Shown one piece after another: positions 1 to 64,000 of a DNA stretch of 64,000 nt. Each line of letters begins with the position of its first letter. Position 1 is the stretch's first letter. Position numbers and translations under genes: made by a program. The notes below the pieces were generated by a model. The model was not told where the DNA came from and did not search any database. It saw nothing but the letters and a program-made list of their open reading frames with translations. The stretch comes from an uncultured Acidobacteriia bacterium (GTDB lineage Bacteria > Acidobacteriota > Terriglobia > Bryobacterales > Bryobacteraceae): positions 1 through 64,000 of the forward strand of contig CAIVPR010000164.1 of assembly GCA_903907865.1 (NCBI GenBank), written 5' to 3'.

Positions 1-690
1 CTGGTGGCACCGGCTTTCGTTTTCTACAAAGTTGCGGCCGGACGGGGCGCGGCGGTTTTGGTGAAGCTGCTCGGGGAAATCTTCGCCGGGATTCTTTGCA
101 GCGACCGCTGTCCGACCTATTTGAAATACCACAAGGGCACGCTGCAGTTCTGCTGGACGCACTTCAAGGGGAATATCCTGGGAGCACTCCAAATCGCGAA
201 AACAACGGATGCCGGGCGGTTTTGCCGCGACGCGTTGTCCTTGCACGCCCGCCTGTTCCGCCTTTGGCACCGCTTCCGCGCCGGCCCGGCCGCCGGCGAC
301 CCGATGACCCGTCGGCAACTGATCCTGGGGTCGATCCAGAAGCGGTTCTTCGCGCTGGCCCAACGGAACCTTGACAGCGGCGACCGCGACGTCCGGAACC
401 TGGCGCGCGCCCTGTTCCAGCACAACGAAAAGTTCTTCGCCTTCATCGAACACGAAGGCGTCGAGCCCACCAACAACTCCGCCGAACGCGCCCTCCAGTG
501 CGCCGTCCAGTGGCGCAAAACCAGTTTCGGCAGCCGCAGCGCCGACGGCGAGGTCGCCATGGCCCGCCTTCTCACCGCCACCCAGACCTGCCGCGTCCAA
601 GGCCGCAATCCGCTCGACTACCTCAAGCAAGCCGTCCGCTCACACCGCGCGGGCCTTCCAAGCCCCTTCACTCCTCCCCGCCAAACCACG
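1..690 (+). pseudogene. IS66-family transposase, C-terminal part, open at the left edge
   Basis: The reading frame is open from the first base and encodes the C-terminal catalytic part of an IS66-type DDE transposase. Visible family signatures are CWTHFKGN near residue 50 and the EPTNNSAERAL motif near residue 154, which carries the catalytic Glu, followed by a WRKTSFGSRSADG segment and GRNPLDYL. The family usually stops shortly after this point; here no stop codon is present and the frame continues into a TonB-dependent receptor at about 679-697. The N-terminal half lies outside the window, so the element may be complete to the left. I did not find a convincing terminal inverted repeat at the junction. 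Confidence 0.85.
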
Positions 691-3042
691 GGGCTGAACT
701 GTTACGCGGCCGGCAACTACACGCAATCCACCCACCAGCAGCAGCAGTTCGGCGGCAGCGTCGGCGGACCGGCCATCAAGGACAAGCTGTTCTACTTCCT
801 GACCTACGACGGCTCCCGCAAAGTGGCTCCGATCAGCTACCTCAGCAGCTCGACCTTCCCGCAGACTTGCGCGGCCCAGATTTCGGCCGCTGTTTGCGCC
901 GCCGCGAACACCTTCGCCAAGTCGATCCTCGGCTCCTATCCCCGCAAAGCTAATCTGGACGTGGCCTTCGGCAAGTTGGACTACCAAGTCAACTCCAAGA
1001 ACCATGTGAACGGCTCGTTCAACTTCGACAACTTCAAGGCGCTGAACTCCTACCAGTCCTCGCCGACCTATTTGGGTACCTCGCTCACCGCCAACGGCAC
1101 CAACATCATCCACGAGCGCATCTTCGTCGCCAACTGGGATTCCGTAATCTCCAGCTCGATGGTGAACAACTTCCGCTTCCAGTGGTCGCGCGACCTTGAG
1201 GTCACTTCGGCCAACGGTTCCGCCCCCAGTGTCTCAGTGGCGACTAATGTGCTTGGCTACGGCCTGCCCAACGCGCTGCCCCGTCCGGCGTTCCCGGACG
1301 AACACCGGATCCAGTTAACCGACGTGCTCTCCTACACCAAGGGGCGCCACAACTTCAAGTTCGGCACCGACTTCAACGCCATCCACGAACTGCTGATCAA
1401 CCTGTTCCAGGGCGGCGGCGTGTACAGCTACACCGGTGCCAGCGCGTTCAGCAACTGGGTTGCGGACGTGAGCGGAACCAACCTCGGCGACGGTCTGACC
1501 GGCCGCCACTTCGGCTCCTTCGTGCAGGTCACCGACCCCGTCACCGGCGTCGGCAAGGACGACTTCTACGACAAGGACTTCGACGCCTTCGCCGAAGACT
1601 CCTGGAAGGTGCGCCCGAATCTGACCCTGAACCTCGGCGTGCGTTATGACATCCAGTTGATCCCGGCACCGCCGAAGCCCAACACCACCACCCCGCTCAC
1701 CACGCTCTACACCTCGACGATCCACATCGACAAGAAGGAGTTCGCTCCCCGCCTCGGATTCGCATGGTCGGTCAACAAGAGCACCGTGGTTCGCGGCGGC
1801 TACGGAATCTTCTACGCGAAGACGTCCAACAGCACCTACTACGCGACGCGCGTGGAAAACGGCTTCTTCCAGCAGACCTACAACTGCACGCCGACCACCT
1901 GCCCGCAGCTCAGCTTCCCGAACCTGATCTTCACGCCCCCGGGCTTGGCGCCGGCTGCTCCGTTCCCCGGTGCGCTCACCCCGCAGGTTACCCCGTTCAA
2001 GCCGGGCTCCAACACCGCAACGACCCGCGGCCAGTCACCGAATTGGCTGAATCCGCAGGTGCATGAAGGCGAGTTCGCCATCGAACGCCGCGTGGCCGAC
2101 AATACCAGCATTTCGGCCAGCTACGTGTTCAGCCGCGGCCTCCGGTTGCCGATCTTCATCGATTCCAACCTTGCGCCGTCCAACTCCACCAAGTCCTACG
2201 ACGTGACCAGCTCCACCGGCGTGACCTCGCAGACCGTGTCGGTGCCGTTCTACACGACCCGCCTCGATCCCACCGGTCCGATCCTCACCGGCTACAGCGA
2301 TGTCAACTCCTGGTACAACAGCTTCGTGCTGTCGGTCCGCCGCCAGATGAGCAAGGGCCTCGAGTTCACCGCCAACTATACTCTTTCGAAGACGGTTGAT
2401 GGCGGCCAGGTGACCGGTTCCAACGGCACCTTCAACGGTACCGACTACTCCATCGACCCGTACAACCGCAAGCTCGAATACGGCCTGTCCGACCTCGACC
2501 AGCGCCAACGGTTTGTCGCCAACGCCATGTACGTGCCGCAGTTCACCAGCAAGTTGTCCAAGCCTGCCAAGATGATCTTCGATGGCTTTAATTTCTCGGC
2601 CATCGTGACCGTCTCAACCGGTTTCCCGATCACCCCGTTCCTGAACATGAGCTCGGTCACGGGCGCACCGGACGGCGGTCCCACCGGCGGCGTGGTCAAC
2701 AACTCCGGCACCGGCAACGGCGGCCGCGCTCCTTGGATTGTCCGCAACCCCTATACCGGCCCGAGCTTCAAGGCTGTCGATTTCCGCATCGGCCGCGAGT
2801 TCAAGATTTGGGAGAAGGTGCGGTTCAACGTTCTGGCCGAAGCGTTCAACGTTTTCAACTTCACCAATGTCCTGACGGTGAACACGACGGCGTACAACTA
2901 CTCGGCTGCTGGCTCCGGCGTCTGCGCCGGCCACTCCAACGGCTGCCTGGCGGTCAACCCGACCTTCAAGGCACCGTCGACGACCAGCAACAACCTGTAC
3001 GGTCCGCGCCAGCTGCAGATTTCCGCCAAGCTGGTGTTCTAA
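691..3042 (+). pseudogene. TonB-dependent receptor (Oar-like), N-terminus replaced by IS66
   Basis: From about residue 230 of the open frame the protein is the middle and C-terminal part of an acidobacterial Oar-type outer-membrane receptor: QFGGSVGGPAIKDKLFYF, many aromatic-rich beta-strand segments, SWKVRPNLTLNLGVRYD, a FAPRLGFAW stretch, and a C-terminal strand ending in Phe (QISAKLVF), as expected for a Bam substrate. The signal peptide, the carboxypeptidase-regulatory-like domain and the plug are missing, replaced by transposase sequence. The barrel part shows no internal stop, so the truncation seems recent. Without a signal peptide it should not reach the outer membrane, so I call it a pseudogene. 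Confidence 0.8.
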
Positions 3043-3065
3043 TCCGATCCGCAGTTCAGTAGCTA

Positions 3066-3108
3066 CACGAAGCCCCCGACGGTCGAGCTGGCCATCGGGG
3101 GCTTCGTG
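3066..3108 (+). terminator. Rho-independent-type hairpin after the truncated receptor
   Basis: A 14-bp perfect stem (3066-3079 with 3095-3108, GC-rich core) has a 15-nt loop and lies 24 bases after the receptor stop. Only a weak T-rich stretch follows. It was probably the terminator of the original receptor gene. Confidence 0.65.
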
Positions 3109-3157
3109 CTATTCTGGTCTTTCGCGCGGATTTCGATCCGATAGCGACCTTCCCAAC

Positions 3158-3247
3158 GGAGAGATGGCCGAGCGGTTTAAGGCGCACGCTTGGAAAGCGT
3201 GTGTAGGGGAAACTCTACCGAGGGTTCGAATCCCTCTCTCTCCGCCA
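3158..3247 (+). tRNA. tRNA-Ser (anticodon GGA)
   Basis: The sequence folds as a class II tRNA. The acceptor stem GGAGAGA pairs with TCTCTCC, the D-loop holds AGCGGTTTAAGGC, and the anticodon stem ACGCT/AGCGT carries the loop TTGGAAA with anticodon GGA (Ser, codons UCC/UCU). A long variable arm (TGTAGGGGAAACTCTACC) and a T-arm with GGTTCGAATCC follow. Discriminator G and an encoded CCA end at 3247. The 3' end serves as the integration site of the element at 3224-5945, which leaves this copy of the tRNA intact. Confidence 0.96.
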
Positions 3248-3249
3248 TT
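3224..3249. repeat. Attachment-site repeat at the tRNA end (attL)
   Basis: These 26 bases, covering the T-arm 3' half, acceptor 3' strand and CCA of tRNA-Ser plus two more bases, are repeated exactly and in the same direction at 5920-5945. An exact repeat of a tRNA 3' end with a tyrosine recombinase gene beside it is the standard signature of tRNA-targeted integration. Confidence 0.9.
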
Positions 3250-3268
3250 CCATCCCTTTTGTTTTCCA

Positions 3269-4320
3269 TCAGTTAACAGCCTCTTTCCTTCCGTGTACCT
3301 CTGGTGTCCCCTTCGTTGAAGCGAGTACCAGCGTGTCCCTCGCCCATGCGCCCCTGACGTCGGCCTCCAATTGCTCCTGTCTGGCGGCAACCCACGGGTT
3401 GTAGTGCCTCTGGGTGACCCGTATCGAGGTGTGTCCGAGCAGAATCGACACTCGCTCCAGAGGAACCCCCTTCAACAGCAGGTCAACAGCGAATGTGTCG
3501 CGGAATCGATGGGCGTGACCGTCACGGATGCCCGCGAGCTTGAAGAGTTTCGAGAGATAAGCCATGTAGTGGCGTGAAGTGGCCTCCTTGTCCGACGTTC
3601 CAGACCAAAAAAAATACTGCTCATTCCCGCGTTCGACCGCGTCAAGGGCGTCCAGCACGAACCTCGGAAGCGGGATTCGGACTGGCGTACCGGTCTTGGC
3701 GGAGTACAGGAAGAGCGTGTCGCCCACGATCCGGTCACGCGACAAGGAAACGGCGTCCCCGATGCGCAGCCCGCTGTACCTCAGGAGCAGGACAAGCGCT
3801 CGAAGCCTCCGCCCGTTCCATTGCCCGGTACGCCCGTACGCGTCGGGGTACTGGTCGCAGGCCGCCAGTATCGCAGCCATCTCATCGGGGCTGAATGGCA
3901 ATGTTGGGTTCTGGCGGACTTTCGGACCCTTGATCGTGGTCGCCGGGTTCTTTTCGACCCATTCGGACTCGACACAAAACCGGAAGAACGCACGGAGCCG
4001 TTCGAGCTTCTTCGACGCCGTGAGCGGGCTTTGTGTCCAAGTATCGTAGTACTGTCGAACCATGGGAAGGTCAAACTCGACCAAGTAGCGGATTCCCTTT
4101 TCCACGGCGAACGCCTCCAACTGCTTGCTGTCCAACTGGTACTTCCTTATCGAACTGGGCATCAGCCGCCTTCGTTCAAGGTCCGCCATGAACTCCGCCG
4201 TGGCCTCGGACACCCTGACGGGCTCCGCCTCCTTCTTCGCACCGGGAACGGCGGTCGCCCCAGCAACTCGATTGCGTTGTCGATGCGTTCCTGCAACTCT
4301 GTCTTTGAAACTGCGGCCAT
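3269..4320 (-). CDS. Tyrosine recombinase/integrase (N-terminal frameshift)
   Basis: Phage-integrase family site-specific recombinase, expected to cut and rejoin DNA at the tRNA-Ser attachment site. The N-terminal SAM-like core-binding domain spans roughly the first 120 residues (SEATAEFMADLERR onward). The catalytic domain shows the full set: Arg in YSGLRIGD, Lys region SAKTGTPVRIPL, HAHRFRD (HxxR), LLGHTSI (His) and the tyrosine in QRHYNPW. The best start is the ATG at 4320, behind an AAGGAA ribosome site and opening MAAVSKTELQERIDNAIELL, but this start is in another frame. A -1 slip on the run of four G at 4261-4258 (minus strand) joins it to the integrase frame. The integrase frame itself stays open upstream to 4567 but without a convincing start. 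Programmed frameshift, mutation or sequencing error are all possible. Confidence 0.85.
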
Positions 4321-4349
4321 GTTCGTTTCCTTGCCTTTCGTCTGTTGAA

Positions 4350-4373
4350 TCCGGGCGGACCGTGCCGCCCGGA
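4350..4373 (-). other. GC-rich hairpin upstream of the integrase
   Basis: A 9-bp perfect stem (4350-4358 with 4365-4373) with a 6-nt loop lies between the basic-protein gene and the integrase start. It lacks a T-tract, so it could be a weak terminator, an attenuator, or a recombinase-binding structure. Function not shown by sequence alone. Confidence 0.35.
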
Positions 4374-4452
4374 ACGAGGATAAGGCTGGTCGGGGTGGAC
4401 GAATTCGGACGGGGGAATTTGTCGGGGCGGTTCAAGGCCAAACCCATGCCGG

Positions 4453-5091
4453 TCAACCGTGGCCGTCCCGACCAGCCTCGCCTTCCTCCCGCTTGCGCCT
4501 CTTCCTGATCGCGTCCATCAGGTCCCTGGCCTCGCCTTTCCTCCGGTAGCGGTTGTGCTTTTCCCAACCTTGAATGTGCCTCACATAGAGCTCAGGCCCC
4601 CGCATTCCCGCCTTCCAGTCCTCGTAGGCCCTCGTAACCCTCGCGGTGGGGCGTCGTCCGGCCTTGCGCTTGGGAGTGATCGCGGAACGCAGCGCGTTTG
4701 CCAGCCTCCCGCATTCCTGCTTCGAGAGACCGCCGCCCCAATGCTTGAGGATTTCATCCGCCGCGCGCGTGACGGCTTCCTTGGCCTCTCGGAAGGCTTC
4801 GGACTCGGCTGGGGCCGCGGGCCTTGCCTTGCGTTGCGCCTTGCGCTTGGGCGGGCGCTTGGCGGGGCGGGCCTTCGCAATCTTTGCGCGCTCTTCCTCC
4901 TCCTCCCGCCGCACGCGCTCGTCAAGGTCCGCGAAGACGGCGGGGTCCCTCCATCCCCCGCCTCCCTGCCCGCTCTCGGTCGTTCCGCCGCGCCGGGCCT
5001 TGCCCAAACCGTCCCTTTGCGGCACGGCTTGGGGACGGGGCTTTAGGGGCGGGGTAAGTGGCCTGTTTCCACCGCTAGGCATCGGCTGGAA
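4453..5091 (-). CDS. Basic, charged protein of the integrated element, function unknown
   Basis: I do not recognise this family. From the ATG at 5091 it is 212 residues. The first third is Gly/Pro/Arg-rich; a central stretch alternates Lys, Arg, Pro and Ala like histone-H1-type tails (KIAKARPAKRPPKRKAQR); the C-terminal half looks folded, with AYEDWKAGMRGPELY and HIQGWEKHNRYRRKGEARD followed by a Lys/Arg/Glu tail. The charge suggests nucleic-acid binding, possibly as a directionality or accessory factor. The ATG at 5091 lies just before the serine recombinase stop (17-nt overlap), so the two are likely translated together; a longer start at 5139 is possible. Codon-position GC and the ordered C-terminal half favour a real gene. 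Confidence 0.6.
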   Translation of the reverse strand, partial: FQPMPSGGNRPLTPPLKPRPQAVPQRDGLGKARRGGTTESGQGGGGWRDPAVFADLDERVRREEEEERAKIAKARPAKRPPKRKAQRKARPAAPAESEAFREAKEAVTRAADEILKHWGGGLSKQECGRLANALRSAITPKRKAGRRPTARVTRAYEDWKAGMRGPELYVRHIQGWEKHNRYRRKGEARDLMDAIRKRRKREEGEAGRDGHG

Positions 5092-5944
5092 CCTCCCCCC
5101 TTTTCGGCAAGGCCTCCAAAGTGCCGGATTGGTCGGCAACCGCCGCCGCGTGCGCCCTCCTTACCGCCGTGGGGCTCGCGTTCAGGCTCTTGGCGATCTG
5201 CCTCCAAGACAGACCTTCCTTGCGCAACTCCGCCACCTTGTCGCGCCTGAAGACGACGCGCGGGCGTCCGACTGGCCGACCGCTCCGGGTGCCCTTCTTC
5301 CTGACGCGCTCCATTCCCGCGCGGGTGCGCTCGCCCAACCGGAGGCGCTCCTGCTTTGCGACCGTGGCGAGGATGGCGAGAACGGCCTCCCGGAAGATTC
5401 CGCACGAATCGAGGTACTGCTCGGTGTGGGACCGCCAGGCGACGCCGAACGAGTCCAGCCGCTCCAAGTGCTTGAGCGTTTCGAGAACCCCCTCGCGGCT
5501 GAAGCGGTCGAGGGACCAGAACAGGAGGACGTCGAAACGCCTTTGGGCCGCGTCGCCCCACATGCGCTGGAATCCCGCGCGGTCCGCCTTGCCCCCCGAT
5601 TCCTCGTCTGTGTATTCGTCGACAATTAGCCACCCCTGCGTCTGGCAGAAGTGGCGGAGCTGGGCGCGCTGGTTGTCCAGTTCCTGACGCTTGCGCGGGC
5701 CGCTGGCGGTGGCGTCGCGCCGGTCGGCACGGGTGGAAACGCGGAGGTAGAGGGCTGCGCGTTTCGTGCATGAAAACGGCCCGGATTGTCCGTACGGCGG
5801 AGGGTCGCCGGGTGGTCCCGTGTACCCGCCGTGTACCTCCGTTTGGCTGGTGTGCCGTTTTTGGCGTTTCTGGCGTCTTGTAGAATCAATAACTTGCGTG
5901 TTCTCAATGGCGTCGGGTAGTTCGAATCCCTCTCTCTCCGCCAT
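5075..5944 (-). CDS. Serine recombinase (resolvase/invertase type), start uncertain
   Basis: The conserved part begins RAALYLRVSTR, carrying the nucleophilic Ser, and continues with QELDNQRAQLR, DEYTDEESGGKADRAGFQRM, LLFWSLDRFSREG and the E-helix LAILATVAKQERLRLGERTRAG. A short C-terminal helix-turn-helix (LSWRQIAKSLNASPTAVRR) follows, as in small resolvases and invertases. The recombinase domain starts near 5770, but no good start codon sits there in frame. The first in-frame ATG is at 5944, inside the att repeat, so the first residues (MAEREGFEL) would be read from ex-tRNA sequence. The ATG closest to the domain, at 5772, is in another frame. The gene overlaps the downstream basic-protein gene and probably shares its transcript. 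Confidence 0.8.
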   Translation of the reverse strand: MAEREGFELPDAIENTQVIDSTRRQKRQKRHTSQTEVHGGYTGPPGDPPPYGQSGPFSCTKRAALYLRVSTRADRRDATASGPRKRQELDNQRAQLRHFCQTQGWLIVDEYTDEESGGKADRAGFQRMWGDAAQRRFDVLLFWSLDRFSREGVLETLKHLERLDSFGVAWRSHTEQYLDSCGIFREAVLAILATVAKQERLRLGERTRAGMERVRKKGTRSGRPVGRPRVVFRRDKVAELRKEGLSWRQIAKSLNASPTAVRRAHAAAVADQSGTLEALPKRGEVPADA

Positions 5945-5945
5945 T
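5920..5945. repeat. Attachment-site repeat at the distal end (attR)
   Basis: Exact 26-bp direct copy of 3224-3249 (3' end of tRNA-Ser). The flanking bases differ from the first copy on both sides, so the repeat length is well defined. The rest of the tRNA is absent here, as expected for the distal end of an element inserted at a tRNA 3' end. Confidence 0.9.
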
Positions 5946-5949
5946 TTCT

Positions 5950-6180
5950 TTGTTCCTGTGGACACTTCCAAGGCCGTTGTGCTCGTTTCCATCCTTCTGC
6001 CATCGGAAGTTGCGGCGGCGGATGTGCGAGACGCCAAGATTCCCCCCGACCACCCGCACCGATTCCGCCGCACGCTGGCGAAGATTGTTCCTAAAGGGTG
6101 CAACCGTCGAGGACGTCGAAACGCTCCAGGTGGTGGCTCAGTACACCAAGAACGGCACAGTGCTCTTTCCCCGAAATTGA
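5950..6180 (+). pseudogene. Degenerate tyrosine-recombinase fragment beside attR
   Basis: Two plus-strand frames together keep traces of an integrase C-terminus: HPHRFRRTLAK resembles the HxxR box (compare HAHRFRDTFA in the intact integrase), and in a second frame FLKGATVEDVETL followed by QYTKNG resembles the LLKGVPLERVSI segment and the residues before the catalytic Tyr. The region needs at least one frameshift and has lost the LLGH box. It is oriented opposite to the intact integrase. It fits a relic of an earlier integration at this tRNA. The remainder up to 6330 shows no gene. Confidence 0.5.
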
Positions 6181-6330
6181 TGCACAACTCTTGGCGCAGG
6201 TTTTCAACTTCGGCGTTGAATCCCACGTGACAGCCTCGACGCTATGGTCTGGGCGATAGGGGGTCTTGTGGAGCAGGGGCTTGAGCTGCCGAGGACTCAC
6301 TGGATTGAGGCGTGAGGTGTGAGGCTGGGT

Positions 6331-7248
6331 TCAGTTTGCGCCTCCGGAGAACGTCGTCTGTCGTAGCCTCGGCATATGCTCAAGTACCTCCACGACTTCG
6401 TAGGCAACGTTGGTGTAGATGCCAGTGCGCGGATCGCGAGATTGTTTCATGGCGAGGACTACTTTCAAGCCGTCTCCGGGTGCGATTGTGATCATGTGGT
6501 CGGAGAATTTTGTGTGAAACGCGCTGTCATTGACTGGAGCCGAAATCTTGACGCCGCGCCACATGAATTCCCACTTGCGGGTTGAGCGCTCGAGAATCGC
6601 CTTCACAATTTGGAGGTCGCACTGTTCCTTCACAACCCGCGTTTCCGGGTCATCTTCTTCTGTGAGGGCAATCTCTCTAATCGTTTCCTGAGAGATAATC
6701 ACGTCCGGGGGCGGTGAATCCATCTTTGGGACGAAGGCAATGCCCTTAACTTTGTCGTCAGCGCTAATCCCTTCAAGCGTCTTGCTGATCGCTCTCTTGA
6801 ATTGTCCATTTTGCTCGGCGATTCGCGTGGCATCGTAGACAGTTCGGGGGATGATGATTCGGTCGTGCCCTTGCTCCACGACAACTTCATCGGCATGGAT
6901 TTCAATCTTAACCTTGTCGGGTGGCGACAGCAGTTGAAAAATAAAGCTTGCGATGACGCTCAGAACAACGCTGCTGACGGCTTGGGCAGAAAACAGATTG
7001 CCAGACTCTTTGTAGACCGCTCGTAAGAGGGCGCGGAAGCTGCCAGGACCAACAGCTTCGACCACAATCTCGATGTCGTAGCCATGGTTTATTGATGCGT
7101 TCGCAGCTTTGGCGGCATCTGCAATTCCAACCAGCGTTGAGGCAAGCGTGTAGGCGTTGATCCGTTGGCCTTCTGTGACGAAGTGGATCACGAAGGCGTC
7201 TTCGAATTGTGCGACGTTGATGGTAGCCACCTTCGGTGAGGATATCAC
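6331..7248 (-). CDS. Hypothetical protein with a central membrane segment
   Basis: 305 residues, family not recognised by name. The N-terminal ~80 residues form a soluble domain with FVTEGQRINAYTLASTLVGIADAAKAAN and an acidic-hydrophobic EIVVEAVGPGSF motif. A hydrophobic segment, SSVVLSVIASFIFQLL, near residues 92-107 is a probable membrane anchor. The remaining ~190 residues are soluble, with a charged VKIEIHADEVVVEQGHDRIIIP stretch. Base composition is clearly less GC-rich than the surrounding genes. It is divergent from the gene at 7335 with 86 bases between the starts, which suggests a shared control region. Transfer from elsewhere is likely; a role in defence or stress is possible but not shown. 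Confidence 0.7.
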   Translation of the reverse strand: MISSPKVATINVAQFEDAFVIHFVTEGQRINAYTLASTLVGIADAAKAANASINHGYDIEIVVEAVGPGSFRALLRAVYKESGNLFSAQAVSSVVLSVIASFIFQLLSPPDKVKIEIHADEVVVEQGHDRIIIPRTVYDATRIAEQNGQFKRAISKTLEGISADDKVKGIAFVPKMDSPPPDVIISQETIREIALTEEDDPETRVVKEQCDLQIVKAILERSTRKWEFMWRGVKISAPVNDSAFHTKFSDHMITIAPGDGLKVVLAMKQSRDPRTGIYTNVAYEVVEVLEHMPRLRQTTFSGGAN

Positions 7249-7334
7249 CCTCGTGTAAACGGTCCGGCGCTCTGGCGAACTCCGAAAAGGTATACTGGGC
7301 TCGACAGCCAGAGTGAAGTCTGGCGGAGCTTCGA

Positions 7335-8315
7335 GTGGATTTGCAGACTTTTTTCACTCTGATACCGGGTGTCCTTAGCATCGTCGGGTTCTTCGGCTGG
7401 CTTTGGCAGTTGAGCCACTCCGAACGCACGCGGGGATGGGCTATCGTCTGGCTCTCCGTGTTCTTGGCGTTCGCTCTCATCACGGTCGTGCTCTACAAAC
7501 GCCAACGTCCACAAGCCAGCGTGAGCGAGGAGTCGGCAAAGACCCGCCAAGAGTTGAGCGAGGAACTTCGCAGGAATCGCATCGACGCACAGGACGGCAC
7601 CGCCGAGACCAACCGGCTCGTTAGGGATATGCACGCTGCGCTCGCAGAGGTTCTTCGCGTCCTTGCATCACCGAACGCTTCCGTTGCCGACCTTCAAGCT
7701 CAAATTGCCGTTCTCACCCTTGCCAAAGCCCGTGCCGAGCAGATTCCTGACCTCGGTACTCGGCGCTCAGTCACCGCCGACATCAGTAAGCTCCAATCCG
7801 CAGTTTCGGAGAAGGCACGAACTCAGGCGTCGGTTGCGGTTGCGACACCACGAGGTGAGGGTGCCGCTGCCGTTGTGAAGTCAGATGTGCCATTGAGCGA
7901 GGCGAAGCAAGCGAGAGCTCCGAAGAACCCTGACGTGATCGTGTATTCCCTCCTCAGCAAGAGTCAAAGGAATACGGAGCCAAGCGCAACTACTGCCATG
8001 CCGAAGCAAGTGGTGGCGCCAATGAAGATAACGGCTGTATCTTTCTTTTACACTGACGATATAGTAACTGATTCTACAACTTATACGGCAACCATACAAG
8101 GGGATGGTTTTGACCCAGCGACGGTTGCCGTCACGATTGACGGTATGGGGTGCCGCCCGGGATTCATAAGCAATTCGGCCTTGGGTAATAAGACCTCTAC
8201 ATCTATTGTGCTGCCCAATCTCACATTGCCTCGGCATGTTGTATGCTCGGCTATTGTCAAGAATGACAGTAATGCCCAAAGTGCGACTATGCCGCTACTT
8301 GTACCCGGCCGCTAG
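7335..8315 (+). CDS. Hypothetical membrane protein with coiled coil and TIG-like C-terminus
   Basis: 326 residues. Two hydrophobic segments (residues ~5-25, TLIPGVLSIVGFFGWLW; ~36-54, AIVWLSVFLAFALITVVLY) would give a small hairpin anchor. A charged helical stretch (SEESAKTRQELSEELRRNR... to about residue 150) is likely a coiled coil. The C-terminal ~100 residues (MKITAVSFFYTDDI onward, with IQGDGFDPATVAVTIDG) resemble an IPT/TIG immunoglobulin-like fold with a Cys pair. The DNA between about 8020 and 8280 is strikingly AT-rich for this genome. No function can be assigned; topology and divergence from the 6331-7248 gene suggest they act together. Confidence 0.65.
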   Translation: MDLQTFFTLIPGVLSIVGFFGWLWQLSHSERTRGWAIVWLSVFLAFALITVVLYKRQRPQASVSEESAKTRQELSEELRRNRIDAQDGTAETNRLVRDMHAALAEVLRVLASPNASVADLQAQIAVLTLAKARAEQIPDLGTRRSVTADISKLQSAVSEKARTQASVAVATPRGEGAAAVVKSDVPLSEAKQARAPKNPDVIVYSLLSKSQRNTEPSATTAMPKQVVAPMKITAVSFFYTDDIVTDSTTYTATIQGDGFDPATVAVTIDGMGCRPGFISNSALGNKTSTSIVLPNLTLPRHVVCSAIVKNDSNAQSATMPLLVPGR

Positions 8316-8440
8316 AGGCGAAATGCTCTCGTCCTCGGATTGAAGGGGTGAACAAGCACGACGGCCCAACCGTCGCCTTCCACGTCAAGGAGGGGAAATC
8401 ATTGCCGTGTAGATGAATTCCTTCCTCTGAAGAGCATTGA

Positions 8441-9856
8441 TTACAAAACTGTCGTGATCACTTCGCCTTGCACCTCGGTGAGCCGCTCCCGACGTCCCTG
8501 GTGCAGATAGCTCAGCGCGTTCTGCTCCAGCCCGAGTTGGTGCAACACCGTAGTGTGGATATCCCGTAGATGGTGCGGTTCCTGAACCGCACTCAGTCCG
8601 ATTTCGTCCGTTGCGCCCGCCGCCACGCCGCCTTTGACGCCGCCACCGGCCATCCAGACCGTGTAGCCGGTATTGTTGTGGTCGCGACCCTTGCCGCCCT
8701 GCGCCTCCGGGGTGCGTCCGAACTCGCCGCCCCAAACCACGAGCGTCGATTCCAGCAGCCCGCGCTGCTTCAGGTCCTTCACGAGCCCCGCGATCGGCTT
8801 GTCCGTCTTGGCGGCCATCCGCAGGTGGTTTTCCTCGATGTCGTCATGCGCGTCCCATTGCGAAACCGCCGGACCCCCGGACACCAGGACCACGAACCGC
8901 ACACCCTTCTCGACCAGCCGACGGGCCAGCAGGCAGCGGCGGCCGAAGTCGTCCGTGACGGGGTCGCCCATGCCGTAGAGGTCCTGGACGTGCTTCGGCT
9001 CGCCGGAGATGTCGAAGACCGCCGGGGCCTCGGTCTGCATCTTGAATGCGAGGTCGTAGGTGTTGAGGCGCGCCGAAAACTCCTCGTCGTCGGCCTGCAT
9101 GCGGGCCCCGTCGAGGTCGTGCACCAGCTTGAGCGTGCGCGCCCGTTGGGCCTCGGAGACGCCCTGCGGGAGTTCGAGGTTCAAGACCGGCTTGCGTCCG
9201 GCGCGGAAGATGTTGGCTTGGTAGACCGACGGTAGGAACGCGTTCGAATACACCGGCTGGCCGGCCTCGATGGTTCCGAACGGGTCGGGAATCACCACGT
9301 AGCCGGGCAGGGAATCGCTTTCGGAACCCAAGCCGTACATGGCCCACGCGCCCATGCTGGGGAATCCGGGGATGATGCGGCCGGTGAAGAACTGGTACTG
9401 CGCGGCCGAGTGCACCACTGCGTCCGAGGTCGTGGACCGGATCACCGCCAGGTCGTCGACGCATGTCGCCGTGTGGGGCAGCAGGTCGGACACCCACAGC
9501 CCGCTCTTGCCGTGCTGCTTGAAGGTCCGCTTGGTGCCCATCAGGCGCGGTTCGCCCTTGATGAACTGCCTCGGGACGCGTCCGAAACTGGCGGGCATCG
9601 GCTGGCCGTCCAGCTTGTTGAGCAGCGGCTTGGGGTCGAAGGTTTCCAGATGGCTCGGCCCGCCCGCCATGAACAGCACGATAACCGACTTCGCCTTGGC
9701 CGGGAAATGCGGCTTCTTTGCTGCCAGCGGATTCACCCCCGCGGCCTTCGCCCGTTCCTCCGCCAGCATCGCGGCCAACGCGACCGAGCCGAAGCCGTTG
9801 AAGGCGTCCGTGATGAATTCGCGCCGGTTGCGGGTGGGTTTCGAGTGCGGTTCCAT
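8441..9856 (-). CDS. DUF1501 secreted protein (sulfatase-like fold)
   Basis: 471 residues matching the DUF1501 family common in Planctomycetes and Acidobacteria. The start opens with a twin-arginine-like leader (RNRREFITDAFNGFGSVALAAM). Typical family stretches follow: KSVIVLFMAGGPSHLETFDPKP near residue 60, then RSTTSDAVVHSAAQYQFFTG, a SDSLPGYVVIPD segment, and near the end WGGEFGRTPEAQGGKGRDHN with HHLRDIHTTVLHQLG. The family is related to alkaline-phosphatase/sulfatase folds; its substrate is unknown. The ATG comes one base after the stop of the DUF1549/DUF1553 gene (TGACATG), so the two are translated together, the usual arrangement for this pair. Confidence 0.9.
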   Translation of the reverse strand: MEPHSKPTRNRREFITDAFNGFGSVALAAMLAEERAKAAGVNPLAAKKPHFPAKAKSVIVLFMAGGPSHLETFDPKPLLNKLDGQPMPASFGRVPRQFIKGEPRLMGTKRTFKQHGKSGLWVSDLLPHTATCVDDLAVIRSTTSDAVVHSAAQYQFFTGRIIPGFPSMGAWAMYGLGSESDSLPGYVVIPDPFGTIEAGQPVYSNAFLPSVYQANIFRAGRKPVLNLELPQGVSEAQRARTLKLVHDLDGARMQADDEEFSARLNTYDLAFKMQTEAPAVFDISGEPKHVQDLYGMGDPVTDDFGRRCLLARRLVEKGVRFVVLVSGGPAVSQWDAHDDIEENHLRMAAKTDKPIAGLVKDLKQRGLLESTLVVWGGEFGRTPEAQGGKGRDHNNTGYTVWMAGGGVKGGVAAGATDEIGLSAVQEPHHLRDIHTTVLHQLGLEQNALSYLHQGRRERLTEVQGEVITTVL

Positions 9857-9857
9857 G

Positions 9858-11879
9858 TCAGTCCACGTACAGGAAATCGTTCACTAGGAACATGGCGAGG
9901 GCGAACTCGCTCAAGGGGTTGTCCTTCAGAAATGCCGCTGCCGCCTTGCGTTCGGCTTCAACCGGTGGACGGCCCGCAGCCAGCTTGTAGGCGAGGTCGA
10001 TCTGCGTGTCAACAGATCCGCCGGCTTCCCGGTCCAGCCGCGCCGCAAGCTGCAACGACATTTCGCGCGTCAACGTGCCGTTCATCAGCTCCAGAGCTTG
10101 GGGGGCGTGCGTGCTCGACTCCCGTCGCGCGCAGCTCAGCAGTCTGTCCGGCGAATCGAAAACCTCCAGGAATGGCAGCCGCAGGTTGCGCTTTTCATAG
10201 AGGTACACGCTGCGGCGGTAGAACTGGCCCGGATCGGCGTTCACCGCCCACTGCGACGGCTTGTACGCCAGCCGCAGCAACTCCGGCTCCACGGGCACGA
10301 TGATCGACGGCCCGCCCTTCTGCAAATTCAATTTTCCCGCCACCGCCAAGATGGAATCGCGGATTTCCTCGGCCTCCAATCGACGCCTCGGGAACCGCCA
10401 CAGCAGCTTGTTTTCTGGGTCTTTCTCGGCGGCGTCGGGTGTCGTGGCGCGGTATTCCTGCTGGTAGGTGTTGCTCAGCAGGATCATACGGTGCATCGGC
10501 TTGATGTGGAACCGCGCGTCGACGAACTGGTTCGCCAGCCAATCCAGTAGCTCGGGGTGCGACGGACGCGACCCCATCCGCCCGAAATCGTTCGGCGTGG
10601 CCACGATCCCGTTCGAAAAGTGGGACTGCCAGATCCGGTTCACCATCACGCGCGCCGGGAGCGGATTGGCCGGGTCGGCGATCCAGTTCGCGAGCTTGGT
10701 GCGCGGCGCGGGATCGTCGTCGTCGAGTTCGGGTGCGCCGTCGGGCAGCAGTACCCCCGGCACGCGGGCCGACACCTTGTCGAGCGGTGCGGCGGAGTTG
10801 CCGCGCGTGAGGACGTGGACCGCCATGAACTGCTTCGGGTCGTTCGCGACCGTGTTCAGCAGCGGCAGAGGCTGCGGCAGTTCCTTTTCCTTCTCGATCA
10901 GCTTGAGCTCGATGGCCTGGCGCTCCGGACCGTCCTCCTTCGGCAATGACTTCCGCAGTTGCGCCATCTCGGCCTCGATCGCGCCGTTTTTCCTCTTGAA
11001 TTCGGCCTCCTCTTGGTCGGTGTAGAGGGGCACGTCGACCTGCTGGGTCGGGGCGAAGAAGGCCTGCATCCGGTAGTAGTCCTTCTGGCGGATGGGGTCG
11101 AATTTGTGGTCGTGGCAGCGCGCGCAGCCGATGGTCATGCCGAGGAAGGCGCTGCCGATGACGTTGGTCATCTCGATCAGCTGCTCGTTGCGGTTGTATG
11201 CGACGTCCTGGTTGCCGGCGTTCTTGCGCAGGGCTCCGAGGCGGTGGAAGCTACTGGCGATCAGGAGGTCGTCGGACTGAGGGGTGGCAATCTTTCCTGC
11301 CAGTTCATCACCCGCCAGTTGCTCTCGCAGGAAGACGTCGTAGGGCTTGTCGGTCTGGAAGGAGCGGATCACGTAGTCGCGGTAGCGCCACATGTCGGAA
11401 CGGTGGGTGTCGTACTCGAAACCGTCGCTTTCGGCGTAACGGACGGTGTCGAACCAGTGCGACGCGGCGCGCTCCCCGTATTCGGGCGATTCGAGCAGGC
11501 GGTCGACGAGCTTTTCCCACGACTTGGGGTCGGGGTCGTTGACGAAGGTTTCGACGTCGGCGGGGGACGGGGGCAAGCCGGTGAGGTCGTAGTAGACGCG
11601 GCGAATCAGGGTGCGTCTGGATGCTTTTTTGGCGGGTTTGAGTCCCTCTGCGTTCAGTTTGGCGAGGACGAAGGCGTCGATTGGATTGGCAACCCAAGCG
11701 CGGTCGGATGCCGATGCGAACGTGGGAACCGGGGCTTTGGAGCGCGGCTGGAACGCCCAGTGCCGCCGCTCGGCAGCAGTGTACGTTTCCTTCGGACCGA
11801 CCACCGGACCAGCAGCCAAGGCGATTCCGGCCAGTGCGGCGAAGGCGGCCATGCGGAGTGTGCGCGAGGTTCCGAGCAT
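9858..11879 (-). CDS. DUF1549/DUF1553 secreted protein
   Basis: 673 residues with an N-terminal signal peptide (MAAFAALAGIALAAG). The DUF1549 domain covers roughly residues 55-270 and contains PIDAFVLAKLNAEGL, RRVYYDLTGLPPS and the signature CARCHDHKFDPI. A charged helical linker (EAEFKRKNGAIEAEMAQLRKS) follows, then DUF1553 with LANWIADPANPLPARVMVNRIWQ and RFPRRRLEAEEIRD. Larger family members start with a PSCyt1 cytochrome domain; this one lacks it. First gene of the two-gene operon with DUF1501. Exact role is unknown; such pairs are proposed to act in polysaccharide use. Confidence 0.88.
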   Translation of the reverse strand: MLGTSRTLRMAAFAALAGIALAAGPVVGPKETYTAAERRHWAFQPRSKAPVPTFASASDRAWVANPIDAFVLAKLNAEGLKPAKKASRRTLIRRVYYDLTGLPPSPADVETFVNDPDPKSWEKLVDRLLESPEYGERAASHWFDTVRYAESDGFEYDTHRSDMWRYRDYVIRSFQTDKPYDVFLREQLAGDELAGKIATPQSDDLLIASSFHRLGALRKNAGNQDVAYNRNEQLIEMTNVIGSAFLGMTIGCARCHDHKFDPIRQKDYYRMQAFFAPTQQVDVPLYTDQEEAEFKRKNGAIEAEMAQLRKSLPKEDGPERQAIELKLIEKEKELPQPLPLLNTVANDPKQFMAVHVLTRGNSAAPLDKVSARVPGVLLPDGAPELDDDDPAPRTKLANWIADPANPLPARVMVNRIWQSHFSNGIVATPNDFGRMGSRPSHPELLDWLANQFVDARFHIKPMHRMILLSNTYQQEYRATTPDAAEKDPENKLLWRFPRRRLEAEEIRDSILAVAGKLNLQKGGPSIIVPVEPELLRLAYKPSQWAVNADPGQFYRRSVYLYEKRNLRLPFLEVFDSPDRLLSCARRESSTHAPQALELMNGTLTREMSLQLAARLDREAGGSVDTQIDLAYKLAAGRPPVEAERKAAAAFLKDNPLSEFALAMFLVNDFLYVD

Positions 11880-11931
11880 CGTTTCAATCCCATGTTAGCG
11901 CGGGCCCGGTCCCTTGACCCGGACCCCCAGC

Positions 11932-12159
11932 ATGGAGGATACTCGGAGCGTGGAGACATACGCCGTAGTGATCCATAACGAGCCCGAGGGCGGTTATTGG
12001 GGGGAGGTTCCGGCGCTGCCGGGCTGCTATTCCCAAGGGGAAACCGTGGACGATCTGATGTTCAACATCCGGGAGGCCATTGAAGGCGTTGTCGCGGTGA
12101 TGAAGGAGCGTGGACAGCTTCCGGACCGCTCGATCCAGATCCTGGACATCGCCGTGTGA
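11932..12159 (+). CDS. hicB: HicB-family antitoxin
   Basis: 75 residues from the ATG at 11932 with the HicB partial RNase-H-like fold: YAVVIHNEPEGGYWGEVPALPGCYSQGET, then VDDLMFNIREAIEGVVAVMKERG. It would bind and neutralise the HicA mRNA interferase encoded next. No separate DNA-binding domain is present, so this is the short HicB form. An upstream in-frame ATG at 11914 and a GTG at 11950 are alternative starts. The gene is divergent from the DUF1549 gene. Gene order is antitoxin first, the reverse of the classical hicAB order. Confidence 0.88.
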   Translation: MEDTRSVETYAVVIHNEPEGGYWGEVPALPGCYSQGETVDDLMFNIREAIEGVVAVMKERGQLPDRSIQILDIAV

Positions 12160-12353
12160 GGCCGATCACGGGGCGGGAACTGTGCCGTTTGCTCGAGGAC
12201 CGTGGCTGGAGACTGGCCCGGATCAGCGGAAGTCACCACGTTTACAGCAAGCTAGGGCAGGTTCGGAACATCTCTGTGCCCGTGCACGGCAAGGAAACAC
12301 TGAAACCGGGCTTGACCACCAAGATCGCACGCGATGCCGGGCTCACGTGGTAG
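12156..12353 (+). CDS. hicA: HicA-family mRNA interferase toxin
   Basis: 65 residues, normal for HicA, with the double-stranded RNA-binding-like fold: TGRELCRLLEDRGWRLAR, then GSHHVYSK containing the catalytic His, and VPVHGKETLKPGLTTKI. It would cleave mRNA and tmRNA when free of HicB. The GTG start overlaps the hicB stop by four bases (GTGA), ensuring coupled translation. All expected residues are present, so the pair appears functional. Confidence 0.9.
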   Translation: MRPITGRELCRLLEDRGWRLARISGSHHVYSKLGQVRNISVPVHGKETLKPGLTTKIARDAGLTW

Positions 12354-12369
12354 TTTTCGCCCAACGTGA

Positions 12370-12462
12370 TTGCGTCCTTGCTCGGGTTCGGCAGCGCGTC
12401 GGCGGCAGTCCAGATACTGTCGAGATCGGACTCAGCCTCCGGCAGAAGCCGAAATGCTCCAT
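12370..12462 (-). pseudogene. Truncated, frameshifted ParE-type toxin
   Basis: After the antitoxin stop (TGATG overlap, ATG at 12462) the sequence reads MEH and then, after a one-base shift, FRLLPEAESDLDSIW, the recognisable first helix region of ParE/RelE toxins. Beyond that the family similarity ends, leaving about a sixth of a normal ~100-residue toxin. The toxin is therefore dead while its antitoxin gene remains. Confidence 0.6.
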
Positions 12463-12743
12463 CAGCCTCTGGACTTTCCTGCGGCGACCCGCGCCAGTCC
12501 CCGGCGCTTGATGTCGTCGGCCAATTGGCGAGTCGCTTCGTAGCTGGACACAACCCGGCCCTCGCCACGCGCGAATGAGGCCTCGGCACTGTCGAGAACG
12601 GCGCAGACTTCCATTCGCCGACGTTCCCTCTCTTCCCAAAGCGCCATGCCCTGGAACACGGCCTCCTCAGGGTTTCGCAGACGACCGCTCCTGACGGCAG
12701 CCTGGACGAGCGCATCTTGGTCCGCGTCGAGCGTCACTTCCAT
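12462..12743 (-). CDS. ParD-like antitoxin, orphaned
   Basis: 93 residues from the internal ATG (MEVTLDADQDALVQAAV); the N-terminus is a ribbon-helix-helix-like segment followed by SGRLRNPEEAVFQGMALWEERERRRMEV, typical of ParD-family antitoxins, and a disordered toxin-binding tail. It would have autoregulated its operon and blocked the ParE gene that follows, which is now a remnant. The track of upstream residues (MRLMLKP) is probably not translated. Confidence 0.75.
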   Translation of the reverse strand: MEVTLDADQDALVQAAVRSGRLRNPEEAVFQGMALWEERERRRMEVCAVLDSAEASFARGEGRVVSSYEATRQLADDIKRRGLARVAAGKSRG

Positions 12744-12849
12744 AGGTTTCAGCATAAGCCGCACGGGAACCAGCAGTCAAACTCCGACGCCGGAGCGGTC
12801 CAGATGCTCAATGGCTTCCGCAGATACTTCATGGCGGCTTGCCATTCCG

Positions 12850-14151
12850 CTACAAAGGCTGCCCCCGCCGCCCCCGCAACTCCTCGATCCGCTCCTTGAT
12901 CCGCTTCTCAATCCCCCGCTCGGTCGGGTAGTACCACCTCTTCCCTGCCAGCGATTCCGGCAGGCATTCCATCTCGTTGACCGCGTCGGCATACTGGTGC
13001 GCATGCTGGTAGCCGCTCCCGTACCCCCACGCCTTCATCGCCTTCGTCGACGCATTGCGCAAATGCATCGGGACGGGCTCCGCGCGACCGTTCCGCACCT
13101 CCTCCAGCACCGCTCCGAGCGCCTTGTAACCCGCATCCGATTTCGGCGCGACCGCGAGATAAATCACCGCCTGCGCGATCGCCAAATCGCCCTCGGGAAT
13201 CCCTAGGAAATGCACCGCCTGCTGCATCGCGATGCACTGCTCCAGCGCCCTTGGATCCGCCAGACCGATGTCCTCGACTGCGATCCGCACCACCCGCCGC
13301 GCGATGTACATCCGGTCCTCGCCCGACTCCAGCATCCGCGCTAGCCAGTAGAGCGCCGCGTCCACGTCGCTCGACCGCACCGACTTATGCAGCGCCGATA
13401 CAAGATTGTAGTGCTCCTCCCCGGTCTTGTCGTACAGCAGAACCTTGCGGCCCAGCACCTGCGCGACGATCTCCTCCGTGATCCTGCCGCCCTCGGAAGC
13501 CGCCGCCGCCACTTCCAGCGAATTGTACGCCGACCTTGCATCACCGTTCGACGACGCCGCGATAGCTTCCAGTGCCTCGGGATCGGCCTCTACGCCGACT
13601 TCCGGCAGAGCCTTCGTCAGCAGGACCGCGATCTCCTCGTCCGTCAGCGCCCGCAACATGTACACCTTGGAGCGCGAAAGCAGAGCGGCGTTGACCTCGA
13701 ACGACGGGTTTTCCGTCGTCGCGCCGATCAGCACGATGTCGCCCTTCTCGACGTACGGCAGGAAGGCGTCCTGCTGGGCGCGGTTGAACCGGTGGATTTC
13801 GTCTACGAACAGGATGGTCCGGCGGCCCAGCGACCGCAGCCGCTCCGCCTCCGCCATCACCGTCTTGATCTCCTTGATCCCGCTCAGGACGGCGCTGAAG
13901 GGGACGAATTCGCCCTTCGTCATGCGCGCCACGATCCTGGCCAGCGTGGTCTTGCCGACGCCCGGCGGACCCCACAGGATCACCGACGTGAGCCGGTCGC
14001 GCTCGATCTGCGTCCGCAAGGGCTTGCCGGGGCCGAGGATGTGCTCCTGCCCGGCGTAGTCGTCCAGCGTTTCCGGGCGCATGCGGTCCGCCAAGGGACG
14101 CTTGGAGTCCGGGGCGCTCGAAAACAGCGGCGCGGTGTCGAACAAACTCAC
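12850..14151 (-). CDS. rarA: Replication-associated recombination protein A (AAA+ ATPase)
   Basis: 433 residues from the GTG at 14151 (VSLFDTAPLFS). RarA/MgsA is a clamp-loader-like AAA+ ATPase that acts at stalled replication forks and interacts with SSB. Visible are the lead-in RPLADRMRPETLDDYAGQEHIL, Walker A GPPGVGKTT, Walker B FVDEIHRF, sensor 1 IGATTENPSFE, the sensor 2 region, and the C-terminal tetramerisation domain (GYQHAHQYADAVNEMECLP, KRWYYPTERGIEKRIKERI). A longer frame to 14310 overlaps the upstream gene and is unlikely. The start overlaps the stop of the RNA methyltransferase gene by four bases, so it belongs to the run 17674-12850. Confidence 0.93.
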   Translation of the reverse strand: MSLFDTAPLFSSAPDSKRPLADRMRPETLDDYAGQEHILGPGKPLRTQIERDRLTSVILWGPPGVGKTTLARIVARMTKGEFVPFSAVLSGIKEIKTVMAEAERLRSLGRRTILFVDEIHRFNRAQQDAFLPYVEKGDIVLIGATTENPSFEVNAALLSRSKVYMLRALTDEEIAVLLTKALPEVGVEADPEALEAIAASSNGDARSAYNSLEVAAAASEGGRITEEIVAQVLGRKVLLYDKTGEEHYNLVSALHKSVRSSDVDAALYWLARMLESGEDRMYIARRVVRIAVEDIGLADPRALEQCIAMQQAVHFLGIPEGDLAIAQAVIYLAVAPKSDAGYKALGAVLEEVRNGRAEPVPMHLRNASTKAMKAWGYGSGYQHAHQYADAVNEMECLPESLAGKRWYYPTERGIEKRIKERIEELRGRRGQPL

Positions 14152-14936
14152 ACGTGCTCCCGCTGGCGGCTGGCCTCGTACAGCAGCACGGCCGCCGAGA
14201 CCGCCGCGTTCAGGGATTCGACACCCTTTGTCGGGATCGTGATTCCCCGGACCACTGGCCGCAACTGCGGTCCCAACCCCGCACCTTCGCTCCCGATCGC
14301 GATGGCGCACGGTTGCCGCAGATCCGCCTCGCCCGCGCGCTGGACGCCGGGCGCGAACGGCACGGCCCCGTAGATCGCGACCCGCCGCATCTCCAATAGC
14401 TCCAGCGCCTCGCCCGCCGTCACCCCAGCCACCAGCGGCATCCGGAACAGCGACCCCGCCGATGCCCGCAGCGTCTTCGGCTGCTGTGGCCCCGTCGTGC
14501 CCTTGAGGAAGACCATGCCGGTGGCTCCGAACGCTTCGGCCGCCCGCGCGATGGCACCGGCGTTTCCCGGGTCCTGCACGCCGTCCAGCACGATCACCAG
14601 ACTCTGTTCCCCGAAAACGTCGTCAAGCGCCCACGCCCGGGGACGTACCAACGTGATCACTCCCTGCGAGGTCTCGGTGGACGCCACTTCCCGGAACACT
14701 GGGTCCGCCAGCCGCATCACCCGCGCTTTCCCGGCCAGCCCCCGGATTGCTTCAGGGTTCCGCGCCGACTCCGCGACCAGCACCACCGGCGTCTCCAGCC
14801 CGCTCCGCCGCGCCTCCTCCAGCAAATGCAACCCCTCCGCGATCCAGAGGCCGTCCGACGTGGCGGTCCCTTTCGAGACCGCCCGCCGCACTTCTTTGAC
14901 CACAGGATTCGCCGGACTGGTGAATGGTTCGAGCAC
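14148..14936 (-). CDS. TrmH/SpoU-family RNA 2'-O-methyltransferase
   Basis: 262 residues with a GTG start. The N-terminal substrate-binding domain (SPANPVVKEVRRA, WIAEGLHLLEEA) is followed by the SPOUT knot: motif 1 VLDGVQDPGNAGAIARAAEAFGA, motif 2 AIAIGSEGAGL and motif 3 IPTKGVESLNAAVSAAVLLYE. This predicts S-adenosylmethionine-dependent ribose methylation of rRNA or tRNA; which nucleotide cannot be told from sequence. The start shares one base with the peptidase stop (TAGTG) and the stop overlaps rarA, so it sits in the middle of a coupled three-gene run. Confidence 0.9.
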   Translation of the reverse strand: MLEPFTSPANPVVKEVRRAVSKGTATSDGLWIAEGLHLLEEARRSGLETPVVLVAESARNPEAIRGLAGKARVMRLADPVFREVASTETSQGVITLVRPRAWALDDVFGEQSLVIVLDGVQDPGNAGAIARAAEAFGATGMVFLKGTTGPQQPKTLRASAGSLFRMPLVAGVTAGEALELLEMRRVAIYGAVPFAPGVQRAGEADLRQPCAIAIGSEGAGLGPQLRPVVRGITIPTKGVESLNAAVSAAVLLYEASRQREHV

Positions 14937-17674
14937 TACTGCTGCGCCGCCTTCGTCGTTGTGGTCGTTCCCGTCGTCGTGTTCGTCAATGTTGTGATCA
15001 CCTGCCGGGGCGCCCCCGGAACCTTATTATCCTGCGGCTTCTCGCGGTTCAGTTCCCACATGTCCACGCTCTGGTCGAAGTCGCCCAGCAGGTACTTGCA
15101 GAAGTAGTCCGCCCTCAGCCACTGGAAATACTCCGCACGCGCCGCGTAGGCATGCCGGACGCCCGGAATCAGCACGAAGTCGAACCGCTTGTTCGCCTTG
15201 ATCAGCGCGTCCATCAGCCGGACGGTGTTCGAGGGCGACACGTTGTCGTCGATGTCGCCGGTGGAGAGCATCAGGTGCCCCTTCAGGTTCTTCGCGATCT
15301 CCGAATTCCTGTCGATGTCGTACTCGAAGTGCACCTTGCCGTCCTTGTCGGTCACTTCCTTGACGCCGTCGTGCTTCTCGCTCCACCAGCGGTTGTAGAT
15401 GTTGTTCTCGTGGTTGCCGGATTCCGACACCGCGACCTTGAAGAAATCCGGGTAGATCAGCATCGCCGCAGCAGACATGAACCCGCCGCCGGAGTGGCCC
15501 GTGATTCCGACCCGCTCGATGTCGATGAACGGGAACCGCGTCGCCAACTGCTCGATGGCGGCCTTCTTGTCGGCCAGCCCGTAGTCGCGCAAGTTGTTGT
15601 ATCCAAAAGTGTGGTACCACTTCGAGCGCTGCGGGTTGCCGCCACGGTTGCCGACCTCGATCACGATGAAGCCTAGATTCGCCAGCGCCACATTCGCGTT
15701 CTTGGGCGAGAACGACTTGGTGACGGCTTCCGTCTGCGGGCCCGGATACACGTACGCGATGACCGGATATTTCCTGGCCGGATCGAAGTCGAACGGCTTG
15801 TACATTACGCCGTAGAGGTTCGTCATGCCGTCGTCGGCCTTGACCATGAAGGCTTCGGGGAACTTGAACCCGGCCTCGAGCGCGCGGGACATGTCGGTCT
15901 TTTCGAGGTCCATGATCTTGGCCCCGCTCGCGTCGTAGAGCACCGATTCCGGCACTGTGTTCACTTTGGAGTAGGTGTCGAGGAAGAAGCGGCCGGTGTC
16001 CGACATCAGGATCGCGTGGTTGGAATCGCCCGGGCTCAGCAGTTTCATGCCGGAGCCGTCGAGCTTCGCGGAGTACTCGTGGAAGAAGTACGGGTCCTCG
16101 TTCTCCTCGCGCCCGTTCGCCATCAGGTACAGGGTGCGGGTTTTCTCATCGACCCCGGTCACCTGTTCGGCGACGAATTCGCCTTTGGTGACCTGGTTTT
16201 TCAGAGTCCCGTCGGCGGAATACAGGTAGTAGTGGCCCCACCCGTCGCGCTCGGACCACCAGAGGATCTCGCTACCCCCGTTCAACACCCGCAACGGGAA
16301 GCCGCCTCCGCCGCCTGCGGCGGACGGCGTGATGTCGATGTAGACGTTCATCCGCTCGGACACGACGGCCTTGGCCTCGCCGGTCGTCGTGTTGGCGACG
16401 CAGAGGTCGACGCGGTGCAGGTCCCGGCTGGTGCGTGTGAAGTAGAGCTTGTCGGACCCCGGCGCGGCCCACTGTGGCTCTGTTTTTTCCTTCTCCCGCG
16501 CGCGTCCCGACGCCGGTGCGGCGGCGAGACCCAGCGACTGGTCCTGCCACAACTCGGCCTTCACCGCTACCCGGCCCTTGCTGGCGACGTCGAAAACTTC
16601 CATGTGGTCCACCGGTTGTTCGGCCTCGCCGGGCATCGCGTAGGGTTGCGTTTCCAGTTTGGGGCGCGGGTTGGCCAAAGAATTGATCACCCACAGCTTG
16701 GCCACCTTGCGCTCGTCGCGGCGGACCACGGCGAACTTATTCGAATCCTGCGACCATGAGATCCCGATGGGGCGGACGCGGGCGTTCTTGTCGTTGGTGT
16801 CCGTCTGCTCCTGTTGGGTTTCGCCTTCTTGCAACTGCTGGTCAATGCCAGCGTTGGCGCGCGCGGCGTAGCTGAAGTCCTCCACGCCGTCCGTGGTGAT
16901 CTGCGTTTCCTTGATGGACGTGTCCTTCGGGTCCTTCTTGGCCTTGGCGAAGTTCTCGGCGTCCATCATCCACAAGTTGTGGTTGCGGGCAAAGACGATC
17001 ACCTTGTCGTCCGGCGAAACCGATACCCAGCGGGGTTTGGCGGGCGGCTTTTCGTCGAGCAGCGTCAGTTTGCCTGCCGCGAGGTCGTATTCGAAGGTGA
17101 GCGTCTTCGTGGTGGCTGCCGGGTTGGCTGCGCCGGGAGCGCCGGCGGCGCGGCGCTGCTGGGGATCGTCGTCTTCATCGTCGGGTGTGGTGGCGGCTTT
17201 CGCGTCTTTCGCGGCGTCGGCGGGCGACGGCTTCTTTTCACCAGGAATGACGGCTTCCTTGGGCACCGTCACGTCGAACTGGATTGTCGTGTCCTGCTTG
17301 ACGAACTTCAGCGTCCGCATCGGCAGGTGCTGGGAATCGTAGGGCAGCCCGGTGGCGACGGTGAGCGCGGACGCCATCTTGACGGGGTCAAACACCAGCG
17401 TCTTCGTCTTCTTCGCGGGATCGACCAGCATGAAGCGCCGACCCTTCGAATTCTCATACACGTACCAGAATCGGTCTCCATCCTCCAGCCAGTGGGGTGT
17501 CACGGCGACGTCGAAGATCACCTTGCCGGTCTTCGATGCCGTCCAGCGGCTGGCGAGCTCGTAGTTGGCCTTGGTGACCTTGCCCCCGGCAGAAGCGGGA
17601 GGGTTGGGAGCGGTTTGCGCCGCCAGAGGGTAACTGGCGACGAGAAGCGTGGCGAGGGTTGGGACGAAACGCAT
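14936..17674 (-). CDS. S9 family peptidase, DPP-IV type, secreted
   Basis: 912 residues with a signal peptide (MRFVPTLATLLVASYPLAAQ). The N-terminal ~600 residues form a beta-propeller of the DPPIV_N type (DGDRFWYVYENSKGRRF, PRWVSVSPDDKVIVFARNHNLW); the C-terminal alpha/beta-hydrolase domain carries the triad Ser728 (GHSGGGF), Asp809 (GDIDDNV) and His841 (GVRHAY). It would cleave peptides in the periplasm, probably after Pro or Ala. A Thr-rich tail (TNTTTGTTTTT) ends the protein. An inserted low-complexity region with Asp repeats lies near residues 160-185. It starts the run with the methyltransferase and rarA. Confidence 0.92.
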   Translation of the reverse strand: MRFVPTLATLLVASYPLAAQTAPNPPASAGGKVTKANYELASRWTASKTGKVIFDVAVTPHWLEDGDRFWYVYENSKGRRFMLVDPAKKTKTLVFDPVKMASALTVATGLPYDSQHLPMRTLKFVKQDTTIQFDVTVPKEAVIPGEKKPSPADAAKDAKAATTPDDEDDDPQQRRAAGAPGAANPAATTKTLTFEYDLAAGKLTLLDEKPPAKPRWVSVSPDDKVIVFARNHNLWMMDAENFAKAKKDPKDTSIKETQITTDGVEDFSYAARANAGIDQQLQEGETQQEQTDTNDKNARVRPIGISWSQDSNKFAVVRRDERKVAKLWVINSLANPRPKLETQPYAMPGEAEQPVDHMEVFDVASKGRVAVKAELWQDQSLGLAAAPASGRAREKEKTEPQWAAPGSDKLYFTRTSRDLHRVDLCVANTTTGEAKAVVSERMNVYIDITPSAAGGGGGFPLRVLNGGSEILWWSERDGWGHYYLYSADGTLKNQVTKGEFVAEQVTGVDEKTRTLYLMANGREENEDPYFFHEYSAKLDGSGMKLLSPGDSNHAILMSDTGRFFLDTYSKVNTVPESVLYDASGAKIMDLEKTDMSRALEAGFKFPEAFMVKADDGMTNLYGVMYKPFDFDPARKYPVIAYVYPGPQTEAVTKSFSPKNANVALANLGFIVIEVGNRGGNPQRSKWYHTFGYNNLRDYGLADKKAAIEQLATRFPFIDIERVGITGHSGGGFMSAAAMLIYPDFFKVAVSESGNHENNIYNRWWSEKHDGVKEVTDKDGKVHFEYDIDRNSEIAKNLKGHLMLSTGDIDDNVSPSNTVRLMDALIKANKRFDFVLIPGVRHAYAARAEYFQWLRADYFCKYLLGDFDQSVDMWELNREKPQDNKVPGAPRQVITTLTNTTTGTTTTTKAAQQ

Positions 17675-17694
17675 GCGGCTGGACTCCTTGATCT

Positions 17695-18369
17695 TTGTGC
17701 GGTGATGTTTGGGCGATTTCTTCGGGCTGGCTTGTTGGTTACAATGTCGTCATCAGGATAACGCAGCCAATACGCGCGATTGCCTTGGTCGCGGCGCTCC
17801 TGGCGACCGTGGCGTTGGCGTTCCTCACGGTGCTCGCCGTCCGCATGGGCCGCGAAAGCATGCGGGACGACGCGCGCGCGGCCGACGTCATCCTGGTGAT
17901 GGGCGCGGCCGAATACCGGGGCCATCCTTCGCCGGTCCTGAAACGGCGCCTAGACCACGCGGTGGAGCTTTACCGCCAACACCTGGCCCCCTATGTGATG
18001 ACCACCGGCGGCGCGGGCGGCGACCCGGTCTTCACCGAAGGAGGGGTCAGCCGGTCCTATTTGATCGACCGCGGCGTACCGGCGGAATCCGTCATCGTCG
18101 AGGATGTGGGCGGCTCGACGGCCCATTCGCTCGCCTCGGCCGCCGAGATCTTCCGCAGCATGGGCCTGAAATCCTGCATCGTGGTGAGCGACGGCTATCA
18201 CGTGTACCGCGTGAAGCGGATCCTGCAGCAGCAGGGGTTTACCGTCTACACTTCGCCGCGCGAACTGGCCCCGAGCGAATCGGAGTCGGTGTCGGCGTTC
18301 CGGCGGGCGTTGTTGCTGTTTCGGCAGGCGGTAGCGTACTCGATGTGGCGGATGGGGTTGCGGTTCTGA
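17695..18369 (+). CDS. YdcF/DUF218 family membrane protein
   Basis: One N-terminal membrane segment (IRAIALVAALLATVALAFLTVLAV) followed by the DUF218 domain: DVILVMGAAEYRGHPSPVLKRRLDHAVELY, MTTGGAGGD, SRSYLIDRGVPAESVIVEDVGGSTAHSLASAAE and VVSDGYHVYRVKRIL. The family includes proteins acting in envelope and vancomycin-sensitivity functions; substrate unknown. The start is uncertain: the frame begins with TTG at 17695, only 21 bases from the divergent peptidase start, and a later TTG at 17785 is possible. No ATG is available before the membrane segment. Confidence 0.85.
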   Translation: MCGDVWAISSGWLVGYNVVIRITQPIRAIALVAALLATVALAFLTVLAVRMGRESMRDDARAADVILVMGAAEYRGHPSPVLKRRLDHAVELYRQHLAPYVMTTGGAGGDPVFTEGGVSRSYLIDRGVPAESVIVEDVGGSTAHSLASAAEIFRSMGLKSCIVVSDGYHVYRVKRILQQQGFTVYTSPRELAPSESESVSAFRRALLLFRQAVAYSMWRMGLRF

Positions 18370-19074
18370 CTATTTCGGATACCACTCCAGGATCTTGACC
18401 TGCACTCCCGAGCCCTTCAGTCCGGCCTCGAATACTTTGAGGTCCGAGCCCCTGTGGTGGTACGGGTAGACGACCGCCGGATGGAACGCCTTCACCGCCG
18501 CCGCAGCCTCTTCGGGCGTCATCGTGAACGGCAGGTTCATGCAGATGAATGCTGCGTCGATGTTCTTGAGCGCCAACATCTCGGGCACGGCCTCGGTGTC
18601 GCCCGAAAAGTAGAACCGCTTGCCGCCGAAGGTCAGCACGTACCCGTTGCCCCGGCTCTTGTCGTGGTAGACCTGCGCCGGGGACGGCCCCCGCTTGAGG
18701 TTGTAGGCGGGAACGGCCTCGATGGTCCATCCTTCCCACGTTTTCGTCTGCCCGTTGGCGATGGCGTTCACGATTTCGATCTTCTCAACCACGGCGGGCG
18801 GGCCGTAGAGGACGGTGTTCTGGCCTTTGATCTTGTCGATGTTGGGCTGCGACATGTGGTCGCCGTGGATATCGGTGATGAGGATGAGGTCGGCTTTGGG
18901 AAGGCCTTCCAGCTTGCCCTGGGCGGGGTCGATGTAGATGACCTTTCCGGCGGCCTCGATCAGGACGGTGGCGTGCTGGATGGGGGTGATTTTGACCGGT
19001 CCGGCGGTGGTTTCGAAGGTTTCAGCGGCAGGGAGGGCGGCGGCGCATGCGAGCAGGAGCAATGTGCGGATCAT
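18370..19074 (-). CDS. Secreted MBL-fold metal-dependent hydrolase
   Basis: 234 residues with a signal peptide (IRTLLLLACAAALPAAE). The UlaG-like beta-lactamase fold is shown by ITPIQHATVLIEAAGKVIYIDP, the metal motif TDIHGDHMSQ, and RFYFSGDTEAVPEML, with VYPYHHRGSD near the end supplying further ligands. Reaction unknown. It converges on the YdcF gene; the two stop codons are back to back with no terminator between them. Confidence 0.88.
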   Translation of the reverse strand: MIRTLLLLACAAALPAAETFETTAGPVKITPIQHATVLIEAAGKVIYIDPAQGKLEGLPKADLILITDIHGDHMSQPNIDKIKGQNTVLYGPPAVVEKIEIVNAIANGQTKTWEGWTIEAVPAYNLKRGPSPAQVYHDKSRGNGYVLTFGGKRFYFSGDTEAVPEMLALKNIDAAFICMNLPFTMTPEEAAAAVKAFHPAVVYPYHHRGSDLKVFEAGLKGSGVQVKILEWYPK

Positions 19075-19089
19075 GTGCCCATCGTAGCG

Positions 19090-19300
19090 GATGGGGGTGA
19101 CGAGTTGATAAGTGAAGTGGTCGGCTTGTGGTCAAAGTGTTCATCAACTACGCTTGGCGGGATGTTGTGGTTGCGGATGCAAGCTTTGACAGCGGCCCGG
19201 AGTTGGTCCTTGTTCGCGAAGTTGGTCCGCAGATGGCCTTAGGGCTGGAGGAGGCTAAAGACGATTTCAACCTGGTTGATCCAGCCGGCCGAAGACGTCA
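19090..19300 (-). pseudogene. Transposase C-terminal relic (IS630-like)
   Basis: On the minus strand the sequence reads WINQVEIVFSLLQ, a stop, then LRTNFANKDQLRAAVKACIRNHN. This is the conserved C-terminal end of IS630-type transposases (family form WLNQIEIWFSILQ... with the catalytic Glu). Only this piece survives, interrupted by a stop. The rest of the 420-base gap 19075-19494 shows no gene on either strand; short frames there are shadows. Confidence 0.65.
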
Positions 19301-19494
19301 ATCCGGTGACGAGTTCACGAACGTATGCCAATGACCGCTATTCGCCTATGTGGCCGTTGCGTGGCTACCAAGGCGTGCGCAACTGGGGTGACTATCCACG
19401 CGTCTACAACAGCCAGCTCTTAGGTGCTGAAGGTGATAGTGCGGGGCTGAATGTATAAGTTCCAAGTTTGGTCCTGGTCTTCGGGTGTGATTCC

Positions 19495-21131
19495 CTACTC
19501 CCGCAGCCCGAACGTGAACACCGCGTTCCCCGCCGGGATTGAAACGTACTGTTTTCCGTCGACCGCGTACGTCGTTGGACCAGCCGACACCTGTCCGCCC
19601 ACCATGGATTTCCACAGCATCGCGCCCGTCCGCGCGTCCAACGCGTAGAAATACCCCTCGCGACCGCCCGCGAAGACTACGTCGGATGCCGTCACGAGCA
19701 CGCCGCTGTCGGTGACGTCCGTCATCTTGAATTTCCACTTGATCGCGCCCGTGCGCGGGTCGACGGCTTGGATCGCGCCATAGCCAGCCTCGGGCAGCCG
19801 AGTGTTGGTCGGACCGGGTCGCAACCCCGGAACGTCGTGCGTGGCGCCGCCTGCGGTGAACTGGTTGCCTTCGCGGTACTCCTCGGTGCGGCTGGTGTAG
19901 ACCGAGGAGGTCTCCATCCAGGTCGGAATGTAGAAGAGCCCGGTGTGCGGGCTGAAGGCGGGGTTGTACCAGTTGGTCGCGCCCTGGTTGTTGGGGTAGA
20001 GGTTCATTCCTTCGGGCGTCGAGTGCCCGGTCTGGATGGGACGGCCCTTGGCGTCGAGTCCGGTGGCCCAAGTAACCTTCTCGAACGGCTTGCCGAGCAG
20101 GAATTCGCCCGTGACCCGGTCGAGCACGTAAAAGAAGCCGTTCCGGTTGGCGAACATCAGCAGCTTGCGGGGCTTACCCTGCCAATCCATGTCGGCGAGC
20201 ACCGGCACCTGGGTCGCGTCGAAGTCGAACTCGTCGTGCGGGGTGAACTGGAAGTGCCATTTCAGCTTGCCCGTATCGGCATCGAGTGCGATCACGGAAC
20301 TGGTGTACAGATTATCGCCCTCGCGGCCGACCCCGTTCCAGTCGGGGCCGGGATTGCCGATGCCCCAGTAGATGACGTTCAGGTCGGGGTCATAGGAGCC
20401 GGTGGTCCAGATGGAGCCGCCGCCGTGCTTCCAGGAATCGCCAGCCCAGGTTTCGTGGCCGGGCTCGCCGGGCTCGGGGACAGTCTTGAAGCGCCAGATT
20501 TCCTTGCCGGTTTCGGGGTCGTAGGCCGAGAGGAAGCCGCTGATGCCGTATTCGCCGCCCGCGGGACCGGCGATGATCTTGTTCTTGACAACAAGGGGCG
20601 CAACGGTGACGGAATACCCGGCTTCGGGCCTGCCGAGGCGGGTGTTCCAGACCTCGTGGCCGTCACGGGCGTCGAGCGCCACCATGTTGCCGTCGATGGT
20701 GCCCATGAAGAGGGTGTTGCCAAGAATCGCGAGACCCCGGTTGAGGCGGCCGCAGCAGAGCCGGGCGGCGGGAGACGGCGTGTAGGCGTGGGTCCAGAAG
20801 ATGCGGCCGGAAATGGCGCCACGACCACGTTCGGCGGCTGGACGGTGTAGAGGACGCCGTCGACCACGAGGGCGGTGGCCTCGTATTTGCTGTCGGCCTC
20901 GGCGGGGGCGCGGGTCTGCAGGACCCATTTCAGTTCCAGGTTCCGGGCGTTGGCGGGCGTGATCTGGGTGAGTTTGCTGTAGCGTTGGCCGTTGAGAGCG
21001 CCGGAATAGGTGAGCCAGTTGGCGGGTTCGCGGTCCGCGTGCTGGATGCGGTCGAAGGAGACTTGTGCGAACGCGGGCAGGGCTGCGGTCAAGAGGGCAA
21101 GGAAGCGGGGGTTCACCCCGATTTTCAGCAT
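19495..21131 (-). pseudogene. PQQ-dependent alcohol dehydrogenase-like protein, frameshifted
   Basis: Quinoprotein dehydrogenase with an eight-bladed propeller. The start is MLKIGVNPRFLALLTAALPAFAQ (ATG 21131), a signal peptide, then REPANWLTYSGALNGQRYSKL. The frame is intact to TVQPPNVVVA near 20820 and resumes in another frame at ISGRIFWTHAYTP. The adjacent-cysteine motif RLCCGRLNRG is present, as are GGSIWTTGSYDPDLNVIYWG and FTPHDEFDFDA, typical of PQQ alcohol dehydrogenases. The gap would be closed by a short insertion (family form VVALDA.SGR), so a deletion of 1, 4 or 7 bases around 20815-20822 is likely. It is coupled to the upstream cytochrome c (ATG overlaps its stop by seven bases). 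If the frameshift is a sequencing error, the pair is functional. Confidence 0.85.
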
Positions 21132-21898
21132 CGCGATTTGTGTCCTTTCAGGGTCGCGAGGTACGCGACTGTGTCGGCCACTTCCTGGTCGGTCAGCCTG
21201 CCCTTGTAGACCGGCATGGGCGAGTTCTTCATGATCTCGAAGTCCTTGATGGAGGCTTTCTGGAGCGAGCGCAGGTGGCCGGTGGAATCGAGGATCTGGA
21301 GGCTGTAGGTGTCTTGGTTGAGCAGGCGGGATGGCTGGATCACGGTGCCGTCGTTGCGGACGGCCTTCAGGGTGCGGTTGTCCGGGCGGATGTCGGCGCT
21401 GGGGTCGAGGAGGGCACGTTCCAAGTCGACGGTGCGACGGGTGGCGCCGATCTCGCCGAGGTTCGGGCCGAGGAAGCCGCCTTCGCCGCCGATGCGGTGG
21501 CAGTTGAGGCACTGTCCCTTGCCGGTCACGATCGCCTTGCCGTTGGCGGGGTCGCGGGTGGTGATTGCGCCGAGCAGCGTCCGGGGCGAGGCGGCCATGG
21601 AATGCAGGTAGCCCACGATCAGGCTGGCCTGGCGGTCGTTGTAGTTGCCCGGAGGCATCGGGGTGCCGGGGACGCCCCTCTGGACGATGCCGACGAGTTC
21701 GGCGTCGGTGGTGGCCCGTCGGAAACGGTTGGACGCCAAGTTCACGCCTGAAACGCCATCGCCTTCGGGGCCATGGCAGATGACGCAATTGGCGAAAAAG
21801 AGACGGCCGCCGAACGAGACTTCCTCGGGGGAGAGTCCGTGGCCTTCCTGGGCCGTGAGTGGAATGGCGGCTAGCAACAGAGCAAGGAACGCCCGCAT
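21125..21898 (-). CDS. Diheme cytochrome c, probable electron acceptor of the PQQ dehydrogenase
   Basis: 257 residues with a signal peptide (MRAFLALLLAAIPLTAQ). Two haem c sites are visible: FANCVICHGPEGDG with axial Met in GTPMPPGNY, and KGQCLNCHRIGGEGGFLGPNL with a possible Met ligand in MPVYKGRLTDQEVADTVAYL at the C-terminal end. Located in the periplasm, it would pass electrons from the quinoprotein to the respiratory chain. It is first in the two-gene operon and overlaps the dehydrogenase start by seven bases. Confidence 0.92.
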   Translation of the reverse strand: MRAFLALLLAAIPLTAQEGHGLSPEEVSFGGRLFFANCVICHGPEGDGVSGVNLASNRFRRATTDAELVGIVQRGVPGTPMPPGNYNDRQASLIVGYLHSMAASPRTLLGAITTRDPANGKAIVTGKGQCLNCHRIGGEGGFLGPNLGEIGATRRTVDLERALLDPSADIRPDNRTLKAVRNDGTVIQPSRLLNQDTYSLQILDSTGHLRSLQKASIKDFEIMKNSPMPVYKGRLTDQEVADTVAYLATLKGHKSRC

Positions 21899-21947
21899 AA
21901 TGGGGCTAGCGTATCACAAGTTGCTTGGGATTGCGCTGCGATCCCGG

Positions 21948-22352
21948 TCAAGGTCGCCAGATGCTTGAACGCATGACCGAAAAGTGCCCGTCGAAGGTCC
22001 ACACAGGTAGCGCCAGCCTCCGGGCCAACCGATCTACCACCGCATCGACGAGGGTAATGGGCTGGTCGGAGAATTTGTTCAACTTGGCTACGCCTTCCAG
22101 AAAATCCAGAGGTTGGGGATTTACAGGGACACTCCCAGACAGAATCTCATCGAGCCATCCAGCCGCGTATTTTCCTCCAAGGCGCCGGAGGACTAGCGTG
22201 TGGGTCTCGCAAAGCACAGGAAAAGGGACCAAGATTGCGAGGCTGTCTGCGGTGATCGCTTCCAGTTCGCGATGTGCCCGTTCATGGAACTGATCGGACG
22301 GGTCCGAAAGCGCGTAAAGCGGGCCCGTGTCAGCGAGAACAGCACGGCTCAT
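21948..22352 (-). CDS. PIN-domain ribonuclease toxin (VapC-like)
   Basis: 134 residues from the ATG at 22352. PIN fold with acidic metal-binding residues in VLADTGPLYALSD (first Asp), CETHTLV (Glu), ITLVDAVVD (Asp) and WTFDGHF (Asp). It would cleave RNA when not bound by the antitoxin encoded just upstream, with which it overlaps by four bases (ATGA). The DNA here is of lower GC than nearby housekeeping genes. Confidence 0.85.
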   Translation of the reverse strand: MSRAVLADTGPLYALSDPSDQFHERAHRELEAITADSLAILVPFPVLCETHTLVLRRLGGKYAAGWLDEILSGSVPVNPQPLDFLEGVAKLNKFSDQPITLVDAVVDRLARRLALPVWTFDGHFSVMRSSIWRP

Positions 22353-22585
22353 TCGGCAGCCAAATAGCAATCGTGTGCGATGCTTATGTCGTCCAACCCA
22401 CTTCCCATCGCACTCGGGGTCACGCGAAGCCGATGTCTCGGCACCGCCATGCTCCGATTTGCCAGAAACTCCTCAAGGGCCGACTGGATCACTTCATCGA
22501 ATGGAGGAGGGGCATCCTGCTGTCGTAGCCAGGAATCCAACTGGATAGAGATGTTATCGCCGATGCTGATCGTGGCCTGTTTCAT
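22349..22585 (-). CDS. Antitoxin partner of the PIN-domain toxin
   Basis: 78 residues. MKQATISIGDNISIQLDSWLRQQ looks like a short ribbon-helix-helix-type DNA-binding N-terminus; FDEVIQSALEEFLANRSM and the C-terminal tail would wrap around the toxin. Its ATG overlaps the stop of the membrane protein gene upstream (ATGA), and its stop overlaps the toxin start, so three genes are translationally chained. Confidence 0.75.
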   Translation of the reverse strand: MKQATISIGDNISIQLDSWLRQQDAPPPFDEVIQSALEEFLANRSMAVPRHRLRVTPSAMGSGLDDISIAHDCYLAAE

Positions 22586-22935
22586 TCTGATCCCAATCTA
22601 GCATCGAAATACTCCGCAGCTTGTCGCCGGAACAGGAAATATGTGAGCGGTATGAAGATTGCGACATGCACCAGCAATTCCTGGACGGAGTGGAATGCGC
22701 TCAATCCCACGTGGAACACCATCCAAGCCGCCAGCAACCAGCGGGCCCAGCTCACGTGCCGGAGCACCAAGCCGCCTCCGACCGCTGCCAGAAGATTTGC
22801 CGATCCGGCCAACGCCAGCTCGGTGACCTCAGGGCCCCAGTGCCGGAACCGTTGGACCGTGTTGAGGAAGCCGATAAAGCCGGTTGCCACGAAGATCCAA
22901 GCGACTACTGTGATCGTGACGGATCGCTGTTTCAG
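22582..22935 (-). CDS. Small four-helix membrane protein, function unknown
   Basis: Residues from a likely CTG start at 22935, which has a GGGG ribosome-binding element five bases upstream and adds a complete first membrane helix (SVTITVVAWIFVATGFIGFL); starting at the GTG at 22890 would cut that helix. Four hydrophobic segments follow one another, with short charged loops (VQRFRHWGPEVTE, LRHVSWARW, FRRQAAEYFDARL). No known domain. Its stop overlaps the antitoxin start, placing it in the toxin-antitoxin transcript. Confidence 0.65.
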   Translation of the reverse strand: MKQRSVTITVVAWIFVATGFIGFLNTVQRFRHWGPEVTELALAGSANLLAAVGGGLVLRHVSWARWLLAAWMVFHVGLSAFHSVQELLVHVAIFIPLTYFLFRRQAAEYFDARLGSE

Positions 22936-22950
22936 ATAAACCCCTTTGTC

Positions 22951-23142
22951 CTAACGCACAGGCCGTGGAACCTGCAGGTCGTCGCAGATCTTGCGGACCA
23001 GAAAATCGTTGATCTCGCGATGCCGCTGCACTGATGAAGACCGCTTCCTCTCGGGCTGAATGAAGACGCTATGCGAGCCGCCTTCCCTCGACAATTCGCA
23101 GCCGCAGCGCTCGAGAGGTCGTATCAAGTCGACACGTTTCAT
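22951..23142 (-). CDS. hicA: HicA-family mRNA interferase toxin (second copy)
   Basis: 63 residues: MKRVDLIRPLERCGCELSR, GGSHSVFIQPERKRSSSVQRHREIN with the active-site His in GSHSVF, and DFLVRKICDDLQV. The fold and size fit HicA. It follows its antitoxin with a four-base overlap. Sequence differs greatly from the copy at 12156, so the two modules are independent acquisitions rather than a duplication. Confidence 0.85.
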   Translation of the reverse strand: MKRVDLIRPLERCGCELSREGGSHSVFIQPERKRSSSVQRHREINDFLVRKICDDLQVPRPVR

Positions 23143-23351
23143 GCCGCAGTCAGGTGGAACTCCTCGCGAATGAAATCAGTCCCGGCAATCGTGGCCTCGG
23201 CAAGTTCACGGTTGGCTTCCAAGACCATGGACACTGCTTCCTTGAGGTTTTCCCGCGCCTCTTCGAGCGTGTCGCCCTGGGTGTTCGCGCCTGGCACCTG
23301 TTCTACAAATCCAATCCAGCCTTCGGGAACCTTAATGAACACGGCATCCAT
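23139..23351 (-). CDS. hicB: HicB-family antitoxin (second copy)
   Basis: 70 residues: MDAVFIKVPEGWIGFVEQVPGANTQGDTLEEARENLKEAVSMVLE is the short HicB fold, with a C-terminal tail EFHLTAA. It heads a run of five minus-strand genes (HicB, HicA, membrane protein, antitoxin, PIN toxin) that ends at 21948 with almost no spacing. Confidence 0.85.
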   Translation of the reverse strand: MDAVFIKVPEGWIGFVEQVPGANTQGDTLEEARENLKEAVSMVLEANRELAEATIAGTDFIREEFHLTAA

Positions 23352-23412
23352 CTTCGGGGGGGGGCATATCCGAATCCTAACACTGCCTTGCCATGAATGT
23401 GAAAGTCAGGCG

Positions 23413-23438
23413 GGGCCCGTCCGGCGTCGGACGGGCCC
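23413..23438 (-). terminator. Hairpin downstream of the FAH gene
   Basis: An 11-bp perfect GC-rich stem (23413-23423 with 23428-23438) with a 4-base loop lies 13 bases after the FAH gene stop. Only a modest T-rich stretch follows on the minus strand. It probably ends the LemA-aldehyde dehydrogenase-FAH transcript. Confidence 0.65.
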
Positions 23439-23451
23439 ACCACGGGAAACC

Positions 23452-24309
23452 CTACACAATCGCGCAGGTGTTCGACAACTCGCCAATCTCTTCGACCCGG
23501 ATGCGCACCACGTCGCCCGGAGCCAGTGCCACTTCCTCCGTGACGATAATCCCGGTGCCCGTGCAGAGCACGCTGCCGGCGGGAACCGGATTCGACCGCA
23601 CCAAATACTCCACGATGGTCTCGATCTTGCGGTGCAACTTGCCTGTAGAGGTCGAGCCCGAGAACCGGATCACGCCGTCGCGGATGATCTCGCACGTCAT
23701 GTGGAGGTTGTACGGGTTCTTGATCTCGTCCGCCGTCACCATCACCGGGCCGAGTGAGCAGCACGCCGTGTAGACCTTCGACTGCGGGAGGTAGAGAGCG
23801 TTCTCACGCTCGATGTCCCAAGCCGAAACGTCGTTCGCCAGCGTATAGCCGACGATCGCGCCCTTCTTGCCCAGCACCACGGCCAGTTCCGGCTCCGGCG
23901 CCGTGAACTTGGAATCCGCCCGGATGCCGATGTTGGCTCCGGGTCCGACGCAGACGCGCGCCGTGCCCTTGAAGAAGATCTCCGGCCGCGCCTCGCGGTA
24001 CACGTACGCATACATGCCCTCGCGCGTGCCCTTCTCGGCTTCGACGGTCTCGCCATCGCGGAAGACCGCGCTGGTTTCGTATGTGCAGCCGGATGCCCAC
24101 ACCTCGACGGGGTGGATTGGAATCAGCGGCGTGGCTTCCACCGGATGGCGGCTGGCCAGGTTCGAGGCCAGCTCGGGCAGTGGCGTGTTTTCGGCTTCCG
24201 ACCGGTTGATCAGGTCGATCAGCGTGTGGGCGGGAATCGGACGTGCGATCCCATCCTCGAATATGGCCGCAATGACGGCCCCGTTTTGACGGACTTGTCC
24301 CAATTTCAT
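23452..24309 (-). CDS. Fumarylacetoacetate hydrolase family protein, probable 2-keto-3-deoxy-pentonate dehydratase
   Basis: 285 residues of the FAH superfamily. Metal-binding acidic residues are seen in EPELAVVLG and in YTLANDVSAWDIE; the YLPQSKVYTACCSLGP stretch and EIFFKGTARVCVGPG match archaeal and bacterial 2-keto-3-deoxyarabonate dehydratases (KdaraD type). That enzyme dehydrates 2-keto-3-deoxy-pentonate to 2-oxoglutarate semialdehyde. The gene upstream in the operon is a semialdehyde-type dehydrogenase, which supports the assignment. Other FAH activities, such as acylpyruvate hydrolysis, remain possible. Confidence 0.85.
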   Translation of the reverse strand: MKLGQVRQNGAVIAAIFEDGIARPIPAHTLIDLINRSEAENTPLPELASNLASRHPVEATPLIPIHPVEVWASGCTYETSAVFRDGETVEAEKGTREGMYAYVYREARPEIFFKGTARVCVGPGANIGIRADSKFTAPEPELAVVLGKKGAIVGYTLANDVSAWDIERENALYLPQSKVYTACCSLGPVMVTADEIKNPYNLHMTCEIIRDGVIRFSGSTSTGKLHRKIETIVEYLVRSNPVPAGSVLCTGTGIIVTEEVALAPGDVVRIRVEEIGELSNTCAIV

Positions 24310-24324
24310 GTCGTTGAGTCTCTT

Positions 24325-25776
24325 CTAGTACTTCATGTAGACGGTCTTGTAGTCGCTGTAGAAGTCCATCGCCGCCGGACCCTGTTCCTTGGGGCCGAAG
24401 CTGGAATCCTTGGTGCCGCCGAAAGGCAGTTGGTACTCGACACCGGCGCTGGGGAGGTTGATGGTCAGAAGGCCGGCCTCGGCGCGGTAGACGAAGTCCA
24501 TGGCGCGGGAGAGGCTGGAGGTCTGGATGGAGGAGGAGAGGCCGAACGGGATGTCGTTGGCGATGCGCATGGCATCCTCGTAGTCCTTGGCGCGCATGAC
24601 AGCCAGGACCGGTCCGAAGACTTCCTCGCAGGCCAGCGTTGTCGTCGGCAGGACACCCGCGAAGATGGTCGGCTCGACGAAGTAGCCCTTGTCGTATTCC
24701 CCGCCTGTGAGTCGGTTGCCGCCGAGGACGGGCTCGCCGCATTCCTTGCGCGCGATTTCGATGTAGCGGAGGGTGGTTTCGAGCGCGCCCTTGTCGACGC
24801 AGGGGCCGATGTCGATGCCGGGCTGCATGCCGTCGCCGACCTTGAGCTTTTTGGTGCGTTCCACAAGTTGAGCGAGAAACTCGTCGTAGATCGAATCTTC
24901 AACGATGGCGCGGCTGGTGGCGGTGCACTTCTGGCCGGTGGAGAAGAAGGCCGCGTTGCAGACATTTTCAACGGCTGACTTGATGTCGGCGTCTGCCAGC
25001 ACGATGGTGGGGTTCTTGCCGCCCATTTCGAGCTGGATGCGGATCCGGCGCTTGCTGGCTTCGGCGTGCAGCCAATGGCCCACGTCGTTGGAACCCGTGA
25101 AGGAGATTGCCTTGACCGCGGGCGAGTTGACCATTGCGCCGCCCAGTTCGGCACCGGAACCGGCGACGAAGTTGACCACGCCCTTGGGGACGCCAGCCTC
25201 GTGCAGAGCCTCGACAATGCGCCATGCGCAGAGCGGCGAGGACGACGCCGGCTTGACGACGATCGTGTTGCCGCAGATCAGTGCCGGGGCCATCTTCCAC
25301 GCCGGGATGGCGATGGGGAAGTTCCACGGTGTTACGAGCCCGACCACACCAACCGGCTTGCGGATGGCGAAAACGTGGACGCGTTCGCGTTCCGAAGGCA
25401 CCATAACGCCGTCGAGGCGCGAGCCTTCGCCCGCGAAGTAGCGGAAGATGTTGATGGCGCGGCGGACTTCGCCTTTGGCCTCGGGAAGCGTCTTGCCTTC
25501 CTCGCGGGTCATTTCAGCGCCAAGTTGGTCGAACTTCTTCTCCAGGATGTCGGCGGTCTTGTACAGGATGTTGCCGCGTGCCGGTGCCGGCATGTTGGCC
25601 CAGCCGGGAAAGGCTGCCGCCGCGGCGTTGGTTGCGGCAAGCATGTCGGCGGCGCTGGCCTTCGCGAAAAGGCCCACAATTTCGTCGGTGTTGGCCGGGT
25701 TACGGTCTTCGAAGGTCTGTGGGCTGGAGACCCACTCGCCGTTGATGTAGTTGTTGAAGATCGGTGTGGAGCTCAT
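24325..25776 (-). CDS. Aldehyde dehydrogenase, probable 2-oxoglutarate semialdehyde dehydrogenase
   Basis: 483 residues of the NAD(P)-dependent aldehyde dehydrogenase superfamily. Visible landmarks: VTPWNFPIAIPAWKMAPAL, VVKPASSSP, SFTGSNDVG, catalytic Glu in QLEMGGKNP, catalytic Cys in FFSTGQKCTATSR, and EEVFGPVLAVM. Together with the downstream FAH gene (15 bases away) this fits the final oxidation of 2-oxoglutarate semialdehyde to 2-oxoglutarate in non-phosphorylating pentose breakdown. Its start overlaps the LemA stop by four bases. Confidence 0.88.
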   Translation of the reverse strand: MSSTPIFNNYINGEWVSSPQTFEDRNPANTDEIVGLFAKASAADMLAATNAAAAAFPGWANMPAPARGNILYKTADILEKKFDQLGAEMTREEGKTLPEAKGEVRRAINIFRYFAGEGSRLDGVMVPSERERVHVFAIRKPVGVVGLVTPWNFPIAIPAWKMAPALICGNTIVVKPASSSPLCAWRIVEALHEAGVPKGVVNFVAGSGAELGGAMVNSPAVKAISFTGSNDVGHWLHAEASKRRIRIQLEMGGKNPTIVLADADIKSAVENVCNAAFFSTGQKCTATSRAIVEDSIYDEFLAQLVERTKKLKVGDGMQPGIDIGPCVDKGALETTLRYIEIARKECGEPVLGGNRLTGGEYDKGYFVEPTIFAGVLPTTTLACEEVFGPVLAVMRAKDYEDAMRIANDIPFGLSSSIQTSSLSRAMDFVYRAEAGLLTINLPSAGVEYQLPFGGTKDSSFGPKEQGPAAMDFYSDYKTVYMKY

Positions 25777-26363
25777 GGTTTTGGATTCGATGCGATTCGG
25801 TTCGGGGAACCGGCTGGAGTGGTGCGTGCCGGTTCGGTGAGAAAATAGGCGTCTTCGCGTTCGAAGCCCGCCACCTGGGATACCAGGTTGGCGGGGAAGA
25901 GCGCCAGATCGGTGTTGTACTTCTTGATGGCCGCGTTGTAGCGGCTTCTGGCCCGCAAAACTTCGTTCTCGGATGATTCTAGCGATAGCTGCACTTTGCG
26001 GTAGGCGTCGCCGGATTTCAACTCGGGCCGCGTTTCCAGCACGACTAGGATCTTGCCTATCGCCGCGTTGATGCGGTTGTGGGCGTCGATCTTATCCAGC
26101 GTGGACGGGGCGGTGTCGAGGGCCGCACGGGCGTTAGCCAATTCGCCGAATACCGGGGCTTGGTCCGGCATCGCCGTACTCAGCGCGTCGGACAGGGCCG
26201 GGAGGATGTTCGCACGCTTCCGCAGGCCGGATTCAACGTGCTCCCATTCCGTTGCGATGGCGGCGTGCTCCGTTTTCAGCCGATCCTTTTCGCCGGCAAA
26301 CACGACCGCCCCCAGCACGAGGGCGAGGATGATCGCGACGGCAATGGTAGTGACGGCCTTCAT
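25773..26363 (-). CDS. LemA family protein
   Basis: 196 residues: one N-terminal membrane segment (TIAVAIILALVLGAVVFAG) and a long alpha-helical domain with HVESGLRKRANILPALSDA, ETRPELKSGDAYRKVQLSLESSENEVLRARSRYNAAIKKYNTD and LFPANLVSQVAGFE, all typical of LemA. The N-terminal region faces outward or into the periplasm; function is unclear in the family. It overlaps the aldehyde dehydrogenase start by four bases (ATGA), an unexpected partner for LemA, which more often sits beside TPM-domain genes. Confidence 0.85.
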   Translation of the reverse strand: MKAVTTIAVAIILALVLGAVVFAGEKDRLKTEHAAIATEWEHVESGLRKRANILPALSDALSTAMPDQAPVFGELANARAALDTAPSTLDKIDAHNRINAAIGKILVVLETRPELKSGDAYRKVQLSLESSENEVLRARSRYNAAIKKYNTDLALFPANLVSQVAGFEREDAYFLTEPARTTPAGSPNRIASNPKP

Positions 26364-26401
26364 CTAGCAGTGGCGTGTTGGGACGTGAAAAACCCCGCCG
26401 G

Positions 26402-27820
26402 TTACGATTCTATCGCGTCCGACTGCCCGAGTGACGGAAATGTCCACGGACCGCGCGCTTCCTCCAGACGGACAGCAATGTCCAACAGCGTTTCGTCGCT
26501 CCATGGCAGACCGACCAGTTGGATGCCCACGGGGAGGCCGTCCGTTGTTTGGTGCATGGGGATGGTCAGGGCGGGGAAGCCGTATAGGTTCCAGATGAGC
26601 GCTGGCATCATTGCCTGAAAAAGGCCGATCGCCTGTCCCCCGGTCTCGAAAGATCGCTGCTGGTGCTGGAAGGCGACCGTACCGCAGACCGGCGTCAGGA
26701 GTACGGTGCAATCCTGATCGCGCATCTGCTGGATCATGCCGGCCCGCATGCGGTCACGGGCCGCGAATTGCTTCAGAACATCGGTTGCCGTTAACGGCGA
26801 GGGTGGCTCCGGCGCGCCCAGCTCCGTTGCCGTCCAGTGGACTTCGGACTCGCGCCCCCGGAAGTACATTCGAAAGAATTCGCCCGGCAATTCGGAGAGG
26901 ACGAATTTCCAGGCGTTCGGGGCGCGCTCGGAACCCTTCGGCTCGAAGAGTTCCACAAGATGTCCCAGGTCGGACAGCAGCTTGGCGGCATGCTGCAAGG
27001 CCTCGGAGACGGCCTGCTGGACCGGCACCTTGTAGAAAGTCGGCCAATACCCGATGCGGGGCTTGCCGCTGGCTGGAGGTTGCGGCGGGAGGGGCACGGA
27101 ATAGGGATCTTCGGGGTCGTAGGCAACGAGAACGTCAAACAGGAGCCGCAGGTCGTCGGCCGATCGCGCCATGGGGCCTACGACGCTGGCGAAACCGCTC
27201 GGATTCGAAATGGCGGGAAAATGGCCGGTGACCGAGATGCGTCCGGGTGTGGGCTTCAACCCGGCAATTCCGCAGAAGTGGGCCGGCACGCGGATGGACC
27301 CGCCGCCGTCGCTGCCGATGCCGCCAGCCGAAAACCCCGCCGCTATGGCCGCAGCCTCGCCACCGGAGGAGCCGCCGGGAGTTCGCGAGACGTCCCACGG
27401 GTTGTTGGTGCGTCCGGAGACGTGGTTGTCAGTTTCGTAGCTGCGGAGGAATTCCGGTGTATTGGTCTTGCCGAGCACGATGGCTCCGGCCTGTCTGAGC
27501 CGGGCGACGGCGAAGGCGTCCTTGGCCGCGGCATGGCCGAGCCGAAGGCGGCTGCCTGAGAGCGTTGGAAAGCCCGCGACATCGAAACTGTCCTTGACGG
27601 TGACGGGGACGCCGTGGAGGGGTCCGAACGGGGCTGTGGAGTTTGCTGCCATATGCGCTTCGTGCTCGGCCTGTTCGGCCATCAGCACGGAAAACGCGTT
27701 CAGGCTGGGATTGACGGTCGCTATGCGCCGGAGATGGCGCTCGACGAGTTCGACTGGGGAAATATGGCGGTTGTGGACGAGCCGGGCCTGTTCCCGAAGT
27801 CCTTGCACGGCGAAATCCAC
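26402..27820 (-). CDS. Amidase (amidase-signature family)
   Basis: 472 residues. The Ser-cisSer-Lys triad is visible: Lys76 in VPVTVKDSFD, cis-Ser in TPGGSSGGEAAA near residue 151, and the nucleophile Ser175 in GIGSDGGGSIRVPAHF. No transamidosome genes are nearby and the C-terminal part differs from GatA, so a free amidase acting on small amides is more likely than tRNA amidotransferase. It precedes the LemA gene by 39 bases on the same strand and may be cotranscribed. Confidence 0.88.
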   Translation of the reverse strand: MDFAVQGLREQARLVHNRHISPVELVERHLRRIATVNPSLNAFSVLMAEQAEHEAHMAANSTAPFGPLHGVPVTVKDSFDVAGFPTLSGSRLRLGHAAAKDAFAVARLRQAGAIVLGKTNTPEFLRSYETDNHVSGRTNNPWDVSRTPGGSSGGEAAAIAAGFSAGGIGSDGGGSIRVPAHFCGIAGLKPTPGRISVTGHFPAISNPSGFASVVGPMARSADDLRLLFDVLVAYDPEDPYSVPLPPQPPASGKPRIGYWPTFYKVPVQQAVSEALQHAAKLLSDLGHLVELFEPKGSERAPNAWKFVLSELPGEFFRMYFRGRESEVHWTATELGAPEPPSPLTATDVLKQFAARDRMRAGMIQQMRDQDCTVLLTPVCGTVAFQHQQRSFETGGQAIGLFQAMMPALIWNLYGFPALTIPMHQTTDGLPVGIQLVGLPWSDETLLDIAVRLEEARGPWTFPSLGQSDAIES

Positions 27821-27826
27821 CTGCGG

Positions 27827-28177
27827 CTACGCGGTGGCGGCCAGCACGGGCTCGGCGTCGTCAGCTTTCAGTTCGTCTGTCTTCACGAACTGGTAGCGCT
27901 CCATGGTCATGGCGACTTCGTAGGTTTCGGCAGTATCGGGGCGACGACTGCGAAGCACTTTGCCGAGGCAGCGGATGCGGACCGGAGGGGTGGCACCGGA
28001 AAGCGTGATCACGTATTCGATGCGTCCGCCAACTTCGACTTCATACGAGGAGACGAACGACACACCGCCGGAACTGATGTCCCGCGTCTTCTCGTTGCGG
28101 TTAACCCGATGCTCCCCGACCTGGACGATCTGGAGGGGCAACTGGAGCTTGTATCGTTGTGCTCTTCGCTGTTCCAA
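27827..28177 (-). CDS. PilZ-domain protein
   Basis: 116 residues consisting of one PilZ domain. The c-di-GMP-binding signature is present: the arginine motif RRAQRY near the N-terminus and DISSGGVSF (D/NxSxxG). LPLQIVQVG and IRCLGKVLRSR are the expected strands. It would bind cyclic di-GMP and act on a partner not visible here. It lies six bases upstream of the amidase start. Confidence 0.85.
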   Translation of the reverse strand: MEQRRAQRYKLQLPLQIVQVGEHRVNRNEKTRDISSGGVSFVSSYEVEVGGRIEYVITLSGATPPVRIRCLGKVLRSRRPDTAETYEVAMTMERYQFVKTDELKADDAEPVLAATA

Positions 28178-28256
28178 GTTACTACTCTAGACCCATCGTC
28201 GCACGGAATCAACCCCCAAAACCCATGAACGTACTAGTACCACCGGGAAAATGCAA

Positions 28257-28286
28257 ATAGGGCGGGATGCGAACATCCCGCCCTAT
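28257..28286 (-). terminator. Terminator of the atp operon
   Basis: A 13-bp perfect stem (28257-28269 with 28274-28286) with a four-base loop lies 25 bases beyond the atpE stop. On the minus strand it is followed by a T-rich stretch. Strong Rho-independent terminator. Confidence 0.85.
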
Positions 28287-28311
28287 CGGAAAACTACGGA
28301 TGATGGGACTC

Positions 28312-28626
28312 TTACGAGACTTTGGCGAAGATCATGGCGAAGGTGAACAGCGCCAGCGATTCGATCAGCGCGAGGCCGAGGATGAGCGCGCCGCGGATGT
28401 TGTTGGCGGCTGCGGGGTTGCGTGCCATGCCTTCAACGGCGGAGCCGATGGCCTTGCCTTGGCCGAGGGCGCAGAGGCCGGACGCGATCGCCATGGCGAA
28501 ACCGGCGGTCACGGGGACCCACTGGTTGCCGCCGGCGGCGGAGGTGCCGCCGCCCTGGGCGAACATCGGGACCGCGACGAACATCATCGCGACCATCAGG
28601 AACATGACTTTGTTAATGGACTTCAT
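28312..28626 (-). CDS. atpE: ATP synthase subunit c
   Basis: 104 residues, longer than the usual ~80 because of a cleavable-looking N-terminal leader (MKSINKVMFLMVAMMFVAVPMFAQ) before the two ring helices. The polar loop is ARNP, and the ion-carrying Glu89 is in LIESLALF, followed by Ser90; Gln56 lies in the first helix (ALGQGKA). Gln plus Glu-Ser resembles Na+-binding rings, but other ligands (Thr and Tyr after the Glu) are Leu and Phe here, so H+ coupling is more likely. Last gene of the Fo operon. Confidence 0.94.
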   Translation of the reverse strand: MKSINKVMFLMVAMMFVAVPMFAQGGGTSAAGGNQWVPVTAGFAMAIASGLCALGQGKAIGSAVEGMARNPAAANNIRGALILGLALIESLALFTFAMIFAKVS

Positions 28627-28744
28627 TTGTTTCTTTCTCCTTGTTTGACGATTGGGTGTTGATTATTCACCGTTCGGAGGTGGTTGCGTTCCTCGCCTGG
28701 GGGCGGGAGGCCTCACGCGAATGGTGGCATAAAGCCGGGTTGGT

Positions 28745-29476
28745 TTAGTGCTCTTCCGCGATCGCCCCGCCGATGTAGATCGCCGACAAAAGGACGAAGA
28801 TGTAGGACTGGAGGAGCGATACGAAGACGTGCAGGCCCATGAAGATCACGGGGCCGACCAGATAGGTCAGGCTCAGGAACACCAGCGTTAGCTGTTCGCC
28901 GGCGTACATGTTGGCGAACAAACGGATGGTGAGCGAAAGGGGCCGCGCCAGATGGCTGATGATCTCGATGGGCAGCATCAGCGGCGCCATGGCGGGGATC
29001 GGGCCCAGCAGGTGCTTGGCGTAGTTGACCGCGCTTTTCCGAATGCCGACGATGTTGTAGTACAGGAACGAGCACATCGCGAGCCCCGCGGGAACGTAAA
29101 CCGCCTGCGTCGGGCTCATGAAGCCGGGAATAATACCGAGCAGGTTTGAGAACAAAATGAAGATGAAAAATGTCTCGAGCAGGAAGATGTGGTGGTGTGC
29201 GTCGTGCCCGATCTGGTCGTGCGCCTGACCGCCGATGAATTCGTGGATGAGCTCGAAGACGTGCTGCAGGGTGCCGGGCTTGTCAACCGACAGGCTGCTG
29301 CGCAGAACCGCGAACACGGTCAGCATGAGCAGCGCGACAACCAGTTGCATCACGATGTGGTCGGCCCAAGGCTCGCTCGGATTCGCCGCCTTCATGTTGA
29401 CCAACCCGAGCAGAGTGTTGCCCAAACCCGCCAAGTGGGCGTTGAAGAATTGCGCCAGCCATGTTTCGTGCGTCAT
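28745..29476 (-). CDS. atpB: ATP synthase subunit a
   Basis: 243 residues with several membrane helices. The essential Arg185 is in PLSLTIRLFANMYAGEQ; the FFIFILFSNLLGIIPGF and LMLPIEIISHLARP segments are typical. A His-rich loop (HDAHHHIFLLE) precedes helix 3. It forms the half-channels against the c-ring. Its start overlaps the atpI stop by four bases (ATGA). Confidence 0.95.
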   Translation of the reverse strand: MTHETWLAQFFNAHLAGLGNTLLGLVNMKAANPSEPWADHIVMQLVVALLMLTVFAVLRSSLSVDKPGTLQHVFELIHEFIGGQAHDQIGHDAHHHIFLLETFFIFILFSNLLGIIPGFMSPTQAVYVPAGLAMCSFLYYNIVGIRKSAVNYAKHLLGPIPAMAPLMLPIEIISHLARPLSLTIRLFANMYAGEQLTLVFLSLTYLVGPVIFMGLHVFVSLLQSYIFVLLSAIYIGGAIAEEH

Positions 29477-29862
29477 GTTTTGTGGTTTTTGAAGCTTGCC
29501 AGTTCGTACAGTATCGCGAGGATGACCGCGCTGGGGAAGGTGAAGAACCCGTAGACCGCCCCCTCGCCGCTAAACCCCGAAAAACGAAGTATACCAAACG
29601 CACCTAAGGTCAACGCGCTGAAGCGGATAAAGACTCCGAAACCACCCGGTCCGCCACGCTCTCCGGCGGTCGCCGAAAGGGCCATGCTGTCCACCGCGCG
29701 CTCGATCAAGCGGAGGTTCAACCACGCCACGAACGAGCCGATCGCGAAGCCGCCGGTCCACATCAGGCCGCGCAGGACAAAGCCGGCCACGGTCCCGACG
29801 GCGGCCAGGGCGAACAAGAGTTTGGGGAGCCGGGCGATGGTTGCGTCAAACTGGTTGTTCAT
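29473..29862 (-). CDS. atpI: ATP synthase-associated membrane protein I
   Basis: 129 residues with four predicted membrane segments (LLFALAAVGTVAGFVLRGLMW, GGFAIGSFVAWLNLRLIERAV, GVFIRFSALTLGAFGILRF, FTFPSAVILAILYEL). Position between atpZ and atpB and the small multi-helix form identify the AtpI/UncI-like gene, which helps assemble the c-ring in other bacteria. Overlaps both neighbours by four bases. Confidence 0.75.
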   Translation of the reverse strand: MNNQFDATIARLPKLLFALAAVGTVAGFVLRGLMWTGGFAIGSFVAWLNLRLIERAVDSMALSATAGERGGPGGFGVFIRFSALTLGAFGILRFSGFSGEGAVYGFFTFPSAVILAILYELASFKNHKT

Positions 29863-30083
29863 TTTTGTGGTGAATCGTCCTTGCCCACCTCGCGCACCAG
29901 CGAGACGAAGCCCGCCACCGCTCCCAACCCGAGGAAAAGAAAGCGGATCCAGCTCGTGCCGAGCAGGTGGTCAATCCCGTAGCCCATCCCGTAGCCGACA
30001 AACGTGGAGATCGGAATCACCAGGGCCAGCGACGTCATCTTGGCAAAGGCACGCGTAGATTCCGGGTCGAGGGGCAAGCCCAA
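29859..30083 (-). CDS. AtpZ/AtpQ-like small membrane protein
   Basis: 74 residues with a TTG start, two membrane helices (ALVIPISTFVGYGMGYGIDHLL and WIRFLFLGLGAVAGFVSLVREV). GYGMGYGID and a C-terminal charged tail match the AtpZ-type small proteins that start many atp operons. Divergent from the receptor gene at 30174 with 90 bases between. The remaining ATP synthase genes (b, delta, alpha, gamma, beta, epsilon) are not in the window. Confidence 0.75.
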   Translation of the reverse strand: MGLPLDPESTRAFAKMTSLALVIPISTFVGYGMGYGIDHLLGTSWIRFLFLGLGAVAGFVSLVREVGKDDSPQK

Positions 30084-30117
30084 TTCTACCCCCGGTCCGT
30101 ACCGGAACGTACGGGGA

Positions 30118-30146
30118 TTGACAATTGCACGGTATAGTCAGAAACT
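30118..30146 (+). promoter_or_regulatory. Possible sigma-70 -35 element upstream of the receptor
   Basis: An exact TTGACA lies at 30118-30123 and a weak -10-like hexamer about 17 bases later. Distance to the ATG at 30174 is suitable. No better match was seen; the -10 is poor. Confidence 0.3.
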
Positions 30147-30173
30147 TGTAGCCGTCAAACAACGACGAATTTC

Positions 30174-33100
30174 ATGAGACTGACACTGTTCGTCCTCCTC
30201 CTGGCCGCGTTCGCGCACGCCCAATCCACCAGCACCGCCACGCTTTCGGGCGTCGTCACAGACCCCGCCGACGCCGCAGTGGGTGCCGCCGGTGTTACGG
30301 CCACCAATTCAGCCACAGGCCTCGCCCGCAAAGCTTCCACCGGTCCCGACGGCGTGTATCGCATCGACCTCCTGCCTCCGGGCGAATACGACATCCGAGC
30401 CGAGCACAGCGGTTTCAACGTGACGGTCCAGAAGGGCGTCTCCCTCACCGTGGGTGCCGCGGCGACGGTGGACCTGAAACTCCAGATCGCCTCCGGCGCC
30501 ACGACGGTTGAAATTGTCGCCGACGCCCCGCCCGTCGAAACTACCCGCACCCAACAGTCCAACGTAATCGAACAGCGCGCCATCGCCGATCTCCCCATCG
30601 ACCGCCGCGACTACCTCAGCTTCGCGCTCCTCGCTCCAGGTGTCTCCGATTCCAAGGCCCACGCCGACTCCAACACGTACCGCGTCAAGCAGACCCCCGA
30701 CTCGGGCCTTTCCTTCTACGGCAGCAACGGCCGCGGCAACACCATCAACGTGGACGGCGGCGAATCCAACGACGGCGGAGGCGGCGTCCGCGCCACCATC
30801 GGGCAAGAGGCCGTGCGTGAATTTCAGGTCAACCGCTCCAACTACAGCGCCGAATACGGCGGCTCGCGGGGCGGCGTGGTCAATATTGTGACCAAAGGGG
30901 GGACCAACGAGGTCCACGGCAGCGCTTTCGGATTCTTCCGCAACCAGGTGTTCGATGCCACCAACCCCTTCAACGTGGTGCTGAACTCTGACAATTCCGT
31001 CAAGCGCGTGAAGCCGGATTCGTCCCGGCAGCAGTTCGGAGCCACTATCGGCGGCCCCATCGCCAAGGACAAGACGTTCTATTTTCTCGATTACGAGCAG
31101 CAGCGGCGCCGCGAATCCACCGCCGTGCCGATTCTGACGGACCTCTCCGTTTTCGGCCCCACGCCCGCCCAGAAGGCCATCCTGTCGCAGCTCCCAGCGT
31201 CCGCGGCGGCGCAGTTGACTGCGGCCCTCTCCACCCCGGCTTCTGTCCAGCAGATGTTCCAGCTCAACAGCGGCATCTTCCCCTTCCAGACAGACCAGAA
31301 GCAGGGACTGGTCCGCGTGGACCACCAATTCACCCAGAACGACCAGCTCTCGTTCCGATTCAACACCAGCAAGTTCTACGACACCAACCCCAACGTCAGT
31401 GCGCTTACCGGCATCTCGCGCGGCTTCATCCAAGATACTTTCGACGGCGTCGGGTCGCTGGGCTGGATCCACTCCTTCTCGCCACGCCTGATCAACGAGG
31501 CCCGTGTCCAGTTCGACTACTACGACCAACTTACCGGCACCAACGACAAGTTCGGCCCAGCGCTGGAAATCGCCGGTTTTGGCAACTTCAACCGCGACCG
31601 CTTCCTGCCCAGCGAAAGCATATCCCGGCGCACCGAGTTCGGCGACAACCTGACGGTGAACCTCGGGCGCCACACCCTCAAGACCGGCGGCTACGCCCTC
31701 ATCCGGTCCGAACACAGCGATTCGGCGACTTTTTTCAGCGGACGCTTCACCTTCGGCTCGCTGCCGGGGGGCTTGGTCAACGCGGCCCTCGCATCCACCA
31801 CCATCAACGCGCTGCAGGCCTTCAACCTGGGACTGGCCCAGAGCTACCAGCAGGGCTTCGGCAACGGCATCGTCAGTGCGACCTACCCGCTGATTGCGGG
31901 CTACGTCCAGGACGAGTGGCGCGCTTCGCGAACGCTGACCCTGAACGCGGGCTTGCGGTATGAGGTGGACAACCGACGGGCTCCGCTGCCGACCGACCAC
32001 AAGGAGATCGCGCCGCGTTTCGGTTTCGCATGGAGCCCGGACGCGAAGACCGTCATACGCGGCGGCTACGGCATCTACTACGCAACCATCGACTTCCAGA
32101 TCGACTACAGTGTCTACGCCCTCGGCATCCGTCCCGACGGCTCGCGGCCGATCGCGCAGGTCCTGACCACGATCCAGACCGCCGGTGCCCAGAGCGCGGC
32201 GAACATTTTCACCACGCTGCGTGCCAAGGGCGTCATCGGCGTCCCCACGCCCCAACGCTCCATCACCCCGGCGGACCTCACGCAATTCGGCATCAACATC
32301 AGCCAGACCGGCCCATTGCCTCCGCTGTCGGTGGTTTTCAGCGCCTCGCCGGGCTATAAGAACCCGCAGACCCAGCAGGCCAGCCTTGGGATCCAGCGGG
32401 AATTCGGCAACGGATTCACCGGATCGGCCAATGGCGTCTTTGTGCGGGGCTCGCACTTGACCGACGCCTACGACAACAACCTGCTGTCGACAGCCCCGTT
32501 CGACAAGAACATCGGCACCCAGAACTACGCGGCGGACGCCACCCATCCGGGCGGCTATTTCGTCAATCCGCTGATCTACCAGAGCAATGTCTACGAATCC
32601 AACTCGAACTCGTTCTATGGCGGCCTGATGCTCGAAGGCGCCAAGCGGATGGGGCGCAACGTGCAGATCCACGCCAATTACACTTGGAGCCACGCCACCG
32701 ACGAGACGACCGACTACAACAGCGACTTCGAGCCCAACAACCAGTTCTGCCGCCGCTGCGACCGGGCGTCGTCATCCTTTGACGAGCGGCACAAGGTGGT
32801 GGCCTACGCGGTGATCCAGACGCCGTCGCATGCCAACGCCCTGTTGCGCGACTGGGTGCTGTCGCCGATCTTCCAGGCGCATTCGGGCCAGCCGTTCAAC
32901 CTGCTTGTGGGTGGCACGGACCTGAACAACGACCGCCACAACACGACCGACCGGCCGGCCTACGCGGGCCGCAACACCGGATTTGGGCCAGCCTACTGGG
33001 CTTTCGACACCAGGTTCCAGCGGGCGATCCCGTTCGGGGAAAAGCGACGCTTGGATTTCATGTTCGAGGTCTTCAACCTCTTCAACAAGCTGAACTACCA

Positions 33101-33242
33101 GAGCGTGAACAACGTGGTGGGGAACTACGCCGGTCCGTTCAATGTGACGGGACGCCACGACCGCAACCCGACCGACCAGCTCGGTTTCACGTCGGCCTTC
33201 GATGCTCGTCGCATGCAGTTGGGGCTGCGCTATACGTTTTAA
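30174..33242 (+). CDS. TonB-dependent receptor with carboxypeptidase-regulatory-like domain (Oar type)
   Basis: 1022 residues. Signal peptide MRLTLFVLLLAAFAHAQ; a carboxypeptidase-regulatory-like beta-sandwich at about 22-105 (LSGVVTDPADAAV, GVYRIDLLPPGEYDIRAEHSGF); a plug domain at about 110-250 (RDYLSFALLAPGV, NTINVDGGESNDGGGG, GGSRGGVVNIVTKGGTN); and a barrel ending in LGLRYTF with a terminal Phe. These acidobacterial receptors are thought to import or bind oligosaccharides or proteins; the substrate is not known. Comparison with 691-3042 shows what that truncated copy has lost. Confidence 0.93.
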   Translation: MRLTLFVLLLAAFAHAQSTSTATLSGVVTDPADAAVGAAGVTATNSATGLARKASTGPDGVYRIDLLPPGEYDIRAEHSGFNVTVQKGVSLTVGAAATVDLKLQIASGATTVEIVADAPPVETTRTQQSNVIEQRAIADLPIDRRDYLSFALLAPGVSDSKAHADSNTYRVKQTPDSGLSFYGSNGRGNTINVDGGESNDGGGGVRATIGQEAVREFQVNRSNYSAEYGGSRGGVVNIVTKGGTNEVHGSAFGFFRNQVFDATNPFNVVLNSDNSVKRVKPDSSRQQFGATIGGPIAKDKTFYFLDYEQQRRRESTAVPILTDLSVFGPTPAQKAILSQLPASAAAQLTAALSTPASVQQMFQLNSGIFPFQTDQKQGLVRVDHQFTQNDQLSFRFNTSKFYDTNPNVSALTGISRGFIQDTFDGVGSLGWIHSFSPRLINEARVQFDYYDQLTGTNDKFGPALEIAGFGNFNRDRFLPSESISRRTEFGDNLTVNLGRHTLKTGGYALIRSEHSDSATFFSGRFTFGSLPGGLVNAALASTTINALQAFNLGLAQSYQQGFGNGIVSATYPLIAGYVQDEWRASRTLTLNAGLRYEVDNRRAPLPTDHKEIAPRFGFAWSPDAKTVIRGGYGIYYATIDFQIDYSVYALGIRPDGSRPIAQVLTTIQTAGAQSAANIFTTLRAKGVIGVPTPQRSITPADLTQFGINISQTGPLPPLSVVFSASPGYKNPQTQQASLGIQREFGNGFTGSANGVFVRGSHLTDAYDNNLLSTAPFDKNIGTQNYAADATHPGGYFVNPLIYQSNVYESNSNSFYGGLMLEGAKRMGRNVQIHANYTWSHATDETTDYNSDFEPNNQFCRRCDRASSSFDERHKVVAYAVIQTPSHANALLRDWVLSPIFQAHSGQPFNLLVGGTDLNNDRHNTTDRPAYAGRNTGFGPAYWAFDTRFQRAIPFGEKRRLDFMFEVFNLFNKLNYQSVNNVVGNYAGPFNVTGRHDRNPTDQLGFTSAFDARRMQLGLRYTF

Positions 33243-33247
33243 CAGCG

Positions 33248-33269
33248 GCGCAGCTCAAGCAAGCTGCGC
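33248..33269. terminator. Possible bidirectional hairpin between convergent genes
   Basis: An 8-bp stem (33248-33255 with 33262-33269) with a six-base loop lies just after the receptor stop and overlaps the last codons of the convergent radical SAM gene. No T-tract follows on either strand, so termination is uncertain. Confidence 0.35.
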
Positions 33270-34259
33270 GGCTTCGGGGAAGAGCACAGCCTGCGAAGAG
33301 TCCTGGTTCTGTGCGGGCCTGGTATCCGACGCGGCAAGTCCGTGCCGTTGCCGGATCCGTTGGAGCCTTTCCCGGATGGTGTCGCGGTACGGACCCCGAA
33401 GGTAGGCATCGGACTCGAAGCGTTCCTGGTAGCGTCGGAGCAGGTGCGGGTAGTGGAGTTGCAGGAACGGGAAGAATACACGCTGCGCCGAGGGCATCAG
33501 GAACAGCACGCCGCCCGCCAGCCACATCGCGCCATGGGCCTTCGCGGCGGCGGCCAGCTTGTCCAGCCGGTCTTCCTGGTCCGTGATCAACGGCATGATC
33601 GGGTTTGGGAATACACCGACGGGTATGCCCGCGTCGGCCAGTTTCCGTACAGCCCGCAGCCGCAGGTCGGGGTGTGGCGCGCGGGGCTCGAGCAGTCGTG
33701 CCAAAGTGGCGTCGACCGTCGTGATGGTGATGTTCACACCCACACGGTTGTGGACTGCGATTTGTTGCAGCAGGTCGATGTCGGGTGTGACGAGATCCGA
33801 CTTGGTGGTGATCGTCAGGTCCACGCCGCGCGCCATCGCGAAGACCTCCAGGATCTCACGGGTGCGCCGGAAGCGGCGTTCGGCGGGCTGGTAAGGGTCG
33901 GTCGCGGTGCCGATGGCGATGCCGTCGCGCCCGTCGATCTTGCCCAGTTCGCGGCGCAAAATCGGACCGACGCGGGCCTTGGCGAAGATGCGGTCTTCGA
34001 AGTCCCTGCTGTCGCGCAACTCCATGAATTCATGGGTGTAGCGGGCGTAGCAGTAGCGGCAGGCGAATTCGCAGCCGCGGTAGGGATTGATGCTCCAGCG
34101 GAACGGCATCTGGCCTCCAGCCCGGTTGAGGACGCTGCGGCACTCGATTTCCGAATACTGGACGACGCGCTTCGCCTCCAGCGTTACACTCTCGGCGGCG
34201 AGCTTCGCGATTCCGACCAAGCGGGTTGCGGAAAGGGGTATTGCGGGTGCGGCAGACAC
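33255..34259 (-). CDS. Radical SAM protein, SPL-like (PA0069 family)
   Basis: 334 residues. The cluster motif CEFACRYCYARYTHEF (CxxxCxxC) near residue 63 follows INPYRGC, both typical of the Rv2578c/PA0069 group related to spore photoproduct lyase. DPYQPAERRFRRTREIL, TITTKSDLVTPD and NITITTVDATLARLLEPRAP are further family stretches. The reaction is not known. It is convergent with the receptor and its start lies 17 bases after the stop of the ketosynthase gene on the same strand. Confidence 0.88.
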   Translation of the reverse strand: MSAAPAIPLSATRLVGIAKLAAESVTLEAKRVVQYSEIECRSVLNRAGGQMPFRWSINPYRGCEFACRYCYARYTHEFMELRDSRDFEDRIFAKARVGPILRRELGKIDGRDGIAIGTATDPYQPAERRFRRTREILEVFAMARGVDLTITTKSDLVTPDIDLLQQIAVHNRVGVNITITTVDATLARLLEPRAPHPDLRLRAVRKLADAGIPVGVFPNPIMPLITDQEDRLDKLAAAAKAHGAMWLAGGVLFLMPSAQRVFFPFLQLHYPHLLRRYQERFESDAYLRGPYRDTIRERLQRIRQRHGLAASDTRPAQNQDSSQAVLFPEAAQLA

Positions 34260-34276
34260 CCCTCTATTTTCGCCTT

Positions 34277-35872
34277 TTATTCGCCTTTGTCAAGGGTGGG
34301 CAGCGGCCCCGATACGACGCAGGCATTGACGCCGCCGATCCCCATCGATAGTTTGCCTCCCAGTCCCTTGGGCGCGTCGCAGCCGGTGTTGAACATCATC
34401 CGGTTGTGGAGGTGAGCGATGGAGGGGTTGAGGTCGGCCTCGGGGAGAGTCGTCGGGAACAGACGGCCGCGCTGGAAGCCCAGGTATTGAGCTGTCAGTT
34501 CCCAGCCGCCGCCTGCGCTCATGCCGTGTCCGAAAGTGCCTTTGCGGGCCGTGACGAGGACCGTTTCGGGGAAGATGGTGCGGAACGTTTCCACTTCGGA
34601 GAAGTCGCCGGGGGTTGCGGTGGCGTGCAGGTCCCACGATCCGAGGTCGGAGGGTTCAGCCCCCGCGTCGGCCAGCGCCTGGTTCATGGCGATGGTGGGG
34701 CCCTCGGCGGAAGGCGTGATGATGTGGTGCGCGTCGGAACTGACGCCTACAGCCAGAGGCTCCATTCCGAGGGGCTTGAAACCCTTCGAAAGGCAGTAAT
34801 CCATGTCGCCGACGATCCAGACGACTGATCCGCCGGCCACGTGGGTACCCTGCAGCTTCGTCAACGGGGCGGAAAGCTTGCCGTCAGCGGCCAGCACGCG
34901 GGCGGAATGGAAGGAGCCGACGGTGAGGGGATGGGGGGGCGGGTCGGTTGCACCGACCACCACCAGTTTGGCCTCACCCGACTGGATCGCGTTCATCGCC
35001 AACTTGAGCGCCACCCCGAAGGTGGAGCAGGCGGCGACGGGCGCAAAGGCCAGTCCGTGGATCTTGCCGAGTATCGAAATCTGGGCGGCCGGCGTATTGT
35101 GGATGTTCCAGATCACATTGGCCGAGACCTTCCACGGGGCTTCAGGCGCACCCCATTTTTCCTGGAGGCGGTTGCGGCGCTTCTCTTTCTCCCGGATGGC
35201 GTGTTTCTTGGCGTTCTCGACGTCGCCTTCCACAACCAAGCCTTCGATCCCTGCCAGTTCGTCGAGGTACTCCCGCAATTCGGAGGAGTGCGCCACCCAG
35301 TACTTCGACCATGCAGCATCGGCCGCGTCACGGTCCTCGAAGGCCGAGGATTCCGGTGCTGGCGGAACGCCGTCTGCCTGCGCGCCGCCGTCGAGGTAGG
35401 TACGTAGGTTGGCGTTGCGCTCGGGGTTGGCCCAGAAGCGGTCCCACCGGCGTTGCGATTCATACAGCCCGATGCTGGCGTGGTGGATTGTATCCAAACT
35501 TCCCAGGCCCGTACCGACGTATACCTGCGCCTCCGATCCCAAACTGTTCAGCTCGGATTCGAGACCGGGATTCTGTCCCAGTGCTTGGATGAAGGCCCCG
35601 ATGGCGTAGAGCGCCGGCAGATCCATTTTCTCCTTCAGATTCTGGAAATGGCGGGGGGGGAAGCGGGCGTTGATCCAGTCCCGGTAATCGTCGATGTCGA
35701 ACTCGGGAACGCCGACGAGGAAATTGTCCGGGCCGAAGCCGTTGAACGGCTGCAGCCATGTTCCGGCGGTTCCCAGATTCCTTTCGAACGCCTCGACATT
35801 GGGCGACTTCGGGGCTACGACGCCCCATCCGAAAACGCCGGTCCGTACCCGACCGGTCCTTACTTGTTCCAA
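34277..35872 (-). CDS. Large beta-ketoacyl synthase-like protein
   Basis: 531 residues, about 110 longer than FabF. The thiolase-fold residues are Cys282 (PVAACSTFGVAL), His416 (DLHATATPGD, where FabF has HGTGT) and Lys444/His449 (KGTFGHGMSAGG). The extra length is a charged helical insert between residues ~140 and 250 (WANPERNANLRTYLDGG, KKHAIREKEKRRNRLQEKW). It would condense an acyl thioester with a malonyl-type extender. No acyl carrier protein, ketoreductase or acyltransferase gene is next to it, so its pathway is unknown. Divergent from the KdsC-like gene. Confidence 0.8.
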   Translation of the reverse strand: MEQVRTGRVRTGVFGWGVVAPKSPNVEAFERNLGTAGTWLQPFNGFGPDNFLVGVPEFDIDDYRDWINARFPPRHFQNLKEKMDLPALYAIGAFIQALGQNPGLESELNSLGSEAQVYVGTGLGSLDTIHHASIGLYESQRRWDRFWANPERNANLRTYLDGGAQADGVPPAPESSAFEDRDAADAAWSKYWVAHSSELREYLDELAGIEGLVVEGDVENAKKHAIREKEKRRNRLQEKWGAPEAPWKVSANVIWNIHNTPAAQISILGKIHGLAFAPVAACSTFGVALKLAMNAIQSGEAKLVVVGATDPPPHPLTVGSFHSARVLAADGKLSAPLTKLQGTHVAGGSVVWIVGDMDYCLSKGFKPLGMEPLAVGVSSDAHHIITPSAEGPTIAMNQALADAGAEPSDLGSWDLHATATPGDFSEVETFRTIFPETVLVTARKGTFGHGMSAGGGWELTAQYLGFQRGRLFPTTLPEADLNPSIAHLHNRMMFNTGCDAPKGLGGKLSMGIGGVNACVVSGPLPTLDKGE

Positions 35873-35996
35873 GCGCTCTCCATGGAGTCAGGGCTCGCCG
35901 CTACGTACATTCCTTAAGGATATTTCATGTGTTTTGCTGGCTGCGGAACCGGCGGCCAATGCGGACGGGAAAGGGTCGCGTGCTACAACGATCCTT

Positions 35997-36572
35997 ATGA
36001 CTCCGGCTTTGACAAATGCGGGCGAACGGGCGGCCACCGAACGGGCGGCAAAGATCAAGTTGCTTTTGATGGATGTGGACGGCGTCCTGACGGACGGCAA
36101 GGTCTATTTCCTGCCTTCGGCGGACGGCGGCGTGACCGAGCTGAAGACGTTCGACTGCCAGGACGGGATCGCGTTGCAATGGTGCAAGTGGAAGGGCATC
36201 CGGACCGGCGTCATCAGCGGGCGCAAGTCGTTTTCCACCGAGCAGCGCGTGCTCCAGGCGCACATGGACTACAACTACCAGGGCTTCATCGAGAAGATTC
36301 CGATCATCGAGGAGATCATGGCTGACGCGGCGGTGACCAGCGACGAGATCGCGTTCATCGGGGATGATTTGACGGACGTTGTGGTGTTCCACAGGGTGGG
36401 GCTGGCGATCGCGGTGGGCAACGCGAGGCCGGAAGTGAAGGGCGAGGCGCACTACGTGACACCGTCGAGTGGCGGGTCCGGGGCGGTTCGCGACGCGGTG
36501 GAGTTCATCTTCAAGGCACGGGGTCTGTGGCAGGAGATTTTGGACAAGTACGAGATCCGGGGCGCGGTATAG
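35997..36572 (+). CDS. HAD-family KdsC-like phosphatase (3-deoxy-D-manno-octulosonate 8-phosphate phosphatase type)
   Basis: 191 residues from the ATG at 35997, the first good start; the longer frame to 35694 overlaps the ketosynthase gene. HAD motif I is LMDVDGVLTDGK (nucleophile Asp26, acid Asp28), motif II VISGRKS, motif III lysine near EKIPIIEEI, motif IV FIGDDLTDVVVF. The compact size without a cap domain fits KdsC, which acts in lipopolysaccharide core synthesis. No kdsA, kdsB or kdsD gene is adjacent. Confidence 0.85.
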   Translation: MTPALTNAGERAATERAAKIKLLLMDVDGVLTDGKVYFLPSADGGVTELKTFDCQDGIALQWCKWKGIRTGVISGRKSFSTEQRVLQAHMDYNYQGFIEKIPIIEEIMADAAVTSDEIAFIGDDLTDVVVFHRVGLAIAVGNARPEVKGEAHYVTPSSGGSGAVRDAVEFIFKARGLWQEILDKYEIRGAV

Positions 36573-36602
36573 TTGGAGCAGATTTCGGTACGAGGAGTAA
36601 AT

Positions 36603-36878
36603 ATGGTCGTTGATTTGACCCCGGAGCAGGAGAGCCTGATCGAGTACGCTGTCGAATCGGGCCTCTATCGGAATACCAACGAAGCGTTTGTCCAAGCGTT
36701 GGAGTTCCTCCGCGAACAATTGGACGTCGAAGTGTGGCTTCGCCGCGATCGAGAGGCGGTAGCGGCAAAAATATCGAGGGGCTTCGAACAGTCCCAGCGC
36801 GGACTGGCAGTTGACGGGGATGTCGCTTTGGAGATGCTCCGCAAACGCCGCGCCACGTCGTTCGACGAACGCCGGTGA
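36603..36878 (+). CDS. parD: ParD-family antitoxin
   Basis: 91 residues from the ATG at 36603 (MVVDLTPEQESLIEYAVESG). Ribbon-helix-helix N-terminus, then LYRNTNEAFVQALEFLREQLD and a toxin-binding tail ending RRATSFDERR. It would bind its own promoter and the ParE toxin encoded nine bases downstream. An upstream in-frame start at 36573 follows directly on the KdsC stop and is less likely. Confidence 0.85.
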   Translation: MVVDLTPEQESLIEYAVESGLYRNTNEAFVQALEFLREQLDVEVWLRRDREAVAAKISRGFEQSQRGLAVDGDVALEMLRKRRATSFDERR

Positions 36879-36887
36879 TGCCTCCGC

Positions 36888-37208
36888 ATGGAACCGGTGT
36901 TCAAGCTTACCCCTGAAGCCATTGAAGACTTGGATTTGATCTGGCGCTATATTGCGAGGGCTAGTCGGAGCGCGGCCGATAGGGTCGAGGCCGAGATTGT
37001 GACCGCATGCCGGCTCTTGGCCATCCATCCCGAAATTGGCAGCAGTCGGCCTGAAGTCACCTCATTGCCTGTGCGCTTTTGGACGGTTTCGCGATATCGA
37101 AACTATGTGATAGTTTACCGTCCAGAGTCGTTGCCTCTGACGGTCGTATCGATACTCCACGCGAAACGCGATGTTCGATCGGTACTGGCAGGGAGACTCC
37201 TCAACTAG
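36888..37208 (+). CDS. parE: ParE/RelE-family toxin
   Basis: 106 residues: FKLTPEAIEDLDLIWRYIARAS, VTACRLLAIHPEIGSSRPEV, RFWTVSRYRNYVIVYRPES and VVSILHAKRDVRSVL cover the entire ParE fold. This is the only ParDE pair in the window that looks complete; compare the broken one at 12370-12462. ParE toxins poison DNA gyrase. Confidence 0.87.
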   Translation: MEPVFKLTPEAIEDLDLIWRYIARASRSAADRVEAEIVTACRLLAIHPEIGSSRPEVTSLPVRFWTVSRYRNYVIVYRPESLPLTVVSILHAKRDVRSVLAGRLLN

Positions 37209-37232
37209 CGACCGCTTCGACGTGCCGTTCCA

Positions 37233-38345
37233 ATGCGATATGATGCCCGTGTCGTGCTGAAAACCACATTCCTCCCGGTGCTTCTCGCCGCAAGCGCCCT
37301 TTCGGCCCTGGCCGCCGACCAGCATCTCCTCTACGTCGCCAATCCCGGCACCCGCAACTATGTCGAATACGGGGGCATCGGCCTCACCGTTTTCGACATG
37401 GACAACGGCTACAAGTTCGTCCGCCGCATTCCGCTGTGGGACGCGCCGCCCGCTGGCAAGGAACCCGAAAACGTCAAGGGCATCGTGGCGAGCGCCAAAA
37501 CCGGGCGTATCTACGTCTCGTCGCTGAACCGCATGATCGCGGTTGACGCCATCACGGGCAAGCGGATCTGGGACAAGACCTACGAGGGCGGCTGCGACCG
37601 AATGGCTATCTCGCCCGACGGCAAGACGCTCTACGTGCCGCAATTGGAGGGCCCGAATTGGCACGTGGTGGACGCGGCCAACGGCAATGTGGTCGCCACT
37701 ATCGAGACCAAGTCCGGCTCGCACAATACGATCTACGCCGATGACGGCTCGAAGGTCTACTTGGCGGGGCTGAAGTCGCCTCTTTTGTCGGTTGTTGACC
37801 CGAAGACGCGCAAGGTTGCCGGCACGGTGGGCCCCTTCGACAACGTCATCCGGCCCTTCACTGTGAACGGGTCTAACACGCTCGTGTACGTAAACATCAA
37901 CGGTCTGCTGGGCTTCGAGGTCGGGGACATCAAGACCGGCAAGATGTTGCACAAGGTTGTGGTCGAGGGCTACAAGCAGGGGGAGGTGAAGCGCCACGGC
38001 TGCCCGGCGCACGGCATCGCGCTCACGCCCGACGAGAAGGAACTCTGGCTGGCCGATTGCGCCAACAGCGCGATCCACATTTTCGACAACACGGTGATGC
38101 CGCCCAAGCAGGTGCGCAGCCTGAAGGCGCGGGATTGCGTCGGTTGGATGAGTTTCAGCATGGACGGCAAGGCAGCGTTCTCCTCGACAGGCGAGGTCTT
38201 CGACTCGGCCACCAAGCAGCTCGTCGCGTCGCTCAAGGACGAGGCCGGGCACCAAGTGCAGAGCGAAAAGATGCTGGACATCGCGGTTTCGAACGGCAAG
38301 GTGGTCGCTGCGGGGAACCAGTTCGGCGTGGGCAAGAAGAAGTGA
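37233..38345 (+). CDS. Secreted YVTN-type beta-propeller protein
   Basis: 370 residues with a signal peptide (LKTTFLPVLLAASALSALAA). Seven-bladed propeller repeats follow: QHLLYVANPGTRNYVEY, KTGRIYVSSLNRMIAVDAITGKR, MAISPDGKTLYVPQ, HNTIYADDGSKVYLAG, GIALTPDEKELWLADCANS. Likely periplasmic scaffold or enzyme; function unknown. Its stop overlaps the GTG start of the cytochrome gene by four bases, so the two are made together. Confidence 0.85.
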   Translation: MRYDARVVLKTTFLPVLLAASALSALAADQHLLYVANPGTRNYVEYGGIGLTVFDMDNGYKFVRRIPLWDAPPAGKEPENVKGIVASAKTGRIYVSSLNRMIAVDAITGKRIWDKTYEGGCDRMAISPDGKTLYVPQLEGPNWHVVDAANGNVVATIETKSGSHNTIYADDGSKVYLAGLKSPLLSVVDPKTRKVAGTVGPFDNVIRPFTVNGSNTLVYVNINGLLGFEVGDIKTGKMLHKVVVEGYKQGEVKRHGCPAHGIALTPDEKELWLADCANSAIHIFDNTVMPPKQVRSLKARDCVGWMSFSMDGKAAFSSTGEVFDSATKQLVASLKDEAGHQVQSEKMLDIAVSNGKVVAAGNQFGVGKKK

Positions 38346-38746
38346 GCGGGACTAACGCGTTCCGGCTTGTGCCTTTTCTGCTGACAGCGCTGCTGGCACC
38401 GGTACTGGCGGCCAGCGACAAGGCTGACCAGAAGTTCTTCGACAGCAAGGTGGCACCGATTCTGACCAAACGCTGCCTTCCGTGCCATGACACGGGCTTG
38501 GACAACGGGGGCATTTCATTCCGGGACCGGTCGTCGCTCCTCAAGGGCGGCAAACGGGGACCCTCCATTGTGCCGGGCAAACCAGAAGCCAGCGTCATGA
38601 TCCAGGCGCTGAAGCACGAGGGAGAGTTACAGATGCCGCCCGGTCCGGCCTTGTCTGCGAAGGAATCGGGGGTGCTGACGGAGTGGGTGCGGCGCGGGGC
38701 AGCATGGGGCGAAAAGTTGCCGATGCGCCGCAATGGTCCGTACTAG
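38342..38746 (+). CDS. Small PSCyt1-type cytochrome c
   Basis: 134 residues with a GTG start and a signal peptide (FRLVPFLLTALLAPVLAA). The Planctomycete-type cytochrome c domain is shown by FFDSKVAPILTKRCLPCHDTG (haem site CLPCH), ISFRDRSSLLKGGKRGPSIVPGKPE and LQMPPG (axial Met), with VLTEWVRRGAAW at the end. In larger proteins this domain is fused to DUF1549; here it stands alone, coupled to the propeller gene. Confidence 0.88.
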   Translation: MSGTNAFRLVPFLLTALLAPVLAASDKADQKFFDSKVAPILTKRCLPCHDTGLDNGGISFRDRSSLLKGGKRGPSIVPGKPEASVMIQALKHEGELQMPPGPALSAKESGVLTEWVRRGAAWGEKLPMRRNGPY

Positions 38747-38814
38747 ACGATATTTTCCTAAAGCCTAAAGTAATGCGGGGCTCGCGCCGATAAGGATATT
38801 GGGAGCGCGCGTCC

Positions 38815-39687
38815 GTGCATCAGTTTGACATCACATTGAAGTTGCTGCTGCAGGGGCCGTCCGCCGCCTTGCTGAGGAGGCTGAGCGGGGACAGGGTGGT
38901 TCGATGGCTCGAAGTCGAGACACTCAGGGTCGAGGCGCGCCGAATGGACCTGTTGTGCCAACTGGCGGACGGCGGCCTGTTGCACATCGAATTGCAGAGC
39001 AGCAACGATCCAGATATGCCCATGCGTATGGCCGAGTATGCCTTGGCTGTGAAACGGCGGTACGGGCGGATGCCGCGGCAGGTCGTGCTCTATGTCGGAC
39101 GCGCATCCATGCGCATGTCGGACGTCCTGGAGGAGGGCGGTATGGCCTTCCGGTACGAACTCGTGGATTTCCGGGAACTGGACGGCGACGAACTTCTCGA
39201 TAGCCCCGATGTGGGCGATAATGTACTTGCGGTACTGGCGCGCTTGCGGGACCATAGGGCCGCGGTGGCGAAGATCGTCGAACGGATTAGGAGCTTGGAG
39301 GATGCCAGCCGAGATCAAGCCGTGGGGCAGCTCGGGATTCTTGCAGGGCTTCGGGGATTGGAAAATGAGGTACAGGAGGAACTGGGAAAAATGCCGATTG
39401 TTGTCGACTTGATGGAGAACCAGGTGTTCGCGCGGGGGGTTCAGAGTGTGGCTGTCAAGGCGAAAGAAGAAGGGCTGGCCGAAGGCAAGGTCACCGGTCG
39501 GGTGGAAGGCAGGGTCGAAGGGCGGGTGGAAGGCGAACGCACCCTTTTGCGTCGGTTGATCCAGAAGCGTTTCGGCAGCGTGCCGACTTGGGTTGACGAG
39601 CGATTGGTCGACAAAACTCCCGAGGAACTGGAATTGCTCGGGTTGCGGCTGTTGGACGCCCAGAGCATTGCGGACCTGTTGATCTAG
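38815..39687 (+). CDS. Rpn-like PD-(D/E)XK nuclease/transposase-related protein with DUF4351 tail
   Basis: 290 residues, GTG start. The N-terminal part carries a nuclease-like core: RRMDLLCQLADGGLLHIELQSSND, where Asp and ExQ could be the PD-(D/E)XK residues, and MRMAEYALAVKRRYG. A charged linker contains three near-identical GRVEG units at 39496-39534, and the C-terminal DUF4351-like helical end reads LLRRLIQKRFGSVPTWVDERL and LELLGLRLLDAQSIADLL. Such proteins promote recA-independent recombination in Escherichia coli. Stands alone. Confidence 0.82.
   Translation: MHQFDITLKLLLQGPSAALLRRLSGDRVVRWLEVETLRVEARRMDLLCQLADGGLLHIELQSSNDPDMPMRMAEYALAVKRRYGRMPRQVVLYVGRASMRMSDVLEEGGMAFRYELVDFRELDGDELLDSPDVGDNVLAVLARLRDHRAAVAKIVERIRSLEDASRDQAVGQLGILAGLRGLENEVQEELGKMPIVVDLMENQVFARGVQSVAVKAKEEGLAEGKVTGRVEGRVEGRVEGERTLLRRLIQKRFGSVPTWVDERLVDKTPEELELLGLRLLDAQSIADLLI
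39496..39534 (+). repeat. Tandem GRVEG-coding units
   Basis: Three imperfect 12-base units encoding RVEG in a row lie in the linker of the Rpn-like gene. Copy number may vary by slippage. Confidence 0.75.
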
Positions 39688-39771
39688 GCCGAGCCGTTTT
39701 TCCATTTTCGACCGCCTCGTCTAACACGTCGAACACAGGATCGGGTGATATGATTCTGGCGTTACGACACC

Positions 39772-40821
39772 ATGAATCGCCGAAGACTGCTCACGCTCGC
39801 GATGGCCTCGCTGTCCACCGCCGCACTCCGCGGACAAGCCGAAGGTGCGGGTATCCGAATCGCCCACCGGCTCGACTGGAAGGGCCTCAGCGACGACGAC
39901 CTCCTGTTTCTCCAGCAAATCGGGCTCAAGTGGGTCCGGCTCGAGTTCGGGGAAGCCACAAACGGAGCAGAGCCGGCCACCTTCGAAGTCCTACGTCAAG
40001 CCCGCGACCGCTGCGCCCGCTTCGGCATGAAAATCTTCTCCGGCGTCCACTATTCCTACCGGTCAAAACGCGTGCAACTCGGTCTGCCCGGTCGCGACCA
40101 GGACATCGAAACCTACATCCAGTTCCTGCGCAACCTCGGGAAGCTGGAGATCCCGGTCGCGTCCTACGACTTCCACCCCGCCAATACCTATACGACCAGC
40201 ATGGTGCGGCGAAACGGCTACACAACGCGTGAATTCGATCTCGCGGATTTCCGAACCAAGGTTGAAAAGCCAGCCTTCGAGCGCGAGTATTCCGCCGACG
40301 ACATCTGGTCTGCCTACGAGTATTTCGTGAAGGCGACGCTGCCCGTGGCAGCTGAATCGCACGTTAAGATGGTGCTGCATCCAGACGACCCGCCACTGGC
40401 GAAGATGAACGGCGTCGCCAAGCTTTTCACGCACTACGACGGCTACCACCGGGCCGAGCAGATCGCGGCGGGGAGCCCGTGGTGGGGGCTCACTTTCTGC
40501 GTCGGGACTTGGTCCGAAGGAGGCGCCGCGATGGGCAAAGACGTCTTCGAGATGATTTCCGACTTCGGCGGACGGGGCAAGATCTTCGAGGTCCACTTTC
40601 GCAACGTCACCGGGCCGCTGCCGCATTTCGTCGAGACTTTCCCCGACGAGGGGTATCTCGACATGGCCAAGGTTATGCGCGCGCTTCACCAAGTGAGATT
40701 CACCGGGGCCGTGGAGCCGGACCATGTGCCAAAACTTGCGGGCGATACTGGTGTGCTGCGCGCCGGGACCGCTTACTGCATCGCCTACATCAAGGCATTG
40801 ATCGCCCAAGCCGAGGCGTAG
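39772..40821 (+). CDS. Secreted mannonate dehydratase-like TIM-barrel protein
   Basis: 349 residues with a twin-arginine-like leader (MNRRRLLTLAMASLSTAALRG). The barrel resembles UxuA: MVLHPDDPPL, a substrate or metal-binding segment WGLTFCVGTWSE, EVHFRNVTG and a PDHVPKLAGD end. UxuA dehydrates mannonate to 2-keto-3-deoxygluconate, but the leader suggests an exported protein and some catalytic residues may differ, so the substrate is uncertain. Next gene follows at once on the same strand. Confidence 0.72.
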   Translation: MNRRRLLTLAMASLSTAALRGQAEGAGIRIAHRLDWKGLSDDDLLFLQQIGLKWVRLEFGEATNGAEPATFEVLRQARDRCARFGMKIFSGVHYSYRSKRVQLGLPGRDQDIETYIQFLRNLGKLEIPVASYDFHPANTYTTSMVRRNGYTTREFDLADFRTKVEKPAFEREYSADDIWSAYEYFVKATLPVAAESHVKMVLHPDDPPLAKMNGVAKLFTHYDGYHRAEQIAAGSPWWGLTFCVGTWSEGGAAMGKDVFEMISDFGGRGKIFEVHFRNVTGPLPHFVETFPDEGYLDMAKVMRALHQVRFTGAVEPDHVPKLAGDTGVLRAGTAYCIAYIKALIAQAEA

Positions 40822-40839
40822 TTGGCCGGCCTTGGGATA

Positions 40840-42150
40840 ATGGCCCCAAGCCAGCCCATGACAACCAACGAGATTCTGCTCGCCCAGAAGGAATTCCTCT
40901 TTCCCGCCGTCTTCCACTACTTCAGCGAGCCTCTCGTTGTCGAGCGGGCCAAGGACCAGTTTGTCTGGGACGCCGACGGCAACCAGTATCTAGACTTTTT
41001 CGGTGGCATCGTGACAGTCAGCGTCGGTCACTGCAATGAGGCGGTGAACAAGGCCGTCCACAGTCAGATCGACACCTTGGAGCACGTTTCGACCGTGTTC
41101 GTGAACAAGCCGCAGGTGGAACTGGCGAAGAAACTCGCGCAGATCAGTCCGGAGGGCGGGCCCACCAAATCGTTCTTTTCCAACAGCGGCACGGAGGCCA
41201 ACGAGGTGGCGATCCTCGCTGCGCGTTGCTACACGGGGTCGAGTGAGATCGTGGCTCTTCGCCATGGCTACCACGGCCGCAGTGCGCTGGGCATGGGCCT
41301 GACCGGCCAAAGCTCTTGGAAGCTGGGCGCTCCGCAGGCGGGAATCACCCATGCGCTGAACGCCTACTGCTATCGATGTCCGTTCGGGCTCGAGTACCCG
41401 TCGTGCGACGTGCGTTGCGCCACCGATGTGGAACAGGTAATCCGCACTACCACGTCGGGCCGCATTGCGGGCATGATCGCGGAGCCGATCCAGGGCGTCG
41501 GCGGCTTCATCACGCCTCCGAAGGAGTACTTCGGGATCGTGGCCGAGATCGTGCGCAATTATGGCGGCATCCTGATTTCCGACGAGGTTCAGACCGCGTG
41601 GGGCCGAACGGGCGGCAAGTGGTTCGGCATCGAGCATTGGGGTGTGACGCCGGAAATCATCACATCGGCCAAAGGTTTGGGTAATGGGCTGCCAATCGGA
41701 CTGACCATGGCGCGCGCCGATGTGGCGGACTCGCTGAAGGGCCTGACGATCTCGACTTTCGGCGGCAATCCGGTTGTGACGACGGCGGCCAAGGCCGTGA
41801 TCGACTACATCGAGGAGCAGAATCTGCCGTCAAATGTCGAAGTTGTCGGGACCTACCTGCGCCAAGGGCTGTTGGGGTTACAGGAAAAGCACGCGTTGAT
41901 CGGCGACGTTCGGGGCATGGGACTCTTATTGGCCATTGAACTTGTGGAAGACCGCAAGACGAAGACCCCCGCGACCGCCGCGACAGCCCGGTTGATGGAG
42001 GCCGCGCGGCAGAACCGCATCCTGATCGGCAAAGGCGGCCTGAACGGCAACGTCATCCGGATCTCGCCGCCCATGAATATCGGCACCGGCGACGTCGACG
42101 AATTCATCGCGAGGTTGGACGCGAGTTTGGAAGCGGTCGACAAAAAGTAG
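40840..42150 (+). CDS. Class III PLP aminotransferase
   Basis: 436 residues from the ATG at 40840; the ATG at 40858 (MTTNEILLAQKEFLF) is equally plausible. Fold-type I landmarks: DADGNQYLDFFGGI, SFFSNSGTEANEVAIL, ALRHGYHGRSALGMGLTG, EPIQGVGGF, ISDEVQTAWGRTG, the PLP lysine in TSAKGLGNGLPIG, and TISTFGGNPV. A small Cys pair region (NAYCYRCPFGLEYPSCD) is like that of alanine-glyoxylate and 4-aminobutyrate type enzymes (AGXT2/GABA group). Substrate cannot be fixed. Lies 18 bases after the TIM-barrel gene. Confidence 0.9.
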   Translation: MAPSQPMTTNEILLAQKEFLFPAVFHYFSEPLVVERAKDQFVWDADGNQYLDFFGGIVTVSVGHCNEAVNKAVHSQIDTLEHVSTVFVNKPQVELAKKLAQISPEGGPTKSFFSNSGTEANEVAILAARCYTGSSEIVALRHGYHGRSALGMGLTGQSSWKLGAPQAGITHALNAYCYRCPFGLEYPSCDVRCATDVEQVIRTTTSGRIAGMIAEPIQGVGGFITPPKEYFGIVAEIVRNYGGILISDEVQTAWGRTGGKWFGIEHWGVTPEIITSAKGLGNGLPIGLTMARADVADSLKGLTISTFGGNPVVTTAAKAVIDYIEEQNLPSNVEVVGTYLRQGLLGLQEKHALIGDVRGMGLLLAIELVEDRKTKTPATAATARLMEAARQNRILIGKGGLNGNVIRISPPMNIGTGDVDEFIARLDASLEAVDKK

Positions 42151-42152
42151 GG

Positions 42153-43724
42153 CTAGGGCTTCACGCAACTGAAATTGGCCGCCTCGTCGATGCTGCCCGT
42201 GCCCTTGTACCGCGCCACTTGCGGGTAGGGGCATAGAGGCCGCGTACGGACGACTTGCGAGTTCACGATACGGCTGGCCTGGATCACATCCGGAGCCTTG
42301 CCAGCCTCCACCCAATCGACCAAGTGCGTTGCCACGTCGAAAGTGGAAGTGCCCACGCCCCCGCCGCAATGGAACATGCCCGGCACCATGAACAGGCGCG
42401 CGAATTCGGGGGTTGCCGGACCCATCTTGGCCAGCACGTCCTCGTAGTATTCCACTCCCATGCGCGGGTTCAACTGCGGGTCGGCCCAACCGAAATACAT
42501 CAGCAGCTTGCCGCCCCGCTTCTTGAATGCGGACAGATCGGGATCGGTCGCGTCCAGTATCTGGCGGACGAAATCCAGGCGCTCGGAGTCCTTGTCGATG
42601 TCGAAGCGCGCGATGGCGTCTGCGTCGGTCACTCCTGCCAGCGGGGTCCCCGGAGCCAGGAAGAAGCGGATAAAATTGCGGGAGTACGTGGTCCACGCCC
42701 CAGGTCCGTTCGGCCCGTCGATCTCCTGCCCGATCCACCCGCTCTGGCCGTTGGGTCCGGCAATTTCCGCACCCAGAGGCCAGCCGGGAAAGAATCGTTT
42801 GCCCTGGCGAGGGACATCGTTGTAGATCCGCGCTACCGCCGCAATTTGGTTGGCAGTGAAACACTCGGCTTGCTCCGCACCTGCGCAGCGGGGAAGGTCG
42901 CGATCGGGACGGAAATCGCACTTGAGGGGATCGTCGATCAGCCCGTCCTTCAGTCCGTCCTTCGCGTCGCAGTGGTCGTATACCTTCTTCGCCAGCAGGC
43001 CCAGCTTCTCCGCCGGAAACGGATTCTGAGCCAGACCCTGCATCCAATATGCCCGCGACAGCTGGATTCCGGTGTTGTACAAGCCCGGTGCACCCGCGAT
43101 GATGCCGTCGAAATCGGCGGGAAAACGCTGGGCGATGATCATCGCCTGCCGGCCGCCAGTGGAGCAGCCGTCGAAATACGACTTCGACAAGGGGTTCAGG
43201 TAGTACGCCTTGATGACCCGTTTGGCCGATTCCGCTGTGACATGCAGGGCGCGGAAGCCGAAGTCAATTGCCTTCTGCCGGTTGAGTGCGAAACTGGCAC
43301 CGGGCTCGGCGAGTGCCGAATGGCCGGTGTCGGTGGCGGCGGTGACGAAACCAGCCTTCAACCCGCGGGATCGGTAGCCGACCCTCGCGGGCGCTTCAAA
43401 GGATTCCCCCGCGAAACCGCCGTTGCCGAACATGTAAAGACGACCGTTCCATGCGGTTGGGAGGTTAACCTCGACATTCACCTCCGGCTGGACCATCAGG
43501 TTCACGCGGCAGTGTTCCGGGGTTGTCGCCGACGCCGGGACGATCACCGCCGAGTAGACCGAAAATTCAAAGCCAGTCAGGCTGCCGAGTTCGGAACATG
43601 CCAGCCTTGGCTTGGCTGTTGCCGAGGGCACCTTCCAGTCGCGGAACTGCACAGCGCCTCCGCCTTGGGAGAGCAGGGAACCGACTGAGAGGATGGCCGA
43701 CAACAAACGAATGGGAACGCGCAT
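42153..43724 (-). CDS. Secreted tannase/feruloyl esterase family hydrolase
   Basis: 523 residues with a signal peptide (IRLLSAILSVGSLLSQ). Tannase family: catalytic Ser in FDGCSTGGRQAM, Asp in GWADPQLNP, His in FMVPGMFHCGGG, and two Cys flanking the Ser and His (CS, HC), which form the family's characteristic disulfide. It would hydrolyse phenolic esters such as gallates or ferulates released from plant matter. Convergent with the aminotransferase (two bases between stops). Confidence 0.9.
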   Translation of the reverse strand: MRVPIRLLSAILSVGSLLSQGGGAVQFRDWKVPSATAKPRLACSELGSLTGFEFSVYSAVIVPASATTPEHCRVNLMVQPEVNVEVNLPTAWNGRLYMFGNGGFAGESFEAPARVGYRSRGLKAGFVTAATDTGHSALAEPGASFALNRQKAIDFGFRALHVTAESAKRVIKAYYLNPLSKSYFDGCSTGGRQAMIIAQRFPADFDGIIAGAPGLYNTGIQLSRAYWMQGLAQNPFPAEKLGLLAKKVYDHCDAKDGLKDGLIDDPLKCDFRPDRDLPRCAGAEQAECFTANQIAAVARIYNDVPRQGKRFFPGWPLGAEIAGPNGQSGWIGQEIDGPNGPGAWTTYSRNFIRFFLAPGTPLAGVTDADAIARFDIDKDSERLDFVRQILDATDPDLSAFKKRGGKLLMYFGWADPQLNPRMGVEYYEDVLAKMGPATPEFARLFMVPGMFHCGGGVGTSTFDVATHLVDWVEAGKAPDVIQASRIVNSQVVRTRPLCPYPQVARYKGTGSIDEAANFSCVKP

Positions 43725-43804
43725 CTCGCGATAGTCTACACTACTCTAGCCTTCGCAGCCCAATTCCCATTGCCAATCGTGGATGATCACAATGTTACCA
43801 TTAC

Positions 43805-44191
43805 ATGGGCCGTGTTGATCCGACACTGCCCGAGCCCAAAAACAAGGACGAAACATTGGTAATAGACATCAAGAATTTCTTCGACAGGGAACTCCCTGCT
43901 GCGATAGCAACCAAGCCGGACGAAGCCAAGCAAGTGGGCGCGTCCTACCAGCTCAACATCACGGGGGTCGGTGAATGGTTTGTTGACCTGAAAAGCGACT
44001 CCCCGCTTGTGTCTCCGGGCAATCCCGGCGGCGCGGACTGCACGATCACCCTTGCGGAGGAAGATTTTCAAAAGCTCAGCGAGAATCCGCAGGCCAATGG
44101 AATGCAGTTGTTCTTTGCCGGCAAGCTCAAAATCGCTGGCGACAACATGTTGGCCATGAGACTTTCGGAAATCTTTGCCCTGAGGGGCTGA
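43805..44191 (+). CDS. SCP2 sterol-binding-like domain protein
   Basis: 128 residues that are one SCP2 domain: NFFDRELPAAIATKPDEAKQVGASYQLNITG, FVDLKSDSPLVSPG, ADCTITLAEEDFQKLSENPQ, GMQLFFAGKLKIAGDNMLAMRL. Lipid-binding pocket protein; ligand unknown. Followed by an exceptionally strong hairpin at 44243-44287. Confidence 0.88.
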   Translation: MGRVDPTLPEPKNKDETLVIDIKNFFDRELPAAIATKPDEAKQVGASYQLNITGVGEWFVDLKSDSPLVSPGNPGGADCTITLAEEDFQKLSENPQANGMQLFFAGKLKIAGDNMLAMRLSEIFALRG

Positions 44192-44242
44192 GTCCGCCGA
44201 ACGTCTTTCCGAATACCCGGCATTCGTAACCGGCCCTAGCAT

Positions 44243-44287
44243 CGGCCAAAGAACAGGTCATTTTGCCGCCGACCTGTTCTTTGGCCG
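44243..44287. other. Perfect 17-bp inverted repeat
   Basis: 44243-44259 pairs with 44271-44287 without mismatch around an 11-base AT-containing loop. No T-tract follows on the plus strand, so a Rho-independent terminator for the SCP2 gene is likely but not certain. The gap between SCP2 and the permease (44192-44474) holds nothing else I recognise. Confidence 0.6.
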
Positions 44288-44474
44288 TCTGCCGGCCCAC
44301 TTGGCAGTCCGCCACCCACCGCTCAGTCCGTCATCCTGGCCACGGGACGCCAGACATGGAACGCGTCCTCCAGGACTGCTTTAGCAAGAGGCACCCGTGG
44401 GCCCCGAGCCTGGAGCTGACGGACGCGACGCCGATACGCATTCCACGCAAATGGATTTTTATTCGGGTGGTGTT

Positions 44475-46922
44475 ATGCTGAATGAGACCGCAACTCAACC
44501 GATGCGCGAGCTCCTACAGGACGCCCATTTCGCACTCCGCATGGCCCGCCGGAGTCCAGGTGCGACAGCCGTTATCGTGCTGTCGTTGGCACTGGGAATC
44601 GGCGCGAACACCGCGATATTCAGCGTCGCGGAAGCGATGCTATTGCGACCGCTTGAGTTCCCCGAACCGGACCGATTGGTCGATATCTGGCTCAAGACGC
44701 CGAATCTGGGCATCCCCAGGGATTGGCTGTCGCCCGGCGAGTATATGGACCTCAAGACCCAGACCGACGTCTTCGCCGATACCGCGATCGCGTTGGGTGA
44801 TAGCTTCAACGTCACCGGTATTCCGGTGCCGGAACGCGTCGAGGGCATGAGGGCGTCGTCCAGCCTCTTTCGAATCTTAGGAGCCCGAACGGCGGCCGGA
44901 CGGGCATATGGCGTCGAGGCGGACAAGCCGGGTGGTCCCAATGTCGCGATCCTGACCAACGGCGTATGGAGGCGCGTTTTCGGCGCGGATCCGAAGATCA
45001 TTGGGCGACCGATCACGATCAACGGGCGCCAATTTACTGTGGTCGCCATCTTGCAGCCGGAATCGATGCGAATTGCAGACGTCATGCCGGCGGTCGGCGG
45101 CGTGGAGAATCCGGAAATCTTCATTCCCGTTCCCATGGGACCGGAGGCGGCCAACAACCGGGACGAGGAGAACTACAACGTGGTGGCGCGTCTGGCACCC
45201 GGGGTCAGTTTGGAGCGGGCGCAGGCGGCAGTTGCGACTGTGGCGGGACGGATCCGGGAGAAGGACCGCCGCGACCGGACGTTCGACATCTACTTGGTCC
45301 CACTGATGGAGCAGGCGGTGGGCGGTGCACGGCGGACGGTGTTGGTGCTACTGGCGGCCGTAGGCTTGGTCCTGCTCATTGCCTGCGCGAATGTTGCGAA
45401 CCTGCTGTTGGCGCGAGCTTCGGCCCGCGAGAAGGAGGCTGCAATCCGGTCCGCCCTCGGTTCCGGCCGCGCGCGGTTGGTCCGGCAAATGCTGACCGAG
45501 AGCATGGCCACCGGATTGGCCGGGGGAATTTGCGGGATGGCCCTGGCTTGGCTCCTTATCAGCGCGATCCGCGTGATGCAGCCGGGGAACATTCCGCGAG
45601 TGGAAAATGTCGGGATCGACGCGACGGTATTGTTCTTTGCTTTCGGGGTGTCGTTGGCGACCGGAGTCCTCTTCGGAATGGCTCCTGCGATGAGGGTTTC
45701 CCGTGTCGACCTAGCGAGTAGCTTGAAGGGCGGGGGACGGGTGGCCCAGTCGGGTCACGGCGGAGATCGGCTCCGAGGGGCCTTGGTGGTGGCGGAAATA
45801 GGACTTGCCACGATGCTGTTGGTCGGGGCGGGATTGCTGGTGCGGAGCTTCCTGGAACTCGGGCGAGTTCAACCTGGCTTCGACCCGGAGGGCGTTTCGT
45901 CGCTGCGGATCTCATTGCGGGGCCAGAACTTCAGGCAGGGAGCGCAGGTCTTCGGATTTTTCCAGCGCCTTCGGGAGTCGGCATCCAGGAGTCCGCAGAT
46001 AAAGGGTTTGGCTGCCGTCTCGGCTTTGCCGATGGGCGGACCGGGTGGTTGGGGCGGCGTGGACGTGGAGGGATATTTGCCGCCTCCGGGCCAGCCCGAA
46101 CTACAGGTTGACCTGCGCTCCGCGACACCGGGCTATTTCGACGTGATGAGGATCCCGATGCTCGCCGGCAGGGGTTTCTCCGACAGGGATTTGAAGGACA
46201 GCACGGGAGTCGCCATTGTGGATGAGAAGATGGCGAAGCGGTTCTGGCCCAACCAGAAAGCGGTCGGCAAGAGGCTGCGCTTGAGCGGCCGGAGTCCATG
46301 GTTGGACGTGGTTGGCGTTGTTCGGACCGTTAAGCAGGAGGGCCTCGATCTCGACACCCGGCCGGCGGTGTACTTTCCGCACACGCAACTCACGATGCAG
46401 ACGATGTTTGTCGTTGCGCGAACGCTGAATCCGGCCGAGATCGCAAGGCAGATCCGGGCATTGGACCCCGAGCTGCCTGTCTACAGCGTCGCAACGATGG
46501 GCGATGTTGTGTCGAAGTCGCTTGCGGCGCGCAGGTTCTCGATGCTGGTCCTGGCGACTCTGGCGGGCTTTGCGGCGTTGCTCGCGGCGATCGGCATTTT
46601 TGGCGTGATGTCGTATCAGGTGACGCAGGAGACCAACAGCATTGGAGTCCGGATGGCGTTGGGGGCGCCCCCTTCCGCGATCCTGTCGATGGTCTTGCGG
46701 CGCGGATTGCTTCTGGCCGCGATCGGATTGGCGCTGGGATTGTCCGGCGCAGCCTTCGCGACGAAGGTGATGGAAAGCTTGCTCTTCGGCGTTCAGCCGC
46801 TTGACGTCGAGACCTTTATACTGGTGACGGCGTTGGTCGCCGCAACGGCGGTGGCCGCAAGTCTGGGGCCGGCCGCACGCGCGGCACACGTGGATCCTGC
46901 GCGGGCGTTGCAGGGGGATTGA
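44475..46922 (+). CDS. ABC-transporter-like permease of the FtsX/MacB type (acidobacterial ADOP family)
   Basis: 815 residues from the ATG at 44475. Two tandem modules, each with a MacB-type periplasmic core and FtsX membrane domain: first membrane helix in ATAVIVLSLALGIGANTAIFSV, FtsX domain at VLLAAVGLVLLIACANVANLLLARASAREKEAAIRSALG, then a second core (SLRISLRGQNF) and a last FtsX region with GFAALLAAIGIFGVMSYQVTQ and IGVRMALGAP. The family lacks its own ATPase; partner genes are not nearby. Large numbers of such permeases are typical of Acidobacteriota. Substrate unknown. Confidence 0.9.
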   Translation: MLNETATQPMRELLQDAHFALRMARRSPGATAVIVLSLALGIGANTAIFSVAEAMLLRPLEFPEPDRLVDIWLKTPNLGIPRDWLSPGEYMDLKTQTDVFADTAIALGDSFNVTGIPVPERVEGMRASSSLFRILGARTAAGRAYGVEADKPGGPNVAILTNGVWRRVFGADPKIIGRPITINGRQFTVVAILQPESMRIADVMPAVGGVENPEIFIPVPMGPEAANNRDEENYNVVARLAPGVSLERAQAAVATVAGRIREKDRRDRTFDIYLVPLMEQAVGGARRTVLVLLAAVGLVLLIACANVANLLLARASAREKEAAIRSALGSGRARLVRQMLTESMATGLAGGICGMALAWLLISAIRVMQPGNIPRVENVGIDATVLFFAFGVSLATGVLFGMAPAMRVSRVDLASSLKGGGRVAQSGHGGDRLRGALVVAEIGLATMLLVGAGLLVRSFLELGRVQPGFDPEGVSSLRISLRGQNFRQGAQVFGFFQRLRESASRSPQIKGLAAVSALPMGGPGGWGGVDVEGYLPPPGQPELQVDLRSATPGYFDVMRIPMLAGRGFSDRDLKDSTGVAIVDEKMAKRFWPNQKAVGKRLRLSGRSPWLDVVGVVRTVKQEGLDLDTRPAVYFPHTQLTMQTMFVVARTLNPAEIARQIRALDPELPVYSVATMGDVVSKSLAARRFSMLVLATLAGFAALLAAIGIFGVMSYQVTQETNSIGVRMALGAPPSAILSMVLRRGLLLAAIGLALGLSGAAFATKVMESLLFGVQPLDVETFILVTALVAATAVAASLGPAARAAHVDPARALQGD

Positions 46923-47671
46923 GCGGCAAGCGCATGAAGGTTCGCAAGCTGGTAGCCGACGACATTCCCGGAGCGCTGGAGCTGTCCACCGTTGTTGGCT
47001 GGAACCAGACTGCGGAAGATTGGCGATTGACCCTGGAGCTGTCGGACGAGGGGTGTTTCGGGATCGAATGCGAGGGCCTATTGGCTGCTACAGCCTCGTT
47101 GATCTGTTATGGCCGCAGGTTGGCATGGGTCGGGATGGTCCTGACACGACCGGAATTCCGTCGACGCGGGTTTGCGCGTCGACTGCTCGCGGAAGTGCTT
47201 AGCTTGGCGGACAATCGAGGCATCCAGACGGTCAAGCTCGACGCGACGGCGCAGGGGCAACCGCTGTACGAGAGCCTGGGATTCATCGCCGAGCAGGCGG
47301 TGGAACGTTGGTCACGCGACGGCGCGCAGGCCGAGAGGGCGCCTGTAGATCGGGACCGGCTACGGGAGTTCCTGTCTCGCGGGAACGTTACTGACGAGAT
47401 CGCACTTTGGCGGAATGGCCGGGTGGCTTCCTACCTCGGCCCGTGTGTGTCGAAGTCTCGGGAAAGCGCACGACAACTAATCGCAGAAACCTTGGGGACT
47501 TCCGGCGAGCGGTGGTTTTGGGATCTATTGCCTGAGAACCGGAATGCAGCCCAATTGGCGGCTGAGTTCGGCTTCAAGGTGGAGCGGCCTTTGGTCAGGA
47601 TGTACCGCGGAGAGCCGCTCCACGTGGACCAGTCGCGGCTCTATGCAATCGCGGGGTTCGAGTTCGGGTAG
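46919..47671 (+). CDS. GNAT-family N-acetyltransferase
   Basis: 250 residues if the TTG at 46919 is used (overlapping the permease stop), 245 from the ATG at 46934, which I prefer by sequence (MKVRKLVADDIPGAL). N-terminal GNAT domain: WVGMVLTRPEFRRRGFARRLLAEVL contains the acetyl-CoA loop, then TVKLDATAQGQPLYESLGF. A second, weaker GNAT-like domain occupies the C-terminal half (LRLYAIAGFEFG region, RNAAQLAAEFGF). Acceptor unknown. Closely spaced downstream of the permease, so probably cotranscribed. Confidence 0.85.
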   Translation: MSGKRMKVRKLVADDIPGALELSTVVGWNQTAEDWRLTLELSDEGCFGIECEGLLAATASLICYGRRLAWVGMVLTRPEFRRRGFARRLLAEVLSLADNRGIQTVKLDATAQGQPLYESLGFIAEQAVERWSRDGAQAERAPVDRDRLREFLSRGNVTDEIALWRNGRVASYLGPCVSKSRESARQLIAETLGTSGERWFWDLLPENRNAAQLAAEFGFKVERPLVRMYRGEPLHVDQSRLYAIAGFEFG

Positions 47672-47682
47672 GGAAGCCGAGC

Positions 47683-48672
47683 CTACTGCGGGCGCGGAAC
47701 GGGTTGGCCCAGTACGGGTGGCTGCTGCTCGGCGGCGGGTCCGAAGAACGCGTCGTCAATCGTCACAGTGGCCTTCGCGCGCATCGCGTCGATAGACTTT
47801 TTTGCCAAGTCCGGGCGCATCGCCTTTTCAACATCCGGCTTGACTTCGGCGATCGGCTTGGACTTGTGTTCGGTCACCTGGATGATGTGGTAGCCGAAAG
47901 GGCTCTCCACGGGGTCGCTGATCTCGCCGACCTTCTGCGAGAATGCCGCAGTCTCGAACGGAGGCACCATCATGCCGCGGCGGAACTCGCCCAAGTCTCC
48001 ACCCTTTTCGGCGGAACCGGTGTCGTCGGATTCCTTCTTCGCGATCGCGGCAAAATCGCCACCTGCGGACAGCTGCTTCTTCAGATCTTGGGCCTTGGCC
48101 AGAGCCTGTTCCTTGGTCAATTCGGGACGTCCTTCCGGCGCGGGCATCGGAGCGCCCTTCACTCGGATCAGGATGTGCTTGGCGACGACGCTCTCATACT
48201 CGTTCTTGTGCGCGTCGTAGTATTCCTGAATGGTCTTGTCGTCAACCTTGGTGTTCTTCTGGATCTCTTCGAACATCGCCTGGGCCAGCATATTCTCCCG
48301 CTGGAACTTGAGCTGCTCGATCATCTTCGGGGTCTTGTCGAGCCCCCCCTTGACTGCCTCGGCGGAGAGAAGGTTTAGTTGGACTAGGTTTTCGGCGAAG
48401 GCGCGTTTGCCGGCGGTCCGTGCATACGCTTGAAACTGCGCCGGGAGGGCCGCGACGATGGATTCCCATTGGCCCACCGTAATTTTGGTGGTGCCGATGG
48501 TGATCACAACCTTGTTTGGATCCTCCGGGGCGGCGGCAGGGACGGGCGCGCCCGGCTGGACCATGGTTGGCATTGTTGTGCCCTGGGCCATGAGGGCGAC
48601 CGGTGCCAGGATGGCGGCGGAAAAGCAGGCGCTGGATAGGAAGAATGCGGTACGCAAAATCACATTTATCAT
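47683..48672 (-). CDS. Periplasmic peptidyl-prolyl isomerase, PpiC/SurA type
   Basis: 329 residues from the ATG at 48672. A signal peptide ([25 protein letters not shown]) precedes a Pro-rich linker and a helical SurA-like N-terminal domain ([20 protein letters not shown]). The rotamase domain is clear: [76 protein letters not shown]. It would help fold outer-membrane proteins. Divergent from the oxidase subunit III genes (75 bases between starts). Confidence 0.92.
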
Positions 48673-48747
48673 TCTAGCTTGAGTGGACGAGCGGCGCGCC
48701 GATTCGTCCCGAAGGCGATTGCAGCCTGTGGCAGGGGATACTGAAGG

Positions 48748-49392
48748 TTGGCGACTTTGGCGCAATCCGACATCGGGGGGCTCCCGCCCATCGGGCCCGA
48801 ACTCCCTCCCGGGGGGGGCGGCGGAGGCGATGGGGGAACTCCGAAGGGCACGCGCGGCGCTTCCGTCACGGGCATCTTCGTGCTCATGTGCGCCAGCGTC
48901 ATGACCTTCGCGGCTCTGGTATCCGCAATGGTCGTGCGACGGGGCCTGAACGACTCGGACTGGAATCGGCTACCGCTCCCGACGATCCTTTGGTGGAACA
49001 CTGCGTTGCTGCTGGTGTCCAGCGTCGTGGTCGACATCGCGCGGCGAAAGCTTCGGCGTGGACAGAGGACGGAATTCAATCGTTGGTGGACCGTCGGGGT
49101 GGTCCTCGGAACGCTCTTCTTGGTGGGTCAGATCATTGCATGGACCCAGATCGACCAACGCGGCTTCCTGATGGCGCGTAATCTGGGCACGGCATTCTTC
49201 TACGTGCTGACGTGGACTCACGCGGCGCACGTGGTCGGGGCCTTGGCAGCGGTCTGGTATGTCGAATACCGGGCGTTGCGCTACGAATTGGGTACCAGCG
49301 GCCGGACCTGGGTCGTGGTCTCCTGCATTTTCTGGCACTTCCTTGATGTCCTCTGGCTGTGCATCATGGCGCTTTTTGTGTTCTGGGCATGA
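48748..49392 (+). CDS. Haem-copper oxidase subunit III-like protein (first copy)
   Basis: 214 residues, TTG start. A Gly-rich N-terminal tail is followed by five membrane helices: [121 protein letters not shown] and WHFLDVLW are the conserved subunit III histidine motifs. No subunit I or II gene is in the window. Its stop overlaps the next start by four bases. Confidence 0.9.
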
Positions 49393-49979
49393 ACGATTTT
49401 CAACAGTACGCCTTGCCCTTGTTGACTCCCTATTGGGCAACCCGCCAGCGGCGGATCACGGGGTTGGTCATCCTTGCGAACACGGCATTCTTCTCGGCGT
49501 TGCTCGGGACGTTTTTCTACCTGAAGTGGAACGCGCTGGATTGGCCGACACCATTCCACTTCCCGTCCATGCTGATGGCGGTGGCCTTGACGATGTTCGG
49601 GCTGTGTGGCAGCGTGACGGCGGTGGTGGCGGACGTGGCGTCGCGGGATACCGAAAGCCTCGAGGCGGCGCGCCGATGGATGGCGATTGCGGTGATCAGT
49701 TGGTTCCTGTTCCTGTTCCTAGAAATCGTGGAGTGGGCTCACCTGTGGTTTGTGGAACAGTTGGGGCCGGGAACACCGTTCGGCTCCGCGTTCCTGTTGG
49801 TTACGGGCGCGCATTATTTGGCAGCCACTTGCTGCCTGGTGTGGCTCGGGTGGGCTGCTGCGGGGGTGGGGCGTCGGGACTTGCTGGCTCCGGCGTTGTA
49901 TTCGCACTTCCTGGGCTTCTGGTGGATCGTAATTGTGGTTACCGTGTACTTCCAGAATGCGGATTTGAGGGGAATATGA
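49389..49979 (+). CDS. Haem-copper oxidase subunit III-like protein (second copy)
   Basis: 196 residues from the ATG at 49389. Five membrane helices; LEIVEWAHLWFVEQLG, VTGAHYLAATCCLVWLGWAA and YSHFLGFWWIVIVVTVYF carry the same His-based motifs as subunit III but the protein is only distantly similar to the gene before it, so this is an old paralogue pair. Overlaps its neighbours by four bases on both sides, giving a three-gene coupled unit. Confidence 0.85.
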   Translation: MNDFQQYALPLLTPYWATRQRRITGLVILANTAFFSALLGTFFYLKWNALDWPTPFHFPSMLMAVALTMFGLCGSVTAVVADVASRDTESLEAARRWMAIAVISWFLFLFLEIVEWAHLWFVEQLGPGTPFGSAFLLVTGAHYLAATCCLVWLGWAAAGVGRRDLLAPALYSHFLGFWWIVIVVTVYFQNADLRGI

Positions 49980-50161
49980 GGTTGTCGGGGCTGGTCGCAC
50001 AGTGCGTGATGTGCTACCGGACGGCCGCGGCGCAGCAATGGGCGCGGGCTCGGGTGCTGGACGCGGGAATCCTGATTCTACTGGTGCCGCCGTTGCTGGT
50101 GGTTGGAGCTATTGTGGGGCTGGCGTGGTGGAAGGGTCGGATGGCTCGGCCTTCGATCTAG
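49976..50161 (+). CDS. Small membrane protein with a CxxC motif
   Basis: 61 residues from the ATG at 49976, which overlaps the previous stop (ATGA). QCVMCYRTAAAQQ near the N-terminus holds a CxxC pair; a single membrane helix follows (ILILLVPPLLVVGAIVGLAWW) with a basic C-terminal end. The CxxC pair could bind copper or act in thiol chemistry for oxidase assembly. Family unnamed to me; context makes it a likely partner of the oxidase III genes. Confidence 0.7.
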   Translation: MRLSGLVAQCVMCYRTAAAQQWARARVLDAGILILLVPPLLVVGAIVGLAWWKGRMARPSI

Positions 50162-50286
50162 GGCGCAAAACGAGGACGACTACAGCTGCGAGGAATCCGC
50201 GCCAAGTCCAATTGGGGCTGCGTCTGGAATTCCGAGCACGCACCACTTTTGTTCAGACGGCCTTCCGTGCGAAAGTATAAGAGAAG

Positions 50287-52233
50287 GTGGGTAAATTCGC
50301 GATCCGACTGGCAGCGCTCGCGCTGCCTCTGATGTTTGGCCAGAACCATGCCTTGATGGCATGGCATGCCACGGGTCCGTTCGGCGGTGACGCCGAGCTG
50401 GTGCGGGTTGTGCCGAAGGTCAAGGGCATGGTGATCGCCGGTTCCCGCAACGGTCTTCTCTTCACTTCGACGAACGGTGGCGCATTCTGGAACCCTGTTT
50501 CTTTTCCTGCGCAGTTTGCTGGAGTCCTGCATGCGTTGGAAGTGGATCCGCGTTCGGATTCCGTGTGGTACGCAGGTGTCGAGAGCGAGCAGTCCTGGTT
50601 GGCCGGAGTTTGGAAGACGGCTGACGCCGGGCGCACGTGGAACTTGATCCCGGCGACGAAGGGTTTTTCGGTATGGTCGCTGGCCGTGTGGGCGAAGAAT
50701 CCGGATGTTGTGGCGGCTGGTACGGGCTCAGGCGTATTCCTTTCGAAGGACGCTGCGGCGCACTGGTCGCGCATTTCCGCCGAGGGAGATTCCGAGTTGC
50801 GGCCGGTAGTTTCCTTGGCGTTCCATCCTGGAGACTCCAACACGTTGTATGCAGGCACGACGCACCTGCCTTGGAAAACCGTAAACGGTGGGAAGTCCTG
50901 GCAGTCGATCCACGAGGGCATGATCGACGATTCGGATGTCTTCAGCATCAATGTGGACGCGACGCACCCGGACCGTGTCTTCGCCAGCGCGTGCAGCGGG
51001 TTGTACGGCAGCACAAACGGCGCGGAAAGGTGGGCCAAGCTTGCAACGCCGCCGGGGGCATTCCGCACCTACTTTGTGGCCATCGATCCCAGGCATGTCG
51101 AGATTGTGTTTGCCGGAACCACCGAAGGCCTGATGCGGTCGGTGGATGGCGGCAAGACTTGGCGGAAGGTTAGCAACGAGGCTGTCCGGACCGCGGCCTT
51201 CGATCCTTGGGTGGATGGGCGGATCTTCTTTGCCTCGTCGTCTGCCGGCATGATGGTGAGTACAGATGGTGGAGCAACCGCGCACGAATCGAATTTCGGG
51301 TTCACCAATCGGAATTTCACCACGCTGACGGGCTCGGGGGCCAATCTCTATTCGAGCAGCGTGTTTGAGCCTGTTTCGGGCGGTGTCTACCGTACCGACA
51401 ATTTGGGCTTGCGCTGGGCCCGTGCCGGCGAACAGCCTGCAGACCAACTGCTGTTCATGGCCGCCTCGCCCGACAATCCCAAGGCACTTGCTGCGGTAGG
51501 ATATCGGGGGATTATGGAATCCGCCGACGGCGGCAAGACTTGGACGTCCAAGCGTACCCCGCCCCCGGGCGCGAAGGTAACCGCGCTCCTCCCCACGGGC
51601 AACTCTGTCCTGCTTGCGGGGACAGACGCCGGGCTGTTCCGGTCCACCTCGGATGGCTGGGCGGCATTGGCAGGGTCGCCGGTAACCGCGATTGGACATT
51701 CCGGAAAGATGTACTTCGCATGGACCGAAACCGGTGCCTTGGCGAGTGGCAACCCAAGTGCTGGGTGGAGTGCCTGTGGCATTCTTCCCGAACAGGCCGG
51801 CCCTCCCCCCACGTGGTATGGGGTCGCCTTCGATTCCGCAAACCAGTCAACCGCCTTGGCTGCCACTTCGGCGGGAGTCTACCGCTCGCTTGACGGTTGC
51901 CGGAGTTGGACTCCGGCGCAGAACGGTCTCCAGCCAGAGACTTCCAGCCTTGTCCTTTTTCACCCGACTCACCCCGGCGAGGCCTTCGCCACACAGGGTG
52001 GGCGGGTTTTCGCATCAGACGACAGCGGTAGCCACTGGTTGCCGTTGGATGACGAGGTGCCGAGCAATTCCGGGCCTTCGTCGTTGTTCATTCTGCCCGC
52101 CGCACCGGACCGGCTGTTTGCGCTTTTCCCTCGGCGCGGCGTTTTCTCAACGATTTTGTCGTCAACCGGGCTTTCGGCCAGGCCGATAGCCAGCACCCCG
52201 AATTTCCAAAAACAGGAGACATCACTTCAATGA
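50287..52233 (+). CDS. Secreted BNR/sortilin-type beta-propeller protein
   Basis: 648 residues, GTG start, signal peptide (KFAIRLAALALPLMFGQ). Many BNR/Asp-box repeats: LFTSTNGGAFWNPV, VWKTADAGRTWNLI, VFLSKDAAAHWSRI, PWKTVNGGKSWQSI, LMRSVDGGKTWRKV, MESADGGKTWTSKR, VYRSLDGCRSWTPA, VFASDDSGSHWLPL. Similar to sortilin/VPS10 and plant HCF136-like propellers. Its last codons overlap the start of the OmpA-like gene (ATGA), so the two proteins are probably made together and act at the envelope. Confidence 0.87.
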   Translation: MGKFAIRLAALALPLMFGQNHALMAWHATGPFGGDAELVRVVPKVKGMVIAGSRNGLLFTSTNGGAFWNPVSFPAQFAGVLHALEVDPRSDSVWYAGVESEQSWLAGVWKTADAGRTWNLIPATKGFSVWSLAVWAKNPDVVAAGTGSGVFLSKDAAAHWSRISAEGDSELRPVVSLAFHPGDSNTLYAGTTHLPWKTVNGGKSWQSIHEGMIDDSDVFSINVDATHPDRVFASACSGLYGSTNGAERWAKLATPPGAFRTYFVAIDPRHVEIVFAGTTEGLMRSVDGGKTWRKVSNEAVRTAAFDPWVDGRIFFASSSAGMMVSTDGGATAHESNFGFTNRNFTTLTGSGANLYSSSVFEPVSGGVYRTDNLGLRWARAGEQPADQLLFMAASPDNPKALAAVGYRGIMESADGGKTWTSKRTPPPGAKVTALLPTGNSVLLAGTDAGLFRSTSDGWAALAGSPVTAIGHSGKMYFAWTETGALASGNPSAGWSACGILPEQAGPPPTWYGVAFDSANQSTALAATSAGVYRSLDGCRSWTPAQNGLQPETSSLVLFHPTHPGEAFATQGGRVFASDDSGSHWLPLDDEVPSNSGPSSLFILPAAPDRLFALFPRRGVFSTILSSTGLSARPIASTPNFQKQETSLQ

Positions 52234-54188
52234 ACAGGAACCCTGAAATACGCGTTTCCCGCATGGCTACCCTGGCTGCCGCAACATTGGCCAGCTTGGC
52301 GCTTGCCGGGACAGCACTCGCCCAAGACAAGAAGGACGCGCCGAAGCCCGCCGCGTCCACGGAAGGGTACTCCCTTTACGACATCAGCCCTTTCGCCGGT
52401 TGGAACTGGTTCCAGTTTGGCCAGGGAAAGAACGCGTCCATCCACCGCTTCAGCAACTCGTTTGATTTCGGTGTTCGCGTGAACGAGAACCTGCACAAGT
52501 ACATCAGCTTGGAAGAAGGCTTCCAGGAGGGTTTCAACGGCCTTCGTCTGCAACCCCTCGGCAGCAACCAGTACAGCAGCTTCAAGAACTCCAACAGCTT
52601 GGTGTACGGTGCTGGTGTCTGGAACTTTACGCCCCGTGGCTCGAAGTACCGTCCGTTCATCCTGGCCGGTCCCGGCTACATTTGGTACCGTCCGGCCAAC
52701 ACCCCGATCAATGGCATCGCACCCAAGACCGACGGTCGGACCGCGCTGGTGTACGGCGTCGGTTTGATCGTGAACTCGACCCCGAAGTGGGGTGTCCGTT
52801 TTGACCTGCGCGGCATGCGCTCCGGCACTCCGTCGATGAACATCGCGTTGCAGCCGGGTGCAGCGGGGTCCTACTATCTGCCCAACCACGAGAACCACGA
52901 AAGCTCCCTCGGTGCCAGCGTCGGGTTGGTGATCCGTGCCAAGTACATTGACACGACACCCAAGGTGGAACCGCCCCCCGTGGTTCCCGTCACTGTCACG
53001 GCTCCCGGTGCGGTGGCGAAGCCGGTGATCACCGGTACTAAGAACGTTTGCGCCAGCACCGATCTCCGCCTCGCTGTGGCCAGCCCGCAGTCGGGCGTGA
53101 CCTATGCTTGGAAGGCCGGTTCGCAGTCCGCGACTGGTACCGGCTTCAGCCCCTCGACCACCGATGCCGGATCGAAGTCCGTGACCGTCACGGCCACTGG
53201 CGATACCTCGGCCACCACCCAGGTGAACGGCCCGTTCCGCAAGGGTACCCGCGTTTATGTCTCCAACACCAACAGCGCCTACAAGTACCAATGGACGGTG
53301 AATGGCCAGCCGGGCAGCACCACCAGCGAGCAGTTGTTGCCTGAGGGTGCCTCCACGGTTTCCGTGACAGTAACCACCTCCGGTTCCGCGACCAGCGACG
53401 CCTCCTTCTCCGTGGATGCCCTGACCAAGCCGACCATCCAGTTCTCGGTCAGCCCCTCGACGGTTGCCTACGGCGCGACGGTTCCTCTCGCCGCCCGCGC
53501 GACCGGTTCCGCCTGCACCGACCCGGTGACGATCCGTTACTCCGGCCAAGGCGTTTCGGGCAGCACGTTCGATTCGAAGGCCCTCACCTTCGATATGAGC
53601 AACCGCCTGAAGCTGCAGTCGAAGACGGTGCCGATCACGGCGACCGCTACCGACTCCAAGAACCAGACCGCGACCGCCACCTCCAACGTGACCGTCACGC
53701 TGCAGCCGGTTGCCACCCACCAGGACATCCTGTTCCCGGCCCGCGGCTCGCGCATCAATAACGTCGCGAAGCGCTACCTGCTGGAACAGATTGCTCCCCA
53801 AGCCAAGGCTGATCCGCAGGCGAAGGTTATCCTCGTCGGCCACAAGGAAGCTTCGGAGAAGCTGCCGAAGAACCTCGACGAAGTACGCACCAGCAACGCC
53901 GCAGCCGTCCTGACTGCCGGTGCCGGTACTGCGGGCAAGGGCGTTTGCGCCAATTTGGACCTCTCGCAGGTTCAGATCAAGTCCGTTGGCACCGACCAGG
54001 CTGCCGAGAAGAAGCCGTTGTTCGGCGATGCCTCGGTGAAGGAGCTCGCTGGTCAGGCCGTCAAGCAGGGCACGAAGGGTGCCGAAGACCGCCGCGTGGA
54101 AGTCTGGTTTGTGCCGTCCGGCGCTGAAGTGCCGGCTGGCCTGAATGGGCTGAAGACGGCGGTCGCCTCCAAGGGCTGCCCGAAGTAA
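52230..54188 (+). CDS. Outer-membrane beta-barrel protein with Ig-like repeats and OmpA-like C-terminus
   Basis: 652 residues with a signal peptide (MATLAAATLASLALAGTALAQ). An N-terminal barrel-like domain of about 210 residues (YDISPFAGWNWFQFGQG, FDFGVRVNENLHKYISLEEGF, WGVRFDLRGMRSG) is followed by a Pro-rich hinge (PKVEPPPVVPVTV), at least three Ig-like modules (NVCASTDLRLAVASPQSGVTYAWKAGS) and an OmpA-like C-terminal domain (ILFPARGSRINNVAKRYLLEQI, VILVGHKEA, DRRVEVWFVPSG) that should bind peptidoglycan. It thus would tie outer membrane to cell wall. An AGGAG ribosome site precedes the ATG. A strong terminator follows. Confidence 0.82.
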   Translation: MNRNPEIRVSRMATLAAATLASLALAGTALAQDKKDAPKPAASTEGYSLYDISPFAGWNWFQFGQGKNASIHRFSNSFDFGVRVNENLHKYISLEEGFQEGFNGLRLQPLGSNQYSSFKNSNSLVYGAGVWNFTPRGSKYRPFILAGPGYIWYRPANTPINGIAPKTDGRTALVYGVGLIVNSTPKWGVRFDLRGMRSGTPSMNIALQPGAAGSYYLPNHENHESSLGASVGLVIRAKYIDTTPKVEPPPVVPVTVTAPGAVAKPVITGTKNVCASTDLRLAVASPQSGVTYAWKAGSQSATGTGFSPSTTDAGSKSVTVTATGDTSATTQVNGPFRKGTRVYVSNTNSAYKYQWTVNGQPGSTTSEQLLPEGASTVSVTVTTSGSATSDASFSVDALTKPTIQFSVSPSTVAYGATVPLAARATGSACTDPVTIRYSGQGVSGSTFDSKALTFDMSNRLKLQSKTVPITATATDSKNQTATATSNVTVTLQPVATHQDILFPARGSRINNVAKRYLLEQIAPQAKADPQAKVILVGHKEASEKLPKNLDEVRTSNAAAVLTAGAGTAGKGVCANLDLSQVQIKSVGTDQAAEKKPLFGDASVKELAGQAVKQGTKGAEDRRVEVWFVPSGAEVPAGLNGLKTAVASKGCPK

Positions 54189-54212
54189 GGCTTGGTGCAA
54201 CTAGCGCAATGG

Positions 54213-54244
54213 AAAGGGGGCGGCCTTCGGGCCGCCCCCTTTTT
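54213..54244 (+). terminator. Rho-independent terminator
   Basis: A 10-bp GC stem (54216-54225 with 54230-54239) with a TTCG loop, flanked by three A pairing with part of a run of five T, lies 25 bases after the barrel gene. Textbook form. Confidence 0.93.
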
Positions 54245-54268
54245 GCTTCTTGCGGTCGTTGATGTTGC

Positions 54269-55126
54269 CTAAGCCTCGCGCAGCAGCCACTTGGCCGCGT
54301 TGCGCTGCATCTTCTCGTACTCCGGGTTCCACAGGACGCTGATTAGGTGTCCCGGGGCCATGAAGCAGACGCGGCCTTTGCCGTACTCGTAGGCCCACAC
54401 GGCCTCGGCGGTGTTGCTCTTCCGTCCGACGGCGTCGGTGTAGTCCAGTCCGTCCTCGTTTACGCTGCGGGCGAGGACATGTTTGGGGTCCTTGTCGTAG
54501 ACCACATAGTGCTGCTCGTCGGTGACGACGAAGTCCTTCACACCCTTGGTGATCGGGTGGTCCGGGTTCGTGATCTTGACCTTGAACGGGCGGATCGGCG
54601 GATGGCCGACGTAGATCGCTCCCTCGACATCCCGGTAGTCCTTGTTGTTGATCGAGGTCTCGCTATTGTTGTGGAACGCCCACAACGACCCGCCTTCCGA
54701 CACCCACTGCTTGATCCCCTTGCCCTGTTCCTGCGTCATCCACGAGGTGTAGCCGGATCCTATCTTGCGCTGGATCGGGGGTACGCTCACGACCTTGTCG
54801 GGCTTCTCGTTCCAATAGATCTGGTGCCAGTAGCCGTTGTTGTAGCGGCGACCGTCGCGGAACATGATCAGGATCTTGTAGTTGCGCAGGTTGTCGTAGG
54901 TGAGGAGTTTTTCCTGGTCGGTGAAATCGATGTTGAGGGGACCGTCTTCCACGAGGGTGGCGGTGAGGGCGGTGCGGATGTAGTCGGAATTGTGCGATTC
55001 GTCGCCGCACAGGGCGAAGGCATTGGCCTTGGCTGGACCGGCGGGAAAGGCTCGGGGGATGGCGGCGGAGCCGAGTGCGGCGCAGGCCGTGCGGACGAGG
55101 GAACGGCGGGTAATGGCGTTGGTCAT
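54269..55126 (-). CDS. ThuA-like (trehalose utilisation) domain protein, exported
   Basis: 285 residues from the ATG at 55126, with a twin-arginine leader (ITRRSLVRTACAALGSAAIP). ThuA fold related to class I glutamine amidotransferases: DYDNLRNYKILIMFRDGR-like strand, GIKQWVSEGGSLWAFHN, FKVKITNPDHPITKGVKDFVVTDEQHYV, and AVWAYEYGKGRVCFMAPGH. ThuA proteins are linked to sugar metabolism; enzymatic role not established. It follows the esterase gene on the same strand after 51 bases. Confidence 0.83.
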   Translation of the reverse strand: MTNAITRRSLVRTACAALGSAAIPRAFPAGPAKANAFALCGDESHNSDYIRTALTATLVEDGPLNIDFTDQEKLLTYDNLRNYKILIMFRDGRRYNNGYWHQIYWNEKPDKVVSVPPIQRKIGSGYTSWMTQEQGKGIKQWVSEGGSLWAFHNNSETSINNKDYRDVEGAIYVGHPPIRPFKVKITNPDHPITKGVKDFVVTDEQHYVVYDKDPKHVLARSVNEDGLDYTDAVGRKSNTAEAVWAYEYGKGRVCFMAPGHLISVLWNPEYEKMQRNAAKWLLREA

Positions 55127-55177
55127 GGAAATGTTATATCGCGTTTCCACGCCCAACGCCATCCAAACGAGCAGATT

Positions 55178-57025
55178 TTACAGAGACGGCTGCGGCGGCT
55201 TCACCGGGTCCCACGCCACGGCACCCTTGCGCTTGGTCTGTCGCCGGTACAGCTTGCCGTCCTGCGAGACGTACAACCAATCACGGTTCTCGCCTCCGAA
55301 TGCAATGTGTGTTGCCACTCCGGCGCGCGGGTCGTAGACCGGCGGGTTCAGGATCATGTCCATGCGGCCGCTGGCGCTCTCCATTTCGATGCCCATTACG
55401 GTGCCGCGGTACATGTTGCCGGAGTTGTCGATCGCGATCTGACCGGTGGTTTCCAGCGTCGTCTGGGGCGAGGTTTCGAGCCGGAAGAACGGTGCGCCGT
55501 TGGTAAGGCTGCCGTCCGCCGCCACTTGGAACGACCACGGCTCGCGCGTCCGGGCATCGTTCACGTTCAGGAACGCTTGGTCGGGGGTGAGGGCGAGCGC
55601 CGTCGGGGCCTCGATGCCGCCGCCGGAATACACGGTCTTGCGCTGACCCTTGGCGTCGATGCGGACGATGGTCTTGTGGGACGGGTCCGTGTAGTAGATG
55701 TCGCCGGCGTTGGTAAGCGCGAGGTCGAAGGCGTCTACGTTGGTTGCCACCACCTTTTCGGCTCCGTCCGGTCCCCAGGACACGATGCGCCGACCGGTTG
55801 ACTGGATCGCATAGATGCGACCGTCGGACCCACCGCGCAGGTTCTTCGCGCCGCCCGCGTTCTGCTTGAAGACCACCGACTTCCCGTCGGCTCCGACTTT
55901 GTACACCTTGTTCGACTTGGAATCGACGAAGAAGACGTCGCCAGTCTTGTTGACCGCGATGCTGCTGGCTTGGCCGTAGTCGCCCGCGATGGGTTCCCAC
56001 TGTTTGTCGGGCGTCACCACGTTGTAGGCTGGCTGGCGGAACATCGGACCCCGTCCGCCACCACCGCGACCTGCGGGAGCTCCCGCACGACCTGCCGGTC
56101 CTCCAGCGCGACCGGGCGGCGGCGGAACCAGCTCGGGTGCGTTCTGCGCGATCGGGGCAGGGTAGCCTCGCCACAACCAGCGCATGATGTCGGGCATCAC
56201 CTCGGACGACTTGCGGGTGCTGTGGGCCTCGCCCTCGTACAACTCGAACTTGTGATCGTAGCCCGAAAACGTCATGGCGGCGTTCATGTTCTGGTTCTGC
56301 AGGGGCCAGTTTCCGGCGTAGCTGTCGATGTCGGCGGTGCCGTCCTGGAGGAAGACGCGGATCGGGCGCGGCTCGGTCTTGCGGATCCAGAACGGAACCT
56401 GGTTGGCCCCGCGCATGTCGACGAAGGTGCCGATTAGATACAGGACGCGGTGGAAGACGTCGGGTCGGTACCATGCGGCCATGAAGGCCCCGACCGCGCC
56501 CGTGCTGGTGCCCGCGATGGCGTGGTCGTCGGGGTTGGTGGAAAGGTTGACGGTCTTGGCGACCTCAGGGATCAGCTCCTCGACCAGGAAGCGGGAGAAG
56601 TTGGGGCGGACGTCGTCATACTCCCAGTCGCGGCTGAATCGGGCGAGCTGGGTTTCCGCGTTGGCCGGGGGGAGGACGCCGGGATTGACGAAGATGGCGG
56701 CCATGGGGGGCAGTTCGCCTTTGGCGATGAGGTTGTCGAGGATGACCGGGATGCGCATGCCGTTGCCGGCATAGCCGCTGCCGTCGAGGAAGACCATGTA
56801 AGGCGCGGGCTTCGCGGGGTCGACCTTGGCCGAGACGTAAACCTGGTAGTCGTGGGGCACGCCGGGGTAGATCTTGCCCGGCGCGAGCACGCCCTTGGTG
56901 AGGGTGCCGTGGGGGACGTTGGGCTGGACCGTGGAATCCGGGCCAAAGTTAGCCTGCGGGGGCTGGGCAAATGCGGTGGCTATTGGGACGAGGGCCAGAA
57001 GTGTGGCTGAGAGGAGCTTGTTCAC
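55178..57025 (-). CDS. Secreted esterase fused to an SMP-30-like propeller
   Basis: 615 residues with a signal peptide (LLSATLLALVPIATAFAQ). Residues ~30-290 are an enterochelin-esterase-like alpha/beta-hydrolase: YMVFLDGSGYAG, nucleophile Ser in IAGTSTGAVGAF, and EGEAHSTRKS near the expected His. A Gly/Pro-rich linker (PPPPGRAGGPAGRAGAP) joins it to a C-terminal SMP-30/gluconolactonase-type propeller from ~330 (SSIAVNKTGDVFFVDSKSNKVYKV, GDIYYTDPSHKTIVRI, ALALTPDQAFLNV). Substrate unknown; the pairing fits hydrolysis of sugar esters. Confidence 0.87.
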   Translation of the reverse strand: MNKLLSATLLALVPIATAFAQPPQANFGPDSTVQPNVPHGTLTKGVLAPGKIYPGVPHDYQVYVSAKVDPAKPAPYMVFLDGSGYAGNGMRIPVILDNLIAKGELPPMAAIFVNPGVLPPANAETQLARFSRDWEYDDVRPNFSRFLVEELIPEVAKTVNLSTNPDDHAIAGTSTGAVGAFMAAWYRPDVFHRVLYLIGTFVDMRGANQVPFWIRKTEPRPIRVFLQDGTADIDSYAGNWPLQNQNMNAAMTFSGYDHKFELYEGEAHSTRKSSEVMPDIMRWLWRGYPAPIAQNAPELVPPPPGRAGGPAGRAGAPAGRGGGGRGPMFRQPAYNVVTPDKQWEPIAGDYGQASSIAVNKTGDVFFVDSKSNKVYKVGADGKSVVFKQNAGGAKNLRGGSDGRIYAIQSTGRRIVSWGPDGAEKVVATNVDAFDLALTNAGDIYYTDPSHKTIVRIDAKGQRKTVYSGGGIEAPTALALTPDQAFLNVNDARTREPWSFQVAADGSLTNGAPFFRLETSPQTTLETTGQIAIDNSGNMYRGTVMGIEMESASGRMDMILNPPVYDPRAGVATHIAFGGENRDWLYVSQDGKLYRRQTKRKGAVAWDPVKPPQPSL

Positions 57026-57103
57026 ATGGGGATTCTATCGCAGCCGGGATCGTCACAGGCAACAAAGGATGACAGGTGCTATCAACTGGCAGAATCGTTG
57101 ATA

Positions 57104-57426
57104 ATGGAGGCAGCCAGAACTATGATGGTAGCCCCCGGTGTGGAGTTGCCCGAAATCGAAATCGCCGAAATCTGCCGCCGCCATGCGGTCCAGGAACTCG
57201 CGCTGTTCGGCTCCGCCGCTCGGGGCGAGATGGGCCCCAACAGCGACTACGACTTCCTCGTCGACTTCCTCCCCGACGCACATCCGGTTTGCTGGGACTG
57301 GCGGCCATGATGCGGGAACTCAGCGGCCTCCTCGGCCGCCCCGTTGATTTGGCGGTAAGACGGGCCTTGAAACCACGGGTTCGACCGGTGGTGCTGGCCG
57401 AGGCCAAGCGCGTGTATGCGGCGTGA
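57104..57426 (+). pseudogene. MNT-type nucleotidyltransferase, frameshifted
   Basis: The first frame from the ATG at 57104 carries the nucleotidyltransferase core: LALFGSAARGEMGPNSDYDFLVDF with GS and DxD. At about 57286-57290 one base appears to be missing: the protein stops soon after, while the continuation (LLGLAAMMRELSGLLGRPVDLAVRRALKP) is found in another frame. A one-base insertion would restore a normal ~107-residue MNT protein. No HEPN gene follows, so it may be an orphan antitoxin relic or a sequencing artefact. Confidence 0.72.
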
Positions 57427-57478
57427 CCGGCAGCGCCTTGAAGACATGCTCGCTGCCCAGCCTTGACGGCCCCGCTCC

Positions 57479-58528
57479 CTACCTAAAATCCGCCATCAAC
57501 TCCGCCAAAGCCCCCGACCCCGGGCACAACTTCGAGAACGGCAACGACCCCAACGGTTCCGCGGGCGTGTTGTTCATCTCGTGCATTTCCGGCACGCTCT
57601 CGTCCGCGAACAGCACCCCGGTCACGACCTCGCCCTGATGCGCGCGAAGGTATTCCATCGCCGCCATGCGGTCGGTCACGTCGTAGCCTTCCGGCACCTT
57701 CGTGAAGCGCAACGAGCTGCCGTCGTGCATCTGAATCGTCGTCGCACCCACCGGCCCGATTTCGCCAACGATTTCGTTGGCGTGCGGCACGAAGTCCGAC
57801 TCGGTCGCGATATGGTGCTTGCCTCGGGTGTACTTGTAGCTCTTGGTCGAGCCCTCGTGGTCGTTGAAGGTCACGCAGGGGGAAATCACGTCCACCAGCG
57901 CGAAGCCGCGGTGCGCCAGACCAGCCTTCAGGATCGGCACCAACTGCGCCTTGTCGCCGGAGAAGCTGCGGGCTACGAAGGTCGCGCCCAGCGTCAGAGC
58001 CAATTGCACCGGGTCGATGGGCGACATCTTGTTCGCCTCGCCCTTCTTGCTCTTCGACCCGACGTCCGAAGACGCCGAGAACTGCCCCTTCGTCAACCCG
58101 TACACGCCATTGTTCTCAAGCACATACAGCATGTTCAGATTGCGGCGGATGGCGTGGCTCAGGTGGCCGATGCCGATCGACAGCGAATCGCCGTCGCCGG
58201 AAACGCCCAGATAAGTCAGCGTCCGGTTGGCCGCGTTCGCGCCCGTTGCGATGGCCGGCATGCGGCCGTGGGCCGAGTTGAAGCCGTGCGCGCCGCCGAC
58301 GAAATAGGTCGGGGTCTTCGACGAGCAGCCGATTCCGCTCAGCTTGGCCAGCATGCAAGGCTCGACCGAAAGTTCCCACAATGCCCGGATGATCGCCGCC
58401 GTGATCGAATCGTGCCCGCAACCGGCGCACAACGTGGACATCGACCCCTCGTAGTCGCGGATCGTCAGCCCCAATTCATTCCGCACCAAGCTCGGGTGCG
58501 TCACCAGTGGTTTAACGATAGATGGCAT
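57479..58528 (-). CDS. korB: 2-oxoacid:ferredoxin oxidoreductase beta subunit
   Basis: 349 residues. Thiamine-diphosphate-binding subunit: CAGCGHDSITAAI near the N-terminus, GIGCSSKTPTYF, GDGDSLSIGIGHLSHAIRRNLNM with the TPP-Mg motif, and DVISPCVTFNDHEGS. With the alpha subunit it converts 2-oxoglutarate (or another 2-oxoacid) and CoA to the acyl-CoA and reduced ferredoxin, or the reverse. Start overlaps the alpha subunit stop by 17 bases. Confidence 0.92.
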   Translation of the reverse strand: MPSIVKPLVTHPSLVRNELGLTIRDYEGSMSTLCAGCGHDSITAAIIRALWELSVEPCMLAKLSGIGCSSKTPTYFVGGAHGFNSAHGRMPAIATGANAANRTLTYLGVSGDGDSLSIGIGHLSHAIRRNLNMLYVLENNGVYGLTKGQFSASSDVGSKSKKGEANKMSPIDPVQLALTLGATFVARSFSGDKAQLVPILKAGLAHRGFALVDVISPCVTFNDHEGSTKSYKYTRGKHHIATESDFVPHANEIVGEIGPVGATTIQMHDGSSLRFTKVPEGYDVTDRMAAMEYLRAHQGEVVTGVLFADESVPEMHEMNNTPAEPLGSLPFSKLCPGSGALAELMADFR

Positions 58529-60323
58529 TCAATTCCTCCAGCCGTGCGGTTACAGCATCAATCACATGTTTCGCGCTCAGCGGGAACCCGCTGTAGATCA
58601 GGATGGGCTTGATCTTGTCCTTCGAAACCGGCGTCTCGAGCGTCAGCATCGAGCACAACTGCCCGTCGCGGTTCTGCTCCACCACATAGCAATAGTCATG
58701 CGTGGCGAGGAATTCCTCCACATCGGCGTGGAACGGGAACGCCCGGATACGCATGTAGTCCATCGGACGGCCCATGTCGGCCAGCATGTCGAGCGCCTCG
58801 CGGACGGCCGGGTCGCAACCACCGATGGTGATCATGCCGACCTTGGCACCTTCGCGCTTCTCGATGATCGGCGCGGGCACCCAACCGGCCGCTTCCTTGT
58901 GCTTCAGGAGCAGGCGGTCCATCACCTCGGCGTAGAGGTCCGGGGTTTCGGTGTAAACACCGTACTTGTCGTGGCCAGACCCGCGCGTGAAGAACGAGCC
59001 CTTCGAGTGGATGCCCGGCAGCGTGCGTGCCGCCACCGCCGTGCCGTCGGTCGGCAGGTAGCGGTAGAACTTGTCGAGGCTCTCCAACTGCTCCGCCGTC
59101 AGCACCTTGCCACGGTCGGGTGTGTAGGAGTCGTCCCACGTGAACTTGGGCGTAACCCAGTCGTTCATGCCGATGTCGAGGTCCGACATCAGGAACACCG
59201 GGGTCTGGAAGCGTTCGGCCAGGTCGAAGCACTTCGGGGCGAACTGGAAGCACTCGTTCGGATTGGCCGGGATGAGCAGGATGTGCTTGGTGTCGCCGTG
59301 CGAGGCGTAGGCGCACTCGAACAGGTCGCCCTGCTGCGTGCGCGTGGGCATGCCGGTCGAGGGGCCGACGCGCTGGACGTCGACGACCACGGCCGGGATT
59401 TCGGCGTAGTACGCCAAGCCGAGCAGTTCGTTCATCAACGAGACACCCGGTCCGGCGGTCGAGGTAAACGCCCTCGCGCCGTTCCAGGATGCGCCGATGA
59501 CCATGCCGATGGCGGCCAGTTCGTCCTCGGCCTGCAGGATGGCGAAGTTGTTGACGCCGGTTTCGGGGTCCTTGCGGTACTGTTCGCAGAATTCCTTGAA
59601 CCCGTCCATTACCGACGTTGCCGGCGTGATCGGATACCATGCCGCCACCGTCGCGCCGCCGTAGACACAGCCGAGCGCCGTCGCGGTGTTGCCGTCAATG
59701 AGGATCTTGTCGTCATTGGCGTTCATCGTCTTCAGGTGGAATTCGAGCGGATACGTGAAGTTCGCCTTGATGTAATCCGCGCCCAGTTTCAGGGCCTTTT
59801 TGTTGGATTCCCGCATGGCCTTTTTCTTGCCATACTTCTCCTCGAGCAACTGCTCCACCACGGCCGCGTCGATATTCAGCAGCTCGATCAGCGCGCCGGC
59901 GGTGGCGATGTTCTTCATCAGGATGCGCTCGCGGGGCGCGCCGAACGCCTCGTTGCACATCCGCGCCAAGGGCACGCCGATGTAGTGGATGTCGTCGCGG
60001 ATCAGCTCGTCGTCCAGAGGCCACGACGAGTCGTAGAGCAGGAAGCCGCCATCGCGTACTTCGGCGACATCCTTTTTGTAGGTCTGCGAGTTCATGGCCA
60101 CGATCAGGTCGTAGTCCAGCGCGCGGGCCGTGTAGCCCTTGGCGTTCACCCGGATTTCGTACCACGTGGGCAGGCCTTGGATGTTCGACGGGAACAGGTT
60201 CTTGCCGGATACGGGCACGCCCATCCGGAAGATGGCCTGCATGATAAGGCCGTTGGCGCTGGCCGAACCCGTCCCGTTGACGTTGGCCAGTTTGATTGCA
60301 AAATCGTTAATGCGGCTTGGCAT
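58512..60323 (-). CDS. korA: 2-oxoacid:ferredoxin oxidoreductase alpha subunit (gamma-alpha fusion)
   Basis: 603 residues. The N-terminal ~190 residues are the gamma domain (FAIKLANVNGTGSASANGLIMQAIFRMG), the rest the pyrimidine-binding alpha domain (GNTATALGCVYGGATVAAWYPITPATSVMDGF, AFTSTAGPGVSLMNELLG). DVQRVGPSTGMPTRTQQGDLF is the typical 2-oxoglutarate/2-oxoacid type motif. No ferredoxin-like cluster is present, as in two-subunit Kor enzymes. Lies three bases after the flavoprotein gene. Confidence 0.92.
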   Translation of the reverse strand: MPSRINDFAIKLANVNGTGSASANGLIMQAIFRMGVPVSGKNLFPSNIQGLPTWYEIRVNAKGYTARALDYDLIVAMNSQTYKKDVAEVRDGGFLLYDSSWPLDDELIRDDIHYIGVPLARMCNEAFGAPRERILMKNIATAGALIELLNIDAAVVEQLLEEKYGKKKAMRESNKKALKLGADYIKANFTYPLEFHLKTMNANDDKILIDGNTATALGCVYGGATVAAWYPITPATSVMDGFKEFCEQYRKDPETGVNNFAILQAEDELAAIGMVIGASWNGARAFTSTAGPGVSLMNELLGLAYYAEIPAVVVDVQRVGPSTGMPTRTQQGDLFECAYASHGDTKHILLIPANPNECFQFAPKCFDLAERFQTPVFLMSDLDIGMNDWVTPKFTWDDSYTPDRGKVLTAEQLESLDKFYRYLPTDGTAVAARTLPGIHSKGSFFTRGSGHDKYGVYTETPDLYAEVMDRLLLKHKEAAGWVPAPIIEKREGAKVGMITIGGCDPAVREALDMLADMGRPMDYMRIRAFPFHADVEEFLATHDYCYVVEQNRDGQLCSMLTLETPVSKDKIKPILIYSGFPLSAKHVIDAVTARLEELNAIYR

Positions 60324-60326
60324 TGC

Positions 60327-62141
60327 TTAGAGGGTCCCGCCCGTTACCGGCGTCCCGGCGTAGGAAATCAACAGCTGGAATTTCTGCATGTCCCACGCGG
60401 CCGTGGGGCACCGTTCGGCGCAGAGGCCGCAGTGGACGCAGACGTCCTCGTCCTTGACCATCAGCCGCGAGGTTTGCGGCAGCGCCAAAGACGCGAACAG
60501 CGCCTGGTTGGGATTGACGGCCGGGGCGGAAAGTTTCGTCCGCAACTCCGGCTCGGGGGCGTCCGGCGTGATGGTGAGGCACTGGACTGGGCAGATGTCG
60601 ATACAGGCGTCGCACTCGATGCAGAGTTTGTCTGTGAAGGCCGTTTCGACGTCGCAGTTGAGGCAGCGCTCTACCTCGCGCGCCACCTGTTCGGGCGTGA
60701 AGCCCAGTTCGACTTCCACATGCAGGTCTTCGAAACGCTGCACCAAGTCGACGTGCTTCATCTTCTGTCGGGCGGCCTTCTCGTAGTCGTTCGAGTAGCT
60801 CCACTCGCTGATGCCCATCTTCTGGCTGACGAGGTTCATGCCCCAGGCCGGACGGTCTGTGACCGGCGTGCCTTGGCAGTGGCGGTCGATGGAGATCGCC
60901 GCCTGGTGGCCGTGTTCGACAGCCCAAATGATGTTGTTCGGGCCCCAAGCGGCGTCGCCGCCGAAGAAGACGCCCGGCAGCGTGGACTGGTGGGTGGTCT
61001 TGTCGACCACGGGCATGTCCCACTTGCCGAAGTCGAGGCCGAGATCGCGCTCAATCCAGGGGAACGCGTTCTCCTGGCCGATGGCGAGGATCACGTCGTC
61101 ACAGGGCAGGATGACGGAATCGATGATGGTGGAGCGCTTGGCGTCGGCGTCCCATTCGAGTCGCTCGAACTCCATGCCGACCAGCTTGCCGTCCTCCACC
61201 ACGAACCGCTTCGGCGCGTGGTTGATGACGATGTCGATCTGCTCTTCTTCCGCGTCCTCAAGTTCCCACGGGGAGGCCTTGAAGAACTGGCGGGGACGGC
61301 GCGCCATAACCTTGACGTCCTTGCCGCCCAGACGGCGGGCCGACCGGCAGCAATCCATGGCCGTGTTGCCGACGCCGATGATGAGGACCTTTTCGCCGAT
61401 GCTGTCGATGTGGCCGAAGGCGAGCGAGCCGAGCCAGTCGATGCCGATGTGGATGTTGGGGGTGGAGTTGCCGTCGGCATCATACCGACCGGGCAGGTCG
61501 AGATCCTTGCCGCGCGGGGCGCCGCTGCCGATGAAGACCGCGTCGTAACCTTCGTCCAAGAGCGCCTTGAGGCTGCTGACCGGCGAGTTGTAGCGGATGT
61601 CGACGCCCATGTCGAGGATCGCGCTGGTCTCTTCGGCGAGCACCTGTTCGGGCAGACGGAACGACGGGATGTTGGTCCGCATCAGGCCGCCCGGCTTGTC
61701 GTACTTCTCGAACATGGTGACCGAATAGCCGTGGGGCATCAGGTCGTTGGCCACTGTGAGGGAGGCGGGACCGGCACCGACGCAGGCGACGCGCTTGCCG
61801 TTCTTCTTTTCGGGGGCTTGGGGAAGACGCGCCGAGATGTCGCCGTGGTGGTCGGCCGCGACGCGCTTCAGACGGCAGATGGCGACGGGTTTTTCAAGAC
61901 CTTCGCCCGCAAGCGACGGCAAGCGACCACGGCGGCAAGCCGGTTCGCAGGGCCGGTCGCACGTGCGCCCGAGGATCGCCGGGAAGACGTTGGACTCCCG
62001 GTTGAGCATGTATGCGTCGCCGTAGCGGCCTTGGGCGATCAACCGGATGTACTCGGGCACGTTGGTGTGGGCCGGGCAGGCCCACTGGCAATCGACGACT
62101 TTATGGTAGTACGCCGGATTGCCGGTGTCGGAGGGATTCAT
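60327..62141 (-). CDS. GltD-like FAD/NAD(P) oxidoreductase with C-terminal 4Fe-4S domains
   Basis: 604 residues. The N-terminus has the glutamate-synthase-small-subunit-type cysteine region (DCQWACPAHTNVPEYI, GRTCDRPCEPACRRG). Two dinucleotide folds follow: FAD site VACVGAGPASLTVANDL and NAD(P) site LIIGVGNTAMDCC, and VFFGGDAAWGPNNI binds the FAD end. The C-terminal ~140 residues hold two 4Fe-4S sites: CIECDACIDICP and CVHCGLCAERCP. First gene of the korAB operon, so it likely exchanges electrons between ferredoxin and NAD(P)H for the Kor reaction. Confidence 0.9.
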   Translation of the reverse strand: MNPSDTGNPAYYHKVVDCQWACPAHTNVPEYIRLIAQGRYGDAYMLNRESNVFPAILGRTCDRPCEPACRRGRLPSLAGEGLEKPVAICRLKRVAADHHGDISARLPQAPEKKNGKRVACVGAGPASLTVANDLMPHGYSVTMFEKYDKPGGLMRTNIPSFRLPEQVLAEETSAILDMGVDIRYNSPVSSLKALLDEGYDAVFIGSGAPRGKDLDLPGRYDADGNSTPNIHIGIDWLGSLAFGHIDSIGEKVLIIGVGNTAMDCCRSARRLGGKDVKVMARRPRQFFKASPWELEDAEEEQIDIVINHAPKRFVVEDGKLVGMEFERLEWDADAKRSTIIDSVILPCDDVILAIGQENAFPWIERDLGLDFGKWDMPVVDKTTHQSTLPGVFFGGDAAWGPNNIIWAVEHGHQAAISIDRHCQGTPVTDRPAWGMNLVSQKMGISEWSYSNDYEKAARQKMKHVDLVQRFEDLHVEVELGFTPEQVAREVERCLNCDVETAFTDKLCIECDACIDICPVQCLTITPDAPEPELRTKLSAPAVNPNQALFASLALPQTSRLMVKDEDVCVHCGLCAERCPTAAWDMQKFQLLISYAGTPVTGGTL

Positions 62142-62299
62142 TCACTCGTTCCTTGGAGGGAGCCTGAAGGGGTTCTGGACGTACAGAGGCCGGGCTCAAG
62201 TCAAAGAGAGTATTGTATCGAACGGGTTTCGATGGAGGCGGCAATGGGGCTTTCTCCTCGTTGACGGGCCCATCCAAGCCCGCGAGGGCCCATCCCAGT

Positions 62300-62722
62300 T
62301 CAAATGAAGAGTTCGACGCCGGTGTTAAAGAAGGTTGCTAGCTTCTTCGCCTGAGCTTTGCTGATGCCGCGCTTGCCTGTGACAATGTCGGATACTTGGC
62401 TGCGCGTTCCGAGCACGGGCACCAGGTCCGCTTGTTTGAGACCCCGCTGCTCCATGAAGAACTTGACTACTTCGCACGGGGGATAATCGGGGGATTCGCA
62501 AACCGGCTCGTAGACTTGGACGAGGGCCGCAAGCAGCTGCCGGAGAGCAGATTCCTCCGGGGTCAATTGCCGGGGCGGAAAATCCAATGCTTCCATACGC
62601 TCCACAATGCGGTCGTATTCCGTTTCGTTTTCTGGCAGCCTAGGCAGCTCGGACGCCAGAAGTCTGCCGTAGACGGCAGGGTCGAAATGTGCTTCGGTCT
62701 TTATCAGGTCCATTTCATCCAC
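62300..62722 (-). CDS. higA: HigA-type antitoxin with XRE helix-turn-helix
   Basis: 140 residues. The N-terminal helical region (LPRLPENETEYDRIVERMEALD) is followed by a C-terminal HTH: VVKFFMEQRGLKQADLVPVLGTRSQVSDIVTGKRGISKAQAKKLATFF. This is the HigA/HTH antitoxin form paired with HigB toxins of the type below. The gene overlaps the toxin 3' end by 19 bases. Confidence 0.88.
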   Translation of the reverse strand: MDEMDLIKTEAHFDPAVYGRLLASELPRLPENETEYDRIVERMEALDFPPRQLTPEESALRQLLAALVQVYEPVCESPDYPPCEVVKFFMEQRGLKQADLVPVLGTRSQVSDIVTGKRGISKAQAKKLATFFNTGVELFI

Positions 62723-63006
62723 TCCTTGCGGTCATATTCCTTGTGGTTCAGGAGGGCCTTGACATAGATTGTTTGCGACATGTACGAGACACGCACAATC
62801 AACCTGTAGCTTCCGCCCATGATATTGAAAATTAGAACGTTGCCGACTTGATCGGCGTCCGGAAAGTCTTTCCGAACCTCGTGCAGCCCGCGCCAACCGG
62901 CACTTTTTGCAGCGCGAAACCAGATGTCCGCTTGAACGCATGAAGCTGGATGCCGCTCAGCCATCTTCATCAAGTTGGGCTTGCTGATCACGTTCACAAG
63001 GCCCAT
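62704..63006 (-). CDS. higB: HigB-type mRNA interferase toxin
   Basis: 100 residues: LVNVISKPNLMKMAERHPA, ADIWFRAAKSAGWRGLHEVRKDFPDADQVGNVLIFNIMGGSYRLIVRVSYMSQTIYVKALLNHKEYDRKEW. The last block is the conserved HigB_toxin signature with the His-x-x-Tyr end. It would cut mRNA on ribosomes when not held by HigA. Toxin-first order is normal for higBA. Confidence 0.9.
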   Translation of the reverse strand: MGLVNVISKPNLMKMAERHPASCVQADIWFRAAKSAGWRGLHEVRKDFPDADQVGNVLIFNIMGGSYRLIVRVSYMSQTIYVKALLNHKEYDRKEWMKWT

Positions 63007-63130
63007 GATAGCAAAACGCGAACTCCAATGTAAGCGGAATGCGTACTGCGCGCTTTTGGCACAAGGCTGTTCGCGTCATTGGCCTTCTTTGATGAGAATA
63101 CACGGGCGCTGGCGGTTATGATGGGAACTG

Positions 63131-63451
63131 ATGGCTGTCCATGATTCCTTGCTGCACGAAATTGTCCGCCGTGTCTTGACGGTCGCACAGCCCGTCAAAA
63201 TTATCCTGTTCGGCTCCGCCGCGACAGGCCAGATGACCCGCGACAGCGACATCGACCTGCTGGTTGTTGACAGCAAGCCGAAGCATGCGCTCCAAGAAGT
63301 GGTGGATATCCGGAAAGCCATCGGCGACGTGGAATACCCCGTGGATGTGCTGATCATTGCCAAGGACCGGTTCGAGGCCACGAAGGATTTGGTCGGAGGC
63401 ATCGCGTTCCCCGCGCACAAGTACGGACGGGTGATTTATGAAGCCGCGTGA
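63131..63451 (+). CDS. MNT-type nucleotidyltransferase antitoxin
   Basis: 106 residues. Nucleotidyltransferase core: IILFGSAATGQMTRDSDIDLLVV (GSxxxG...SDxDL) and VEYPVDVLII. MntA-type antitoxins AMPylate and silence their HEPN RNase partner. Here the partner gene directly after it is truncated, see 63438-63548. Confidence 0.85.
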   Translation: MAVHDSLLHEIVRRVLTVAQPVKIILFGSAATGQMTRDSDIDLLVVDSKPKHALQEVVDIRKAIGDVEYPVDVLIIAKDRFEATKDLVGGIAFPAHKYGRVIYEAA

Positions 63452-63548
63452 TGCAGAGATCCGCGGCTTGGTGGCCCAGTGGTTGCAGAAGGCCGACTTG
63501 GAACGGCTCAGAAGAAGATCATGCGCTCGTTCCGGACGCGTTCGATGA
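63438..63548 (+). pseudogene. Truncated HEPN-domain toxin
   Basis: The ATG at 63438 overlaps the MNT end by 14 bases, the usual spacing for MNT-HEPN pairs. The first ~22 residues are HEPN-like (MKPRDAEIRGLVAQWLQKAD), then the frame runs into unrelated sequence and stops after 36 residues, where a ~100-130-residue protein with an RxxxxH site is expected. The break coincides with the 3' end of the minus-strand gene at 63508. Confidence 0.65.
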
Positions 63549-64000
63549 ACGCGTCAAAGCCCTGCTTAACCGTCCGGAAGCGTTCTGCTGTTGCCGCGAT
63601 GCCCGGCGGGCCAAAGAGACCCGAGTTTAATACGCTGCGAACCAGGGGCGGATCGGACCCGTCTTCCATTGGTGCCGTCCTGGTTTGAATGGAGTTGCCT
63701 GACGTCCGCCAAAGGAATCGCCCGCAGGCACCCCGCTTGGAGTTCTTGAACCCGACCATTCCCGCAAGATACTCGAAAGTGTCGAACGCCTCGGCATATC
63801 TAGAGTCATCTGGCAAAGAATCCCGCATCACGTCCCTGAGGGCTTCGAAAACGTGGTCGTTCGATGGGGTGTGATGCCGCTCCAGACCCGGCAACTCAAA
63901 CGCGAGGACCGCCTGGGCGTTGACGACATCAACAATGGGACGGTCATTCGGATCCCAAACGTGGCGCACGTTTGTTTCCAAAAGCCGTCGCAAGGTTGAG
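63508..64000 (-). CDS. Hypothetical protein, partial at the right edge
   Basis: The frame is open to the end of the window; the TTG at 63993 is only the first possible start seen. At least 161 residues: NAQAVLAFELPGLERHHTPSND, VMRDSLPDDSRYAEAFDTFEYLAGMV, and a C-terminal FDAFIERVRNERMIFF. No family recognised. Its C-terminus overlaps the HEPN remnant on the other strand, which suggests it arrived with the rearrangement that broke that toxin. Confidence 0.55.
   Translation of the reverse strand, partial: STLRRLLETNVRHVWDPNDRPIVDVVNAQAVLAFELPGLERHHTPSNDHVFEALRDVMRDSLPDDSRYAEAFDTFEYLAGMVGFKNSKRGACGRFLWRTSGNSIQTRTAPMEDGSDPPLVRSVLNSGLFGPPGIAATAERFRTVKQGFDAFIERVRNERMIFF

Follow-up and report, generated by a model that had tools for sequence, protein, structure and literature searches.

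Several described systems lie close to the 2.7-kb element discussed here, which occupies a serine-tRNA locus in an acidobacterial genome. In the lambda attP, which provides the layout for comparison, arm repeats and IHF sites flank the core. CIMEs are cis-mobilizable, att-bounded deletion derivatives that keep their att sites while their mobility genes are lost or broken, a condition that the element resembles. For the Islander class of tRNA islands, the sizes given in the published survey peak at 13.6 and 39.9 kb (PMC4383910), and the RIT elements, as outlined in their description, carry three tyrosine recombinases (PMC3414803). The features of the locus are as follows; coordinates refer to the window, i.e., the whole 64-kb stretch of DNA that was analysed.

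3158..3247, plus strand: tRNA-Ser(GGA), the integration target, intact (ARAGORN; Rfam RF00005, 60.9 bits)
3224..3249, plus strand: attL core, the 26-bp 3′ end of tRNA-Ser (exact repeat)
3269..4258, minus strand: tyrosine recombinase (TyrR) with the core-binding and catalytic domains but neither the N-terminal domain nor a normal start
3293..3310, plus strand: P′-side arm repeats GTGTACC (3293-3299) and GTGTCCC (3304-3310), 46 and 57 nt beyond the tRNA end
4258..4320, minus strand: truncated stretch of about 21 codons, similar to the beginning of a gene for a small acidic protein and fused to TyrR in a different frame
4453..5082, minus strand: basic protein (Basic), its start overlapping the SerR stop (ATGCCTAG)
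5075..5770, minus strand: resolvase/invertase-type serine recombinase (SerR; PF00239)
5819..5839, plus strand: P-side arm repeats, two GTGTACC (5820 and 5831) spaced 11 bp apart
5884..5896, plus strand: IHF-consensus box AATCAATAACTTG (consensus match)
5920..5945, plus strand: attR core, the 26-bp displaced tRNA 3′ end (exact repeat)
6027..6104, plus strand: degenerate piece of another tyrosine recombinase, lying beyond attR in the opposite orientation

The sequence GTTCGAATCCCTCTCTCTCCGCCATT is present exactly and in identical orientation at 3224-3249 and 5920-5945, as an earlier sequence-only reading of this DNA had reported, and the 64-kb window holds no third copy with up to six mismatches to its first 24 bases. 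Two syntenic genomes (G015 and G018) show 82% identity over approximately 2.56 kb, ending at 3249 and 3248, respectively, and in both the downstream flank of the element is unmatched. Because the similarity to two syntenic relatives stops exactly at the att core, the insertion is real. An intact tRNA with a same-orientation 3′ fragment, a similarity break at att and TyrR beside the tRNA are what is expected of a tRNA island, and the earlier description of a tRNA-integrated, att-bounded element is thus borne out. An Rfam scan of 2800-8600 returned nothing besides the tRNA. The fragment outside attR is 59% identical over 27 aa to a TyrR beside another tRNA-Ser(gga) (L132; E 8e-9).

Codon-position GC backs all three frames between the att cores (TyrR, SerR, and Basic), and differences from relatives are enriched at third codon positions in each (positions 1/2/3: TyrR versus L104, 96/81/180; SerR versus L036, 66/45/104; Basic versus L154, 46/34/71). 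The three genes of the sequence-only reading therefore stand, while its count of only three appears not to, given the apparent fourth, truncated gene start at 4320-4258. TyrR had been taken as intact-looking. This description holds for its catalytic domain (PF00589, E 1.7e-19) and fails for its 5′ part, where the only ATG, GTG or TTG codons of the frame from 4330 to 4150 are GTG 4213, ATG 4189, and ATG 4162. In an alignment of tRNA-clade rows, a C-x-C domain is visible by eye at the N terminus in 14 of 16 and missing in the element and L109. In tblastn, the best match to this domain within the element has an E value of 3.5, versus 7e-27 in the L105 control. It is a putative arm-binding domain in the relatives of TyrR, and the closest of these, L104, has it. 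TyrR is most similar (61%) to a tRNA-Ser(cga)-linked integrase, with which it groups with 99/96 support, and no SerR was detected beside this relative in the 16 kb read. In eight of 16 convergent TyrR-tRNA pairs, own locus included, 25 nt separate the end of the TyrR frame from that of the tRNA; one of these eight (L156) belongs to another TyrR clade.

SerR was correctly recognized as a small resolvase-type serine recombinase (PF00239, E 5.4e-29, with weak C-terminal HTH matches), and no in-frame ATG, GTG or TTG is found from 5944 to its catalytic domain. Basic, described earlier as a very basic unknown protein, has 53 K+R versus 29 D+E over 209 residues and matches nothing in Pfam or NCBIfam; a structure prediction from a two-row alignment gave only helices, with low confidence (mean pLDDT of 59).

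The ends of the element carry further information. Putative arm repeats lie on both sides of the core, at 3293, 3304 (one mismatch), 5820, and 5831, and the P arm has a box matching the IHF consensus. GTGTACC recurs at identical offsets in L104, L105, and L106 (both copies) and in L133 (first copy), and 0.74% of random 161-bp stretches contain it. It is found at +46 in five of the 16 convergent pairs; the other 11 have no GTGTACC within 161 bp, which counts against the explanation favored below. Counting the own genome, 23 of the order's 257 genomes have the P-side block, at 25 places, with longer flanks read for 23 (G292 and G315 left out). Among 26 blocks (L205_368, a duplicate, and L192, cut by a contig end, were dropped and L048 was added), 20 have the arm repeat (at least 8/9), and the IHF consensus is exact in 17 and within one mismatch in 24, compared to 0.6% and 4.3% of random stretches. 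Since most blocks were found by similarity to the element's own block, this conservation is partly selected for. Among nine att-bounded islands found by other routes, three (L106, L038, and L063) have an IHF-like box 16-21 bp from att, and in six (L056, L057, L058, L059, L065, and L156) it is absent near att. The arm repeat sequence varies by sub-lineage (e.g., GTGTACC and ACGTAAG), and the IHF-like box is near-constant. Judged from these motifs, the element ends form a putative lambda-like attP, with paired 11-bp-spaced repeats, an IHF box, and a tRNA core, that is common to other Terriglobia tRNA islands.

The sequence-only reading had proposed a compact element family that uses two recombination chemistries and had suggested searching for the three-gene set. 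Gene pairs recur, and the full set is seen at the own locus only. SerR and TyrR share att-bounded tRNA islands in L038, L063, and L065; TyrR and Basic do so in L057, L058, L059, and L156; and SerR adjoins Basic in L054 (a partial Basic match of 41 residues) and L158 (weak, E 3e-5). Basic itself is found at 10 loci in eight of 257 genomes of the order, own included; for three or four of its other loci, the contig is short or ends nearby. With the full set seen once, a compact three-gene family is rejected, and deletion accounts for the small size of the element better than design does. A phage or plasmid origin was also considered and rejected. For Basic, plasmids gave no match at E 0.01. The 212 plasmid records for SerR are all below 60% identity, plasmid matches to TyrR are weak with none covering 80%, and the identity of TyrR to a Tunturiibacter phage integrase reaches 35% at most. 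Viral contigs were scanned by pattern, a method that for a single protein detects close relatives only, and neither Basic nor SerR had a confirmed relative among them.

For Basic, the sequence-only reading had proposed a role as architectural or directionality factor; its neighbours elsewhere, an HTH_17 Xis-like protein and Rep_1, suggest that it may be a replication or maintenance accessory. In four islands with a rolling-circle Rep (L057, L058, L059, and L156; Rep_1, E 2e-74 to 6e-77), acidic ORFs directly follow Basic. The acidic stub of the element is 57% identical over 21 columns to the acidic ORF of L155 (E 0.002; reverse search, E 0.065), and codon-position GC is further evidence for the stub; the shortness of this match, only 21 residues, also counts against the favored explanation. 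A tblastn search of 3250-5919 with the L057 Rep gave nothing at E 1. The TyrR of the Rep islands falls in other clades, and hence a complete ancestor of the exact element has not been seen.

We favor, at a probability of roughly 0.7, the model that the element is an internal-deletion derivative of a tRNA-targeting integrative family. In this model, the ancestor would have entered tRNA-Ser(GGA) by recombination of the lambda type, catalyzed by its tyrosine integrase. The integrase N-terminal domain would bridge the 11-bp-spaced repeats of the two attP arms, with the P arm bent by an IHF-like protein bound to the consensus box. Strands would be exchanged within the tRNA 3′ end, leaving the tRNA intact. 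A later internal deletion would then have removed the cargo, any replication gene, and the integrase N-terminal domain, leaving the att sites, SerR, Basic, the acidic-gene stub, and the TyrR core fused to it out of frame. The remnant would presumably be immobile at present. Most likely, SerR served to resolve multimers of the circle when excised or replicating, and Basic and the acidic protein formed an accessory pair for replication or maintenance. In favor of the model, SerR is approximately 50% identical to recombinases on Hymenobacter plasmids. On the inner side of the attR-side block, a SerR is found within 2.5 kb at four of 28 blocks, own included, a count that does not support a compact three-gene family; five of the 28 hold less than 1.2 kb of inside sequence (L137, the same DNA as L160, was dropped). 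Away from the own locus, L187 and L190 have a SerR near attR, and L056, an island of the own genome, has a SerR fragment there. SerR is probably an accessory near attR, presumably a multimer resolvase, rather than a second integration chemistry. The two recombinase genes probably do not constitute a working two-enzyme machine here.

A related family, f3, provides a real candidate for the dual-recombinase element that had been imagined at this locus. A discrete 1,729-bp unit with SerR and TyrR is present as 97% identical copies at two unrelated sites in one genome. Its genes overlap, its TyrR has no N-terminal domain, and related copies occur in further genomes. A search of 10 genomes revealed no empty site of the unit; in G124 and G125, the sequence to the left of the second copy matches one place and that to its right another. 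It is conceivable, as a tentative extension, that SerR and TyrR are a real cooperating pair in Terriglobia mobile DNA, the f3 unit being IS-like with both chemistries and the 2.7-kb element a parallel case in a tRNA island, its TyrR also being domain-less. The existence of the f3 unit likewise speaks for a genuine minimal element, in which TyrR, lacking an arm-binding domain and with GTG 4213 or ATG 4189 as its start, would work as a simple recombinase, assisted by SerR or Basic in synapsis or directionality. Moreover, TyrR has its catalytic residues, its changes are concentrated at third codon positions, and both att sites are intact. However, the arm repeats have been kept, yet the domain expected to read them is missing; TyrR falls in the tRNA clade, where most members have the N-terminal domain, and not in the f3 SerR-linked clade; both recombinases are without normal starts; and the layout was not encountered a second time. 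We consider this scenario doubtful.

It is also improbable that a SerR-Basic unit, functionally unlinked to TyrR, settled at the attR end of a tRNA island that was already in place. The closest SerR relative (L036; 66-70% identity, depending on the method) is without TyrR, between rhamnosidase-like and cytochrome c-like genes, and both the SerR-Basic adjacency in L054 and L158, where no TyrR was detected, and the SerR genes near attR elsewhere would fit such a composite. Against it, ends of a separate unit were not noticed (no dedicated search was made), and SerR and TyrR share islands at other spacings. Finally, single-base shifts in this draft genome of 186 contigs would account for both frame breaks (4258 and 5771) and make the element an intact small island, but the TyrR N-terminal domain is unmatched in any frame of the element, which is beyond a one-base error and renders this explanation very improbable.

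The deletion model implies that an apparently minimal element can arise through deletion, and the odd 2.7-kb locus becomes a member of a recognizable tRNA-island family of Terriglobia. With a readable attP layout, such islands could be found from their DNA ends alone. Should the f3 two-gene unit prove mobile, it would be a transposable element of an unusual kind.

In relation to known systems, the element differs from CIMEs in that no close relative of its TyrR that could serve as helper was found elsewhere in its own genome, where the other two of three TyrR matches are 29-30% identical. As in the Islander class, at least in the features set out in the published survey (PMC4383910), an intact tRNA, a same-orientation displaced 3′ fragment, and an integrase beside the tRNA are present; the element differs in its size of 2.7 kb, an integrase without N-terminal domain and start, and the small serine recombinase aboard. 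It shares paired arm repeats and an IHF-consensus box with the lambda-type attP, its core being in a tRNA gene, whereas its recombinase, compared with the arm-binding enzymes as outlined in PMC8138268, is without the putative arm-binding domain, and the arm repeat sequence varies between sub-lineages. To the extent that RIT elements are characterized in PMC3414803, the element resembles them in its several recombinase genes arranged head to tail, its compactness, and its short overlaps, but the element and the f3 unit each combine one serine with one tyrosine recombinase.

The element is bounded by an exact repeat of the tRNA-Ser 3′ end, as the sequence-only reading had described, and no further copy of the 24-base att core with up to six mismatches lies elsewhere in the 64-kb window. 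A 26-bp identity sitting exactly at the tRNA 3′ end is not chance. The three genes reported within the element were recovered, each on the minus strand, two of them by profile matches (SerR and TyrR); all three frames are backed by codon-position GC, with a frame change near 4260. With a GC content of 0.639 vs 0.623 for the window, the element does not stand out as foreign by composition.

Features of the tRNA-Ser(gga) locus
3158-3247: tRNA-Ser(gga) gene
5920-5945: displaced copy of the last 24 bases of tRNA-Ser(gga) plus TT, exact repeat
Between the att repeats, minus strand: SerR, serine recombinase (PF00239, E 5.4e-29)
Between the att repeats, minus strand: Basic, basic ORF without Pfam or NCBIfam match
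Between the att repeats, minus strand: TyrR, tyrosine recombinase (PF00589, E 1.7e-19)
6027-6104: frameshifted TyrR fragment just outside attR, closest to the TyrR of fetched locus L132 beside tRNA-Ser(gga) (E 8e-9)

Comparison with two same-genus genomes (G015 and G018) indicates that the insertion is real. Both share with the window, at 82% identity, approximately 2.56 kb reaching from upstream DNA through the tRNA, and the similarity stops at window positions 3249 and 3248, respectively, which is the repeat end; past the tRNA, the DNA of these genomes matches neither the element nor the downstream flank of the window. Moreover, distant TyrRs (27-29%) adjoin tRNA-Ser(gga) downstream in two other genomes (G004 and G012). 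Together with the fragment at 6027-6104, they identify tRNA-Ser(gga) as a repeatedly used integration site. The gene just outside attR (6331-7248, minus strand) matches both the PADLOC candidate PDC-S42 (E 3.5e-19) and the NCBIfam LAPAL putative phage structural protein (E 3.4e-52).

TyrR relatives (E 1e-20 or better) are present in 61 of 151 genomes, including the source assembly (7.5 Mb, 186 contigs). In 15 of 39 fetched TyrR loci (L104-L143 without L142), a tRNA gene (Ser, Cys, Lys, Leu or Phe) stands no more than 500 bp from the TyrR frame. The TyrR of L104, the nearest relative at 61%, ends next to tRNA-Ser(cga) and groups with the window TyrR (support 99/96) within a clade having many tRNA-linked members. 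In 8 of 16 convergent TyrR-tRNA pairs (the window counted; L156 is of another TyrR clade), a gap of 25 nt separates the end of the TyrR frame from that of the tRNA. Of all 16 pairs, five have GTGTACC at +46 from the tRNA end and three of them a second copy at +57, against 0.74% of random 161-bp stretches; the window carries GTGTACC at +46 and GTGTCCC at +57, while L109, L135 and L038 show, by eye, different repeats at similar spacing. The att-bounded island L106:375-9471, at a tRNA-Ser, has a TyrR sharing 53% identity with that of the window and contains one AbiEi-like gene and two AbiEii-like ones, i.e., defence cargo in this family.

On the attR side, window 5812-5912 has 25 matching places, spread over 23 of the order's 257 genomes (its own included), and longer flanks were read at 23 of these places. 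A tRNA-like end closing with CCA was seen by eye in 22 of 25 printed blocks (exceptions L108, L186 and L203). A direct repeat (at least 8 of 9 bases, 10-12-bp spacing) is present in 20 of 26 attR blocks. The box WATCARNNNNTTR, the IHF consensus, is exact in 17 of the 26 and has at most one mismatch in 24; the corresponding frequencies in random stretches are 2.6% (direct repeat), 0.6% (exact box) and 4.3% (box with at most one mismatch). This enrichment is in part selection, because most blocks were found by likeness to that of the window. Among nine att-bounded islands found by other routes, three (L106, L038, L063) have an IHF-like box at a distance of 16-21 bp from att, and it is absent at that place in six (L056, L057, L058, L059, L065, L156). 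The arm repeat varies by sub-lineage (GTGTACC, GTGTACGAT, TTGTACAA, ACGTAAG) while the box is kept, a pattern that would follow from recognition of the repeats by the integrase and of the box by a host protein. We infer this division of labor from the sequences, although the arm repeats could instead be excisionase sites. Two tandem attR blocks about 5 kb apart (L196:1139-1265 and 6192-6319) suggest stacked elements at one tRNA.

The sequence-only reading called the catalytic domain of the tyrosine recombinase intact-looking, which holds for that domain only. Relatives of this TyrR carry an N-terminal domain with C-x-C plus a W/H-x-x-G...SLKT-like pattern (14 of 16 tRNA-clade rows, by eye), which by analogy is read as an arm-binding domain. 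In the window no trace of this domain was detected (best tblastn E 3.5 vs 7e-27 for the control L105). In its place, ATG 4320 starts MAAVSKTELQERIDNAIELLG, which matches part of the small acidic ORF of L155 (E 0.002; reverse search 0.065); acidic ORFs of that family directly follow Basic in L057, L058, L059 and L156. The acidic stub runs into the TyrR core out of frame, and start codons internal to TyrR are found at GTG 4213 and ATG 4189. The SerR frame has no ATG, GTG or TTG from 5944, inside attR, to the catalytic domain; in the SerR genes of L158 and L187, GTG or TTG codons do stand in frame at the corresponding place. The lost TyrR domain, the out-of-frame stub and a SerR without a start lead us to conclude, on sequence grounds, that internal deletion made the element small. 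The window copy is probably immobile alone, since the available part of PMC8138268 describes the arm-binding domain as essential to the mobility function of such integrases; no second close TyrR was found in its own genome. The SerR frame is open across arm block and att core at three SerR-bearing attR ends (window 5078-5944, L158:2313-3323, L187:718-1467), which could be chance.

A compact three-gene family, as had been proposed, did not emerge. Basic occurs at 10 loci in 8 of 257 genomes, its own included, and was seen with both SerR and TyrR alongside only in the window; neither was detected at L154 and L157, each of which lies at a contig end or close to one. Besides the window, Basic adjoins SerR at L054 and L158, and at L155 it shares a contig with a TyrR approximately 8 kb off. 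The gene is the same as in Terriglobia record JAIQFE010000051.1. The remaining four loci (L057, L058, L059, L156) are 7-9 kb att-bounded tRNA elements combining an integrase (TyrR), Basic, the small acidic protein and, in 4/4, the rolling-circle Rep Rep_1. A HTH_17/AlpA-like Xis candidate is present in L057 and L156 and, as a tblastn match, in L059 (three of four islands). Given these Rep_1 and Xis-like neighbors, Basic and the acidic protein may be read as a pair serving replication or maintenance, with SerR as a putative multimer resolvase.

SerR, a small enzyme of the resolvase/invertase type, shares about 50% identity with Hymenobacter plasmid recombinases. At 4 of 28 attR blocks (window, L158, L187, L190) it is found on the inner side of the block, no more than 2.5 kb away. 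The window's own genome holds a second island (L056:5969-9154, contig C74), which is located at tRNA-Phe, shows an att repeat of 19 bp and has beside attR a SerR 5′ fragment 88% identical to window 5629-5768. One gene of this island weakly matches a PADLOC TIR effector (E 5e-7) and Pfam Nuc_deoxyrib_tr (E 9e-5, under the curated cut-off). L038 (27-bp att repeat) again has SerR immediately upstream of a tRNA-linked TyrR, and both genes lie within att-bounded islands in L063 and L065, the L065 TyrR being split across two frames. The closest SerR (L036) has neither TyrR nor tRNA on its 16.9-kb contig. TyrR acting as the integrase here fits the statement in the available part of PMC4383910 that no serine integrase is known to use a tRNA gene as its target.

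A candidate two-recombinase element was found in the related family f3, whose fetched TyrR loci have no tRNA gene at a distance of up to 500 bp. Here, SerR is directly upstream of TyrR for 13 of 15 TyrRs in one clade, which the tree separates from that of the window TyrR. One genome (G122) holds two copies, 97% identical across 1,729 bp with unrelated flanks.

Copies of the f3 unit in G122
L123:4588-6316: SerR plus a TyrR lacking the N-terminal domain, no other gene
L138:7027-8755: SerR plus a TyrR lacking the N-terminal domain, no other gene

A 20-bp palindrome forms the left end, and the two genes overlap. Other genomes of f3 carry copies related to this unit. Comparing SerR and TyrR match lists by position, within their E-value limits, gave adjacent pairs in 4 of 250 genomes drawn from the class (G122, G124, G125, G126), all of genus g78. 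Further pairs among fetched loci are in G132 and G134 (genus g82), G135 and G136, and a DNA match in G139 covers both genes. As a search for an empty site of the unit found none, it is the copies that argue for its being mobile.

The literature matches listed, as far as their text was available, describe neither a serine-plus-tyrosine two-gene element nor the tRNA-island family of the window element. For Solibacter, the available part of PMC3174227 gives many integrases and lists 16 candidate islands that have tRNA genes, and does not describe the anatomy seen here.
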